Shown piece by piece: positions 1 through 48,831 of a stretch of 48,831 bases of DNA. The translations under genes were made by a program, and so were the position numbers. Under the pieces are notes generated by a model that worked only from the letters and a program-made list of their open reading frames with translations, had not been told where the DNA came from and made no database searches. The first letter of the stretch is position 1; each line of letters begins with the position of its first letter. Where the stretch lies: contig SVOQ01000019.1 in the NCBI GenBank assembly GCA_015066345.1, positions 1 to 48,831 on the forward strand, read 5' to 3'. This stretch comes from Oscillospiraceae bacterium (GTDB lineage Bacteria; Bacillota; Clostridia; Oscillospirales; Acutalibacteraceae).

Positions 1-342
<342 letters not shown>

Positions 343-562
343 ATTATATCTAAACACTCTCTCGAGTGCTCAAACCATTTTCCAGAGCTCTTAGCTCTCT
401 TCGATACTGACGTATCTTTTCCGTTTACTTATTTCTAAGTCCGGTTTACTTTCGCAATTATTTGCGCTCAAAAAAATCTCAAGGGTTTTTTCTTTAATCG
501 TTGTTTAATTTTCAAGGTTCGTTTGCCCTCTCTCGAAGTCCCCCTCTCAAGAGTGCCTTAAG

Positions 563-591
563 ATAATATCACAATCATCTCGCTTTGTCAA
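563..591 (-). promoter_or_regulatory. rRNA operon promoter, downstream copy
   Basis: On the minus strand a perfect -35 box TTGACA (586-591) is followed after exactly 17 bases by TATTAT (563-568). It points toward the 16S gene and would start transcription about 210 bases before it. Confidence 0.8.
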
Positions 592-708
592 CATCTTTTT
601 TCCATTCTTTTTGCTCTTTTTTCCACCCTCCCGGGTGTTGCGGAAGCCTGTTCAAATGCAATGATTCGAAGATATTTCTCCGGGTCATTTCGACGCCAAC
701 GAGAAGGA

Positions 709-737
709 ATTATACTACAACGTTTTGCGTTTGTCAA
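709..737 (-). promoter_or_regulatory. rRNA operon promoter, upstream copy
   Basis: A perfect sigma-A promoter on the minus strand: TTGACA (732-737), 17-base spacer, TATAAT (709-714). The -35 box lies only 18 bases past the folK stop codon. Tandem strong promoters are usual for Bacillota rRNA operons. Confidence 0.88.
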
Positions 738-755
738 GAACTTTTTCATCTTTTT

Positions 756-1238
756 TCATCTTTTTTCAACTTTTTTTGCAGAAGTTTTTTTACACACTTT
801 CTCGAACTCTTTAGAGTAATCGAAACCATATATATTCATAGTATCAAACAACTCTTTAAGAGGAACCAAAACAAAGTCTCGTTCCCCTATCAAAGGATGG
901 GGTAATACCAATTCCTGCGTATCTGAAGTTTCATTCTCAAAAAACAACAAATCCAAATCTATTATTCTCGGTCCGTAAGTAAACTGACGCACCCTGCCCA
1001 TTCCTGCCTCGATACCAAGGCAAATACCCAGAAGTGCTTGTGGTGATTTTTCGCTTTCAACCTCTATTACATTATTATAAAAGCCCTGTTGTTCCGTATA
1101 TCCCCAAGGTTCAGTTTCGTAAACCGAGGACACTCGCAAAATTTTAATACCGGGAACAAGCGAAAGTGCCTTGACGGCATTTTCAATATTTTCATATCTG
1201 TCACCCATATTGGTGCCGATTCCTATTACTGCTTTCAT
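756..1238 (-). CDS. folK: HPPK: 6-hydroxymethyl-dihydropterin pyrophosphokinase
   Basis: Transfers pyrophosphate from ATP to 6-hydroxymethyl-7,8-dihydropterin, the step before dihydropteroate synthase in folate synthesis; cytoplasmic. About 160 residues, the normal length for a single-domain HPPK. Visible motifs: N-terminal GIGTNMGDR, the YETEPWG loop, the Mg-binding RIIDLDLLFF segment and LPHPLIGERDFVLVPL. The ATG at 1236-1238 is preferred over the GTG at 1262: it begins right at the conserved MKAVIGIG strand, lies 1 base after the folB stop and has a GGCGGA-like ribosome site. It is the last gene of the fol operon. The tail is Lys-rich (CKKTSAKKVEKR). No terminator is seen between it and the rRNA promoter. 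Confidence 0.95.
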   Translation of the reverse strand: MKAVIGIGTNMGDRYENIENAVKALSLVPGIKILRVSSVYETEPWGYTEQQGFYNNVIEVESEKSPQALLGICLGIEAGMGRVRQFTYGPRIIDLDLLFFENETSDTQELVLPHPLIGERDFVLVPLKELFDTMNIYGFDYSKEFEKVCKKTSAKKVEKR

Positions 1239-1239
1239 T

Positions 1240-1617
1240 TTATTCCGCCACCATTTGTTCACGAGTTATTGTTTGCTCTACCGCAACGTAATCAAACTCC
1301 GCTTTAATGGGGGCTTCAGGTTTCTTCAAAAGTACCGTTACGCTTTGGAGTTGAGGATATGTTTTCATAATCTCCATACCCACTTTATTAGCGGCAGCTT
1401 CTATAAGGTCATAGCTCTGTGCAGTAAATACCGCCGTTACAGTTTTTATAATCTTAGCATAACTTACGGTGTCATCAACATTATCAGAAACTTTCGCTTT
1501 TGTTGCATCGAGTTGCGCAGTTATATCAAGAATAAAATTCTGACCATCAACCTTTTCTTCAGGATTCACTCCGTGATATGCAAATAGTTTTAAGCCCTTA
1601 ATAATTATCTTATCCAT
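1240..1617 (-). CDS. folB: dihydroneopterin aldolase
   Basis: Cleaves 7,8-dihydroneopterin to 6-hydroxymethyl-dihydropterin and glycolaldehyde; cytoplasmic, usually an octamer. 125 residues, typical of the family. The N-terminal IKGLKLFAYHGVNPEEK contains the YHGV(N/H)PEE signature; the YDLIEAAANKVG helix follows, and the catalytic Lys region appears as KKPEAPI near the C-terminus. The start ATG shares one base with the folP stop (TAATG), which suggests translational coupling; folK starts one base after its stop. Gene order folE-folP-folB-folK matches many Clostridia. Confidence 0.95.
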   Translation of the reverse strand: MDKIIIKGLKLFAYHGVNPEEKVDGQNFILDITAQLDATKAKVSDNVDDTVSYAKIIKTVTAVFTAQSYDLIEAAANKVGMEIMKTYPQLQSVTVLLKKPEAPIKAEFDYVAVEQTITREQMVAE

Positions 1618-2447
1618 TATATTGTACCTCTTTTTATCGCTTCACTAATCTTAATCGCATCAAGTGTTGCCCCCACATCGTGCACTCTGAGAATCCCGAC
1701 ACCATTATAAGCCAACAAAGCCGCGGCAGCTATGCTACCACTTAAACGGTCTTTGGGATTTCCTTTATGAGTCAACTCTCCTATTATTCGTTTTCGGGAA
1801 ACACCAACCAACAATGGATAAAACTCAGAAATCTTTCCACAGGAGTTCAAAATAATTAAATCATCATCGCGGGTCTTACCGAAACCGATACCGCAATCAA
1901 AAGCCAGTTGTTGTTCATTCAAGCCAACCGACATAGCCTCTGATTTCATCCGTTCAAAGAATTTGCGGACATCTTCTATGACACCATTTTCATACACTTT
2001 AGTTTCGCGTGATGAAAGTCCACCCGTATGCATAAAAATCCATCCGCAACCGTACTCTTTGACTAACTCAGCCATAAGAGGGTTAAATTCACCGCTTTCA
2101 TCATTGATTACAGATACTCCTACACTTAAACCATACTTTGCAACGGCAGGTCTTAACGTATCTAAAGAAACGGGAACGCTTGAAATCTTTATTATTTCAG
2201 GCAAGAATTTTTCAAGTCTTGCAATTTCCTCAGCTTCACTGACTATTGAATTTTTCGGTGCGGTAGAACAGGCACCGACATCAATAATGTCGGCACCCTC
2301 GTTACACATAGTTTTTACCTTTTCAATAACATCACCAAGATTAAAGGTCTCGCCCCCATCGGAAAAGGAATCGGGTGTAACATTAATTATACCCATTACC
2401 AAGGGACGATTCACTTCATCAATTAACTTTTTAAAAGAAAACATCAT
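1617..2447 (-). CDS. folP: dihydropteroate synthase (variant loop-2 motif)
   Basis: Condenses hydroxymethyl-dihydropterin pyrophosphate with p-aminobenzoate; this is the sulfonamide target. 276 residues, a TIM barrel. The first signature is intact ([15 protein letters not shown]). The second region reads [13 protein letters not shown] where the usual form is D(I/V)GGESTRPG, so Gly-Glu is replaced by Ala-Cys and the loop Arg by Ala. DPGIGFGKT appears as DCGIGFGKT. The SRKRIIG Lys/Arg segment and the final LRVHDV with the phosphate-binding His are present. It overlaps folE by the 4-base ATGA and shares one base with folB. Its place in the operon makes the function nearly certain despite the loop changes. 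Confidence 0.93.
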
Positions 2448-3007
2448 TTACCACCTGAAAGAAGTGACATTACCTCTGCACGTGTACGGGCATCCTTTCG
2501 GGCAGTACCCCTTAAAGCAGAGGTCTGAGTCACGGCACCCGCCGCCCTTACACCACGCATTGTCATACAAAGATGCTCCGCCTGTATAAGCACGGCTACA
2601 CTTTTAGCCTCCAACTCCTCGTAAAGGAAGTCTGCAATCTGAGTAGTAAGGCGTTCCTGCACCTGTGGTCTTTTGGCGTACACATTAACAATACGCGCAA
2701 GTTTTGAAAGACCTATAATTTTACCGTCCGAAGGAATGTAGGCAATATGAGCCTTACCCACGAAAGGCAATAGATGATGCTCACACATTGAGTAAAGAGG
2801 AATATCGCGGACTATAACAAGTTCGTCGTTACCTTTTTCATTAAAGAGTTTAAGGTGGTCGTGGGCATCTTCGCTAAGTCCCGAAAAAACCTCCTCATAC
2901 ATTTTAGCAACCCTTTTAGGCGTTTCAACAAGACCCTCTCTGTCAGGGTCTTCGCCTATGGCTTCAAGAATATCGCGGACTGCTCTTTCTATTTTTGCTT
3001 TATCCAT
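2444..3007 (-). CDS. folE: GTP cyclohydrolase I
   Basis: Converts GTP to 7,8-dihydroneopterin triphosphate, the first step of folate synthesis. 187 residues, the usual bacterial length. Motifs: [38 protein letters not shown] with zinc ligands Cys and His; RPQVQERLT; and [12 protein letters not shown] with the third zinc-ligand Cys. The ATG at 3007 has an AGAGGTG ribosome site 5-6 bases upstream. It is followed by folP with an ATGA overlap. No tetrahydrofolate riboswitch was recognised in front of it; it seems to be read from the promoter upstream of the LCP-like gene. Confidence 0.97.
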
Positions 3008-3025
3008 AAAACACCTCTAAGTTAA

Positions 3026-4204
3026 TCAGAAAAACAAACAGATTGTATTCATAGTGTCATCGGTACTGTAATATACCTTTGCACTTCCTGTATCGGAAAC
3101 AAAACCCGTTTCATTATATACATTATATATTATACCCGTATTAAAAAGGGTATTTTTAGCCTGTTCCATAACCGCCTTATCCGTAAAACGGAACTCCACA
3201 CAACTGTACTGTCTCTGGAGTGCGGTATAAACCCCGTTATACACCTTTGATTCAAATGCTTCACCCGAGCCTATATCAAAATACACGTTTTCATAAACGA
3301 AATAGTTATACTGTGTACTTGTACACAAGGGTAAATTCTGAGCAATGTTTCTATGTTTAACAAGAATATCATTGGTATTGACGTTAAAATATGTATGACG
3401 AAGAACATTACCCTCGGCTTTCGGGTCGTCCCAGGTAAGGTCAACAAAATATCCGTTACCGTCAAGCACCACGTAATTCCACATATGATTTACGTAATTC
3501 ACACCGTCATCTGCAGATTCACCCGTAACAAGCCTGTTTTCAATATTGAGTCTATTCATAAGATACTGAAACGCTCTTGAATAGCCTTCGCAGGAGGCTT
3601 TACCCTCTACAAGGCAACCGTAAACTGTATTAGCCATAAGGCTTTCTTCAGGCTCGGCATACGAACAATGGTTTATTATATAGTCATGAATATACTTTTC
3701 TTTTTCATAATTGGAAGTATAAATTGATGCATCGTCAATTATAACGGACGCTATATCATTTACTTCCTGAAGTTTAGTGGTGTAATCGTCATAGGGAATA
3801 ATATACTCAGTTTCAAAATAAGTTTTAAGACCCTCGGTATAAATTGAGCAATTAAGACCCAGATTAAATAAATCGGGATTATCGTGGGAAATGGCTTTAA
3901 AGACCTTAGTCAGATCGCCGTCGCTAAGTTCGGGAACTTCTATACGTTCGGGTTGGGTATATAGGCTCTGAATAATAACGGAATAGAGCTTCTGCTCACT
4001 CTCGTTCAATTCAAAATAATTGTGTCTGTAATAACCCGTGCCATCACCACTTGCAGGAACAACATAGTTAAAAGTCGAGGGCTTTAACACTGCGTTGTAT
4101 AAGAACACCACAACCAAACCGCTTACAAAAATCGCAAAAGCGACCACCAATGCGACTACTACTGCAAGTAATCCCTTTTTACCGTTCTTTTTAGTTTTGC
4201 TCAT
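3026..4204 (-). CDS. membrane-anchored transglutaminase-like protein
   Basis: 392 residues. A Lys-rich N-terminus is followed by one membrane segment (about residues 12-36), so the bulk of the protein is probably outside the cell. A transglutaminase-like core is visible with a Cys-His-Asp triad: Cys in KASCEGYSRAF (about 203), His in NHMWNYVV (about 240) and Asp in GYFVDLTWDD (about 255). Bacterial members of this superfamily act as peptidases or cross-linking enzymes; the substrate here is unknown. Its start overlaps the LCP-like gene by 14 bases and folE follows after 18 bases, so it shares a transcript with wall and folate genes. A cell-surface role is an inference from the LCP-like neighbour. 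Confidence 0.8.
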   Translation of the reverse strand: MSKTKKNGKKGLLAVVVALVVAFAIFVSGLVVVFLYNAVLKPSTFNYVVPASGDGTGYYRHNYFELNESEQKLYSVIIQSLYTQPERIEVPELSDGDLTKVFKAISHDNPDLFNLGLNCSIYTEGLKTYFETEYIIPYDDYTTKLQEVNDIASVIIDDASIYTSNYEKEKYIHDYIINHCSYAEPEESLMANTVYGCLVEGKASCEGYSRAFQYLMNRLNIENRLVTGESADDGVNYVNHMWNYVVLDGNGYFVDLTWDDPKAEGNVLRHTYFNVNTNDILVKHRNIAQNLPLCTSTQYNYFVYENVYFDIGSGEAFESKVYNGVYTALQRQYSCVEFRFTDKAVMEQAKNTLFNTGIIYNVYNETGFVSDTGSAKVYYSTDDTMNTICLFF

Positions 4205-5087
4205 CTGTACTCAACTCGCTTCTTATATTATCCGAAACAAAAACCTTAAGTTTTTCTTTGGATGTTTTAGGGATGAGATATTTCAATTCATCCTTAGCAT
4301 TTGTAAAATCCACAACCGTAATATCAGTTGTGCAGTAATCAATAATAATAGAAAATGTATTATCCGCCGAATTGAATCTGTCGGCGGTATAGTATGCATT
4401 AAAAGCCGCAACTACAATTTCCGCGTTAGCCTTCGCTCTGTCGTAACCTTTACGGGTTTCGCAAAGATACTTCATATACTTGTAGGTTTTATCGGGAGTA
4501 AGGATATTCTCGCCACGTTTAAGTTCAAGGAACATATCGTCCGTATCGTAAGCAATATCCTCAGAAACTTTAATTGTTATATCCCCCATTGCTCTGAAGA
4601 AGGACTTATAACCCGATTCAGTAAGGAGTACATATTTATTTATATCGGTTGAATAATGCTTACTTAAAAATTCCACAAGGGACTTAACACCATTTTTAAC
4701 CAAGAGTTCATCACAGGTAAGACCCGTATCAGAATCGGCAATACCACCGTCAATGGGAACAACCCTGAAAGTCTTTTCCGAAAGGTCCACACAAATAAGA
4801 TTATGGAACAATGCTTTTTTACCATCATCTGACGTAACGCTTACAAGAAAAACATATTCGCCTGAATATTCATTTTCCGCAACATCGGTAGTTGTCACAA
4901 CTTTAGTTGTAGTAACATCACCACGCACAAAAATATTGTTAAAATCATAATCTAAAGAACGCCACAGTAACAAAGTGGAAACAGAACCAAGAACCACAAC
5001 GAAGCACAAAAACAGACATATTAATGTTATATTACGTTTCTTGGGGTCTTTATTTTTTTGTCTTAAATCAAGACCGTACTTTGCCAC
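4191..5087 (-). CDS. LCP (LytR-CpsA-Psr)-like membrane protein
   Basis: About 298 residues with one N-terminal membrane segment (about residues 20-45) after a basic cytoplasmic tail. The external part has an LCP-like pattern: CVDLSEKTFRVVPIDGG, VKSLVEFLSKHYSTDINKYVLL, GDITIKVSEDIAY, then a Tyr/Arg-rich stretch (YKYMKYLCETRKGYDRAKAN) at the place where LCP proteins carry phosphate-binding arginines. LCP enzymes attach polymers to peptidoglycan. This copy is divergent and shorter at the C-terminus, so the activity is uncertain. A GTG at 5085-5087 with AGAGG 8 bases upstream is preferred; a GTG at 5094-5096 in the same frame would add three residues but overlaps the ribosome site. First gene of the operon leading to folK. 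Confidence 0.68.
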   Translation of the reverse strand: MAKYGLDLRQKNKDPKKRNITLICLFLCFVVVLGSVSTLLLWRSLDYDFNNIFVRGDVTTTKVVTTTDVAENEYSGEYVFLVSVTSDDGKKALFHNLICVDLSEKTFRVVPIDGGIADSDTGLTCDELLVKNGVKSLVEFLSKHYSTDINKYVLLTESGYKSFFRAMGDITIKVSEDIAYDTDDMFLELKRGENILTPDKTYKYMKYLCETRKGYDRAKANAEIVVAAFNAYYTADRFNSADNTFSIIIDYCTTDITVVDFTNAKDELKYLIPKTSKEKLKVFVSDNIRSELSTDEQN

Positions 5088-5118
5088 TTGCCTCACCTCT
5101 TAAATGCATATATAGATA

Positions 5119-5147
5119 AGTATAATAAATATAGTTGGAAATTACAA
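5119..5147 (-). promoter_or_regulatory. promoter of the LCP-TG-fol operon
   Basis: Minus strand TTGTAA (5142-5147), 17-base spacer, TATACT (5119-5124), about 32 bases before the preferred start of the LCP-like gene. Confidence 0.6.
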
Positions 5148-5169
5148 GACGGAAAATGTTAATAAATAA

Positions 5170-5197
5170 AAAAACGGTTTCACACGAAACCGTTTTT
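5170..5197 (-). terminator. intrinsic terminator after the VanY-type gene
   Basis: Perfect 12-base inverted repeat (AAAAACGGTTTC / GAAACCGTTTTT) with an ACAC loop, beginning 5 bases past the stop of the carboxypeptidase gene and followed on the minus strand by a T-run. Confidence 0.88.
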
Positions 5198-5201
5198 AAT
5201 A

Positions 5202-6860
5202 TTACTGTTTAACACCCATATATTCCTCAAGGGTGAGTCCGCTGGATTTCATTGCCTTTGCCGCATCCACGCCCACGTATCGCCAATGCCAGGGTTCGTA
5301 GGTGACCTTTGTTATATGTTGTTTATCCTTAGGATAACGCATAATAAAGCCGTAATTGGCGGCATTTTTCTGAAGCCATTTAAATTCTTTGGTATCTTCA
5401 AACCATTCATCCACGCAAACTATATCCATTGCGTAGCCTAAATTATGCTCGGAGCTTCCCGGGGGCATAATAATGGTTGCGGCTTTCACCTTTGCCTGAG
5501 CGGTTGTATAGCCTTGATTTTTATAATACTGAACCTTGCGGTTATAGTTTCGTTCCTGTAAAGAATAGGAGCGGTAACCTGAGCAAGGAGTGAGATACAC
5601 TCCCTCTTTAGCGGCGGCTTTATACATTTTTTCATACTGTACGGCAACATCCCGGTCAAGTCGTTCGCCACTACCGCAAACATAAACAAGATCGGGTTCG
5701 TAGTCGGAGGGTATACGGTAACCTGAATTTACGACCGTAAGATTCCATTTATCCTCGTCGATTTTAATAACAGTCGGATTATTAATCGTACCGGGGCGTT
5801 GGTATTTTGCATTTTTGCCATAAACATTCTGACCGTTAACGCCCATATATTTAAGAAGTACGCCTTCGGAATCGTAACCGCTTGTAAATGAGCCTGAAAA
5901 GGCTTTAACTGTGTAGCGGTATTTCTGACCCTTTTTGACGGTTTTGTCGGTGTAGGTAGTACCTTTTACATCGGCTAAGCGAGTCCAACCCTCACCTACG
6001 CCACGTCTGTAAACCCTATAAAACGAAACGCCCTTAACACTGCCCCAATTAAAAACAAGTTTATCCGGGTATGTTATTACATTTTGCGTAACGGGTGTGG
6101 CAATGTATTTAAGAAACTTACCATCCGAATAATGACCGCTGTAAAATTTAGAATATGTTGCCTTTACAGTATACCTGTACTGAGTTCCGTTTGTAACGTT
6201 TTTATCGATATACTGACAGGGCTTAACTGTTTTTATGTAAGTCCAATTTGTCTGCCCCGGATTCTGTCGGTAAACTCTATAACCCGTTGCACCCTTAACG
6301 GATGCCCACGTAACTTTTACAGAATCCTTACCATTGGCGTATTTAATATTATCGGGAGAAGATAATCTTACAATAGTGATACCCTTTTTATCATATCCGC
6401 CGTGACCCGCCTCGTTTACGGAACGTACGGTATACTTATATGTTACACCGCTTTTTACGTTTTTATCCGCATAGGAATATCCCGTTGTTTTGCCGATAAA
6501 AGTCCAACCCTTTTCACCGGTCGCACATCTGTAAACGCGGTAGGACTTAGCGTTTTTGGCAGCAGTCCATTTTAAAACCAGACCGCCATTGGCATTACTA
6601 AGACTTTTCAAAGTAGGTGCACCAGCTAACGCAACTACCGGTTGGGTTGTTAGTTCTGTTGTTGGTTCGGTTGTTGGTTCAGTCGTTGGTTCAGTTGTTG
6701 GTTCTGTTGTAGGTTCGGTTGTTAGAGTTTCCGTTACTGATTCAGTTGTAATGTAACTTTCCGTTGAAGTAAGCACATCTTCCTCTGCAGTAACAGGTAA
6801 AACAAGACCTATACCCACCACGGCAACTATACTCAATAATAAAGATAAAATCCTTTTCAA
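5202..6860 (-). CDS. secreted VanY-type D-Ala-D-Ala carboxypeptidase with fibronectin III repeats
   Basis: 552 residues. Removes the terminal D-Ala from peptidoglycan stem peptides (peptidase M15B family). Layout: signal peptide 1-25; Thr/Glu/Pro repeat linker with TTEP units (about 44-70); three fibronectin-III-like domains (about 78-165, 170-255, 262-345), each with the pattern W..V.GA.YRVYR.....W....; then the catalytic domain (about 370-545). Zinc ligands are visible in SSEHNLGYAMD (about 472, SxHxxGxAxD) and EPWHWRYVG (about 526). The start is TTG at 6858-6860 with GGTGGTGA 5-6 bases upstream. It is monocistronic, with its own terminator. The upstream 94 bases contain a TATAAT with no good -35. 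No van resistance genes accompany it, so wall remodelling is likelier than glycopeptide resistance. Confidence 0.9.
   Translation of the reverse strand: MKRILSLLLSIVAVVGIGLVLPVTAEEDVLTSTESYITTESVTETLTTEPTTEPTTEPTTEPTTEPTTELTTQPVVALAGAPTLKSLSNANGGLVLKWTAAKNAKSYRVYRCATGEKGWTFIGKTTGYSYADKNVKSGVTYKYTVRSVNEAGHGGYDKKGITIVRLSSPDNIKYANGKDSVKVTWASVKGATGYRVYRQNPGQTNWTYIKTVKPCQYIDKNVTNGTQYRYTVKATYSKFYSGHYSDGKFLKYIATPVTQNVITYPDKLVFNWGSVKGVSFYRVYRRGVGEGWTRLADVKGTTYTDKTVKKGQKYRYTVKAFSGSFTSGYDSEGVLLKYMGVNGQNVYGKNAKYQRPGTINNPTVIKIDEDKWNLTVVNSGYRIPSDYEPDLVYVCGSGERLDRDVAVQYEKMYKAAAKEGVYLTPCSGYRSYSLQERNYNRKVQYYKNQGYTTAQAKVKAATIIMPPGSSEHNLGYAMDIVCVDEWFEDTKEFKWLQKNAANYGFIMRYPKDKQHITKVTYEPWHWRYVGVDAAKAMKSSGLTLEEYMGVKQ
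6646..6724 (-). repeat. 12-base tandem repeat coding for TTEP units
   Basis: About six imperfect 12-base units inside the carboxypeptidase gene, each coding for Thr-Thr-Glu-Pro, with only third-position drift between copies. It forms the linker between signal peptide and fibronectin domains. Because the unit is a multiple of three, copy-number slippage would change linker length without a frameshift. Confidence 0.85.
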
Positions 6861-6954
6861 AATTTCACCACCATTTAACAGGATAGTAGTTTTTTACCAT
6901 TATACTACCAACACGCAAAAAATAAAAGTGGTTATTTGAAAAGGATTTTTGTTT

Positions 6955-8547
6955 TTATTGTTTTTTGATTTTTCCACGATGGGTCGGGTTGAGTATTTTA
7001 CCCACCCTCGGCACAAGAAAATCAATCCACCAATGAAACCATCTGCCTATTAATATGCATTTTAGTTTCTCCCCGATTTTCTTCGCTTTTTCCTCTGTGG
7101 AGGGTATGGTTGATGGGTACATTCGGATTTTATTACCCATAAACTCAAACTTAAGAACTCTTTGGGCAACCGCTACCAAAGGTCTTATTTTTACAACAAG
7201 TGTATTGTTGTTTTCCCAGAAAGCGTGTGACCTGACATTAAGATTCAGTTCGCCTATTCTAACATAGCCGTCGGAAGCAGTACCGTCCATATTAATTTGC
7301 AATTTGTTTTCGTGTCCGCCGTCCTCAGTCCATGACAGGTACAAACCCTCGTCATTAAACTCAAAAGAAATATCATCCATATTCCCGCCACGTTCCTGAG
7401 CAAAGAAAATAACGGGCATAGGGAAAACACTGACGGGAAAACCTATCATATTTGCAAATTTACATCTGCGTATTTTATAGGTATTACCGGTTATTTGGGA
7501 CTCAATTTCCGGACGGGGATTAACCGTAACGGATGTATCATCGGGCAATGTTACGGGTATTGTGTTATTTGTATCATAACTTTCTATAAACATATCGGGA
7601 ACATATTTCCAGATAACGTCAAGGGTTTCCTGTAAATCCGAATGGTCGGAGGTCATAATGATACAGGCATCATAATCCTTAAGGGATATGGCGTACTGAC
7701 AGAAAACACCCTCGCAACGGAACGCATTTTCAACACCCGCACATTTCCAGAAACCGCAACCGTACCCTGCCTGACTGTCGCGGTGCTTTTCAACGGTTGA
7801 ATTATCGTGCAGTTGAGTGGTAGCCTCTTTAACCCAAGCCTCAGGGATAACCTGAACCCCATCATAAACGCCATTGTTGTGATAGCAAAGGATTAATTTT
7901 GCAATATCCTCGGTTTTGAGCATAAGCCCCCAACCGCCTGCTTCCACATTACCGGGTGCAGTTTCCCAGAAAGGCACATCAATACCGAGAGGCTTATAAA
8001 GACGGTCAGTTAAATATTCGGTAATTGAAACCCCTAATACTCTTACGAGCATAGCGGAAGCTATGTAATAATTATCGTTTACATAACGCCAACCCTCACC
8101 GGGAGTGAATATCCACTTTGCTTTTACAAAGGTTTCAATCCAATTGTTGGTCTTCTCCCCTCTTATGGCGGTTTGTTTACCGGCGGTCATAGTGAGAAGA
8201 TGATGTATTGTCAGTTTCTCGAGATTCTTATCTTTTTTATTTCTATATTCAGGGAAAACATCTACGAAACGTGTTCCCCTCGTAATAAGACCCTCATCCA
8301 GAGCAAAACCGTAAGCAGTTGCTAAAAAACTCTTGCTAACAGAGTAAACCATATGGGGTGTATCGGGAGTCAAGGGTTTGCTCCAACCCTCACAGGCAAC
8401 CTCACCATTACGCAAAATCATAAGGCTATGCAGATTTATTCCAATAAGAGCCATCTCCTCGGTCATCTTATGGACAACCGAGGAGTCAACACCTACTGAT
8501 TCTGCATTTTTTGCTCGTGGAATAGATTTAGTATTATTTAAAATCAT
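6955..8547 (-). CDS. beta-lactamase-fold serine hydrolase with C-terminal extension
   Basis: 530 residues. The N-terminal 330 or so follow the class C beta-lactamase / esterase fold: SVSK (about residue 69, the SxxK nucleophile), RYVNDNYY (about 155, the YxN motif) and a GYGCGFW segment near the usual third motif. About 180 residues of beta-rich sequence and a basic amphipathic tail follow. No signal peptide is seen, so a cytoplasmic or peripheral location is likely. The start ATG shares one base with the radical SAM stop (TAATG), so the two are probably translated together. Family members hydrolyse esters, amides or D-peptides; the substrate cannot be told. Confidence 0.8.
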   Translation of the reverse strand: MILNNTKSIPRAKNAESVGVDSSVVHKMTEEMALIGINLHSLMILRNGEVACEGWSKPLTPDTPHMVYSVSKSFLATAYGFALDEGLITRGTRFVDVFPEYRNKKDKNLEKLTIHHLLTMTAGKQTAIRGEKTNNWIETFVKAKWIFTPGEGWRYVNDNYYIASAMLVRVLGVSITEYLTDRLYKPLGIDVPFWETAPGNVEAGGWGLMLKTEDIAKLILCYHNNGVYDGVQVIPEAWVKEATTQLHDNSTVEKHRDSQAGYGCGFWKCAGVENAFRCEGVFCQYAISLKDYDACIIMTSDHSDLQETLDVIWKYVPDMFIESYDTNNTIPVTLPDDTSVTVNPRPEIESQITGNTYKIRRCKFANMIGFPVSVFPMPVIFFAQERGGNMDDISFEFNDEGLYLSWTEDGGHENKLQINMDGTASDGYVRIGELNLNVRSHAFWENNNTLVVKIRPLVAVAQRVLKFEFMGNKIRMYPSTIPSTEEKAKKIGEKLKCILIGRWFHWWIDFLVPRVGKILNPTHRGKIKKQ

Positions 8548-9974
8548 TATTCAAACTCGTCAAAATCTCTTATATGTTCGGATTCGTAATCTTTGTATAT
8601 ATCAACACTTCTGATATGCCAGTCTACGAAGCCGTGTTCTTTTTCCATTCTGTCGGCAGTAGCCTTCCATTTACGTGCAACATCAACTGTTTTAGCGAAA
8701 AGGTCCTCAACATTTTCAGGACTCTGTAAATCAGTTGACTTTGCACCTGATTCAAGAACCATTTTCTTAAGTGCTCCGGGGTTATCCATAACGGGACAGG
8801 GACGAAGCATATTATCCGAGAAGGGCTGACGAGCCTTGTAAGCCATAAAGATGGGACTCTTAAGAGCGTCGATAACGTGTGTATCAGGGTCTTTGATATT
8901 AACGTTTGAGTAATGAGCAAATACGCAAGGCTCACAGTCACCGTTTGCACTTATATGGAAATACTGTTTACCACCGGCAACGCAACCGCCAACATATTCA
9001 CCATCATTAAAGAAGTCGATACAGAACAACTGTTTAACTTCATCAAAACGCCACTTACGCACCTGATTATACATTGTTTCACGTTGTTCGGCAGTTGCCA
9101 TAAGTTCGGGTGATGTACCGCAACCAACGGGAACGAAAGTAAAGAACCACGCGAAAATAACACCAAGTGAAATAAGGAAATCCGCATATTCGTCGGAAGA
9201 AATAACATCCGCATTAAGTTTTGTATAGCAAAGTGAAGCACCAAAAGGAATACCGCGTTTTTTGAGTCTGCCCATAGCACTGATAACGGACTGGTATGTA
9301 CCCTTACCACGACGTGCGTCGGTTGTTTCTTCATTACCTTCGATAGAGATAGTAAGGAACATATTACCAACTTCTTTAAGCTGGTCTGCAAATTCATCAT
9401 CACAAAGAGTACCGTTTGTAAATGTAATGAAAAGACAGTCGGGATGTGCTTTACAAAGTTTAATAAGGTCGTGCTTTCTGACAAGCGGTTCACCGCCTGT
9501 ATAGAGGTATGTATATGTACCGAGAGCCTTACCTTCGGTAATTATCTTATTAAGTTCATCGTAAGAAAGTTGAAGTTTATTGCCGTACTGAGCAGCCCAA
9601 CAGCCTGTACACTTAAGGTTACAAGCGGTTGTAATATCAATAAGGATTGCCCAAGGAATATTACAATTATGCTCCTTCATAGAAGCAAGTCTGCGGTCGT
9701 AACTTTTAATAACAGTATTGATTACCGGAGGAACAAGCTTAGCAACTATATCGGGGTCGGTATCCATTACAATTCTTTTTATGAATTTGGCATACTCGTT
9801 AGTGGGGTCACTGAGTCTGTCGCCCACCTTTTCAAGTGCTTTGAGGTGTATATCCTCTTTAACCATCTTTTTACCCCAATCAATAAGTTTGAAAAGATTG
9901 GTATCATAATCTTTACGAACATATTTGATTGCTTCTTTTACCGCTTTTTGTAAAGCTTTCTCTTTAAGACCCAT
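8547..9974 (-). CDS. radical SAM protein with C-terminal Cys-rich segment
   Basis: About 475 residues. The [4Fe-4S]/SAM site CNLKCTGCW (CxxxCxxC) is near residue 116, followed by the YTGGEPLVR glycine motif and ISIEGNEETTD. The C-terminal half has further Cys in GGCVAGG and CEPCVF, like a SPASM-type auxiliary cluster region. An N-terminal helical block of about 100 residues precedes the core. The ATG at 9972-9974 with AGGTG 9 bases upstream is preferred over an in-frame GTG at 9986 that falls inside the ribosome site. The downstream serine hydrolase overlaps by one base and a membrane-anchored protein precedes it by 35 bases. No short peptide substrate gene was found beside it. The modified substrate is unknown. 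Confidence 0.88.
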   Translation of the reverse strand: MGLKEKALQKAVKEAIKYVRKDYDTNLFKLIDWGKKMVKEDIHLKALEKVGDRLSDPTNEYAKFIKRIVMDTDPDIVAKLVPPVINTVIKSYDRRLASMKEHNCNIPWAILIDITTACNLKCTGCWAAQYGNKLQLSYDELNKIITEGKALGTYTYLYTGGEPLVRKHDLIKLCKAHPDCLFITFTNGTLCDDEFADQLKEVGNMFLTISIEGNEETTDARRGKGTYQSVISAMGRLKKRGIPFGASLCYTKLNADVISSDEYADFLISLGVIFAWFFTFVPVGCGTSPELMATAEQRETMYNQVRKWRFDEVKQLFCIDFFNDGEYVGGCVAGGKQYFHISANGDCEPCVFAHYSNVNIKDPDTHVIDALKSPIFMAYKARQPFSDNMLRPCPVMDNPGALKKMVLESGAKSTDLQSPENVEDLFAKTVDVARKWKATADRMEKEHGFVDWHIRSVDIYKDYESEHIRDFDEFE

Positions 9975-10009
9975 AATATTTATCACCTTTCAAAAAAATC
10001 ACTTAATAA

Positions 10010-10981
10010 TCAATAGTTCATTGACCAAACTTCGGTTTGTTCACCGTCAAAGGTTACGGAACCACTGATACCGGCACCATTACCCGAACCATTAACCAAA
10101 AGAGGAATATGATACTCGGCATAAGTTACATAACCCTGTGAATTAATATGAAGTTCAACGGACGAACCCTTATAATTTATTAATGCGGATTCGATTGTCA
10201 AAAAACTTAAATCGAAGTTTGCTACATCCAGATAGCCAATTGCAGAAGCATTATGACGAGGAACGTCATACATTCCCGCACTCTCCTGCACAAGATTTAT
10301 TTTAATAACGTATTCATTATTAACAACGTTAACACTGGCGGATTTAACACCATCCTCAGTTAAATTAAAACCATTCTTCTGAGGAAGTATCAAAGACACG
10401 GTTTCGCCCTCGGAGTTAACCGCTTTACCGTTAGAAAAGTTCAATGTTTCATCCACGGGTTTAACTACCCAACCAACCATCATATTAGCAACACTCTGAA
10501 CGATAGCTCCGCCCGTGCATTCAGTAACAGTCGCATTAAAAGACTCACGGTGATTAACGGTAACATTACTGCTATACGCTTTGGTTTTATTAACCGCATT
10601 AGTGGCGGTTGAAAGAATTTTAGCAGTTGACCAACCCGAAACATTTTCAGAAATCACATTTTGTTGTACCTGACTCTGATTATTTTCAATCTGCACACCC
10701 GGTGTATAGTTATCATTATTTGGGGTTGAAATATCGGGGTTATCCGATGAATAGATATTATCATTAACGAACCAATTATTACCTGTATCATAAAGAGTTG
10801 TTTCAGGAGCCGAAGTTTCTACCACATACATAGTGGTTTCTTCGGTAAATAAACCCTTTGACCTACCGTCAACTATTACCCAAGTAACAACCGCAAGACT
10901 GAGAAGTGCCGCAACTTCCGTAACAACAATAATTGTTTTTGCTGTCTGGGATTGAAATATTTTAGACAACAGACTTTTCAA
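10010..10981 (-). CDS. membrane-anchored extracytoplasmic protein of unknown function
   Basis: 323 residues. One membrane segment (about 16-38) follows a basic N-terminus; then comes a Thr/Asn/Ser-rich linker (to about 110) and a beta-rich C-terminal domain (about 125-323). I do not recognise the family. The start is a TTG at 10979-10981 with GAGAGGATG somewhat far upstream, so the exact start is uncertain. It is 35 bases ahead of the radical SAM gene and probably in the same operon. Upstream are TTAACA-like boxes resembling those in front of the nearby two-component genes, suggesting shared control. Confidence 0.7.
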   Translation of the reverse strand: MKSLLSKIFQSQTAKTIIVVTEVAALLSLAVVTWVIVDGRSKGLFTEETTMYVVETSAPETTLYDTGNNWFVNDNIYSSDNPDISTPNNDNYTPGVQIENNQSQVQQNVISENVSGWSTAKILSTATNAVNKTKAYSSNVTVNHRESFNATVTECTGGAIVQSVANMMVGWVVKPVDETLNFSNGKAVNSEGETVSLILPQKNGFNLTEDGVKSASVNVVNNEYVIKINLVQESAGMYDVPRHNASAIGYLDVANFDLSFLTIESALINYKGSSVELHINSQGYVTYAEYHIPLLVNGSGNGAGISGSVTFDGEQTEVWSMNY

Positions 10982-11020
10982 TACTTGCTCACATCCTCTC
11001 GGTTATATTTTAATTTATTA

Positions 11021-11060
11021 ATAATTTCATTTTATTGCTTTTTTGTTAAGATTTTGTTTC
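11021..11060 (-). promoter_or_regulatory. possible PhoP-like boxes and weak promoter
   Basis: Minus strand GAAACA (11055-11060), 5 bases, TTAACA (11044-11049): an 11-base period as in PhoP-type boxes, though the first half is imperfect. With TTAACA as -35, a weak -10 (AATTAT, 11021-11026) lies 17 bases on, about 40 bases before the TTG start of the anchored protein. Confidence 0.35.
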
Positions 11061-11077
11061 TAAAACCCTCAAAAGCA

Positions 11078-11102
11078 AAGAAAAGCCCATAAGGCTTTTC
11101 TT
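11078..11102 (-). terminator. terminator after the histidine kinase
   Basis: Inverted repeat AAGAAAAGCC / GGCTTTTCTT with a 5-base loop, overlapping the stop of the kinase gene; on the minus strand it is followed by a T-rich run. Confidence 0.6.
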
Positions 11103-12159
11103 ATAAATCGAGTATTATTTTAAACTCACTACCTTTATTTGGTTGGCTCGACACTAATATTTCACCGTCAAGTAATGTTACAACCCTGTCCACAAGAGCA
11201 AGTCCGAGACCATTGCCCTCCTGAGAGTGGGAAGTATCCCCCTGATAAAACTTATCAAAAATATGTTTACAGGTTTCTTCACTCATACCGCAACCCGTAT
11301 CTCTTACAGTTGCAATAACCACGTTACCCTGATTGCTTAAAGAAACGCAAATCATACCGCCTCTATCGGTGAATTTAACCGCATTGGAAAGAAGGTTATT
11401 CCACACAAGTTCAAGTAAAACAGGGTCGCTGTTAATCTCAACTTCATCAAGATTAACTTCTATTTCAATATCCTTTTCGTTTATTAAATCCTCAAGAGAA
11501 AGTATACAGAATCTCATTTGCTCATCCAGTGAGAATTTTTCTTTACAGACTATTTCTTTGCTCTCAATTTTATTGAGTTTAAGAATATTAGTTACGAGAT
11601 TTGTGAGTTTATTTATCTGTTCGGAAATACGCTTAATATACTCGCCACGTTGTTCATCACTTATACCGTTTGTCTGTAATAAATCCGCGTAGCCCTGAAT
11701 TACACTTAAGGGTGTTTTTATCTCGTGGGAAACGTCCGCAACAAAATTATCCTTAAGTTTTTCAATAGATGCAAGTTCAGTAACCATGGTGTTGAAATCT
11801 TCTTTAAGAATGTCGATTTCATTTTTGCGTTTTTTATCTTTATAAACATCAAGACGCACAGAAAAATCACCTGCGGCAACTTTCTGTGCCGCTTCACAGA
11901 TATTCTGCATTTTTATGGTCTGTCCCCTGGCTCGTATAAGGTACACTAACGCACTGGAAATAAGACAACCAAAAAGCAGATATCCTACAATTATCGTGTA
12001 TTTAATGTATGTTTTGTATTCATTCAACGCAATATTATTGAAAATAGCAACAAGACCCGCACCGTTTACAAGTATTATAAGGAAAACGGTATTGAACTCA
12101 TAGAAAAAACTACGCCAAAAACTAAGTCGTTCGTCACGTTCAAAACGCTGTAACTTCAT
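11101..12159 (-). CDS. sensor histidine kinase
   Basis: 352 residues. Two membrane segments (about 17-37 and 51-75) with only a short external loop, then a HAMP-like linker (VAAGDFSVRLDV). The HisKA box is FVADVSHEIKTPLSVIQGY with the phospho-accepting His near residue 145. The ATPase domain has N box WNNLLSNAVKF, G1 DTGCGMS and G2 GNGLGLALV. It overlaps the response regulator by 4 bases (ATGA). The small external loop suggests sensing at the membrane or through a partner. It resembles PhoR/VanS-type kinases; the signal is not known. Confidence 0.93.
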   Translation of the reverse strand: MKLQRFERDERLSFWRSFFYEFNTVFLIILVNGAGLVAIFNNIALNEYKTYIKYTIIVGYLLFGCLISSALVYLIRARGQTIKMQNICEAAQKVAAGDFSVRLDVYKDKKRKNEIDILKEDFNTMVTELASIEKLKDNFVADVSHEIKTPLSVIQGYADLLQTNGISDEQRGEYIKRISEQINKLTNLVTNILKLNKIESKEIVCKEKFSLDEQMRFCILSLEDLINEKDIEIEVNLDEVEINSDPVLLELVWNNLLSNAVKFTDRGGMICVSLSNQGNVVIATVRDTGCGMSEETCKHIFDKFYQGDTSHSQEGNGLGLALVDRVVTLLDGEILVSSQPNKGSEFKIILDL

Positions 12160-12830
12160 ACAAGCATCACCGCCTTGTAACCAAGACCATGAACGGTTAC
12201 AATTTCAACATCGTGACTTACGGAAAGTTTACTACGGAGTTTTGTTATACAAACGTCAACAGTTCTCGGGGCACTTTCGGTTTCATATCCCCAGAAATCA
12301 TTCATCAACTGAGTACGGGTAAATGTACGTTTCGGATAAGAAAGAAGTTTAAATAAAATATTAAATTCTTTAACAGAAAGACCGATATTTTCCCCGTTGA
12401 CATAAGCGGCAGTTTCCGCAGAGTCAAGAACCAGGTTACCAACAACAATTTTCTTTTTGTTGGCAATATTTGCTCTTCTTAAAATAGCCTCAATTCTGAA
12501 AAGCATCTCTTTCATTTCAACAGGCTTTACTATGTAATCGTCTATACCTAATTTGTATCCCTTTTCTTTGGACTGCAAGTCCTCACGGGCAGTAAGGAAA
12601 AGAATCGGGATATCTTTGTTTATAAGACGCACTTGCTCAGCAAACTCGAAACCGTCCATATTTTTCATCATAATATCGGAAATTATCATATCAAAGGACA
12701 TTTTTTCCATCTGGTCAAGAGCCTCAGCCGCACTATGACAACCGACGGCGGTATAGCCGTTATTATTGAGGTACGAACAAACTACATTATTAAAATTAAC
12801 ATCATCTTCAACTATTAAAATATAAACCAT
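12156..12830 (-). CDS. OmpR/PhoB-family response regulator
   Basis: 224 residues. Receiver domain: acidic pair in LIVEDDVNF, phospho-acceptor Asp in MIISDIMMKNMDGFE (about 52), Thr in FLTARED and Lys in YIVKPVE. Winged-helix DNA-binding domain: about 128-224, with RTFTRTQLMNDFWG and RTVDVCITKLRSKL ending in VHGLGYKAV. AGGAGG lies 7 bases before the ATG at 12828-12830. It is the first gene of the operon, with the kinase following by a 4-base overlap. Directly repeated TTAACA boxes overlap its promoter, which suggests autoregulation in the manner of PhoP. Confidence 0.95.
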   Translation of the reverse strand: MVYILIVEDDVNFNNVVCSYLNNNGYTAVGCHSAAEALDQMEKMSFDMIISDIMMKNMDGFEFAEQVRLINKDIPILFLTAREDLQSKEKGYKLGIDDYIVKPVEMKEMLFRIEAILRRANIANKKKIVVGNLVLDSAETAAYVNGENIGLSVKEFNILFKLLSYPKRTFTRTQLMNDFWGYETESAPRTVDVCITKLRSKLSVSHDVEIVTVHGLGYKAVMLV

Positions 12831-12851
12831 ATTGCAACCTCCTCAAAAAAC

Positions 12852-12891
12852 TATATATCATTCTTGCATAACAATGTTAAGTTTTTGTTAA
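12852..12891 (-). promoter_or_regulatory. promoter with tandem TTAACA (PhoP-like) boxes
   Basis: Minus strand TTAACA (12886-12891), 5 bases, TTAACA (12875-12880): identical hexamers 11 bases apart. The second copy doubles as a -35 and is followed after 17 bases by TATATA (12852-12857). The arrangement matches known PhoP-type boxes (TTAACA-like direct repeats, 11-base period). It sits between the spoVAE stop and the response regulator. Confidence 0.6.
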
Positions 12892-12894
12892 AAG

Positions 12895-13248
12895 TTACTT
12901 GGCGCCGGGTTTACTTATTAACGACATAATCAATGCGGAAACAATAGCAACGGTGATTCCCCCTGCCCCCGCCGTAAGAGGACCCGTCAATATACCCATC
13001 CAACCCTGTTCGGCGATAGCCTCGGCAGTGCCTTTGGCAAGGTTTGCGCCAAAACCTAAAAGCGGAACAGTTGCACCTGAACCTGCGAATTTTTCGAGAG
13101 GCTCAAAGACACCTAATGCACCCAAGACCACACCCGTCACAACGTAAAGCACTAATATTCTACCGGGTGTAAGCTTAGTTTTATCTATTAAAATCTGACC
13201 TACAACGCAAATAAGTCCGCCAACAATAAAAGCCTTAAGAAAAATCAA
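12895..13248 (-). CDS. spoVAE: stage V sporulation protein AE (SpoVAE)
   Basis: About 117 residues with several membrane segments. It carries the characteristic start IFLKAFIVGGLICVVGQ followed by IDKTKLTPGRILVLYVVTGVVLG, and the Gly-rich FAGSGATVPLLGFGANLAKG, as in SpoVA proteins that form the inner-membrane channel for dipicolinic acid. A TTG at 13246-13248 is chosen because GAGGGG lies 8 bases upstream and it begins exactly where family members begin; an in-frame GTG at 13257 overlaps that ribosome site. spoVAC and spoVAD, its usual neighbours, are absent in this window. The ribosome site sits inside a hairpin arm. Confidence 0.92.
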   Translation of the reverse strand: MIFLKAFIVGGLICVVGQILIDKTKLTPGRILVLYVVTGVVLGALGVFEPLEKFAGSGATVPLLGFGANLAKGTAEAIAEQGWMGILTGPLTAGAGGITVAIVSALIMSLISKPGAK

Positions 13249-13255
13249 AAAAAGC

Positions 13256-13290
13256 ACCCCTCAAACTATGGTAAAAATAGTTTGAGAGGT
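13256..13290 (-). terminator. hairpin overlapping the spoVAE ribosome site
   Basis: Near-perfect inverted repeat (CCCCTCAAACTAT / ATAGTTTGAGAGG on the plus strand, one mismatch, 7-base loop). On the minus strand it is followed by GC and seven T, so it can act as a terminator for the small gene at 13309-13491. Its 3' arm contains the GAGGGG used by spoVAE. Confidence 0.65.
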
Positions 13291-13308
13291 TTTTTTAATA
13301 ATATTCAA

Positions 13309-13491
13309 TTATTCTGCAACGGTTTCGCTAACAAAATCTTCATCAAGGCAAGAACAGGAAACATAGTTGTCCTCGTCGTAACCACCCTGAGGAGCAGTTT
13401 TAGCTTTAATCTTCTGAACAAGGAAGTAGATAGCTGCTGCTACTGCTGCGATTGCTGCAACAATGCCGACGATTTTTAAAACTTTTTTCAT
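13309..13491 (-). CDS. small single-pass membrane protein, unknown
   Basis: About 60 residues. Basic MKKVLKI start, an Ala/Val-rich membrane segment (about 6-24), a basic patch (KIKAK), then an acidic tail with YVSCSCLDEDF. The ATG at 13489-13491 has GGGAGG 8 bases upstream; a longer frame beginning at 13545 would run through the promoter. It has its own good promoter and terminator-like hairpin. I do not recognise a family. Its position ahead of spoVAE may be coincidental. Confidence 0.7.
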   Translation of the reverse strand: MKKVLKIVGIVAAIAAVAAAIYFLVQKIKAKTAPQGGYDEDNYVSCSCLDEDFVSETVAE

Positions 13492-13524
13492 TTTAAAATC
13501 CTCCCGAATATTTATTATGGAATA

Positions 13525-13552
13525 ATTATACCACACACCCGACAAAAGTCAA
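13525..13552 (-). promoter_or_regulatory. promoter of the small membrane protein gene
   Basis: Minus strand TTGACT (13547-13552), 16-base spacer, TATAAT (13525-13530), about 33 bases before the ATG. Confidence 0.72.
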
Positions 13553-13650
13553 GTAACGCAATATTATTTTTCATTATTTTTTACATTTGAACAAATGATT
13601 ACAACAATAATTTAAAACAATAAAAAACTAAATTTTCAAGACTACCCGGA

Positions 13651-13697
13651 GCGGGACACAGAACCGTCCCCTGTCTTGTCCCCTGCCTCCTAATTGG
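13651..13697 (+). repeat. GGGACGGTTCTGTG-type repeat, left flank of the second RHS cassette
   Basis: Contains CACAGAACCGTCCCCTG (13657-13673), identical to copies near 19500-19826. Here it forms GGGAC-ACAGAACC-GTCCC, a small hairpin, and is followed by TCTTGTCCCCTG and by a TTGGTC also seen after other copies. It lies just past the stop of the immunity candidate at 13698. Confidence 0.85.
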
Positions 13698-14543
13698 TCA
13701 CTTATTTAAAACTCTTCGGTTAAATTTATCTGAAAAAGGTATATCGAGAAAATAATTTTCATCTACTTTTAGTTCTATGGTTTCAAATTGTTCTATTGTG
13801 ATTTCTAAGAAATCTTCAACATTAACAGGTTTTCTTGAATCATTTTTCAACTCTGAATAGATGGCTTTATTTCCTTTTCTTAAATATATTCCTATATCAT
13901 CATTGTCCATCTTTGTGAAAATGACTGCTTTAAACCCAGATTTTTCTATTTCTTCATAGTCCGAAAACGCGTTGACATATATCACGTCTGACGGTAAAAG
14001 AAGCCCTCTTTCAAGATAAAACTTAAGATTCATAAAAGGACTTACGCTCTCAAAATACTCCACATCATATGTAAAATACAACCCATTTTCCGAAACACTC
14101 CGCGAACTGAAGGTTAAATAATCTGTCCCTGTTATGTGTGAAACCGAAATATCAATATTTTTCTCATCGTCAGTTTTATGATAAGGAAAGAATTCCTGTA
14201 CCAACATATTTTCATTATCTATCATATCTGAGGGAGTATACCCGTCATAAAAATTTATGCTATTGTACCCGATAAACAAAATACATACTGTTATAATAAA
14301 CGCAGTTATGGTAACTACTGTTTTCTTTAATACCGAAACATTTATATCCGTTTTCATAAATAAAAATGCACCAACAATAAAAACAAGAGTTAGCACCATA
14401 AAAGCTTGAGCAGAGTACAAAAAAATCAGCAGATACTCAAATTCAATCATATCAATCTCTTGATACATGCCCAAGCAAAATAATACTATTGACACTACAG
14501 CTGTAAAAATAGAGGTAATAATAAGTTTTTTTGAAGTGCTCAT
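13698..14543 (-). CDS. membrane protein, candidate immunity for the truncated RHS toxin
   Basis: About 281 residues. Three membrane segments are visible (about 7-26, 37-60 and 73-92), followed by a soluble C-terminal domain of about 185 residues with no recognised family. The ATG at 14541-14543 overlaps the RHS stop by 4 bases (ATGA), with GGAGG 11 bases upstream; an in-frame TTG at 14564 is less likely. It is AT-rich and Ile/Phe/Asp-rich, unlike the housekeeping genes here. Its position directly after a polymorphic-toxin tip, coupled by the overlap, is what an immunity gene shows. A membrane location would suit a toxin acting on or through the membrane. Function is inferred only from context. 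Confidence 0.6.
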   Translation of the reverse strand: MSTSKKLIITSIFTAVVSIVLFCLGMYQEIDMIEFEYLLIFLYSAQAFMVLTLVFIVGAFLFMKTDINVSVLKKTVVTITAFIITVCILFIGYNSINFYDGYTPSDMIDNENMLVQEFFPYHKTDDEKNIDISVSHITGTDYLTFSSRSVSENGLYFTYDVEYFESVSPFMNLKFYLERGLLLPSDVIYVNAFSDYEEIEKSGFKAVIFTKMDNDDIGIYLRKGNKAIYSELKNDSRKPVNVEDFLEITIEQFETIELKVDENYFLDIPFSDKFNRRVLNK

Positions 14544-17500
14544 ATATTTAATTGCCTCCACCAATCTAATTTAAATGAATACGCATACGAACCATTATAC
14601 TGAGAATCGTTGGTAACTCTATAAGCCCAATAACCCAACGTATTGTTGGGGTCCAAACCGTTCTCACCCCAAACTTCGTTAAACACTTTTTTTATTGGGG
14701 CAGTTTTTATTTCATAATATGCCAAAGTACAACCAAGAAAAAAGCTCATATATATTGGGGAATAACTAGCGTCACCATGGTAAATATTGTCAGCATTTGG
14801 ATCGATTGTGCCTGTGGGAACATTATCGTTAATATAATACGCATAATGTTCAATCTGCATTTTGTTATCATAATTAAAGGAATTTTTGCTATTTTCCCAT
14901 TCGGTATATCCACCAAAAACGACAGTTAATTTTTCTCTATTATCCTGTTCGTTCTTATATTTGATTTTTATTTTATACATACCGTTTAAATCTCTTTCTA
15001 AATCGCCATAACTCTCAATCGTTTGGTTAACAAGTAGATGCTCAACAAAAGTTTCAAGAGCTAAAATAGCAATTAGCCATTCAATAATAAGTTTAATAAT
15101 CTTTTCTGCGTCCATTCCACCGAAATCTACAAGATTTATCGGATTATTATTACAATATGCAAAAGTATTTGCTCCGTGTACTGTACCGATTTTTATAAGA
15201 CTATCCATATTCAAAAACCTACCGTACAAGGGGTTGTAATAACGTGACTGAAGGTAATAAAGACCTGTGTAATAATCGTAGGAATAACCTCTGTAGGTTA
15301 TGGGTGTGTACACAGCAGCTTCTATTGATTTGTTTATATCCTCAAAACTGCTTTTGTCGAGAAGTACTGTTACGTTACCCCATGCATCGTAGGCGTATTG
15401 TAACACATCTTCGCCGTTTTCGTTATATACGTTTGTTATATCCCCCTGCAAATTTTTAAGGAAGAAAAATGTTTTTGTAGTATTGTCGTCTGCAGAATAA
15501 AGTTCGTAGCCTACGGAATCGTCATTAATGTCAAAGAGCATTTTTACGGTATTTTCCGTGACACCGTTTCCGTCGGTTACGGTGTAGCCGCGTAATTTTC
15601 CGCTTTCCCAAACGTAGTAGTAAGAAGACAGTAGTGTGCTGCTTTCCACATCATAAACCTTCATAGCCGTTCGCATACCCTCGGCATCATAGGTATATTC
15701 GTATCTTGTTCCGTCAACGGTTGCCGAGGCAAGCTGCCTGCCGTTCCATTCGAGGGTTGAATTAACACTTTGCCCCAAAAAGTTAATGCCTGTGAGGTTA
15801 AGCGGGTTACCGATAGAATCGGTTTCAATTGCAGTATCACCATACTTGGTAAGCTTATCCTTCCACACACTGTCATAGGTGTAATCAACCGCTGAAATCG
15901 GTGTTCCTAATTCAGCATCGGAATATTCATACTCAAGCTTCTGAGTAATATTGCCACCCTTGTCATATACGTAAACATAGCTTTTTTCCGTATATGCGTT
16001 GTTTTCACGCACAAGCTGACCCGCTTCGTCATAAACATAGTCGCAAATTGATAAATTTGAAAATTCCTCTTCGGGAATATTAACGGATATATTTGTAATA
16101 TTTCCGTTGGTATCGTAGGTATATAAATATTCCCAATCAAAAAGTGTCTGATTTGAAAGTGTAACACCCTCTGCCGTTCGGGACTGCATACTTACAACGG
16201 GATTGTAGCTGCTCACAAGTGTTGTGGTTTCGTCGGCAGATAAATCCTTATAATTAAAGGCAGTTTGTACATTCAAATATTGCTCGGCTACGTTTGTCTG
16301 AGAGACCTTCGTTGAAACACTCTTTTGATTTTGTCTGCCAAAATAGTCGGATGTTGAAGTAAAATTATATACCGTGTGTTGCCCGCTAAGACTTGAATTT
16401 GTAGTAGTTGTCCCCTTTTCGGCATCTGCAGTAGCCTCTGTTTCACCTTTAGTATACGATAAACCGCCTAAAATTTCAACATATTCTTCATTTTCGTTTA
16501 ATCCGTTAGAATAAAGTAACACATCATCTGCTTCTCCGTTACCGTTAAGCAAGACTATAGTTGTTTCGTCTTCACCGTATCTGATTTCGGAATTTTCTTT
16601 ATTGTTCCTTATAACGGTAATAATGCCGTTTGTATCGTATGTGTATTCATAATCGGCAGTCAAGGTATTATCGGCAGAATAGTTTTTAACAGAAGTGATA
16701 TTACCGCTATTATCGTAAGTATAATTAACATAATCACCGTTACCGTAGGTTATGGTATTAACTCTGTTCCTATTGATACCGTTATCATAATTATAGCTTA
16801 CCAAAGACTGCTGACCAACTTTAACCGCGGAAACATTGCCCCAGGCATCATACTCATAGTTATATGAAAATCCGTTATGGGTTATTGTTTGTATTCTGTC
16901 ATCGTCATAAACATATGCAGTTGACAGTTTGTTGCCGTTACTGAGGTCACTTACGGTGGCAGAAACATTTTTCAGGTGATTCATAGCATCATAGGTATAT
17001 GATGTAACGTTATCATTTCCGTCAGTAGTTGAACGTAATTGTCCGTTTGTCTGGTTGTAGTCATAAAATGTATTTATGCCGTTCATATCTTTTTGACTGC
17101 TATAATAGTTGCCGCTTACATTCTGCGAAACGCTCATTTCTTTTTCACCGTCGGAAATACTGAAAAATGAGCCCTCAGAGGTATTGCTGTAGGAATAGTT
17201 ACGATTACAGCTTACCTTGTCGCAATCGTCAGAGCAATCCCTACATACGCAATTGGTCTGCATACAGCCTGAGCAACTACACTTACCGCATTCAGGACAG
17301 CTTTCGGGTGTACATACAGTTGTACCGTCGTGATTACAATTACAATTGTCTTCACAATATGTGCAAGAACAACCAGTGGAAGTCTCACTATCCGCTCCTG
17401 TATCGGAGGATGAAGATGAATCGGGACGATAAGTGTTTATTAAACTAAAATCATCAAACCAAGCTATTCCGTATTGGCAGATATGAATAACAAACAATCG

Positions 17501-19540
17501 TATTCCGTCATATTCAAAATCAATCTCAAATTCACAACTGTTTTTTTGCCAATTATCATTAAATGGATTTGGGTATAATCGTGTAACGGTTTCCCAATCA
17601 CCCTCCTCTGTTCTGGCTTCAACTATTATACCGCTTGAATATGCCAGATTATCTACATTATGAGTTTTAAAATTCTTGCTTGAAAAACTAAAATGGTATC
17701 CGTCACCTGAAACACCATCGGGAACCTCAATAGTTTGAATCGCATAAAGAAATTGGTCGATATCGCCAATAAGCGCCATTGAGCCTGATATTTCGGTATT
17801 TGAGTCAGCGTCCGTATCGGTATCTCTCACTATTTTTGAACTATCCGAAATATCCCAAGCAGACAAGCCCGTATCAAAGCTACCGTCGGTAACTATATCG
17901 TCACCTTCAACAGCATAATCTGTTTCATAGTCAACGTACAATCCCTCGGTAAGAGTGCCACAAGACATCATAGTATCGCTGAAAGCTCTTGAAACTATAG
18001 TACCGTCGTTATTTATAATTGATATAGTTCTTCCGTATAAATCGAACTGTTTGGTCTGACTAACGTTATTGGCATCGTTAAAAATTTTTTCATATGCGTT
18101 AACACGGGTAACATTCAAACTTCCGCCCAAAGTAGCATCAGTTGAGTTTTCGGAATATACTTTCTCACTTATAGTGCAATTCCCTGCTCCTGAAAATTCA
18201 TACTCCAAAGTATATCCGTCAATATTTTTTACACTTGTAAAATTATCGGTAACGGTGTAATAAACTTTTTCACCATCGGGATAAGTAACTGTTGATAACA
18301 CAGGGACCGACATTCCGTTGATGTTTGCATCGGTATATGTGTAGGTATATTTATAATTGACGCTGTTGTTATTGGCATCTGTTACCTTTACGGCATTACC
18401 GTTAGCGCTAAAAGCCTGTATTGAAGTTAATACATCTTCAGTGTATGAAAAACGGTATTCTCTGCTCGCACCATCAACAATTTTATTAATTGAATAGTTG
18501 TTGTTATAGCTGACAGAAATGGATAAATCAGAGTTTTCTTCACCTGAATTTATTTTAGTTAAAAAACCATATTGATTAAATTCATAGGTTTGATTTTGGG
18601 AATCTTTTATTGTTGCATAGCCAAAATTAGCAGATAAGTTACTTTCGTATGAGGTATTTAACCACAACTCATAGCCTTTTTCGGTCGAAAACACGTCAGC
18701 AACCTCTATCCACTTTCGTTGATTGTTCTCTATAGTGCCACTTTTTTCAAAGTAAACCGTCTGTCCTTCGTCATTGTTATAAAGGATATACTCTTTTCCG
18801 TCAATTAAGCCCGCATATTCTATGGTTTGGTTGAAGTTTGTTTTCCATCCAAAACCATAATATGCAACCCCACCGTAAAATGCAAGATTATATAATGATA
18901 GTGAACCGCCTGCATTGCTGTTGTAATATCTTTTAATCTGTACGGGCATTTTAAGACCCTGTATGCCCGGCTCGTCTCTCTCGATATAAATCTGATTACT
19001 GTAATCATTATAATATACCGTTCCGGCTCTGCCTGCATTTTGAATATGGTAGTCGAATTGTTCCTCTACACCTTGAGTTTCATAATATTCTATTACGAAA
19101 TACGGACATTTATTAGTACTTCCGCTGTATTCAGAAGAAGTAAATGCAACAATATCGTTGCTTGTACTTGATGTTGATGAAGTTTTTAATGCTATACCAT
19201 TATATTTGGTTGTATTTGATGCGAACGCTTCTGTAACATCGTAAACTTCATACTTACCGCTTGAGTCTCTTGTATATTCTCTCATATCAAGAATAACATC
19301 CGTGTCAATATCCGGCTTATCATTATAGGTTACTGTGTTTTCATTCCATTCATCAATTACAGGATATGCAACAACCTGAATTTTAGAGGAATCGCCCGAA
19401 GAAAGTATATAACCGGTATATAGATACAACAATGCATTTTTGATTGCTAAACCATTATTAAAATAATAGTTATTTACAATATCTATGTATGATATGAAAA
19501 TCAGGGGACGGTTCTGTGATTGGGGTTTATCCAAAGACAA
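14540..19540 (-). CDS. RHS/YD-repeat protein, 5'-truncated, with unrecognised C-terminal toxin-like tip
   Basis: 1666 residues in one open frame but with no signal peptide. The frame enters in the middle of a DNRLRE-type domain (KIQVVAYPVIDEWNENTVTYNDKP, about 53-76); the intact neighbour has several hundred residues more. The start would be a TTG at 19538-19540, and residues 8-13 are encoded by a copy of the GGGACGGTTCTGTG repeat. Later parts: N-terminal RHS region, a jelly-roll-like domain (about 540-700), a 16-Cys segment (about 707-778), YD repeats (about 800-1400), and the core end YLQSRYYNPLYGRFLNMDSL...NNPINLVDFGG near 1473. The last 190 residues are a distinct tip starting with a hydrophobic helix (IIKLIIEWLIAILALETFVEHLLV). 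The membrane gene at 13698 overlaps its stop. It could be a pseudogene, or a silent cassette that recombines with the full-length gene. Confidence 0.88.
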   Translation of the reverse strand: MSLDKPQSQNRPLIFISYIDIVNNYYFNNGLAIKNALLYLYTGYILSSGDSSKIQVVAYPVIDEWNENTVTYNDKPDIDTDVILDMREYTRDSSGKYEVYDVTEAFASNTTKYNGIALKTSSTSSTSNDIVAFTSSEYSGSTNKCPYFVIEYYETQGVEEQFDYHIQNAGRAGTVYYNDYSNQIYIERDEPGIQGLKMPVQIKRYYNSNAGGSLSLYNLAFYGGVAYYGFGWKTNFNQTIEYAGLIDGKEYILYNNDEGQTVYFEKSGTIENNQRKWIEVADVFSTEKGYELWLNTSYESNLSANFGYATIKDSQNQTYEFNQYGFLTKINSGEENSDLSISVSYNNNYSINKIVDGASREYRFSYTEDVLTSIQAFSANGNAVKVTDANNNSVNYKYTYTYTDANINGMSVPVLSTVTYPDGEKVYYTVTDNFTSVKNIDGYTLEYEFSGAGNCTISEKVYSENSTDATLGGSLNVTRVNAYEKIFNDANNVSQTKQFDLYGRTISIINNDGTIVSRAFSDTMMSCGTLTEGLYVDYETDYAVEGDDIVTDGSFDTGLSAWDISDSSKIVRDTDTDADSNTEISGSMALIGDIDQFLYAIQTIEVPDGVSGDGYHFSFSSKNFKTHNVDNLAYSSGIIVEARTEEGDWETVTRLYPNPFNDNWQKNSCEFEIDFEYDGIRLFVIHICQYGIAWFDDFSLINTYRPDSSSSSDTGADSETSTGCSCTYCEDNCNCNHDGTTVCTPESCPECGKCSCSGCMQTNCVCRDCSDDCDKVSCNRNYSYSNTSEGSFFSISDGEKEMSVSQNVSGNYYSSQKDMNGINTFYDYNQTNGQLRSTTDGNDNVTSYTYDAMNHLKNVSATVSDLSNGNKLSTAYVYDDDRIQTITHNGFSYNYEYDAWGNVSAVKVGQQSLVSYNYDNGINRNRVNTITYGNGDYVNYTYDNSGNITSVKNYSADNTLTADYEYTYDTNGIITVIRNNKENSEIRYGEDETTIVLLNGNGEADDVLLYSNGLNENEEYVEILGGLSYTKGETEATADAEKGTTTTNSSLSGQHTVYNFTSTSDYFGRQNQKSVSTKVSQTNVAEQYLNVQTAFNYKDLSADETTTLVSSYNPVVSMQSRTAEGVTLSNQTLFDWEYLYTYDTNGNITNISVNIPEEEFSNLSICDYVYDEAGQLVRENNAYTEKSYVYVYDKGGNITQKLEYEYSDAELGTPISAVDYTYDSVWKDKLTKYGDTAIETDSIGNPLNLTGINFLGQSVNSTLEWNGRQLASATVDGTRYEYTYDAEGMRTAMKVYDVESSTLLSSYYYVWESGKLRGYTVTDGNGVTENTVKMLFDINDDSVGYELYSADDNTTKTFFFLKNLQGDITNVYNENGEDVLQYAYDAWGNVTVLLDKSSFEDINKSIEAAVYTPITYRGYSYDYYTGLYYLQSRYYNPLYGRFLNMDSLIKIGTVHGANTFAYCNNNPINLVDFGGMDAEKIIKLIIEWLIAILALETFVEHLLVNQTIESYGDLERDLNGMYKIKIKYKNEQDNREKLTVVFGGYTEWENSKNSFNYDNKMQIEHYAYYINDNVPTGTIDPNADNIYHGDASYSPIYMSFFLGCTLAYYEIKTAPIKKVFNEVWGENGLDPNNTLGYWAYRVTNDSQYNGSYAYSFKLDWWRQLNI

Positions 19541-19826
19541 ACCGCCCCTGATTTTAAAATTTAAGACAACAAAACTTTGATTTATCAGAGTTTACAACTC
19601 AATCATAGAACCGTCCCCTGATTGGTTCTTTCTCAGGAGGTTTACAAAATATTTACTTTTTAGTTTTTTATCGATGGATTTTTAGATCATAAAATGTTGA
19701 AAAGAGGGAAAATTCAAGAGGTTACGACTCAATCACAGAACCGTCCCCTGTCTTAGTCCTTTGCTCATCAATTGTCAATCACAGAACCGTCCCCTGACTG
19801 GTCTTCAATCACAGAACCGTCCCCTG
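19502..19826 (+). repeat. cluster of five GGGACGGTTCTGTG-type repeats
   Basis: Copies of CACAGAACCGTCCCCTG lie at 19604-19620 (one mismatch), 19734-19750, 19780-19796 and 19810-19826 on the plus strand, and inverted at 19502-19518. The inverted copy forms a long hairpin with 19541-19556 (AAAATCAGGGG.CGGTT / AACCGCCCCTGATTTT). Two copies share a longer unit with ACTCAATCA before the core, and most are followed by (A/C)TTGGTC-like bases. The rest of 19541-19836 shows no gene. Similar motifs occur in many Clostridia, often near REP-associated Y1 transposases (from memory); none is seen here. Confidence 0.88.
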
Positions 19827-19836
19827 ATTGGTCTGA

Positions 19837-20520
19837 TTAGTTTTCGTTAAACGGTAGTTTGGTATAATACATACCACGATAATCACAGTAACTCAGAGAA
19901 TATATTAATTCCGGTTGAGATTTTAATTTAAATTTTACATTTTTTATCGCTGTAGCATCCTCAATTAAAAGATACGAAATATTATGTTCACCGCTCAAAT
20001 GATCTTTCCATATTTCTTCGAATAAAGCCTCTGACATTTTTTCATCTGATTCAACAATTACAAAGTCTTCAAATGAATATTTATCAGGCGATAAAACATC
20101 TTTCCTCACGAGCAGTAATAACCTGTCCTGTTCTTTAACTATCAATACAGAATTATCGCACCTTCCATCAGACGAAAACAAAACACCGTCTTCATAAACA
20201 CTACACGGAGAAAGAACAGATAAATCCACATTCCAATTAACTGTTTGATCATAAACCGAAAAAAGAGTATCGCATACTGTATAAAATGATCCCTCAACAA
20301 ACCAATTGTTTGTAGGCAACTCCATTAATTTTACCGAAGGTAAATCATCTTTATCAAAATCTTTCAATTCATTTACAAATATGCTCTCGGTTTTTTCGGG
20401 GGGCGATTGATTCGTTCCGGTATTGTTTTTGCAATTTTTTGCAACAAAGCCAATACCCAAAAGAAGAAAGCAACACAGAAAAAACACCAGAATCACAATA
20501 AATAACTTTCGTTTCATCAT
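19837..20520 (-). CDS. membrane-anchored protein, candidate immunity for the full-length RHS toxin
   Basis: About 227 residues. A basic MMKRK start, one very hydrophobic segment (about 5-27), a Ser/Pro/Glu linker, then a soluble domain of about 180 residues that should face outside; no family recognised. A Cys lies soon after the membrane segment (AKNCKNN), but no proper lipobox is visible. The ATG at 20518-20520 has GGAAGG 5 bases upstream and comes 13 bases after the RHS stop; an in-frame start at 20565 inside the RHS gene is less likely. Its position right after the toxin tip makes immunity the best guess. An external domain would fit protection against a toxin arriving from neighbours. 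Confidence 0.6.
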   Translation of the reverse strand: MMKRKLFIVILVFFLCCFLLLGIGFVAKNCKNNTGTNQSPPEKTESIFVNELKDFDKDDLPSVKLMELPTNNWFVEGSFYTVCDTLFSVYDQTVNWNVDLSVLSPCSVYEDGVLFSSDGRCDNSVLIVKEQDRLLLLVRKDVLSPDKYSFEDFVIVESDEKMSEALFEEIWKDHLSGEHNISYLLIEDATAIKNVKFKLKSQPELIYSLSYCDYRGMYYTKLPFNEN

Positions 20521-20533
20521 AACATCCTTCCTT

Positions 20534-23500
20534 TTAAAACACACACTGAACAGGAGTGTCGTCAATTGGCAAATCAGAAGAAACTAGTGATTGATTGTAC
20601 TCTTCGGCATCCCACACCATCAAATATAAATTACCATCTGGTGCAGCTAAATATGAATCTTTTTGATTACTCTTAGCAACAGCCCAATCACCAGATATTA
20701 TACCACCATTATCTATTGTATCAGAAAACTCATTGCCTATATGTCCATTACAGTTCGGGTGTGAATGAACAATTGCTACAACAGATGGATCAGATAAAAT
20801 TAAACTCATATCAACGGATGCATGCTCGCCTGTAACAGTAGTTGTTAGCCCATATGAATTTGTATCAGGATTGTATGTAATACCTTGCCCATATTCCAAA
20901 TTAGTGACTTGAGTTCGTTCATTTAAATTAATACCTGATGCGATTGCCGCTTCTGTTATAGTTTCATAAGGGTGTGTTTTGATAAAGAAACGATTAATTT
21001 TTATTCTAATTTCACTTATTTTACCAGAAACCCAATTTTTAAAATCTTGCAATTTTCCACAACCACTCGGGTCACTAAACATAATGGGATTATTACTACA
21101 AAAAGCATACATATTGAATCCGATAATATCCCCATTACCATTCAAAGTCCCATCCACATTAATAAACCTACCGATATTAGCATCGTAATAACGGCTCTGT
21201 AAGTAATACATTCCCGTATCTGTGTCGTAATAGTAGCTCCTGTAGCGGATTGGGTTAACATTACCGATATGAACAGATGAAGTAATGGGATTACCCGAAG
21301 CATCTTTTACGGTGCAGTTGCCCCAAGCATCATATTCGTATGACACTTTCAAATTACCATTTGCAGAGTAGAGCCCTAAAACGTCACCTTGTTTGTTGGT
21401 TGTTACATAGTAATAGTAATCACCAATGCTACTTATGTAACGGATAGCCGTAAGTCTACTGTAGCTGTCGTAGAAGAAATACATTTCTTTATCGACTCCA
21501 TCCGAAGCATTGTAAGTGCACTGGTAAGTGAGCAGACCACCCAAGTATTGGTACATCACCTTACCGTTATAATCGAAACCGCCATTTGCATTTTTTATGT
21601 AAATATTCTTTCGGCTTCGTAAGCCCTCGGAATCGTAATAGTAGGTATTGCGGAAGTTATCGTTTTGATAGCGGTAAAGCTCCCTGCCCGTCCACAAAAG
21701 GTCATTACCAAGGTACTTAGTTGGATTACCGATAGCATCGTAGGTAATTGTTTCGGCATCCTCGTAAGTGCTGTTACCATTTAAGTCAACGCCAAAAAGT
21801 ATATTATTCCAGCTTGTAACTTCACCATCGGGGGTTGTTTCTGTTTTTTCACCGTAATTGTAGGTTATGGTTTTTGTTGAAGTTGAAAGAGTGGTAGCTG
21901 AATAGGGATATATAGTAACAGACTCAATATTACCGAGGTCGTCATAGGACCATACCTTTGTCTCGTTGGTAGACTTGTTGTTTTCCCTTGTTAATTGGTA
22001 CAAATCGTCATACTCGTATGAACGGTAAGCCACTGCACCGTCTGTTTTTCTGAAATCCGCACTTTCAGGGTCGGTTGATTTTCTTACACCCTTCTTTATT
22101 GAGGTAATATTACCAACAGAATCGTAATAATAGGTGTAGGTATCGTTACCTATAAACTCAGTACTGAGCTGTGTTGTGCGGTAAAGTTCGCTACTACCCG
22201 TATTACGGTCGGACTTTTTGTACGTATAGTCAACGTATATAGGTGTCCCTAAAGAAATAGTGTATCGATTAAGACGATTAAGACTATCGTAATCATAAGT
22301 CACATTTTCGTTGGAGGGTAAGGTATACTGTGTGGGTAAATTATCCTTAGCATATTTTTCGGATGCGGTATTACCCGAAAGTGCAGAATAACTATACTCC
22401 TGAGTCATTGTCCTGCCGCCCACGTTATTAATCAGCTTAGTAAGATTATTTGCTTTATCATAAACGTTTTCGGTAAATGAAACGGGAGTCCCCGCGTTAT
22501 CACCGGCATACATTGTAACGTTCTGACGGATAGCCCTGCCTAAGGAATCGTAAGCGTAGGTGTATTTGTAGCCCGTACCCGAATCCGTGTGGGATAGCAG
22601 AGTTCCCGAAGCATCATATTTCCATTTATAGGTTGTAGTGCTATCACCTGATTTAACACGTGTGGTTACCAAGCCCAGATTATTGTGTGTGTATTCTATT
22701 TTATCACCATTACCATAGGTTGTCAAATCTAATACACCGTTGTTTTCAGCATATTTATTTTCGGCAAGTAATTGTGAGCCTACGTAGGTAGCATAGTTGT
22801 TTCCGTATTCATCAAATTTAAAGCTATATGTTTCACCTTTAGTTGCCGAACCGAACAAAATGCTTGACATTCTGTTGCCGCCGTATTTACCCGTAAGGGT
22901 TTGGTCGTAGGTATAGGTAACCTTTGACGAACCTGTGGATACGGATTCAAGTCGGGTATAATCGTGTATTTCAGTTCCGTCTGGCTCTTTACTTGTGTAA
23001 TACTTGTTGGTTGTTGTTACACCGTTTGCATCCGTGGTAGTTTTGGGTGCACCCGTAGCCCAATTAAACGTATAGTGGGTTGCGTTGCCGTGCTCATCAT
23101 AATAGTACTTTAAATATGCACCGTCATTTATACCGTAATCCTCACCGCCCGTGTGATACTCCTTGTTGGTTCTTATAGCTAAGGTTGCATCATCGTGCTT
23201 TAATGCATTACGAATTTCGCTTACGGAATCTGTACCGTTTGAGTTATATGCAGTACCCGTTGTAACACCTTTTTCCGACGTTGTATGGGTAAGGTTATGC
23301 TTATTATCATAATGCATAGTGGTAGTATTCCCCAGAGTATCGGTGTATGAGGTCATATTGCCGTTATCGTCATACTCAGCATTGGCTTTTTGCTCTGAGT
23401 TTGCGGTTGCTTTAAGTAAATTACCCTCTTTGTCGTAGGTGTAGGTCTGCGAGGGCTCTTTAACGAGCATTAAGTGGTCAAAGTAAACGAAGTTTACCTG

Positions 23501-26500
23501 TCTCGAATACCTTGGCACTATCTGGAAATACTTGGGTGTATAGGTGCAACCCTCGTCAGGCTTACTGTATTCAAGCGAGAATGGTGTAGAGGCATACTGC
23601 CACGAGGTTATTGTAGTATTAAAGCAGGCGGAATCCTTATACTGCTCAACCTCGGTAACTTTTTTACTTGCATCCGTGCAGTCATAGGTGACCTTAACGG
23701 CTATTTCAAAAAGGGCAATATTTTTAGGCTCGTCGTCACACTCGTCATCAGTACCCTTGTCATCGGTGCCGTTGGTGTGGAAGGTACTGTTCACGGGGTA
23801 ACCCCTACCCCAACCGCTGACAATATACGTATTGTCGGCTTTACCGTCAACATATATTAACTGACTGTAGCCCTTGGCAATATCCGGGTCGCCGGTTATA
23901 CGCACGGACTGAGTGCCGTTTGCCTTTGCTACGGTTGTAATGCCGTTGGTTACGGTACCGTTTGAGGATGTGGTGTAGCTTGTATTAATAGCAGACCAGC
24001 CCGTAGGCAAACCACCGGATGATTTTTCAAAGCTACTGTTTTCAAGGATGTTAAAGGAGTTAGCGGCTGAGCCCGATTCTAACTGTATACAGTCAAAATA
24101 TGCCGTACCGTTCATATTCCTAAAACATAAATATACAAAGGTGTGTGATTCGTCATTAGGTATGGTTACTGTTGCGGTTATTCTTCGCCAACCGTTGTCA
24201 ATGCCCGTGTCGGTAGTTTCGCATATTGCTTCGGAGCGAACGGCTGTATCCAAAGCACCGTCAGTACCAACGGTATTTATCTGTAAATGCGCACCCGTAT
24301 ATTTACTCTCAGCAGTTTTGGTTACGCTACCAACCTTAACATAAGCAGATAAAGTATATGTTCCGCCATTTGTTAAGCCGTCAACCCGTTGGCGGTAATA
24401 TACGTTACCGCTACCTGTAAGCCCCGAATTGGTCAGCTTAAGGGATTTTTTACCCATATATTTTTCAGTTGCAACGCTTGGGGATGAAGCTGAATGAGTC
24501 CAACCCGTGGTGCTCTCCGCATTACCGCCCGTAAGAAGGTTCACAACGCTTTTACCCAACGAGCCCGTTGAACTAACGCGGTTTTTACTGTCAAGGGTGG
24601 TTGTGTCACCGGCTGATGATGTAAAATCGTAGGAACCGGCACCTACCATAGAGCCGTTGCCGTATTTAATCTGTTGTGCTACGGCTCTGCCCGTGTTATC
24701 AAACTGCAGGGTTGTGAGGATATCGTCATCGCCGTCAAGTTTGCCATCTTTGTTTGTATCTGTATCACTTTCGGTTGTTGCGTTATAACTATTAGAGTAA
24801 TGTAAACCGTCAATACCCGCGGAACGTATAACCGTAGTATTGTACTCGGTTCTGTCGAAGGTCACAACCTGACCTAATTTAAAAGAACCGTTTTCATTTG
24901 TACCGAATTCCTTTACCTTATTAACCCTTCTGCCCGTGGCTTTAGAGGTATAGTCAAAGTTAAGACCGTAACCGTCATTTGAAAGGACGTAGTTTATCAA
25001 GCCTTCTGCAGATTCTTCGTAAACGTCTTTTGTTTCATCATTCTGAGCCTCATAAACTATTTTTGAATAAGTGCCGTCATAATATTTTACACTACGCAAA
25101 AATCCACCTGTGGTTGTAAAGTAGATAGTTCTACCGGCATTATCGGTGATTGTTTCGATGTAGTCGGTTTCAACACCGTCAAAGGTATAATATGAAAAGG
25201 TAAATTTATGACCCGCGCCGTCGGTTATATATGCAATTCGAGTTTTAGCCTGTAAACCGATTTCTGTGTTCTCGCTTTTATAGGCTATATGTATATTATT
25301 GCCGTTGGCATCGTAGATGTTGCATAAATTACCCTCAGAATTAAAGCATTTTTGAGTATCGCTTTTATCCGTAATCTTATATGTACAATCATTGTGATTA
25401 AGGGTTAACGTTAAACCTAACCCATCCTCATCCTTGTATACGGTGGTTTCCTTATCGTCCTTGTCCTTTTCCGTAACCTTTTGTATGTAATGCTCCGTGC
25501 CGTCACCGTCGGTGTATACGTAGGGGTAATTATCTTTATTATCACCCGACAAACCGTACTTATCCGAAGTTAAAACCGTTTCCTGTATACTCAGGCGGAA
25601 GCCTTTACCCGGTGTGGTACGTGAGGAGTTTTCTTTGCCCGCAGTTAGTCTTTCATTAGCACAGTAATTGTTAAATACCGCCGAAAGTGCAAGGGGCATT
25701 AACTCACCCGAGCTTGATAAAATAGGCAGACTATATACAAGATTACCTGTGTAATCATTAATATATGCCGTACCCGCGGTATTAACTCCGTAGGTTGAAT
25801 AACTCCAGTAGCTTTCGGTACCCTTGTTATTACGATAATTAACGCTGATGGTAGGATATACAACAGACGTTATGTTATATTCTGCCGATATTATCTGTGC
25901 TCTGCCAACTTTTGATTCATCGTAACCTTTGATAACCACGCCGTAGTTCTTGCCGTTTTCAAACCAGCTTTTAGCGGCACGGGTAATATCAAACAAATAA
26001 TAGTCACCGCAACCATATGTAAGCTCTGCATAGTCAAGGGCGGTTGTTGCAAATTCAGGTTGGTCATTCCACGTTGGTGACAGGGTTGTGTTGTTCCAAT
26101 CCTCAGTTACAGTATGAACCGAAATGAAGCGTTTTTCACTACCTGCATCAACGCTCATCTGATAAATCTGCAAGCTTGCGTTCTGAATCACACAGCATTC
26201 ATCGGGTAATTCGGGTAGATTGAACTTAACGAAGGTACGTGTTTTACCCAAAGTACTGTGACCCGCATATAAATAGTAGTCATACGGATAACTTGCGTTA
26301 GGTGAACTTGCATCAACATAGCAGTCAATTGTATTCTGTCGGTTAATGTCCAGTAATATTGTAGGGTCTATGATAACGGGATAAATCCTTTGTTTATCAT
26401 CGAGCCAATTTTTGTCCGCTGTTATGGTTAAGGTGTATTTGTCACCGTCGGGTGTCAATTCCATTGAAACTAAATCGGAATATACACCGTTTGAGTCCAA

Positions 26501-27367
26501 CATATACGGCGGTGCAATAACAGACTGAGCATTGGTATACCCACTGTCGGTATACAGTACAATTGAGCCGTCCTGTTCTTTTTTAGGATAAAGAGTTCCC
26601 AAATCCATAGTGAATTCAAAAATATTTTTATCCTGTTTCTTTTCTAAAACTATGCTTTCTTTGATTACGTTGCTTGAAATTTCATATTCAAGGTTAACAT
26701 CTTCAAATACATTCTCATACTTAACTGCACCCTTGCGTTTATCCACACCAAGGGCGTTTTCTTCTTCGCTTTTTACTGCGTTGTCACTATTAAGAGAATA
26801 GGTGCTGACTGTATCACCGTTCACAACCTCAGCACTTAAAAGCTCCGATTCCTCCGCAATATCCCCCGAAGCATTTTTCAAGCCATTCTGAGATGTTTTC
26901 GGAGCAAAACTGATTGTCGTATCAGCAATATCAATATCAATTTCATTGCTGCCGTCTTTTGAAATCCTTGAGGGAAATTTAACGGGTATATCAGACGAAA
27001 CGGGTTCGAAAACAGAATCTGTTGAAAAAATCTTTCCTGAATTCTTTTCTTCAATGGTAAAATCGTATTCCACCCATTTACTGTTCTTTTGATAATGTAC
27101 GGGTGATGAATATTTAGCCGCTATATATGAACCGTCGGATTGACGGAAATGCTTGGTATATTCATCACGCAAATCGGTAATTTCATTTAATACTTCAACC
27201 TCAGCTTCCGTATTCTCTGTGTTTTCTGAAGTATCTGTTGGTTGTGTGTCTTCGGTCATTTCAACTTCCTGTATCTCTGCAGCTATGGCAGGATTTGCCG
27301 CCGAGAAAACGCTGAAAAACATTATGGTTGCCATAATTACCGATAATATTTTTATTAACCGCTTCAT
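20534..27367 (-). CDS. secreted RHS/YD-repeat polymorphic toxin with JAB/DUF4329-like tip
   Basis: About 2277 residues. Signal peptide 1-30 (KRLIKILSVIMATIMFFSVF); acidic Thr/Glu linker; a beta region; a DNRLRE domain (about 350-500, with RTFVKFNLPELP and VTEDWNNTTLSPTWNDQP); RHS N-terminal region; carbohydrate-binding-like segments (about 970-1250); YD repeats (about 1260-2080) ending in the core signature YYLQSRYYDANIGRFINVDG and NNPIMFSDPSG. The tip (about 2104-2277) has VVAIVHSHPNCNGHIGNEFSD, GDWAVA and SYLAAPDGNLYLMVWD, the layout of DUF4329/JAB-type metallo-isopeptidase tips: HxHP plus a downstream Ser/Asp. RHS shells enclose the tip and release it after cleavage. ATG at 27367 (or 27376) with AAAGG upstream. 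The immunity candidate follows after 13 bases. Confidence 0.93.
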   Translation of the reverse strand: MKRLIKILSVIMATIMFFSVFSAANPAIAAEIQEVEMTEDTQPTDTSENTENTEAEVEVLNEITDLRDEYTKHFRQSDGSYIAAKYSSPVHYQKNSKWVEYDFTIEEKNSGKIFSTDSVFEPVSSDIPVKFPSRISKDGSNEIDIDIADTTISFAPKTSQNGLKNASGDIAEESELLSAEVVNGDTVSTYSLNSDNAVKSEEENALGVDKRKGAVKYENVFEDVNLEYEISSNVIKESIVLEKKQDKNIFEFTMDLGTLYPKKEQDGSIVLYTDSGYTNAQSVIAPPYMLDSNGVYSDLVSMELTPDGDKYTLTITADKNWLDDKQRIYPVIIDPTILLDINRQNTIDCYVDASSPNASYPYDYYLYAGHSTLGKTRTFVKFNLPELPDECCVIQNASLQIYQMSVDAGSEKRFISVHTVTEDWNNTTLSPTWNDQPEFATTALDYAELTYGCGDYYLFDITRAAKSWFENGKNYGVVIKGYDESKVGRAQIISAEYNITSVVYPTISVNYRNNKGTESYWSYSTYGVNTAGTAYINDYTGNLVYSLPILSSSGELMPLALSAVFNNYCANERLTAGKENSSRTTPGKGFRLSIQETVLTSDKYGLSGDNKDNYPYVYTDGDGTEHYIQKVTEKDKDDKETTVYKDEDGLGLTLTLNHNDCTYKITDKSDTQKCFNSEGNLCNIYDANGNNIHIAYKSENTEIGLQAKTRIAYITDGAGHKFTFSYYTFDGVETDYIETITDNAGRTIYFTTTGGFLRSVKYYDGTYSKIVYEAQNDETKDVYEESAEGLINYVLSNDGYGLNFDYTSKATGRRVNKVKEFGTNENGSFKLGQVVTFDRTEYNTTVIRSAGIDGLHYSNSYNATTESDTDTNKDGKLDGDDDILTTLQFDNTGRAVAQQIKYGNGSMVGAGSYDFTSSAGDTTTLDSKNRVSSTGSLGKSVVNLLTGGNAESTTGWTHSASSPSVATEKYMGKKSLKLTNSGLTGSGNVYYRQRVDGLTNGGTYTLSAYVKVGSVTKTAESKYTGAHLQINTVGTDGALDTAVRSEAICETTDTGIDNGWRRITATVTIPNDESHTFVYLCFRNMNGTAYFDCIQLESGSAANSFNILENSSFEKSSGGLPTGWSAINTSYTTSSNGTVTNGITTVAKANGTQSVRITGDPDIAKGYSQLIYVDGKADNTYIVSGWGRGYPVNSTFHTNGTDDKGTDDECDDEPKNIALFEIAVKVTYDCTDASKKVTEVEQYKDSACFNTTITSWQYASTPFSLEYSKPDEGCTYTPKYFQIVPRYSRQVNFVYFDHLMLVKEPSQTYTYDKEGNLLKATANSEQKANAEYDDNGNMTSYTDTLGNTTTMHYDNKHNLTHTTSEKGVTTGTAYNSNGTDSVSEIRNALKHDDATLAIRTNKEYHTGGEDYGINDGAYLKYYYDEHGNATHYTFNWATGAPKTTTDANGVTTTNKYYTSKEPDGTEIHDYTRLESVSTGSSKVTYTYDQTLTGKYGGNRMSSILFGSATKGETYSFKFDEYGNNYATYVGSQLLAENKYAENNGVLDLTTYGNGDKIEYTHNNLGLVTTRVKSGDSTTTYKWKYDASGTLLSHTDSGTGYKYTYAYDSLGRAIRQNVTMYAGDNAGTPVSFTENVYDKANNLTKLINNVGGRTMTQEYSYSALSGNTASEKYAKDNLPTQYTLPSNENVTYDYDSLNRLNRYTISLGTPIYVDYTYKKSDRNTGSSELYRTTQLSTEFIGNDTYTYYYDSVGNITSIKKGVRKSTDPESADFRKTDGAVAYRSYEYDDLYQLTRENNKSTNETKVWSYDDLGNIESVTIYPYSATTLSTSTKTITYNYGEKTETTPDGEVTSWNNILFGVDLNGNSTYEDAETITYDAIGNPTKYLGNDLLWTGRELYRYQNDNFRNTYYYDSEGLRSRKNIYIKNANGGFDYNGKVMYQYLGGLLTYQCTYNASDGVDKEMYFFYDSYSRLTAIRYISSIGDYYYYVTTNKQGDVLGLYSANGNLKVSYEYDAWGNCTVKDASGNPITSSVHIGNVNPIRYRSYYYDTDTGMYYLQSRYYDANIGRFINVDGTLNGNGDIIGFNMYAFCSNNPIMFSDPSGCGKLQDFKNWVSGKISEIRIKINRFFIKTHPYETITEAAIASGINLNERTQVTNLEYGQGITYNPDTNSYGLTTTVTGEHASVDMSLILSDPSVVAIVHSHPNCNGHIGNEFSDTIDNGGIISGDWAVAKSNQKDSYLAAPDGNLYLMVWDAEEYNQSLVSSDLPIDDTPVQCVF

Positions 27368-27376
27368 ATTTGCCAT

Positions 27377-27847
27377 CCTTTCTTAACTTTCTTTTTCTTG
27401 TTTTTCAACTGTCATAAATGCATTTGTGTTTAGTAATAAATCGGCACCAACCCCTTTTGATTTTTGGTTTCACTTATATATGACTGTTTTCGCAAAATAC
27501 TTCACAATTTTTTAAAATTTTCTCATTTTCGTAGCAATGTACAAAAATGCCCCGTCTGTTTGTGCAAAATAGATAGGGCATTAAAATACTAATATAAAAT
27601 TTATTTAATCCTTGATTCTTTCCAACTATAGTAGAGATCGATACCGAAAAAATCAAACCAGACCCAGGTAGGTTTTATATTAATTTTGCCAAAACACAAA
27701 CCTATTCCCCTATCCTTCCTTCTTTTCTCCGTCTTGATAACTCCATATAAAAAGTTTATAGTTGTTTTTACTTTAGTGAAAACTGATTACAACGAATATT
27801 TCAGGCAATACTTTTATTGACAAATTAATAAACCGAGGAGTGCCTGA
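27377..27847. other. intergenic region between RHS and sigG, no gene
   Basis: About 470 AT-rich bases between divergent genes. One hairpin is seen at 27546-27582: AATGCCC / GGGCATT, strengthened by an inner TCT/AGA pair, with T- or A-rich flanks on both sides. The only open frame is 60 codons, with no ribosome site and no recognisable protein. A promoter for sigG could not be assigned with confidence; a sigma-F type would be expected for this gene. No good promoter was found for the RHS gene either. Confidence 0.6.
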
Positions 27848-28615
27848 ATGTATTTTAATAAAGTTGAAATTTGTGGTATTAATACATCTTCATTAAAAGT
27901 TCTTACGGAAAAAGAGAAATGCAATCTTATTGATAAGGCTAAAGGCGGTGACAAACACGCACGTGAAACCCTCGTTATGGGAAATCTGAGACTTGTGTTG
28001 AGTGTAATACAAAGATTTGCGAATCGCGGAGAAAATCCCGATGACCTTTTTCAGGTTGGGTGTATAGGTCTTATGAAAGCTATTGATAATTTCGACACCG
28101 GTCACGATGTGCGTTTTTCCACCTACGCGGTACCGATGATTATCGGCGAAGTGAGAAGATACCTGAGGGATAACAACCCCGTAAGAGTGAGTCGTTCTAT
28201 GCGTGATACCGCCTATCACGCTATGCAAACCCGCGAAAGATTAAGCAATGAGCTTGACCGTGAACCGACAGTTGAAGAAATAGCAAAAGAATTAGGAAAA
28301 CCCAAAAGTGAAATTGTAATTGCCCTTGAAGCCATTGTTGACCCTGTATCATTTTATGAACCCGTCTATTCAAACGGCGGTGACACCATATACCTTATGG
28401 ACCAACTTGGGGACAACGAAAGTGACGGCGACTGGATAGATGAAATATCCATAAAAGAAGCCTTAAAAAATCTTCCGCCGAGAGAAAAGAAAATACTTTC
28501 AATGAGATTTATGAGAGGTATGACCCAAACGGAGGTTGCCGAAGAAATAGGAATTTCACAAGCTCAGGTTTCAAGACTCGAAAAAAATGCCATTAATACT
28601 ATTAAGAATAAATGA
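27848..28615 (+). CDS. sigG: forespore sigma factor SigG
   Basis: 255 residues. RNA polymerase sigma factor for late forespore genes during endospore formation. The N-terminal FNKVEICGINTSSLKVLTE is the SigG-specific signature. Region 2 is complete (NLRLVLSVIQRFANRGENPDDLFQVGCIGLMKAIDNFD..FSTYAVPMIIGEVRRYLRDNNPVRVSRS), region 3 has REPTVEEIA, and region 4 ends with MTQTEVAEEIGISQAQVSRLEKNA. The ATG has GAGGAG 8 bases upstream. It stands alone; the usual upstream partners spoIIGA and sigE are not here. A strong bidirectional terminator follows. With spoVAE it shows that the host is, or descends from, a spore former. Confidence 0.97.
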   Translation: MYFNKVEICGINTSSLKVLTEKEKCNLIDKAKGGDKHARETLVMGNLRLVLSVIQRFANRGENPDDLFQVGCIGLMKAIDNFDTGHDVRFSTYAVPMIIGEVRRYLRDNNPVRVSRSMRDTAYHAMQTRERLSNELDREPTVEEIAKELGKPKSEIVIALEAIVDPVSFYEPVYSNGGDTIYLMDQLGDNESDGDWIDEISIKEALKNLPPREKKILSMRFMRGMTQTEVAEEIGISQAQVSRLEKNAINTIKNK

Positions 28616-28645
28616 AAAACAGGTTGCCGTCGGCAACCTGTTTTT
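28615..28645. terminator. bidirectional terminator between sigG and GH92
   Basis: Perfect 14-15 base inverted repeat (AAAAACAGGTTGCCG / CGGCAACCTGTTTTT) with a minimal loop, flanked by A-run and T-run. It serves the convergent sigG and GH92 genes. Confidence 0.92.
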
Positions 28646-28649
28646 AATC

Positions 28650-30713
28650 TTACTTCAATTCATTCATTAATTCATCGTAAGTTATAACATCACTGTATTT
28701 TGAGATATCAAACTTTTTACCGAGAATTCGGATATTATCCACCATAGGTTTACAGTGGGTAAATATGGGTTTACCGGGTGTAATGGGATATATACCCAGG
28801 CAAGAGAAAATGTACCAGGCGGCAGTTGTGCCGTTGTCCTCGTCACCGGGGAAACCGTCAGTTTCCGCAGAGAATCCCTCATCACAGATTTTCTTTAACC
28901 AATACTCGGTTTTTTCGGGATAACCGAAGTAATTATAAATAAACGGAATATGGAAGCTTGGTTGATTGGAAATTGCACACTGACCCCAATCACAAGCCGC
29001 CATTTCGGTCATTTCGTGAATTTCTATATTATATCCTCCCACGCGGTATTCAACGGGTGCTGCGAAGAATTCATCAAGCTTCTCAATAAGTTTATCCTTA
29101 CCACCGAGAAGTTCCGCGTATCCTTCAAAATCGTGTTGCACCGCAAAGGTTGTCTGCCAAGCGGCGGCTTCGGTGTAATCGCCACCCCAGGAAATAGGGT
29201 CAAAATCGGGTTTGAAATTACCATTACTGTCCTTGGGTCGCATAAAGCCTGTTTCAGGGTCAAAAATATTCGAATAATTTTTTGCTCGTTTCAGGTACTT
29301 CTCTTTTTTATCCTCATAACCTAAAATTTCCGCCACACTCGCAAGGCAATAATCAAAATATGCCGCATCAAGAGTAAGATTTACGCTTTCGCGGTGTTTA
29401 TCGCAAGGCACATAACCCAACTCAAGGTAATCCTCGCAACCGTCACGACCGTAGGCGGCAAGTTTGGAATTGTTATTTGCGTGAAGTTCCATTCCCTCAA
29501 AGGCTTTTTTCAATAAATCTTCAGAAATAAGACCCTTTGTTGCAACATCCGCAATAACTGCATCAATTGCAGTACTGGGCATACAGTTTTTAGCATCCCC
29601 TGCAGTCCAACAAGGAAGCCACGCACCGTCAACATAATCCTGCACAAATCCCTCTATAATTTCAGGCAATTCTTTTTTTGCAACTATTGAATAGAAAGGA
29701 TAAATAGTTCTGTAAGTATCCCAGAAACCGTTATCGGTGTAACGCACACCGCTTAAGACCTTATCAACGCAAGGTGCGTAGTGAATGGGTTTACCGTTTT
29801 CGTCAGGTTCATAAGCCTTGTGAGGATATAAAAATGCTCTGTACATACAACTGTAAAACGTACGCATTTTTTCTTCGTCGGTTTCTACTTCAATTCTACT
29901 GAGATACTCGTTCCAGATATCTGCGTTTTCCCGACGAAGCTCCTCAAAACTACACTCTTTATAATCATTTTTTAAATTGCGGAGTGCCTGTTCGAAACTT
30001 ATAAATGATGTGGTAACCAAAAACTCAATATTTTTCTTTTTGAGGCACAAGTGAATACCCGTATTTGCACCTTTAATTGAAAGAGCATTTTCTCTGATAT
30101 TTTCATCGGCATTTTCAACTATTGTCTCGCAAACATCAACTGTATCCTCATCAAACTGAAAAACAAAATAACCCTTTATAATCCCCTTTTCATAGGGTCT
30201 GCCCTGATTGTAATCAGTCATACAATAAAGACGGTTGTTAGTTTCGTCATACTTGTATTCACAATTACCGCCAACAGGTAAAACAGAGAGGAATCGCTTG
30301 AAATCCTTATTATACGAAAGCCTCACTCTTGCACCGTACTCCGTAGGAGTAAGCTCAAAATCGCAAAAACTGCGTTTAAGGTAAATATTCATATAATCGG
30401 GCATCAAAACCGCTTTTTCAGGGTCAAAACCAGACCAACGCTGACCCGCCTTAAAATAGGGCTTTTCAATCTGGGGCATCATAACAATTGCACCGTGGTC
30501 ACCTATCCACGGACTGGGTTGGTGAGTAAGACGCACCCCCTCCAAGGAGCGGTCATCGGGGTGATAGTACCAAGAGCCCCTGCTCGTATCGGTCTGAGGA
30601 GCAAAGCCGGCAAAACCAAAGGGTCTTTGTACTAACGGCAAAGTATTTCCCTGGGAAAAACGGTGCAAAGATTTAGAGCCCTGTCTTATGTTTACGTACT
30701 TCAAATAATCCAT
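28650..30713 (-). CDS. GH92 family alpha-mannosidase
   Basis: 687 residues, slightly short for the family (700-780). GH92 enzymes are calcium-dependent exo-alpha-mannosidases, mostly alpha-1,2, acting on N-glycans or yeast mannan. Motifs: N-terminal PFGFAGFAPQT and HQPSPWIGDHG; TDNGFWDTYRTIYPFYSIV; LPCWTAGDAKNCMPSTAIDAVIADV; GGDYTEAAAWQ (about 511, with the Glu of the family YTEG block); and GDEDNGTTAAWYIFSCLGIYPITPG (about 622, equivalent to GNDDxGQMSAW). No signal peptide, so it should act in the cytoplasm on imported oligosaccharides. AAGGGGG precedes the ATG. It is monocistronic, divergent from a GNAT gene and close to the GH38 operon, with which it probably shares substrates. Confidence 0.95.
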   Translation of the reverse strand: MDYLKYVNIRQGSKSLHRFSQGNTLPLVQRPFGFAGFAPQTDTSRGSWYYHPDDRSLEGVRLTHQPSPWIGDHGAIVMMPQIEKPYFKAGQRWSGFDPEKAVLMPDYMNIYLKRSFCDFELTPTEYGARVRLSYNKDFKRFLSVLPVGGNCEYKYDETNNRLYCMTDYNQGRPYEKGIIKGYFVFQFDEDTVDVCETIVENADENIRENALSIKGANTGIHLCLKKKNIEFLVTTSFISFEQALRNLKNDYKECSFEELRRENADIWNEYLSRIEVETDEEKMRTFYSCMYRAFLYPHKAYEPDENGKPIHYAPCVDKVLSGVRYTDNGFWDTYRTIYPFYSIVAKKELPEIIEGFVQDYVDGAWLPCWTAGDAKNCMPSTAIDAVIADVATKGLISEDLLKKAFEGMELHANNNSKLAAYGRDGCEDYLELGYVPCDKHRESVNLTLDAAYFDYCLASVAEILGYEDKKEKYLKRAKNYSNIFDPETGFMRPKDSNGNFKPDFDPISWGGDYTEAAAWQTTFAVQHDFEGYAELLGGKDKLIEKLDEFFAAPVEYRVGGYNIEIHEMTEMAACDWGQCAISNQPSFHIPFIYNYFGYPEKTEYWLKKICDEGFSAETDGFPGDEDNGTTAAWYIFSCLGIYPITPGKPIFTHCKPMVDNIRILGKKFDISKYSDVITYDELMNELK

Positions 30714-30750
30714 AATCAGTCCCCCTTAGGGATATAAATTCCATGAGAAA

Positions 30751-30779
30751 ATAATATCATAATAATCCTACGTCTTCAA
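30751..30779 (-). promoter_or_regulatory. promoter of the GH92 gene
   Basis: Minus strand TTGAAG (30774-30779), 17-base spacer, TATTAT (30751-30756), 38 bases before the ATG. Confidence 0.65.
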
Positions 30780-30802
30780 TGGTTTTCGTAAATATATTTT
30801 TG

Positions 30803-30831
30803 TTGCAAAAAGCATATTAAGTTGATATAAT
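30803..30831 (+). promoter_or_regulatory. promoter of the GNAT gene
   Basis: TTGCAA (30803-30808), 17-base spacer, TATAAT (30826-30831), 33 bases before the ATG at 30865. Confidence 0.78.
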
Positions 30832-30864
30832 TTTTCATAAAGAAATGTAAAGCAGGTGCTTATA

Positions 30865-31284
30865 ATGGATATAAAAGTATTTGATAAAATCCCCCCTGAA
30901 TCAAGATTTATCCGCGAAACGGTTTTTCTCGATGAACAGGGTTTTGAAAAAGAGTATGACGAAAACGATAATATCGCAAAGCATATTGTCATTTATGAAA
31001 ACGACGAGGCTATTGCAACTTGCCGTCTCTATTGGGACGACGAAGTAAACTGCTACCACGTTGGTAGAATAGCCGTTTTAAAACCTCACCGCGGTAAAGG
31101 TCTCGGCATTAAAATAGTAACCGAAGCCGAAAAGGTTATTAAAGAAATGGGCGGTAAAGAAGTTTTCATTTCGGGTCAGGTACAAGTAGTAGAATTTTAT
31201 GTTAAAAAACTCGGCTACACACAATACGGTGACGTATATTTAGAAGAAAAGAAACCCCACGTGGCATTAAAAAAATCTATATAA
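30865..31284 (+). CDS. GNAT family N-acetyltransferase
   Basis: 139 residues. Acetyl-CoA-dependent transferase of the GNAT fold. Visible: a start like ElaA-type members (IPPESRFIRETVFLDEQGFEKEYDENDN), then the acetyl-CoA loop in VGRIAVLKPHRGKGLGIKIV (R/HxxGxG/A form). The ATG at 30865 has AGGTG 6 bases upstream; the in-frame GTG at 30856 is part of that ribosome site. It has its own promoter and terminator. The substrate cannot be read from sequence. Confidence 0.88.
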   Translation: MDIKVFDKIPPESRFIRETVFLDEQGFEKEYDENDNIAKHIVIYENDEAIATCRLYWDDEVNCYHVGRIAVLKPHRGKGLGIKIVTEAEKVIKEMGGKEVFISGQVQVVEFYVKKLGYTQYGDVYLEEKKPHVALKKSI

Positions 31285-31293
31285 ACCAATGAT

Positions 31294-31348
31294 TAAACGA
31301 GGAAAAGAATCCGTTCTTTGAGAATCCGTTCTTCCCTCGTTTATTTTT
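31294..31348 (+). terminator. terminator after the GNAT gene
   Basis: Inverted repeat TAAACGAGG / CCTCGTTTA with further inner AAGAA/TTCTT pairing, followed by TTTTT. The loop contains GAATCCGTTCTT twice. Confidence 0.78.
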
Positions 31349-31414
31349 ATAAAAATCCTTTTAATTTCGCAAAATAAACATATATAGATGCTATTTTTAG
31401 TATGTTTTTCCAAT

Positions 31415-31443
31415 TTGTTTTACCAATACCATTGTGATATACT
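31415..31443 (+). promoter_or_regulatory. promoter of the GH38-GH127 operon
   Basis: TTGTTT (31415-31420), 17-base spacer, TATACT (31438-31443), with a further TATAAT just downstream; about 36 bases before the GH38 start. Confidence 0.58.
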
Positions 31444-31478
31444 TTATAATGTAATTCTATATATAAGGAGAAATCAAT

Positions 31479-34400
31479 ATGGTAGAAGCAATGATTGACA
31501 AGAATTTGTGGCTATATCGCAACAGGGCAATTGTACTTACCGAGCCCCTCGACAATTGGCAATACAGAATTCTTGATTATACAGACCGTGAAACCTATAT
31601 CCCACTTACAGACTGGGCAGATTACAACAATAACGTTACCTTCTGCGATCACAAAACCTGTATGTTGAAAACCACCTTCACCCCCAAAAAGCCCCTTGCA
31701 GACCAAGTGGCTTATCTTGAGCTGAAGGTTCCGCGTAACTGCGAGGCTTTCGTTTCAATTAACGGTGTGCGTTACGCAGGTATTGATAACAACACCCAAC
31801 GTTGCAAGGTTTTTCTTGAGAATTCAATGTACGACAAAGAAAACACCCTTGAGCTTGAAATATATGCCTGTACCTTCTGTGAAGCCGAACGAAAAGTTCA
31901 CCCCCTTGAAAACCCCGCTTACGTTATTGCGGATAAGGCTCTTGCAGATTTTTCATATTTTATGGATTTTGTCCGTGACCTTATAAAATACATAAAGAAT
32001 GATTACACCAAAAGTAAAGTTGTTAATCTCTTTGAAAACACAATACGTAAAAGCGACCTTTCTCTTGACTATCACGAATATCGTGAAAATGTTATAGCAA
32101 TTCATCAGGAATTACTTGACGGTTTAACGGCTCTTAAACTTCCCAATGATGACTGTATAGTTGACTGTGTCGCATCCACACATATTGACGTTGCGTGGCT
32201 CTGGCGTTTTAAAGATACCATCCGTAAATCAGGTCGCTCGGCACTTAATCAGCTCCGTCTTATGGACAGATATGATGAATTTGAATTTTCACTTTCTCAG
32301 CCCTCTGTTTATAACTACATAAAAGAGGTTTATCCCGATATATTTGAGCAGATTCGTCAGCGTGTAAAGGATGACAAATGGCGACTTGTGGGCCCTATGT
32401 GGGTTGAATCCGACCTTAATATTTCGGGTGCGGAGTCCCTTGTAAGAGAATTCCTTTATGGACATCAGTTCTTCAAAAAGGAATTCGGCAAAACAAGTGA
32501 CGTTTGTTGGATTCCCGATTCCTTCGGTTTTCCCGCTTCGCTCCCGCAAATTTTCACAAAATGCGGTATGAAAAGTTTTTACACAACAAAGGTACGTTGG
32601 CAGAATGCAAACCAATTCCCCTATAATGCCTTTGTATGGGAGGGTATTGACGGTAGTAACCTTTACGCAACCGTGCCCATAACAAAGGATTGCTACAACA
32701 ATTCAATCGACAATGAGAATCTCCGTATTATATCTGATAATTTACAGCAGAAGGATGCCTTTGACCACGTTCTTATGTCCTACGGCTACGGTGACGGCGG
32801 TGGCGGTGTAACTGACGAAATGCTGAAAAACTACCGACTCCTTAAGGATGCACCGGGTATGCCCGAGGTTAATATCACAAAAGCAGAGGATTTCTTTGCC
32901 GAAATGGACAAAAAGCGTGAAAAACTCCACGTATGGAAGGGTGAGCTTTGCGTTGAAACTCATCAGGGAACATACACCACCATTGCAGACGTTAAGCGTA
33001 ACAACCGCTACATTGAAATGGCTTTCAGAAGACTTGATTTGCTTTCGGTACTTGCAAACACAAAGGGTGCAAACGCAGGTTATGAGGAAACAGTAAAATA
33101 CTGGAAAAACCTTTTACTCTGTCAGTTCCACGATGTTCTTCCCGGCAGCTCCATTGATACCGTATACGATGATGCCGAAAAAATCTACAAGGAGCTTTTT
33201 GCCTTTGCAGAGAAGAAGGAAAAGGAGCTTATAGCAAAAGCCCTTTACAACGAGGCAGAAAACAAGGTTACTGTTTACAACCCCAACTCATTTACAGGCA
33301 GTGCTTATATCAGCGTTGATAAAAAATATGAAAGTGCCGCTTTTACAGATGGCAAGAATACCGCCAACGTTATTACTGACGCAAGGGGCAACTGTATTTT
33401 CTACGTAAAGGACCTTGAGGGCTTCAGCACAAGAACATATTGCAGAACAGAGGCTATTGAAACAAACGCCAAAATCACCGCAACCGAGGTTGACGGCAAA
33501 ATCAAAATTGAAACGCCCTGCTTCACCTTTGATATTTGTAATGACGGTACACTTAACAATTTCTACGATAAGCGCGTTGACCGATTTGTGGGTGATAAGC
33601 TTAATAATATTATCACATTCAAAGACGGTCCCGAGCACGAGGATGCATGGAATATTGATAAAGAGTACAAAAAAAGACCCGTTGATATGCAGTGGGATAA
33701 CACCCTTGAGCTTATTGATGCAAATGACGAGCGTGTTACCGTAAGAGTTACCAAAAAGCACAATGACACCATTCTTACGCAGGATATTGTTGCTTACTCA
33801 AATATTGCAAGAGTTGACTTTAAATCCCATATTGACTGGCAGGAAAAATATAAAATCCTTCAGGTTTCTTTCCCCGTTAATGTTACCGCAACTCAGGCAA
33901 GTTATGAAATTGCTTATGGTATTGTAAAACGTAACACTCACTCAAATACCCCTGCCGAAAAATGGAAGCACGAGTATGCGGCTCACCGTTTCACTGACTT
34001 GTCCGACGATGTGTACGGCGTATCAATCCTCAATGACTGTAAATACGGTCATAACGTTATTGACAACGATATGATTATGACCCTTTTACGTAATACGGAT
34101 AACCCATCTCGTTTCCGCGATACGGGTGAACATGATTTTGCTTACTCGATTTATCCCCATATTGGCGGTTTATCCGCAGGCAGAGTAGTTCAGGAAGGTT
34201 ATCTCTTCAACTCACCGTTTATTGTGTTTGAGGGTGAAAGCAACGAAAAACCGATTATTTCTCTTTCCAACGAAGGTCTTATTGTTGACTGCATAAAACC
34301 CGCCGAAGACGGCAACGGATATATCGTTCGTATGTATGAACCCTATGGCATACCCGGAAAAACCCGACTTATTGTTACAGCCGGTCTTAAAATAACTGAA

Positions 34401-34487
34401 GTTTCACCTCTTGAAGACTATATCGGCGAATGCTCGGGCGAAATTACATTCAAACCCTTTGAAATAAGAACATTCCGTGTATCTTGA
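31479..34487 (+). CDS. GH38 family alpha-mannosidase
   Basis: 1002 residues, normal for bacterial cytoplasmic GH38. Zinc-dependent retaining exo-alpha-mannosidase. Motifs: ASTHIDVAWLWRF (about 236, zinc His and Asp), WIPDSFGFPASLPQ (about 346, catalytic nucleophile Asp that also binds zinc) and CQFHDVLPGSSIDTVYDDAEK (about 550, zinc His). Beta-sandwich domains follow in the C-terminal half. No signal peptide. AAGGAG lies 8 bases before the ATG. First of four same-strand genes: the phosphoesterase starts 27 bases later, then an MFS carrier and GH127. Likely role: trimming of imported mannosides in the cytoplasm. Confidence 0.96.
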   Translation: MVEAMIDKNLWLYRNRAIVLTEPLDNWQYRILDYTDRETYIPLTDWADYNNNVTFCDHKTCMLKTTFTPKKPLADQVAYLELKVPRNCEAFVSINGVRYAGIDNNTQRCKVFLENSMYDKENTLELEIYACTFCEAERKVHPLENPAYVIADKALADFSYFMDFVRDLIKYIKNDYTKSKVVNLFENTIRKSDLSLDYHEYRENVIAIHQELLDGLTALKLPNDDCIVDCVASTHIDVAWLWRFKDTIRKSGRSALNQLRLMDRYDEFEFSLSQPSVYNYIKEVYPDIFEQIRQRVKDDKWRLVGPMWVESDLNISGAESLVREFLYGHQFFKKEFGKTSDVCWIPDSFGFPASLPQIFTKCGMKSFYTTKVRWQNANQFPYNAFVWEGIDGSNLYATVPITKDCYNNSIDNENLRIISDNLQQKDAFDHVLMSYGYGDGGGGVTDEMLKNYRLLKDAPGMPEVNITKAEDFFAEMDKKREKLHVWKGELCVETHQGTYTTIADVKRNNRYIEMAFRRLDLLSVLANTKGANAGYEETVKYWKNLLLCQFHDVLPGSSIDTVYDDAEKIYKELFAFAEKKEKELIAKALYNEAENKVTVYNPNSFTGSAYISVDKKYESAAFTDGKNTANVITDARGNCIFYVKDLEGFSTRTYCRTEAIETNAKITATEVDGKIKIETPCFTFDICNDGTLNNFYDKRVDRFVGDKLNNIITFKDGPEHEDAWNIDKEYKKRPVDMQWDNTLELIDANDERVTVRVTKKHNDTILTQDIVAYSNIARVDFKSHIDWQEKYKILQVSFPVNVTATQASYEIAYGIVKRNTHSNTPAEKWKHEYAAHRFTDLSDDVYGVSILNDCKYGHNVIDNDMIMTLLRNTDNPSRFRDTGEHDFAYSIYPHIGGLSAGRVVQEGYLFNSPFIVFEGESNEKPIISLSNEGLIVDCIKPAEDGNGYIVRMYEPYGIPGKTRLIVTAGLKITEVSPLEDYIGECSGEITFKPFEIRTFRVS

Positions 34488-34514
34488 TATATAAATTTTA
34501 AGGAGCGTGATATT

Positions 34515-35810
34515 ATGGCAAAAACAAAAAGCAAAAAAGCTAAAAAGGTTATTCTTTCCATTATTGCCGTTATAATTGTTATCGTTGTTGTAATTACGGG
34601 TGCTAACATTTTATCGCTTAATAACCTTGTAAAAAAAGGCAATGCATATAACACAGTTGAAATCGAAAAACAGCTTGTTCCTCAAAAGGACGAAAACGGA
34701 TATTGGTATTTTACAACTGACAGAGAATTTAAAGTAATGCAAATTACTGATATTCATATTGGTGGCGGTTTCCTTTCAAAAGGCACTGACGAAAAAACTC
34801 TTAACGCAATTGCAGCAATGGTTACAAAAGAAAAGCCCGACCTTGTTGTTGCAACGGGAGATATAGCCTTCCCTGTTCCTTATATGGCGGGTACGTTTAA
34901 TAATTACAGCGGTGCAAAGGCTTTTGCAAACCTTATGGAAAGTCTCGGTGTTTATTGGACCGTTACATTCGGTAATCACGATGCGGAGGCTTATTCATAT
35001 TTCGACAGAGAAGCCGTAGCGGAAATATATTCAAACGAAGAATTCAAGCACTGCTTATTCCAGGCAGGTCCCGAGGATGTTGACGGTTACGGAAACCACG
35101 TTATTGAAGTTAAAAATTCACAGGGTATTATAACTCAGGCTATGGTTTTAATTGATTCTCAGGCTTACGTAAAAGACACCATTATTGAAAGCATTAAGGG
35201 CACATATGACAATATTCATCCTAACCAGGTTGAGTGGTACGAAACCGAAATAAAGCGAATGAACGCAGAAAACAGCAAGACTATAAAGACTATTCAGGGC
35301 GATGTAAACGGCGGTTTATATGAGCAATACGGCACAGTAAAAACCCTCGCATTCTTCCACATCCCCTTAGTTGAAATGGCGGATGCCTGGAGCGAATTTG
35401 AGAAAAACAACTTTAAAGATACAGAGAACTTTAAATATACTGACGGCATAATCGCCGAAGGTGGAAGAAGAGTTTACTGCGGTTATGGTGAAGACGACCT
35501 TTTCGAAAAAATGCTTGAACTAGGCTCAACGAAAGCAATGTTCAACGGTCATGACCATATCAACAATACCACATTTGAATATAAGGGTATTATTTTCAGT
35601 TACGGTTACAGTATCGACTATTTTGCATATTCGGGTATCGATAAGCTCGGCTCTCAAAGAGGTTGCACAATGATTACCTGTAAACCCGATACTACATTTA
35701 CCATTGATAAATACAACTACTATTCCGACAGGTACAATCTTGAGGGCTTTACCCGTGAAGAGGTTACAATGCAATATGAGGATGTAACCTACCAGACTCC
35801 TCTTGAATAA
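34515..35810 (+). CDS. membrane-anchored calcineurin-type metallophosphoesterase
   Basis: 431 residues. One N-terminal membrane anchor (about 12-36) after a Lys-rich stretch, so the enzyme should face outside. All metal-binding blocks are present in order: ITDIHIGGG (DxH), VATGDIAFP (GD), TFGNHDAEA (GNHD), AFFHIPLVE (H) and FNGHDHIN (GHxH). The layout is like purple-acid-phosphatase-29/DCR2-type phosphoesterases. It sits between GH38 and the sugar carrier in one operon, so a phosphorylated glycan or sugar phosphate is a reasonable substrate (inference). AAGGAG precedes the ATG. Confidence 0.9.
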   Translation: MAKTKSKKAKKVILSIIAVIIVIVVVITGANILSLNNLVKKGNAYNTVEIEKQLVPQKDENGYWYFTTDREFKVMQITDIHIGGGFLSKGTDEKTLNAIAAMVTKEKPDLVVATGDIAFPVPYMAGTFNNYSGAKAFANLMESLGVYWTVTFGNHDAEAYSYFDREAVAEIYSNEEFKHCLFQAGPEDVDGYGNHVIEVKNSQGIITQAMVLIDSQAYVKDTIIESIKGTYDNIHPNQVEWYETEIKRMNAENSKTIKTIQGDVNGGLYEQYGTVKTLAFFHIPLVEMADAWSEFEKNNFKDTENFKYTDGIIAEGGRRVYCGYGEDDLFEKMLELGSTKAMFNGHDHINNTTFEYKGIIFSYGYSIDYFAYSGIDKLGSQRGCTMITCKPDTTFTIDKYNYYSDRYNLEGFTREEVTMQYEDVTYQTPLE

Positions 35811-35849
35811 AAATTTATATACTAAAATCGCTAAAAGGGAACAAAAAAT

Positions 35850-37238
35850 ATGGCAAAAGAGAAGATAGGTATAAAGAATTGGTTTATAATCACCCTGTTC
35901 TGTTTTATGGGTGGTATAGCATGGAATACAGAAAATATGTATTTCAACACCTTCATAACCAACGAGATATACGCCGACGTATCTCAGGCTGCTATACGTG
36001 GTTCAATGGAGGCAACAACTGCGGTTGCCCGTATGGTAGCCCTCTCCGCTATTGCGGCGGTGCTTACTACATTTATTATGGGTGCACTCAGCGACAAACT
36101 AAAAAACCGTAAATTATTCATTTCCATCGGCTACATAGCTTGGGGCTTAGTTACGGCTATGTTCGGTTTTATCACAAAGGATAATGTAGCAAACCTTCTC
36201 AACCTTAGCGACGAAGCAAGAATTCTCGGTTGCACAGTATGGTTTGTTATACTGATGGATATTATTATGACCTTTATGGGTTCTACGAGTAACGATGCCG
36301 CTTTTCAGGCTTGGGTTACGGACGTTACAGTACCAAGGCAACGACCCGTTGTTGAAACTGTGTTATCCGTTGTAGGTACTGTGTCTTCCCTTGCGGTTAC
36401 AGGTGTGGGCAGTTTTGCTCAGGCAGGAACTATCACATACAAACTTTTCTTCGGAGTATTAGGTCTTGTTGTAACCCTCTGCGGTGTGGCAGGTTTATTC
36501 CTTATTAAAGACCCTCCCCGCACTTTACAGATTCAGAGTTCATCAAGTTATATCAAAGACCTTTTCTACGGTTTCAGACCGTCAGTTATAAAGAAAAACT
36601 CAAGATTATATCTTTCTTTAATTTCGTTCTGCTTAGCAATTGTTGCGTTTCAGGTTTTCTACCCCTATCTTCTCACATACGTTCAGTATGTGGTTATCCC
36701 CGAAAATGGCGGAGTAAGTAATATTTTAAAACCATCAGTAATAATAGTTGCAGTTATTGTGGCAATTATACTTCTCGCGTGTATCGTAACCGTGCTCAAA
36801 CTTTCCACAAAGAAAAAAGGACCTTGCCTTGTAGCGGGTGTAATTGTATTAAGTTTAGGTTTTTTACTTCTTTCAACAAGCACCAATATTTACGTTATTC
36901 TTATAAGCATATTACCCGTTGTATTGGGTAATGCCCTTGTTAATATTTTATTCGGTGCCGCTATTAAGGACTTCATTCCCGATGGTAAATCAGGTTTATT
37001 CCAAGGTATACGAATGATTTTCGCGGTGCTTATACCTATGGTTGTAGGTCCCGTAATTGGTGACAAGGCTTGTCAACACGCAGCCCAAACCATTATAAAC
37101 GAAGCAAACGCCGAAGTAATAGTACCCGCAAAGGATATGTTCCTTTGGGCGGGTGTAGTATGTATAATGGCACTTATTCCCCTTTTATTCCTTGTTAAAA
37201 AAGGTTTCAAGGTGAATGAATCAAAAGTTGAGGCTTAA
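35850..37238 (+). CDS. MFS transporter, probably for a glycoside
   Basis: 462 residues with about 12 membrane segments. The N-terminal NWFIITLFCFMGGIAWNTENMYFNTFI and the loop GALSDKLKNRKLFISIGY (MFS motif A-like, G-x-x-SD-x-x-x-x-R/K) resemble sugar:cation carriers of the GPH/SLC45 type. It lies in the operon with GH38, a phosphoesterase and GH127 and ends 3 bases before GH127. It therefore probably imports the oligosaccharide or monosaccharide that these intracellular enzymes act on. No ABC transporter or PTS is present nearby. Confidence 0.88.
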   Translation: MAKEKIGIKNWFIITLFCFMGGIAWNTENMYFNTFITNEIYADVSQAAIRGSMEATTAVARMVALSAIAAVLTTFIMGALSDKLKNRKLFISIGYIAWGLVTAMFGFITKDNVANLLNLSDEARILGCTVWFVILMDIIMTFMGSTSNDAAFQAWVTDVTVPRQRPVVETVLSVVGTVSSLAVTGVGSFAQAGTITYKLFFGVLGLVVTLCGVAGLFLIKDPPRTLQIQSSSSYIKDLFYGFRPSVIKKNSRLYLSLISFCLAIVAFQVFYPYLLTYVQYVVIPENGGVSNILKPSVIIVAVIVAIILLACIVTVLKLSTKKKGPCLVAGVIVLSLGFLLLSTSTNIYVILISILPVVLGNALVNILFGAAIKDFIPDGKSGLFQGIRMIFAVLIPMVVGPVIGDKACQHAAQTIINEANAEVIVPAKDMFLWAGVVCIMALIPLLFLVKKGFKVNESKVEA

Positions 37239-37241
37239 AAA

Positions 37242-39053
37242 ATGAAGAAATGGAATTTTTATACATCAAAAGAGCTTAAACCCCAGGGTTGGCTACGCCG
37301 TCAACTTGAAATCCAGGCGGAGGGTTTAAGCGGTAATTTACATAAAATATGGCCCGATATCCGTGACAGTGCGTGGATTGGCGGAAACTGCGAGGGTTGG
37401 GAAAGAGTCCCCTATTGGCTCGACGGTTTTATCCCTTTGGCGTATCTTCTCGAAAATGAAGAAATGATTGCGACGGTCAAAAAATATGTTGATGCAATTG
37501 TTTCATCCCAAGAGGACGACGGTTGGATTTGCCCCTGTTCAAAAGAAAAAAGGGCAAAATACGATACCTGGGCAATACAGTTAGTTTGCAAAACTCTCAA
37601 AGTTTATTACGACTGTTCGGGTGATGAAAGAATACCCGAGGTAATTTACAAGGCTCTCAAAAACTATTACGAACTCCTGAGAAACGGATATATCACCTTA
37701 TTCCGATGGGGTGAATACAGGTGGTTTGAGACTTTTATATCCCTTAATTTTATATACGAAAAGTATGGTGAAGAATGGATAAAAGACCTTGCAAAAATCA
37801 TTAAAAGCCAAGGCTTTGATTACAACACCGCTATCGAAAACTGGAAAAAACCGAGTCACGTGTGGAAACTGAATACCCATATAGTCAATATGACTATGAT
37901 GCTTAAAACCGAGGCAGTTTCCCACGAATTACTTGATGAAGAATACACCGATAATGCAGAAAAGCTCCGCAGTGTTCTTGACAAATATAACGGCACCGCC
38001 TTTGAGGGCTTTACGGGTGACGAGGTGCTTTCGGGACTTGACCCCACAAGGGGTACCGAACTTTGCGCTGTTGTTGAGCAGATGTATTCTTACGAAGAAA
38101 TTTTCGCTCATACGGGTGATAACAAATGGGCGGAACGCCTTGAAATGCTCGCTTTCAACGCCCTTCCAGCCACACTCAGTGAGGATATGTGGACACATCA
38201 ATATGTACAGATGGTAAACCAGATTGCCTGTCAGAAAACAATGATTATGGCACCCTTCAGCACAAATGGTCCTTTTGCTCATACATTCGGTCTTGAACCC
38301 AACTTTGGTTGTTGTACCGCAAACTTTAGTCAAGGGTGGCCGAAATTCGCTCTTTCGCCATTTATGCATAAGGGTAACACAATAATAAACGCGGTTATGT
38401 TACCCTCCGTTTTAAACGATAACGGAATAACAATAAAACTTGAAACCGAGTATCCTTTTAAAAATAAAATGCATTATTACATAGAGTCCGAAAAAGATTT
38501 TAATTTTGTAATACGCATCCCCTCTTTTGCTAAAGACCTTAAGGTGAACGGCGAAAATAAAGAGACTAAAAACCTTGATTTTGAAATCAAACAAGGTAAA
38601 ACAGAACTTGAAATCGAGTTCCGTACAACACCATTTTTAAAAGAAAGACCAAATAACCTTTACGCATTGCAGATGGGTTCACTGCTTTTCTCGGTACCCA
38701 TTGAATACGAAAAAGTTATGAGAGAATATGTAAAAAAAGGTGTTGAACACAAGTTCCCCTATTGCGATTATCAGTTCATACCTAAAACACCTTGGAATTA
38801 CGGTTATTCTGATACTGATTTTGAAATTAAACACAACGAAATCGGTAAATATCCTTTCTCACAGGAAAATCCCCCTATAACCATAAAAGCCAATATGCAA
38901 CAGATAAACTGGGGGCTTAAATCTCCATATAAATCAGTTGCCCGAAAAACACCAAAATCCACAAAACCCATTTCAGGTATTCAGGAAATTGAACTTTGCC
39001 CGTACGGTTGTGCAAAACTCAGAATGACCGAAATGCCCATACTTAATAAATAA
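37242..39053 (+). CDS. GH127-like (DUF1680) glycosidase
   Basis: 603 residues, typical of the family. GH127 members such as HypBA1 are beta-L-arabinofuranosidases with a Cys nucleophile and a Cys3-Glu zinc site. The matching residues are visible: Glu and Cys in TELCAVVEQMYSYEEIF (about 271-273) and the adjacent Cys pair in FGCCTANFSQGWPKF (about 357). The (alpha/alpha)6 barrel pattern is clear (VPYWLDGFIPLAYLL; DDGWICP), followed by beta-sandwich domains. No signal peptide. Starts 3 bases after the MFS stop; last gene of the operon. Related families (GH146, uncharacterised DUF1680) have other specificities, so arabinofuranosidase is likely but not certain. Confidence 0.88.
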   Translation: MKKWNFYTSKELKPQGWLRRQLEIQAEGLSGNLHKIWPDIRDSAWIGGNCEGWERVPYWLDGFIPLAYLLENEEMIATVKKYVDAIVSSQEDDGWICPCSKEKRAKYDTWAIQLVCKTLKVYYDCSGDERIPEVIYKALKNYYELLRNGYITLFRWGEYRWFETFISLNFIYEKYGEEWIKDLAKIIKSQGFDYNTAIENWKKPSHVWKLNTHIVNMTMMLKTEAVSHELLDEEYTDNAEKLRSVLDKYNGTAFEGFTGDEVLSGLDPTRGTELCAVVEQMYSYEEIFAHTGDNKWAERLEMLAFNALPATLSEDMWTHQYVQMVNQIACQKTMIMAPFSTNGPFAHTFGLEPNFGCCTANFSQGWPKFALSPFMHKGNTIINAVMLPSVLNDNGITIKLETEYPFKNKMHYYIESEKDFNFVIRIPSFAKDLKVNGENKETKNLDFEIKQGKTELEIEFRTTPFLKERPNNLYALQMGSLLFSVPIEYEKVMREYVKKGVEHKFPYCDYQFIPKTPWNYGYSDTDFEIKHNEIGKYPFSQENPPITIKANMQQINWGLKSPYKSVARKTPKSTKPISGIQEIELCPYGCAKLRMTEMPILNK

Positions 39054-39059
39054 AGATAA

Positions 39060-39095
39060 AAACACAAGAAATCGAATTACCGATTCCTTGTGTTT
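39060..39095. terminator. terminator between GH127 and the GH-A-like gene
   Basis: 15-base inverted repeat with one mismatch (AAACACAAGAAATCG / CGATTCCTTGTGTTT), followed on the plus strand by TTTTT. It lies between convergent genes and may serve both. Confidence 0.82.
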
Positions 39096-39097
39096 TT

Positions 39098-40879
39098 TTA
39101 TATCAATTCAAATAAAACTGTATCGTATTTATTCATTATTAGTGAAATATTATCTGTTTCACTTTCTTCAAATCCTGTGCCGAGTATTTGTTTAACTTTA
39201 TACTTTGAAGGTAGTGAAATATTAACAACTCCGTCATTGACAGAGTGAATACCCACATAACCTCCACCGCAATATAAAACGTTTCCGTCCGCATTATAAC
39301 AATGAACACCCTCCGACACAAGGAAATCACGCAGTTCGTTTGTTGTAAAATGCGGTTTTTCGGAATCGGTATGAATATAAGGGATATTCATTTTTTTACA
39401 CATCTCGACAGCTTTTCTCCCGCTTTCAGACGGTAAGGGAGCAGTAAAAACGGCTGCTTTGTATTTATGGAGTACTTTTTCTGCATCCTCGGTCATACAC
39501 AAATCAAACGGAATTCCCGTATTACCCAAAGCAACCCTTGTAATATTTACACAATGACAAAAATGACTCCCTATGGGATTATTGAAATATGCCTTTTCAT
39601 CAATAAAAACAACTGTATCTGCTTTCAGAAATTTTGCGGAAATTTTTTCTTTTGACGACTCCCCAATAACCCTCATTTTATTGATTTCGGACATTATTTC
39701 ATCATGGTGATACCAACCGCCCCACATATCAAACCACCATACACCCGAGGCTTTTGTAAGTTGATGAGCAAACGCTTTACGCATAGCAGAAATTGAAAGG
39801 TCTACCGTTTCAGGACCGCTCCACACGCTTTTATTGCCCTGTGCATCCGTAAGAGTGTAGATATTATCAGGGTATTTACCCGGACGTGAATCCTGTAACC
39901 TTCTTGTAAGACTTGTTCTTATATCGCACTCTACAAAATATAGTTTCCCGTGACTTTTTACCGTTTCAGTGGGTATCATATCACCCCAGTCAATGCCGAA
40001 TTTTCTGTTACCGTCATAACAACAGGGTGACGAAAAGAAATCTATATAGGGTGAATCTATAATATACCTTAATCCGAGAAGCCCGAGTAAAGGGTTATTT
40101 ACAAAGGCATTATATCCGTAAAATACACCTGCAATCTGTTCATTATTAATGTAGTTTTTCAGCACCTTGCAGAAATGCTCAACAGTTGTTGCCGCTACCT
40201 CGCAACAGAACTCACCGTAACGGCTGACTATTTCATCAAATCCCGCTCTGAACAAATCCTCTTTTGGAAATTTGGGAACATTGTTGATATTATATTTTTC
40301 TTTCATCCATAGACGAAATTTTTCAAGCCCCATTTCAGAGAAGGAACCCTCCATATCATGATGCATCCATTCCTGAGTTGTTCCACCGCAAATCTGATAA
40401 CCTGCAATTTTGTCATTGTAATCAGACGAACGGATATGGCTAATAAGTTCTTTCAGGAGTTTTGCTCCGTCATCGAGAAACTTTTCCGAGCAGAGGGACT
40501 CTCGCCTACCTGTGGGCGTTTCAACACATTCAGGTGTATTTTCTTCAATCCATTTACGAGGCATCGCAATGTTTATTCTCGGGAAAATTAATGCATCAGG
40601 ACTCCGGGATATAATTTTTCTGACAACACCATCGAATTCATTATAATCAGGTGTTTCACCTTCAAAAACGCCTGTCAAAAACGGCGAAAAACCCGTAACA
40701 TTGTTTATGGGAAGGTCTGTAAACGAGACATTCACAAAAAACATTCTATAACCATTTTTTATAAAATCCGAAAATTCACCGCACTCATCAAAATATGTAG
40801 TATACGCAAGGGGTGAATGCAGTTTACCATCAATGTTTATATATGGTTTTTCGTTTTTAAATTCTATGCGTGATTTCAT
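39098..40879 (-). CDS. probable glycoside hydrolase, clan GH-A-like
   Basis: 593 residues, no signal peptide. The N-terminal 400 residues look like a TIM-barrel glycosidase distantly related to GH42: N-terminal beta strands, IFPRINIAMPRKWIEEN, IAGYQICGGTTQEWMHHDM (about 169, Glu as possible acid/base at the strand-4 place), KLYFVECDIRTSL (about 316, Glu as possible nucleophile) and SGVWWFDMWGGWY. A flavodoxin-like and beta domain follows (about 420-593), as in the trimerisation/C-terminal domains of GH42 enzymes. The exact family is not recognised. AGGTGATAAT precedes the ATG. It is convergent with the GH127 operon and probably belongs to the same glycan programme. Confidence 0.72.
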   Translation of the reverse strand: MKSRIEFKNEKPYINIDGKLHSPLAYTTYFDECGEFSDFIKNGYRMFFVNVSFTDLPINNVTGFSPFLTGVFEGETPDYNEFDGVVRKIISRSPDALIFPRINIAMPRKWIEENTPECVETPTGRRESLCSEKFLDDGAKLLKELISHIRSSDYNDKIAGYQICGGTTQEWMHHDMEGSFSEMGLEKFRLWMKEKYNINNVPKFPKEDLFRAGFDEIVSRYGEFCCEVAATTVEHFCKVLKNYINNEQIAGVFYGYNAFVNNPLLGLLGLRYIIDSPYIDFFSSPCCYDGNRKFGIDWGDMIPTETVKSHGKLYFVECDIRTSLTRRLQDSRPGKYPDNIYTLTDAQGNKSVWSGPETVDLSISAMRKAFAHQLTKASGVWWFDMWGGWYHHDEIMSEINKMRVIGESSKEKISAKFLKADTVVFIDEKAYFNNPIGSHFCHCVNITRVALGNTGIPFDLCMTEDAEKVLHKYKAAVFTAPLPSESGRKAVEMCKKMNIPYIHTDSEKPHFTTNELRDFLVSEGVHCYNADGNVLYCGGGYVGIHSVNDGVVNISLPSKYKVKQILGTGFEESETDNISLIMNKYDTVLFELI

Positions 40880-40946
40880 ATTATCACCTATACTGCTTTA
40901 TAAACTCATTAACCTGTATTTTGTTTTTCAAAACAATGGTTTATCT

Positions 40947-41402
40947 TTATATCCTTTTCATCAGTTTAAAATACTCGCCGTATTCGTCTGCACCGTCAAA
41001 GAGAATTTCAGTAAAACCGTATTTTTTATACAAATGCAATGCATTAACATTGTCTTTATCGACACCGATTGTCATTTCCGAAAAGCCCATATTTTTGGCT
41101 TTTTTGATAAGAAACTCAAGGATTTCACTGCCGATACCTTGATTTCTGTATTCCTTTTTGACAATCATTCTTGAAACATAAATTCTTTGATTTTTTATTG
41201 TATAATCAGGGTCACCCGTATCTAAAACCAGAGCACCTTCACCTATAAACTCACCATTAATTTTATAAATATAAACAAGTCTGTTTCCCTTTTTGATTTC
41301 ATCAAGCCACTTTTGGGCAAGGGGTTGAGCTTTCATATTCCAGATGTTTGAGCATTTGTCATATTCTTCGGGCTTTAAGGGTTCAATTTTAATTATTTTC
41401 AT
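40947..41402 (-). CDS. GNAT family N-acetyltransferase
   Basis: 151 residues. The acetyl-CoA loop is in RMIVKKEYRNQGIGSEILEFLIKKA (QxxGxG/A type), followed by MTIGVDKDNVNALHLYKKYGF, the usual GNAT C-terminal helix-strand. Its ATG shares one base with the stop of the P-loop gene (TAATG), so it is co-translated with it. The substrate is unknown; small-molecule or antibiotic acetylation cannot be told from protein acetylation. Confidence 0.88.
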   Translation of the reverse strand: MKIIKIEPLKPEEYDKCSNIWNMKAQPLAQKWLDEIKKGNRLVYIYKINGEFIGEGALVLDTGDPDYTIKNQRIYVSRMIVKKEYRNQGIGSEILEFLIKKAKNMGFSEMTIGVDKDNVNALHLYKKYGFTEILFDGADEYGEYFKLMKRI

Positions 41403-41944
41403 TACTTCACCTTACTTATGTATTCGTCCGCTTCTTCCCTTGATTTGAATATTACCACTTGTTTTTCCTCTTTATATTTTTCAATTAAATCATATATCTT
41501 CGGCAGGGTTGTTTCAGGGAATTCTTTAATAAAGCCTTCGAATTCGGGGTCCAACTCTGTTTCTAACCAAGGTAAATCATAGCGACCTTTACCAATTCGC
41601 TCTGTTGCACCTTGTATGCAGATTTCTGTCGGTAAATCAAAAAGAAAAACTGTGTCGCACTCTTTTAGTCGCATTTCCATTGTCCTACTGTAATTACCGT
41701 CAATTATCCATTCATCTGTCGAGAATATTTCTTTTATTCTCGCGTCAAAATCCTCTCTCGGAATATGAGTTTTATCGGGCTTATGCCATATTGCGTCAAG
41801 GTAATATAAGGGTAAGCCCGTGCATTTATTCAGTTTTTCTGCAAAGGTTGTTTTTCCCGAGCCGGGACAACCTATTACAATAACTTTTTTCATATGAGGC
41901 TTCTCTTTATAAAGTTTAGTAGCAGTCTTAAAATCAAAACTCAT
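41402..41944 (-). CDS. small P-loop kinase-like ATPase (FlaR/adenylate kinase-like)
   Basis: 180 residues. Walker A GCPGSGKTTFAEKL about 24 residues in, followed by LPLYYLDAIWHKPDKTHIPREDF, WIIDGNYSRTMEMRLKECDTVFLFDLP and a GKGRYDLPW segment. This is the pattern of the DNA-topology-modulation (FlaR)-type, adenylate-kinase-like proteins. The ATG at 41942-41944 is preferred: GAGGTG lies 5 bases upstream, whereas the in-frame TTG at 41959 overlaps that site. Function in the cell is not established for the family; nucleotide or small-molecule phosphorylation is plausible. Co-transcribed with the GNAT gene. Confidence 0.82.
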   Translation of the reverse strand: MSFDFKTATKLYKEKPHMKKVIVIGCPGSGKTTFAEKLNKCTGLPLYYLDAIWHKPDKTHIPREDFDARIKEIFSTDEWIIDGNYSRTMEMRLKECDTVFLFDLPTEICIQGATERIGKGRYDLPWLETELDPEFEGFIKEFPETTLPKIYDLIEKYKEEKQVVIFKSREEADEYISKVK

Positions 41945-41983
41945 AAAAGCACCTCGCAAATATCCGTTTTTGAATCTTAAGTA

Positions 41984-42012
41984 ATTATATCACTCATATA
42001 ATAAAAAAACAA
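41984..42012 (-). promoter_or_regulatory. promoter of the P-loop/GNAT pair
   Basis: Minus strand TTGTTT (42007-42012), 17-base spacer, TATAAT (41984-41989). The -35 is formed by the T-run of the terminator just upstream. Confidence 0.65.
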
Positions 42013-42054
42013 CACCCCACAATGATGGGTTGAACCATTCATTATGGAGTGTTG
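42003..42054 (-). terminator. terminator after the oxidoreductase pair
   Basis: Long imperfect hairpin: 42010-42028 pairs with 42035-42054 (CAACACCCCACAATGATGG against CCATTCATTATGGAGTGTTG), with a short loop. It is followed on the minus strand by seven T. Confidence 0.85.
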
Positions 42055-42112
42055 ATTTAGTTATTAATAAAGTTTTATCCTTTGGGTTATACCTGAGTTT
42101 TTACTACTACAA

Positions 42113-43285
42113 TTAATTAATTCTTACGACAAGGTCGCTTTCAGGATAGCAACAGCAAGGATGTATATAATTAAACTGCATATCGCCTATACGACGTTTG
42201 TCCTCGCCCTCGGGTATATAAACCTTACCACTGATGAGTTTACTTCTACAGAAACCGCACTCACCCGTGTGGCATCTTGCGGGGACTTCTATACCTGAGC
42301 GTTCGAATGCACAAAGTACAGTTTCGCTACTGTTCGCTTTAATTACGGTTTCAGTTCCGCGGTTAATTACAGTAATATTGAATTCTTTAGTTTCTTCTTC
42401 AGCCTTTTTACCTGATGAAAATACTTCAAAACGGATATATTTTCTTTCTATTTCCAACTTAGGAAGTTCGGTTTCAAGGAATTTATACATACCGCCAGGT
42501 CCGCAAACGAAAATACTGTAATTTCCTTCGGGTGCATATTTCTTTATAACATCCGCACCTACAAAGCCTTTTTCGTAACCTTCCTCGTCACTGTGGCTAA
42601 GTACATAAATTACGTTAATTTTCTCGTTTTTCTCAGAAAGCGAGTCAAGTTCGTCTTTAAAGAGTATTTCATCCGATGTTCTGCAACCGTAGAGCAAAGT
42701 AAGTGAGCATTCTTCGTCGCCTTGGTCAATTGCTCTGGCAAGAGAAAGGAAAGGTGTAATACCGCTACCACCTGCAATGGCAACTATATTATTGGCATCT
42801 CTTAAGGGGCAATATGTCATATTACCCTCGGGTGCAAAAGCGATAACTTTATCACCCACACTCCAGTTATCAAGAATATAATCGGAAATAAAGCCGTCAT
42901 TAATACGCTTAACGGTAATCTGATACTCGCCGTTTAATGCACTTGCGGGAGAAGATGCTATTGAATATGAACGGGTAACAACGGCATTACCTATTTCAAA
43001 CTTAAAAGTAAGGTACTGCCCCGCTTTAAAATACGCAAGGGGTGCAGTTTCGCTTTTAAAATAATAGCTTTTTGCAATATCCGAATGTTCTTCAATTTTA
43101 CTGATTATAAGATTTTGTTCCTTAGGGTGAAGTCTTTTAGCAACCTTGTTTACACCAAAATCATCAGTACAAGTCGGTAAAACTGCCTTAGCACTGTTAA
43201 CAAAGTGCATTCTCTCTGTTAAAAACTTTACTGTATTAACACCGTCTTTGAAACTGCCGTTTACAGAAAACTTTTTCTTGCTCAT
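42113..43285 (-). CDS. ferredoxin-NAD(P)H reductase with C-terminal 2Fe-2S domain
   Basis: 390 residues. Order: an N-terminal region of about 55 residues of no known domain; FAD-binding barrel with RSYSIASSP; NAD(P)-binding domain with AIAGGSGITPFLSLARA, LLYGCRTSDEILFKDEL and VCGPGGMY; then a plant-type 2Fe-2S domain with CHTGECGFCRSKL and a final Cys in HPCCCYPESDL. Such proteins pass electrons from NAD(P)H through FAD and the iron-sulfur cluster to a partner oxidase or reductase. The gene directly abuts the upstream FAD oxidoreductase (stop and start adjacent), so that enzyme is the likely partner. Followed by a strong terminator. Confidence 0.92.
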   Translation of the reverse strand: MSKKKFSVNGSFKDGVNTVKFLTERMHFVNSAKAVLPTCTDDFGVNKVAKRLHPKEQNLIISKIEEHSDIAKSYYFKSETAPLAYFKAGQYLTFKFEIGNAVVTRSYSIASSPASALNGEYQITVKRINDGFISDYILDNWSVGDKVIAFAPEGNMTYCPLRDANNIVAIAGGSGITPFLSLARAIDQGDEECSLTLLYGCRTSDEILFKDELDSLSEKNEKINVIYVLSHSDEEGYEKGFVGADVIKKYAPEGNYSIFVCGPGGMYKFLETELPKLEIERKYIRFEVFSSGKKAEEETKEFNITVINRGTETVIKANSSETVLCAFERSGIEVPARCHTGECGFCRSKLISGKVYIPEGEDKRRIGDMQFNYIHPCCCYPESDLVVRIN

Positions 43286-44827
43286 TTACTTTGCCTCCTT
43301 TTCCATAGCGAGTATTGCTGCCTTCGCTGCCTTATCGCCGGTTGTGTAGCTGGGTGAATAACCCATATGCCTTACGGTGTAGCCACCTGCAAAGTAAAGT
43401 CCGGGTATACCTTTACCAAGTAAATCAAAGACAATTCTCTTAACGATACCGTCTTCCTTACTTGCTTCGTATCCGTAAATTGTTCCTGCGGGAGCATCTG
43501 TATAACGAGCATAGGTCATAGGAGTTGCGATTTCAATTTCTTCTATATAATCTTTAATCTTGACACCTGTTGCTTTTTCAAAATTATCAATCATTTTTTC
43601 GGCAAAGCTAAGCTTCACTTTATGGTAATCTTCAACAGAAACATTGCTCCATTCATCACCGGTAAAAATGGACGTCATATAAAGGATACTTGTACCCTCG
43701 GGTGAACAATCATCAAAGGCTTTATTGAGGCAAACCGTTGCCTGTACATCATTGGTCTCGATTTTCCTACTCAATTCATAGCACTTTCTGTTATCGTTAG
43801 TGGGATAAATGAAATAAGTATGGTTATTGAGTCCCAACTCTTCTGCAGAACGGTTAAGTCCCAAAAATACCGCAAAACCTTTTGCACCGAGAGTTTTGGC
43901 ATTTACTTCTTTTTTGAATTTCTCGGGAACATCCTTTTCGTCCATAAGTTTTGTAAATGCGTTATAGGGAGATGCGTTACAAATAACCGCCTTAGCGTTT
44001 ATCTGCGTACCGTCATCGAGCTCAACACCTGTCACAACACCGTCTTTAACATTTATTTTCTTAACGCTTGTGTTAAACCAAGCCTCGCCACCATTCTCAG
44101 TAAATGTTTCAAGTAATGCTGTACTTATCTGATGGCTTCTGCCCCTGGGAATAACCGCACCGTCAATAATATACGCGTGGAGCATTGTAAAGTAGTGAAT
44201 TGCATTAAGTTCATCAGTAGGTTGACCGAGATAGCACCAATAAGCATTAAGTATATCCCTTGTTTTCTGACTTGCTCCCATTGACTCTAAAACTTCGTCA
44301 ACAGAATAGTTTGCAACCTTTAAAAAGTCGGTATGCTCTGAAAAGATTTCTTTTATCATTGAGGCTTTGAAATCATCAATCGCTTCAACAAAATCCAAAG
44401 TTTTTTCAACACTCTCAATAAGTTCAAAAATCTTTGTAACAATACTCGCTGAGTTAGGGTCATATTCCTCTAATTTGGCTATAAACTGAGCCTTACCCAA
44501 AGGCATTGCATAGTCACTTTTATCATCCTCCAAAGTGATAACTCTGAATGCCTCATCAAGGGAAACCCATTCAATTTTATCCGCAGCCCCAATTTCCTCA
44601 AAAATTTTCTGCAAAGGGGCTTTTCCTGTAATAGGACCGACACCGCAAAGCTCGTGAAGTGATGCTTCAAATTCAAATCGACCTCTTACAAAGCTTGTAG
44701 CAAAACCACCGGGTAAATTATGACGTTCAATAAGTAATGTCTTTTTCCCCTCTTTTGCAAGACGTGCCGAAGCCACAAGTCCGCCGTTACCTGCACCTAT
44801 AACAACTGCATCATAATTTTTTACCAT
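43286..44827 (-). CDS. FAD-dependent oxidoreductase of the phytoene desaturase / retinol saturase type
   Basis: About 513 residues. Dinucleotide-binding motif AVVIGAGNGGLVASARLAKEGKKTLLIERHNLPGG at the N-terminus and the C-terminal FAD motif IPGLYFAGGYTVRHMGYSPSYTTGDKAA, the two hallmarks of the phytoene-desaturase/CrtI-like and retinol-saturase superfamily. The family oxidises, isomerises or reduces C=C bonds in lipids. No carotenoid genes are near, so the substrate is open. The ATG at 44825-44827 is preferred over the GTG 6 bases upstream because of the AAAGAAG spacing. It is the first gene of a two-gene operon with a 2Fe-2S reductase, which points to a reductive reaction fed by NAD(P)H. 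Confidence 0.87.
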   Translation of the reverse strand: MVKNYDAVVIGAGNGGLVASARLAKEGKKTLLIERHNLPGGFATSFVRGRFEFEASLHELCGVGPITGKAPLQKIFEEIGAADKIEWVSLDEAFRVITLEDDKSDYAMPLGKAQFIAKLEEYDPNSASIVTKIFELIESVEKTLDFVEAIDDFKASMIKEIFSEHTDFLKVANYSVDEVLESMGASQKTRDILNAYWCYLGQPTDELNAIHYFTMLHAYIIDGAVIPRGRSHQISTALLETFTENGGEAWFNTSVKKINVKDGVVTGVELDDGTQINAKAVICNASPYNAFTKLMDEKDVPEKFKKEVNAKTLGAKGFAVFLGLNRSAEELGLNNHTYFIYPTNDNRKCYELSRKIETNDVQATVCLNKAFDDCSPEGTSILYMTSIFTGDEWSNVSVEDYHKVKLSFAEKMIDNFEKATGVKIKDYIEEIEIATPMTYARYTDAPAGTIYGYEASKEDGIVKRIVFDLLGKGIPGLYFAGGYTVRHMGYSPSYTTGDKAAKAAILAMEKEAK

Positions 44828-44865
44828 ATTCACACTTCTTTCGTAGTTGTAGTTAACACCAATAA

Positions 44866-44894
44866 ATTATATCACTATTACCAAAATCTTACAA
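44866..44894 (-). promoter_or_regulatory. promoter of the oxidoreductase pair
   Basis: Minus strand TTGTAA (44889-44894), 17-base spacer, TATAAT (44866-44871), 39 bases before the ATG. Confidence 0.7.
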
Positions 44895-44986
44895 GACTTT
44901 ATTAATGCTATCGGTTATATAATTTTCAGTTTCTTTTTTTACTTATAACACCACACGAATATTTCCGCCAACAATCAGAATTCACC

Positions 44987-45038
44987 AAAATCCTACAACA
45001 AAAAACATAGTGCAATAATGTTTTTGTTGTAGGATTTT
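44987..45038. terminator. hairpin terminator after the dockerin protein
   Basis: About 20-base inverted repeat with one bulge: 44987-45008 pairs with 45018-45038 (AAAATCCTACAAC.../...GTTGTAGGATTTT). The T-run is better on the plus strand, but the only gene ending here is on the minus strand at 45081. Confidence 0.7.
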
Positions 45039-45080
45039 TTCGGGTTTACTTAAAGTGTACGTTACACAGCAAGTATAGTT

Positions 45081-48000
45081 TTACCAAAGATTGATAGTCG
45101 GATTTATTGTGTTTTCGCGGTAATAATTCACACCGTTTGACGATGTTTCATTACTGCTTTGGCCTAAAATATTGTAATAAGTATGTGCATAAATCTTAGT
45201 GTTAATATCATTGGGCTTTCCGCTACTGAAGGAACTAAACATTGTATGAACAACGTTATTGATAATATGGGTATTGGTTGCATTATAGTTTTTCTGGTTA
45301 ATAGCACCAAGGTAATTAGAAATAACAAATGTATTGTACCCTGAAGAAATAGCTAAAACACCCGTGTCAGGGCCACGATATTCGCTACTACCGGAGAATA
45401 TATATTTTTTGAAAATATTTCTCTCAATAATTGTACCCCTCATTCCTGCCCAGCCATCCTCTAAATCCAGGGAACGACTCGCACCGCTCAACATTCCGTC
45501 TCCGGCTACATAATTATCATGAATCCAGCAGGCTTCAGTAGCTCCGACAACCGATGCCAAACCTACGGCACTGTTTATAATATTACTATTTTTGATTTCA
45601 CAAAATCTCGAGGATTCGTCAGGACAAATTCTCACATATTCATCCGTACCGGAGGGAAGTTCACTTTGCTGAATAGATATCTTAAAGTAAACCGCATTTT
45701 CAGGTTTATTCTTGTAGCCCTCGTCGATGTATTGCCATCTGTTAATATCCAACAGATTGTAATTTTCATCATACCATAAAATATCATACAAACGATTAGT
45801 AGCGGTAGTAAGATTGTGCTCCCAATCGCCAATATAATATTCGTGCATGGTATCCATTCCGTTAGCAGCCTTGGACACTGAATAAAATTTATTAGTGCTT
45901 ATCCAATTGGAGTTTTCTACCAAATCTCCGCTATCATTTAACCATCCGGATACAAATTCATTTGCGGCGATACTGCCTTGTGCACCATTGACCAATTCGG
46001 AGTTTCCTTTTCCGCCCATCAGGATAAAGAAACCGACCGGGCAGTTAGCCTCCCGTACTTCAACAGAGCAAAACTCAGCACGTTTTCCGATACTCAGCAG
46101 GTTGCAATTCCATTGATATTCCTGAGCACCTGAATAAAGTTCGCTCATTGTTGCGTCTTCCTTATAGAATTCGCCGTAATATTTATCAATAATCAAATGT
46201 GCATCTCTGCAATAATACGCAAGAACATTTCCTTTTTCATCCTTTTCAACAGAAGCTTTTTCGGTAGGAATATCACAACTCCACCAACCCCAGCCCATTC
46301 TGAAGAAAACATAGCTATCGTTTTTAGCTTTTTCAGTCGGCATCATATGGAAAACCGAACCTTCGGGAAATTCAACAGTCATTCCGCTGGGAATATAGTA
46401 TTCAGTTTCAGTAGGAGCGGCATAAAAGTCAATTTCAGGGAAAATGATGTGATTGTAACCATCCTCGTATGCTTCTGTGATAGCATCATATATAGCATTG
46501 GTTGTCATAACGTAGTCGCTTTCAGAAAACGCATTTCCGTTTTTGCTGATATAGTCAGCAGAAATTTTCACTGTAATGTCTTTTGTTGCATTTTTATTTA
46601 CAATTTCGATTGTGCAACTATCAGACATTTCGGTTCCTCTTAATGTTGCCGTAATAGTAACGGTTCCGGCTTTTTGAGGAACAACCAAACCATCTATTAC
46701 TAAAGCTACGGTTTCATCTGATGATTTCCACGAAACATCGTACTGGTCAGAAACACCATCATGATTTACATTAAAGGGATAAGGTACTGCAGATAATGCA
46801 TACTTGTATCCCAAAGGTAAAGTTTCAGGTTTTTTTATAATATGAACGCTTTCGTATTTGCTATGGTCAATTTCAAGGTCAGGCTCAACATAATCGGAAA
46901 TAGTGTAATTTAACATCATTCCGTTACCGTCGTCAATTGAATAATTGCCCGCCTCGGTAGCGGTATCGTACCATTCAGGAATACCGTATTGACCTGTTTT
47001 AGTAAACGCAAAGGCACTTCCCAATCCTGTAATTCCGTTATTGACACGACCGACAATTGTATCAGTACTTGCAGTCAGAGAGATTTCATTTTCTGCAAAA
47101 TGGTCAGCCATTTCTTCTTTTGTGAGTTTTTCGGAATACACTATAAACTTTTTGAATTGATGTTCAGCGGATAAAGGGAACGTACTATTGATGTAATTAG
47201 ACCAAGAGTTTACTTCAATGTATTCATCATTAATTTGCATTGTATAAGGGCGTTCATTTTTATCAAAAGACAGACACCAATAAGATTCCCCGCCATCCAA
47301 AACACTCTTGTCATAGTTTAAAGAGGGTCTCAATATATATTTTGTGCCGGTCGGACTGCCACCGAAAGGAGTTTTGACCAGACCCCAGGTACTTGGATTG
47401 ACAGATTCCTGGAGTAAAAATGCTCCACCGTAATAACTTAAATCCTTTCCCACAGGCCAATCTGCAGAAAGTTTATTGTAAACCATAACGGTTTCAATAC
47501 TTGCTTTTTCATATAAAGCAGGAAGTTTAACTGTTCCTCCTCTGAAATAACCGTCGCTATCTATAACGGCATTTTCCATTTCCTGACCATTTACAAGATT
47601 AATAACTTTATCGCCAACCACCGTATAATATGCTACAATACGACTATCTAAAATAAGTTTGTCAATTGTTCTGGCCTCTTCTTGAGTACAAACAGAGCAC
47701 ATCCTTTTTTCTTGTCCTGCCGATACAGCAGTAGCCGGAGTTTCGGTTTTCCATTCGCTCCAATTATGCCCTTCGGCTTTTGTAACAACTTCTGTTGTTT
47801 TTGTACCAAAAAGCTCATCAGAGAATATTGCGGTATATTTTACTTTGCCATCCTCTTTGCAGGTTAATTCCGAAAGGGTTTCACTTGTCGCATCAGCGGT
47901 TTCCGATATAATATGCTTATTACAAATAGCACACTGTGAAGTTGCTGTGCAGGTTGTATAGTTATTTTTCCAACTGTAATAAATATCTGCATTATCTTCG

Positions 48001-48587
48001 CATTGTGTATTTGCAATTTCACCATAGAGAGCGGTAAGCTCAATCAAGTCTTCTTCGTTTACATTACCGTCACCATTGATATCGGATGCATATTTTTTTG
48101 CAGTTAAAAGTTTATATGGATTTGCAATAGCATGTTTAATTGCAATCAAATCCCATTCTTCAAACGCAACGCCGTTACAATCATAGTCACCAACCGCATA
48201 TACATCAACACTTGCAAGGCCATTTATTAAAAGTTGCATAAGATGAGCATCCAAAACATCAAGACATCCATCACTATTTATATCATAACGGATAATATCA
48301 TCGTAACTTGTCGTTTCAAACTGTTCGTAGTCACCTGCAAGAATTGTGTTTACAAGCAACTGATAGTCCTGAACATCAATTATTCCGTCATTATTGATAT
48401 CGCCCACAATATCAGTACTACCTGATTGTACTGTTATATTGCTATTGTAAGCAGCACTGCTTTCAACCGTCACCTGTTGTGAGAATTCCTGTGAATTCTC
48501 GCATACTGCCACAACAGATGTTGACATTGTTGATACAATTATCAATAACGAAAGTATAACGGACAATAATTTTTTTATATTTTTCAT
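45081..48587 (-). CDS. secreted multi-domain protein: N-terminal dockerin-like region, Ig-like domain, beta-helix
   Basis: 1168 residues. Signal peptide 1-27. Residues 56-195 have four EF-hand-like calcium loops (DINNDGIIDVQD, DINSDGCLDVLD, DYDCNGVAFEEWD, DINGDGNVNEED), two of them in good dockerin-I form. Then a segment with paired CxxC motifs (CAICNK, CSVCTQ, about 220-310), a concanavalin/LamG-like part (about 340-515), a BIG2-like Ig domain (VSWKSSDETVALVIDGLVVPQKAGTV, about 616-650), and a C-terminal region of about 490 residues that reads like a right-handed beta-helix (ERNIFKKYIFSGS, NTFVISNYLG, NTHIINNVVHTMF). It may bind or cut a polysaccharide, but no catalytic signature was recognised. 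It has its own promoter and is monocistronic. Confidence 0.8.
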   Translation of the reverse strand: MKNIKKLLSVILSLLIIVSTMSTSVVAVCENSQEFSQQVTVESSAAYNSNITVQSGSTDIVGDINNDGIIDVQDYQLLVNTILAGDYEQFETTSYDDIIRYDINSDGCLDVLDAHLMQLLINGLASVDVYAVGDYDCNGVAFEEWDLIAIKHAIANPYKLLTAKKYASDINGDGNVNEEDLIELTALYGEIANTQCEDNADIYYSWKNNYTTCTATSQCAICNKHIISETADATSETLSELTCKEDGKVKYTAIFSDELFGTKTTEVVTKAEGHNWSEWKTETPATAVSAGQEKRMCSVCTQEEARTIDKLILDSRIVAYYTVVGDKVINLVNGQEMENAVIDSDGYFRGGTVKLPALYEKASIETVMVYNKLSADWPVGKDLSYYGGAFLLQESVNPSTWGLVKTPFGGSPTGTKYILRPSLNYDKSVLDGGESYWCLSFDKNERPYTMQINDEYIEVNSWSNYINSTFPLSAEHQFKKFIVYSEKLTKEEMADHFAENEISLTASTDTIVGRVNNGITGLGSAFAFTKTGQYGIPEWYDTATEAGNYSIDDGNGMMLNYTISDYVEPDLEIDHSKYESVHIIKKPETLPLGYKYALSAVPYPFNVNHDGVSDQYDVSWKSSDETVALVIDGLVVPQKAGTVTITATLRGTEMSDSCTIEIVNKNATKDITVKISADYISKNGNAFSESDYVMTTNAIYDAITEAYEDGYNHIIFPEIDFYAAPTETEYYIPSGMTVEFPEGSVFHMMPTEKAKNDSYVFFRMGWGWWSCDIPTEKASVEKDEKGNVLAYYCRDAHLIIDKYYGEFYKEDATMSELYSGAQEYQWNCNLLSIGKRAEFCSVEVREANCPVGFFILMGGKGNSELVNGAQGSIAANEFVSGWLNDSGDLVENSNWISTNKFYSVSKAANGMDTMHEYYIGDWEHNLTTATNRLYDILWYDENYNLLDINRWQYIDEGYKNKPENAVYFKISIQQSELPSGTDEYVRICPDESSRFCEIKNSNIINSAVGLASVVGATEACWIHDNYVAGDGMLSGASRSLDLEDGWAGMRGTIIERNIFKKYIFSGSSEYRGPDTGVLAISSGYNTFVISNYLGAINQKNYNATNTHIINNVVHTMFSSFSSGKPNDINTKIYAHTYYNILGQSSNETSSNGVNYYRENTINPTINLW

Positions 48588-48616
48588 AAAACCACCCTTT
48601 TAAAAATGTGGATTTT

Positions 48617-48645
48617 TATATAATTACACAATTTAATTGTAGCAA
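48617..48645 (-). promoter_or_regulatory. promoter of the dockerin protein gene
   Basis: Minus strand TTGCTA (48640-48645), 17-base spacer, TATATA (48617-48622), 30 bases before the ATG. AAGGGTGG is the ribosome site. Confidence 0.6.
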
Positions 48646-48712
48646 GGTTTTTAAAATAAAACAAGATTTTTTATTAATTTTAGAATGTTTTTTATATATT
48701 TTTCCAAATCAT

Positions 48713-48831
48713 AACCACCAGTAAACTGGTGGTTTGCTCTGCCCCTATAAGGGGCGAATGCTGGCTTAGCCCCTCGAAGGGGCACTGAAAGTTTAGCACC
48801 GCATTACAATCTCAAGCAGCCGCTCACGAGC
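48713..48831 (-). mobile_element. possible end of an IS200/IS605-type element (cut by window edge)
   Basis: Three hairpins lie close together: AACCACCAGT/ACTGGTGGTT (48713-48734), GCCCC/GGGGC (48741-48755) and GCCCC/GGGGC (48769-48783). The sequence is visibly richer in G+C than the AT-rich flank, and the change is abrupt near 48710. On the minus strand an open frame enters from the window edge and stops at 48793-48795 (a second frame also stays open until a nearby stop), so the end of a gene such as tnpB with its overlapping guide-RNA region is possible. No transposase domain is visible here; this is inference from end structure. Confidence 0.35.

What the first reader, a model, noticed from the sequence alone, without database searches (positions are those of the whole stretch)
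13651..27367. Tandem RHS toxin locus with a second, headless cassette bracketed by short repeats
A complete secreted RHS protein (20534-27367) and its immunity candidate (19837-20520) are followed on the same strand by another RHS gene (14540-19540) that lacks the signal peptide and the first several hundred residues but keeps the whole YD-repeat core, a different tip and a coupled partner gene. Copies of one short repeat lie on both sides of the second cassette (13657 and 19502-19826). Orphan tips usually carry only a short piece of core; here most of the shell is kept. This could be a silent cassette able to replace the active tip, or the remnant of a duplication.
Basis: partly seen in the sequence, partly recalled or inferred. 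Interest (0 to 1): 0.78.

Follow-up and report, generated by a model that had tools for sequence, protein, structure and literature searches.

The report
REPIN-bounded orphan RHS toxin cassette
A bacterium carries a beheaded second toxin gene with its likely antidote gene, cut off exactly at a small mobile repeat; related bacteria show toxin tails and antidote genes joined to the same repeat again and again, which suggests that the repeat helps to move and stack them.

Summary
RHS1 (20534-27376) with partner P0004 is intact. RHS2 (14540-19540) is open over 1,666 codons but lacks a signal peptide. A 71%-identical relative in G013 has about 340 more N-terminal residues; RHS2 homology stops at 19498, the edge of a 130-bp inverted-REP element (REPIN, 19497-19626). 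The repeat is dispersed: 20 exact copies here, present in 16 of 22 genus genomes, and one cluster holds a REP-associated tyrosine transposase (RAYT) gene.

A wider pattern appears instead. In REP-bearing genomes 13 of 21 scorable headless RHS pieces start at a REP, against 0 of 15 full-length genes. REPINs are polarised (RE behind 3' ends, LE before 5' ends). A unit [toxin tail, immunity gene, REPIN] is duplicated in G013. RHS1 tip, P0004 and REPIN are 97-100% identical in G016, whose syntenic flanks are 69-83% identical. The 14-kb island is absent from the orthologous G016 site.

Best reading: REPIN-ended toxin-immunity cassettes, possibly moved by RAYT. The RAYT role is inferred, and passive decay around REPINs remains a serious rival.

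The parts
20534..27376 (-). RHS1: full-length secreted-type RHS protein, 2280 aa, CBM_4_9 domain, RHS repeats, Rhs core end, DUF4329 tip
19837..20520 (-). P0004: partner (immunity candidate) of the RHS1 tip; 3 of 684 nt differ from G016:C16
19804..19830 (+). REP (RE type) just behind the P0004 stop
19629..19830 (+). two patches matching the two edges of the REP/RAYT insert on contig C30 (95.9% over 122 nt; 89.6% over 77 columns), the first with 39 nt of C30 flank
19497..19626 (+). REPIN: about 130 bp, LE at 19497 facing RHS2, RE facing P0004; hairpin-forming
14540..19540 (-). RHS2: headless RHS gene; homology to relatives begins at 19498-19495, first 14 codons are REPIN sequence
13698..14564 (-). 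P0003: partner (immunity candidate) of RHS2, overlapping it by 25 nt; stand-alone relatives in G015 and G249
13657..13673 (+). REP behind the P0003 stop; no LE partner seen
13623..27761 (.). island absent from the orthologous spoVAE-sigG site in G016:C62; edges approximate (possible 10-bp direct repeat TGATTACAAC at 13596-13605 and 27784-27793, read by eye)

Best explanation
RHS2-P0003 is an orphan, 5'-truncated RHS toxin-immunity module of a different RHS lineage from RHS1, held in a slot that ends at REP elements of a RAYT/REPIN family. In this genus a unit [toxin 3' part, immunity gene, REPIN from RE to LE] is copied within genomes and exchanged between species, and is placed next to the LE of an earlier REPIN; polarised arrays of headless toxins and immunity genes result. 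Shown: the junctions, the polarity, one duplicated unit, one interspecies block ending at LE, and empty sites. Inferred: that RAYT, acting on single-stranded REPs by one-ended or composite transposition, makes the joints; that P0003 is an immunity gene; and that such modules persist for immunity against kin while the beheaded toxin is silent for lack of an export signal.
For: RHS2 homology ends at the REPIN edge. 13 of 21 scorable headless pieces in REP-bearing genomes start at a REP, 0 of 15 full-length genes do. Of 33 full REPINs, RE faces a 3' end in 31 and LE faces a 5' end in 27. G013 has an 84% copy of [toxin tail, immunity gene, REPIN] that starts just behind one LE and ends at the next. 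RHS1 tip, P0004 and REPIN are 97-100%, 681 of 684 and 125 of 128 identical to G016:C16, and sequence outside LE differs. A RAYT gene of the right family lies in a REP cluster. Empty sites for the window island in G016 and for the C30 insert in G013 and G018.
Against: No RAYT activity or movement was seen. 8 of the 21 pieces do not start at a REP, and in 6 of the 13 that count the alignment runs into or through the REP, so the joint is not exact; without those 6 the contrast is 7 of 15 against 0 of 14, P = 0.006. Genomes without exact REP copies (G001, G002, G004) also have headless RHS pieces, 12 of them. C23 joins a toxin tail to an RE without an immunity gene, against a strict fixed-LE unit. 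Polarity could come from an insertion preference behind 3' ends. No RAYT was found in G013, G016-type or G017 REP loci above cut-off except a 57-position match in G016.
Confidence: 0.5

Rival explanations
1. Passive decay. REPINs insert behind genes in dispensable regions; later deletions run from the REPIN into old RHS genes and leave headless remnants that stop at the repeat. Nothing is mobilised by RAYT.
For: A relative with an intact 5' end exists. REPINs also sit between ordinary genes such as those around G005:C2 and G005:C17. P0003 lies behind RHS2 as expected for an old intact locus.
Against: RHS2 shows no frame break over 1,666 codons. The other side of the REPIN is never the lost RHS head in the pieces read here but another gene's 3' end. 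Decay does not explain the copied unit in G013 or the recent interspecies block that ends at LE.
Confidence: 0.25
2. Homologous or homology-facilitated recombination alone. REPINs and RHS cores are dispersed homology; unequal crossing-over and transformation with DNA of relatives build the arrays, and RAYT has no part beyond spreading REPINs.
For: RHS1 is a mosaic: its first ~350 residues are 99% identical to G016:C51, its tip to G016:C16. REP-less G001 and G002 carry orphan pieces with 92-99% core identity. Published models rest on recombination (PMC2935791, PMC5361080, passages).
Against: RHS2's 5' joint to the REPIN is not homologous to anything, so at least one illegitimate step is needed; RHS1 and RHS2 share too little homology.
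Confidence: 0.19
3. A silent cassette kept to replace the RHS1 tip, or a remnant of a local duplication (second idea).
For: Tandem arrangement on one strand with different tips.
Against: 26% protein identity, longest shared exact tract 15 bp.
Confidence: 0.03
4. Assembly artefact: contigs joined wrongly at a repeat.
For: Five other contigs of this assembly end within about 1.1 kb of a REP (C18, C22, C23, C31, C36).
Against: The same architecture occurs in other assemblies (G005, G013, G017, G020), and the P0004-REPIN neighbourhood recurs in G016:C16. The longest exact matches of the window REPIN to other held stretches of this genome are about 31 nt.
Confidence: 0.03

Closest known systems
Orphan rhs-CT/rhsI modules and C-terminal tip displacement (enterobacteria)
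   Same: Headless RHS pieces with linked immunity genes behind a full-length gene (PMC2935791, PMC3967940, passages)
   Different: There the orphan keeps core sequence identical to the main gene and recombines with it; here RHS2 belongs to another RHS lineage, keeps nearly the whole shell and starts at a REPIN
RAYT / REPIN elements (REPtron)
   Same: Inverted REP pairs, REPs around a REP-associated tyrosine transposase gene, mostly one such gene per genome here; REPINs and RAYTs as in PMC3116915 and PMC6006769 (passages)
   Different: The REP lacks the GT[AG]G tetranucleotide given there for most classes; REPIN units travel with toxin-immunity cargo; that use was not in the passages seen
Orphan immunity-gene arrays (V. 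cholerae T6SS; S. aureus esaG)
   Same: Stacked immunity genes at the 3' side of a toxin locus (PMC5361080, PMC9484751, passages)
   Different: Those arrays are explained by homologous or illegitimate recombination without a mobile repeat at the joints
Integron cassette arrays
   Same: Works-like resemblance only: oriented gene cassettes separated by a short element with inverted ends
   Different: No integron integrase over cut-off in this genome (best 48.8 bits, cut-off 265); the candidate enzyme is an HUH transposase

Membership tests
RHS/YD-repeat polymorphic toxin | RHS repeats and Rhs-associated core end over curated cut-offs, in RHS1 and RHS2 | tested here: met
   PF05593 51.4 and 69.4 bits (cut-off 22), TIGR03696 70.8 and 64.7 bits (cut-off 32.5)
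RHS/YD-repeat polymorphic toxin | export signal at the N-terminus | tested here: inconclusive
   by eye only: present in RHS1, absent in RHS2; no signal-peptide predictor was run
RHS/YD-repeat polymorphic toxin | toxic tip neutralised by the linked partner | not testable with these tools
   RHS1 tip matches DUF4329 (36.1 bits, cut-off 28.6); RHS2 tip and both partners have no significant family
Classical orphan rhs module that feeds tip switching | core homology with the main gene long enough for recombination | tested here: not met
   longest exact tract with RHS1 15 bp
RAYT (REP-associated tyrosine transposase) | curated family model passed | tested here: met
   C30 gene: NF047646 81.5 bits (cut-off 80), PF01797 56.2 bits (cut-off 23). 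Only this copy was scanned with NCBIfam
RAYT (REP-associated tyrosine transposase) | gene flanked by REPs | tested here: met
   G000:C30, G005:C9, G015:C32, G020:C41
RAYT (REP-associated tyrosine transposase) | REP carries the GT[AG]G tetranucleotide | tested here: not met
   absent from the REP consensus by eye; PMC6006769 passage says classes 2.6 and 3 also lack it
REPIN | two REPs in inverted orientation forming a hairpin, dispersed in the genome | tested here: met
   31-nt arms, z = -7.13 as single-stranded DNA, many copies
REPIN | mobility by RAYT | not testable with these tools
Integron | integron integrase | tested here: not met
   no match over cut-off in this genome
Integron | attC sites | not tested
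   no attC search was run

The most novel reading that the evidence does not exclude
A RAYT/REPIN system works as a cassette platform for antibacterial warfare genes: it captures toxin tails with their immunity genes, stacks them in one orientation between REPIN ends and spreads them between loci and species, much as an integron does but with an HUH single-strand transposase and no integrase.
Probability: 0.33. Interest if true: 0.85.

Novelty: new variant of a known kind. Interest (0 to 1): 0.6.

Why it matters
How Rhs tips and immunity genes enter a locus is unsettled: published models use core homology, circular intermediates or illegitimate joining without a named enzyme (PMC2935791, PMC5361080, passages). 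Here many joints fall on a defined mobile repeat that has a candidate enzyme, which makes the question directly testable. It would also give RAYT/REPIN elements, whose benefit to the host is described as not formally elucidated (PMC6006769 passage), a possible cargo role.

Tried and rejected
Silent tip-switch cassette and recent duplication: rejected on DNA. The repeat as a private bracket of this locus: rejected, it is dispersed. Integron: no integrase over cut-off. Phage cargo: weak RHS matches in 5 phage records, none covering 80% of the query; no relative among viral contigs. A hidden 5' part of RHS2 elsewhere in the genome: not found. Promoter scan: 32 promoter-like sites against 30.3 in shuffles, so not used. 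A strict one-ended model with LE always fixed: not adopted, because C23 joins a toxin tail to the RE without an immunity gene.

Rows dropped and choices made. For the 13 of 21 count I read by eye, after seeing the data; a piece counts if its 5' homology limit lies within 65 nt of a REP or in one. I left out seven rows in REP-bearing genomes: six pieces whose 5' end lies at a contig end (G013:C17 third, G013:C13, G017:C58 second, G017:C62 third, G020:C41 first, G008:C77) and one spurious match inside a REPIN (G000:C18). In six of the 13 the alignment runs into or through the REP (G013:C17, G013:C4 first, G017:C17, G017:C2, G017:C62 first, G020:C41 second). One search also gave a figure with 0 of 12 full-length genes, a miscount of mine: 14 of the 15 lie in genomes with exact REP copies. 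One search gives the mended figures. The polarity count uses full REPINs only (33); partial ones were left out. The chance figure (7e-29) assumes an assumed REP density and independent pieces, and is not used.
Full report
What is there. The window is the whole of contig C26 (48,831 bp) of a 2.33-Mb genome in 48 contigs. The finding's features are present. RHS1 is a 2280-aa protein with a signal-peptide-like start (by eye), a CBM_4_9 domain, RHS repeats, an Rhs core end and a DUF4329 tip. P0004 follows it. RHS2 is an open frame of 1666 codons from a TTG; it begins in the middle of a DNRLRE domain and carries RHS repeats, the core end and a tip without a family match. P0003 overlaps its end by 25 nt. 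Neither partner has a significant family match, so 'immunity gene' is an inference from position and size, here and for the relatives below.

The two RHS genes are not copies of each other. They align at 26% amino-acid identity. The longest exact DNA tract they share is 15 bp; codon-shuffled controls reach a mean of 13.2 and a maximum of 19. RHS2 has a much closer relative in G013, 71% identical over residues 15-1475, as a 1992-aa open frame with about 340 more N-terminal residues and a signal-peptide-like start; G020 has a 42% one. Between RHS2 and its G013 relative dN is 0.19 and dS 1.98; dS that high is saturated, so I read from it only that neither gene looks decayed.

Where RHS2 was cut. 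Homology to relatives ends at window 19495-19498. The REPIN begins at 19497: about 130 bp, 31-nt inverted arms, DNA hairpin z = -7.1. The first 14 codons of the ORF are REPIN sequence. The missing N-terminal part was not found elsewhere in the genome: the relative's first 345 residues match RHS1 in two pieces, plus one hit at E = 0.16.

The repeat family. AGAACCGTCCCCTG has 20 exact copies in this genome and 0 for the reversed control. It occurs in 16 of 22 genus genomes and in 33 of 250 family genomes. On C30 copies surround a 254-aa gene that passes NCBIfam's REP-associated tyrosine transposase model (81.5 bits, cut-off 80). A similar gene lies among REPs in G005:C9, G015:C32 and G020:C41; most REP-bearing genomes of the genus gave no such gene over cut-off, and these assemblies are incomplete.

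Association with headless toxins. I compared 5' homology limits of RHS pieces with REP positions over the held loci. In REP-bearing genomes 13 of 21 scorable headless pieces start at a REP; 0 of 15 full-length genes do (Fisher P = 9e-5). The scoring was by eye and after the fact; without six pieces whose alignment runs into or through the REP it is 7 of 15 against 0 of 14, P = 0.006. In this genome both scorable pieces do: the window's RHS2 and the 135-aa headless ORF on C36. Twelve pieces in G001, G002 and G004, which have no exact REP, do not, so REPs are not needed for orphan formation. Several ORFs read into the REP, with ...EPSPDF near the N-terminus or NQGTVL at the C-terminus.

Polarity. 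For 33 full REPINs the gene facing RE shows its 3' end in 31 (1 shows a 5' end, 1 has none near), and the gene facing LE shows its 5' end in 27 and its 3' end in 6. The window fits: P0004 3' end, RE, LE, RHS2 5' end. Insertion preference behind 3' ends could give part of this.

Units that move. In G013:C4 the array behind the full-length RHS gene holds a second copy of the last ~65 toxin residues, the immunity gene and the REPIN, 84% identical over 1,223 nt; it begins just after the LE of the REPIN before it and ends at its own LE. Between this genome and G016:C16, P0004 differs at 3 of 684 nt, the RHS1 tip is 97-99% identical in 150-nt steps and the REPIN is identical at 125 of 128 aligned bases, while the core falls to 65-89% just behind the core-tip border; syntenic flanks of the two genomes are 69-83% identical. 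Outside LE the two genomes differ: here RHS2, in G016 an 86-bp piece that reads as RHS repeat (best blastx E = 3e-4, none for the reversed control) and a second REPIN. So the exchanged block is tip, immunity gene and REPIN, and it stops at LE. In this genome about 175 nt more REP-rich sequence lies between REPIN and P0004.

Empty sites. In G016:C62 the spoVAE-side flank (to W 13622) lies directly next to the sigG flank (from W 27762), so the whole 14-kb island is missing there. SigG passes its NCBIfam model; SpoVAE lies 2 bits under its own but passes Pfam's SpoVAC/SpoVAEB. A 10-bp direct repeat at the borders is possible but unproven. On C30 the insert (REPs, immunity-like gene, short toxin-tail-like stretch, RAYT gene) is absent in G013 and G018, where the flanks are continuous; in G016 the same interval holds a different small secreted-protein gene and a degenerate REP seen by eye; in this genome the insert is flanked by a 167-bp, 99.4% direct duplication. 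Window region 19629-19830 is made of two patches that match the two edges of that C30 insert, one with 39 nt of C30's own flank. On C18 and C23 a 254-bp stretch, read as a toxin tail, is 99.6% identical and on C23 ends 5 nt from a REP; both copies begin at contig ends, so this case is weaker.

How it most likely works. Shown: joints at REPIN ends, polarity, a duplicated unit, an interspecies block, empty sites. Inferred: RAYT, of the HUH single-strand transposases, cuts at one REPIN end and a second REP or surrogate site, so that the DNA next to a REPIN, usually the immunity gene and toxin tail in front of RE, travels with it and lands at another LE. Decay around passive REPINs and homologous recombination between REPINs or RHS cores are the main rivals. 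RHS1 itself is a mosaic, with a G016:C51-type head (99% over about the first 350 residues) and a G016:C16-type tip, so core recombination also operates here. RHS2 is probably not delivered, for lack of an export signal; P0003 may still protect. No function was tested.

Literature. Passages (not whole texts) of PMC2935791, PMC3967940, PMC5361080, PMC3482391 and PMC9484751 describe orphan tips, displacement and immunity arrays by recombination; passages of PMC3116915 and PMC6006769 describe REPINs and RAYTs. Searches of the held library for RAYT/REPIN with toxin, Rhs or immunity terms and for Rhs with cassette or H-repeat terms listed no paper whose title or abstract start joins the two; the lists were capped at 15-20 rows, and the library holds open-licence PMC papers only.

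Verdict.

Noticed in passing
20534-21061: The RHS1 tip matches DUF4329 (36.1 bits, cut-off 28.6) and holds an HSHP...SGD stretch like that of JAB/JAMM proteases (the motif is recalled; Prok-JAB matches only at E = 0.13).
   Followed up: partly
RHS2 residues about 724-793 (window about 17160-17370): A cysteine-rich stretch, 16 Cys in 70 residues, sits in the middle of the RHS2 shell; 6 of 15 other full-length RHS proteins (G001, G006:C41, G007, G013 twice, G020) have 9-16 Cys in 70, RHS1 at most 4.
   Followed up: partly
L045 1737-1903 and 3932-4098 (G000:C30): A 167-bp, 99.4% direct duplication flanks the REP/RAYT/immunity insert; G013 has the stretch once. Too long for an ordinary target-site duplication.
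   Followed up: partly
G011:C53, G008:C39, G016:C4, G000:C30: The neighbourhood of the same conserved genes (ParA/MinD-like and a membrane protein, named by eye) carries REP clusters or small extra genes in four species and none in G013 or G018: a possible chromosomal hotspot.
   Followed up: partly
26303-27352: RHS1's head is 97-99% identical in DNA to G016:C51 while the rest of the core is about 55-97%: a recent head exchange separate from the tip exchange.
   Followed up: partly
L060 and L043 (G001), L056 (G002): Genomes without exact REP copies carry tandem RHS pieces with 92-99% identical core stretches, which fit the published core-recombination model.
   Followed up: no
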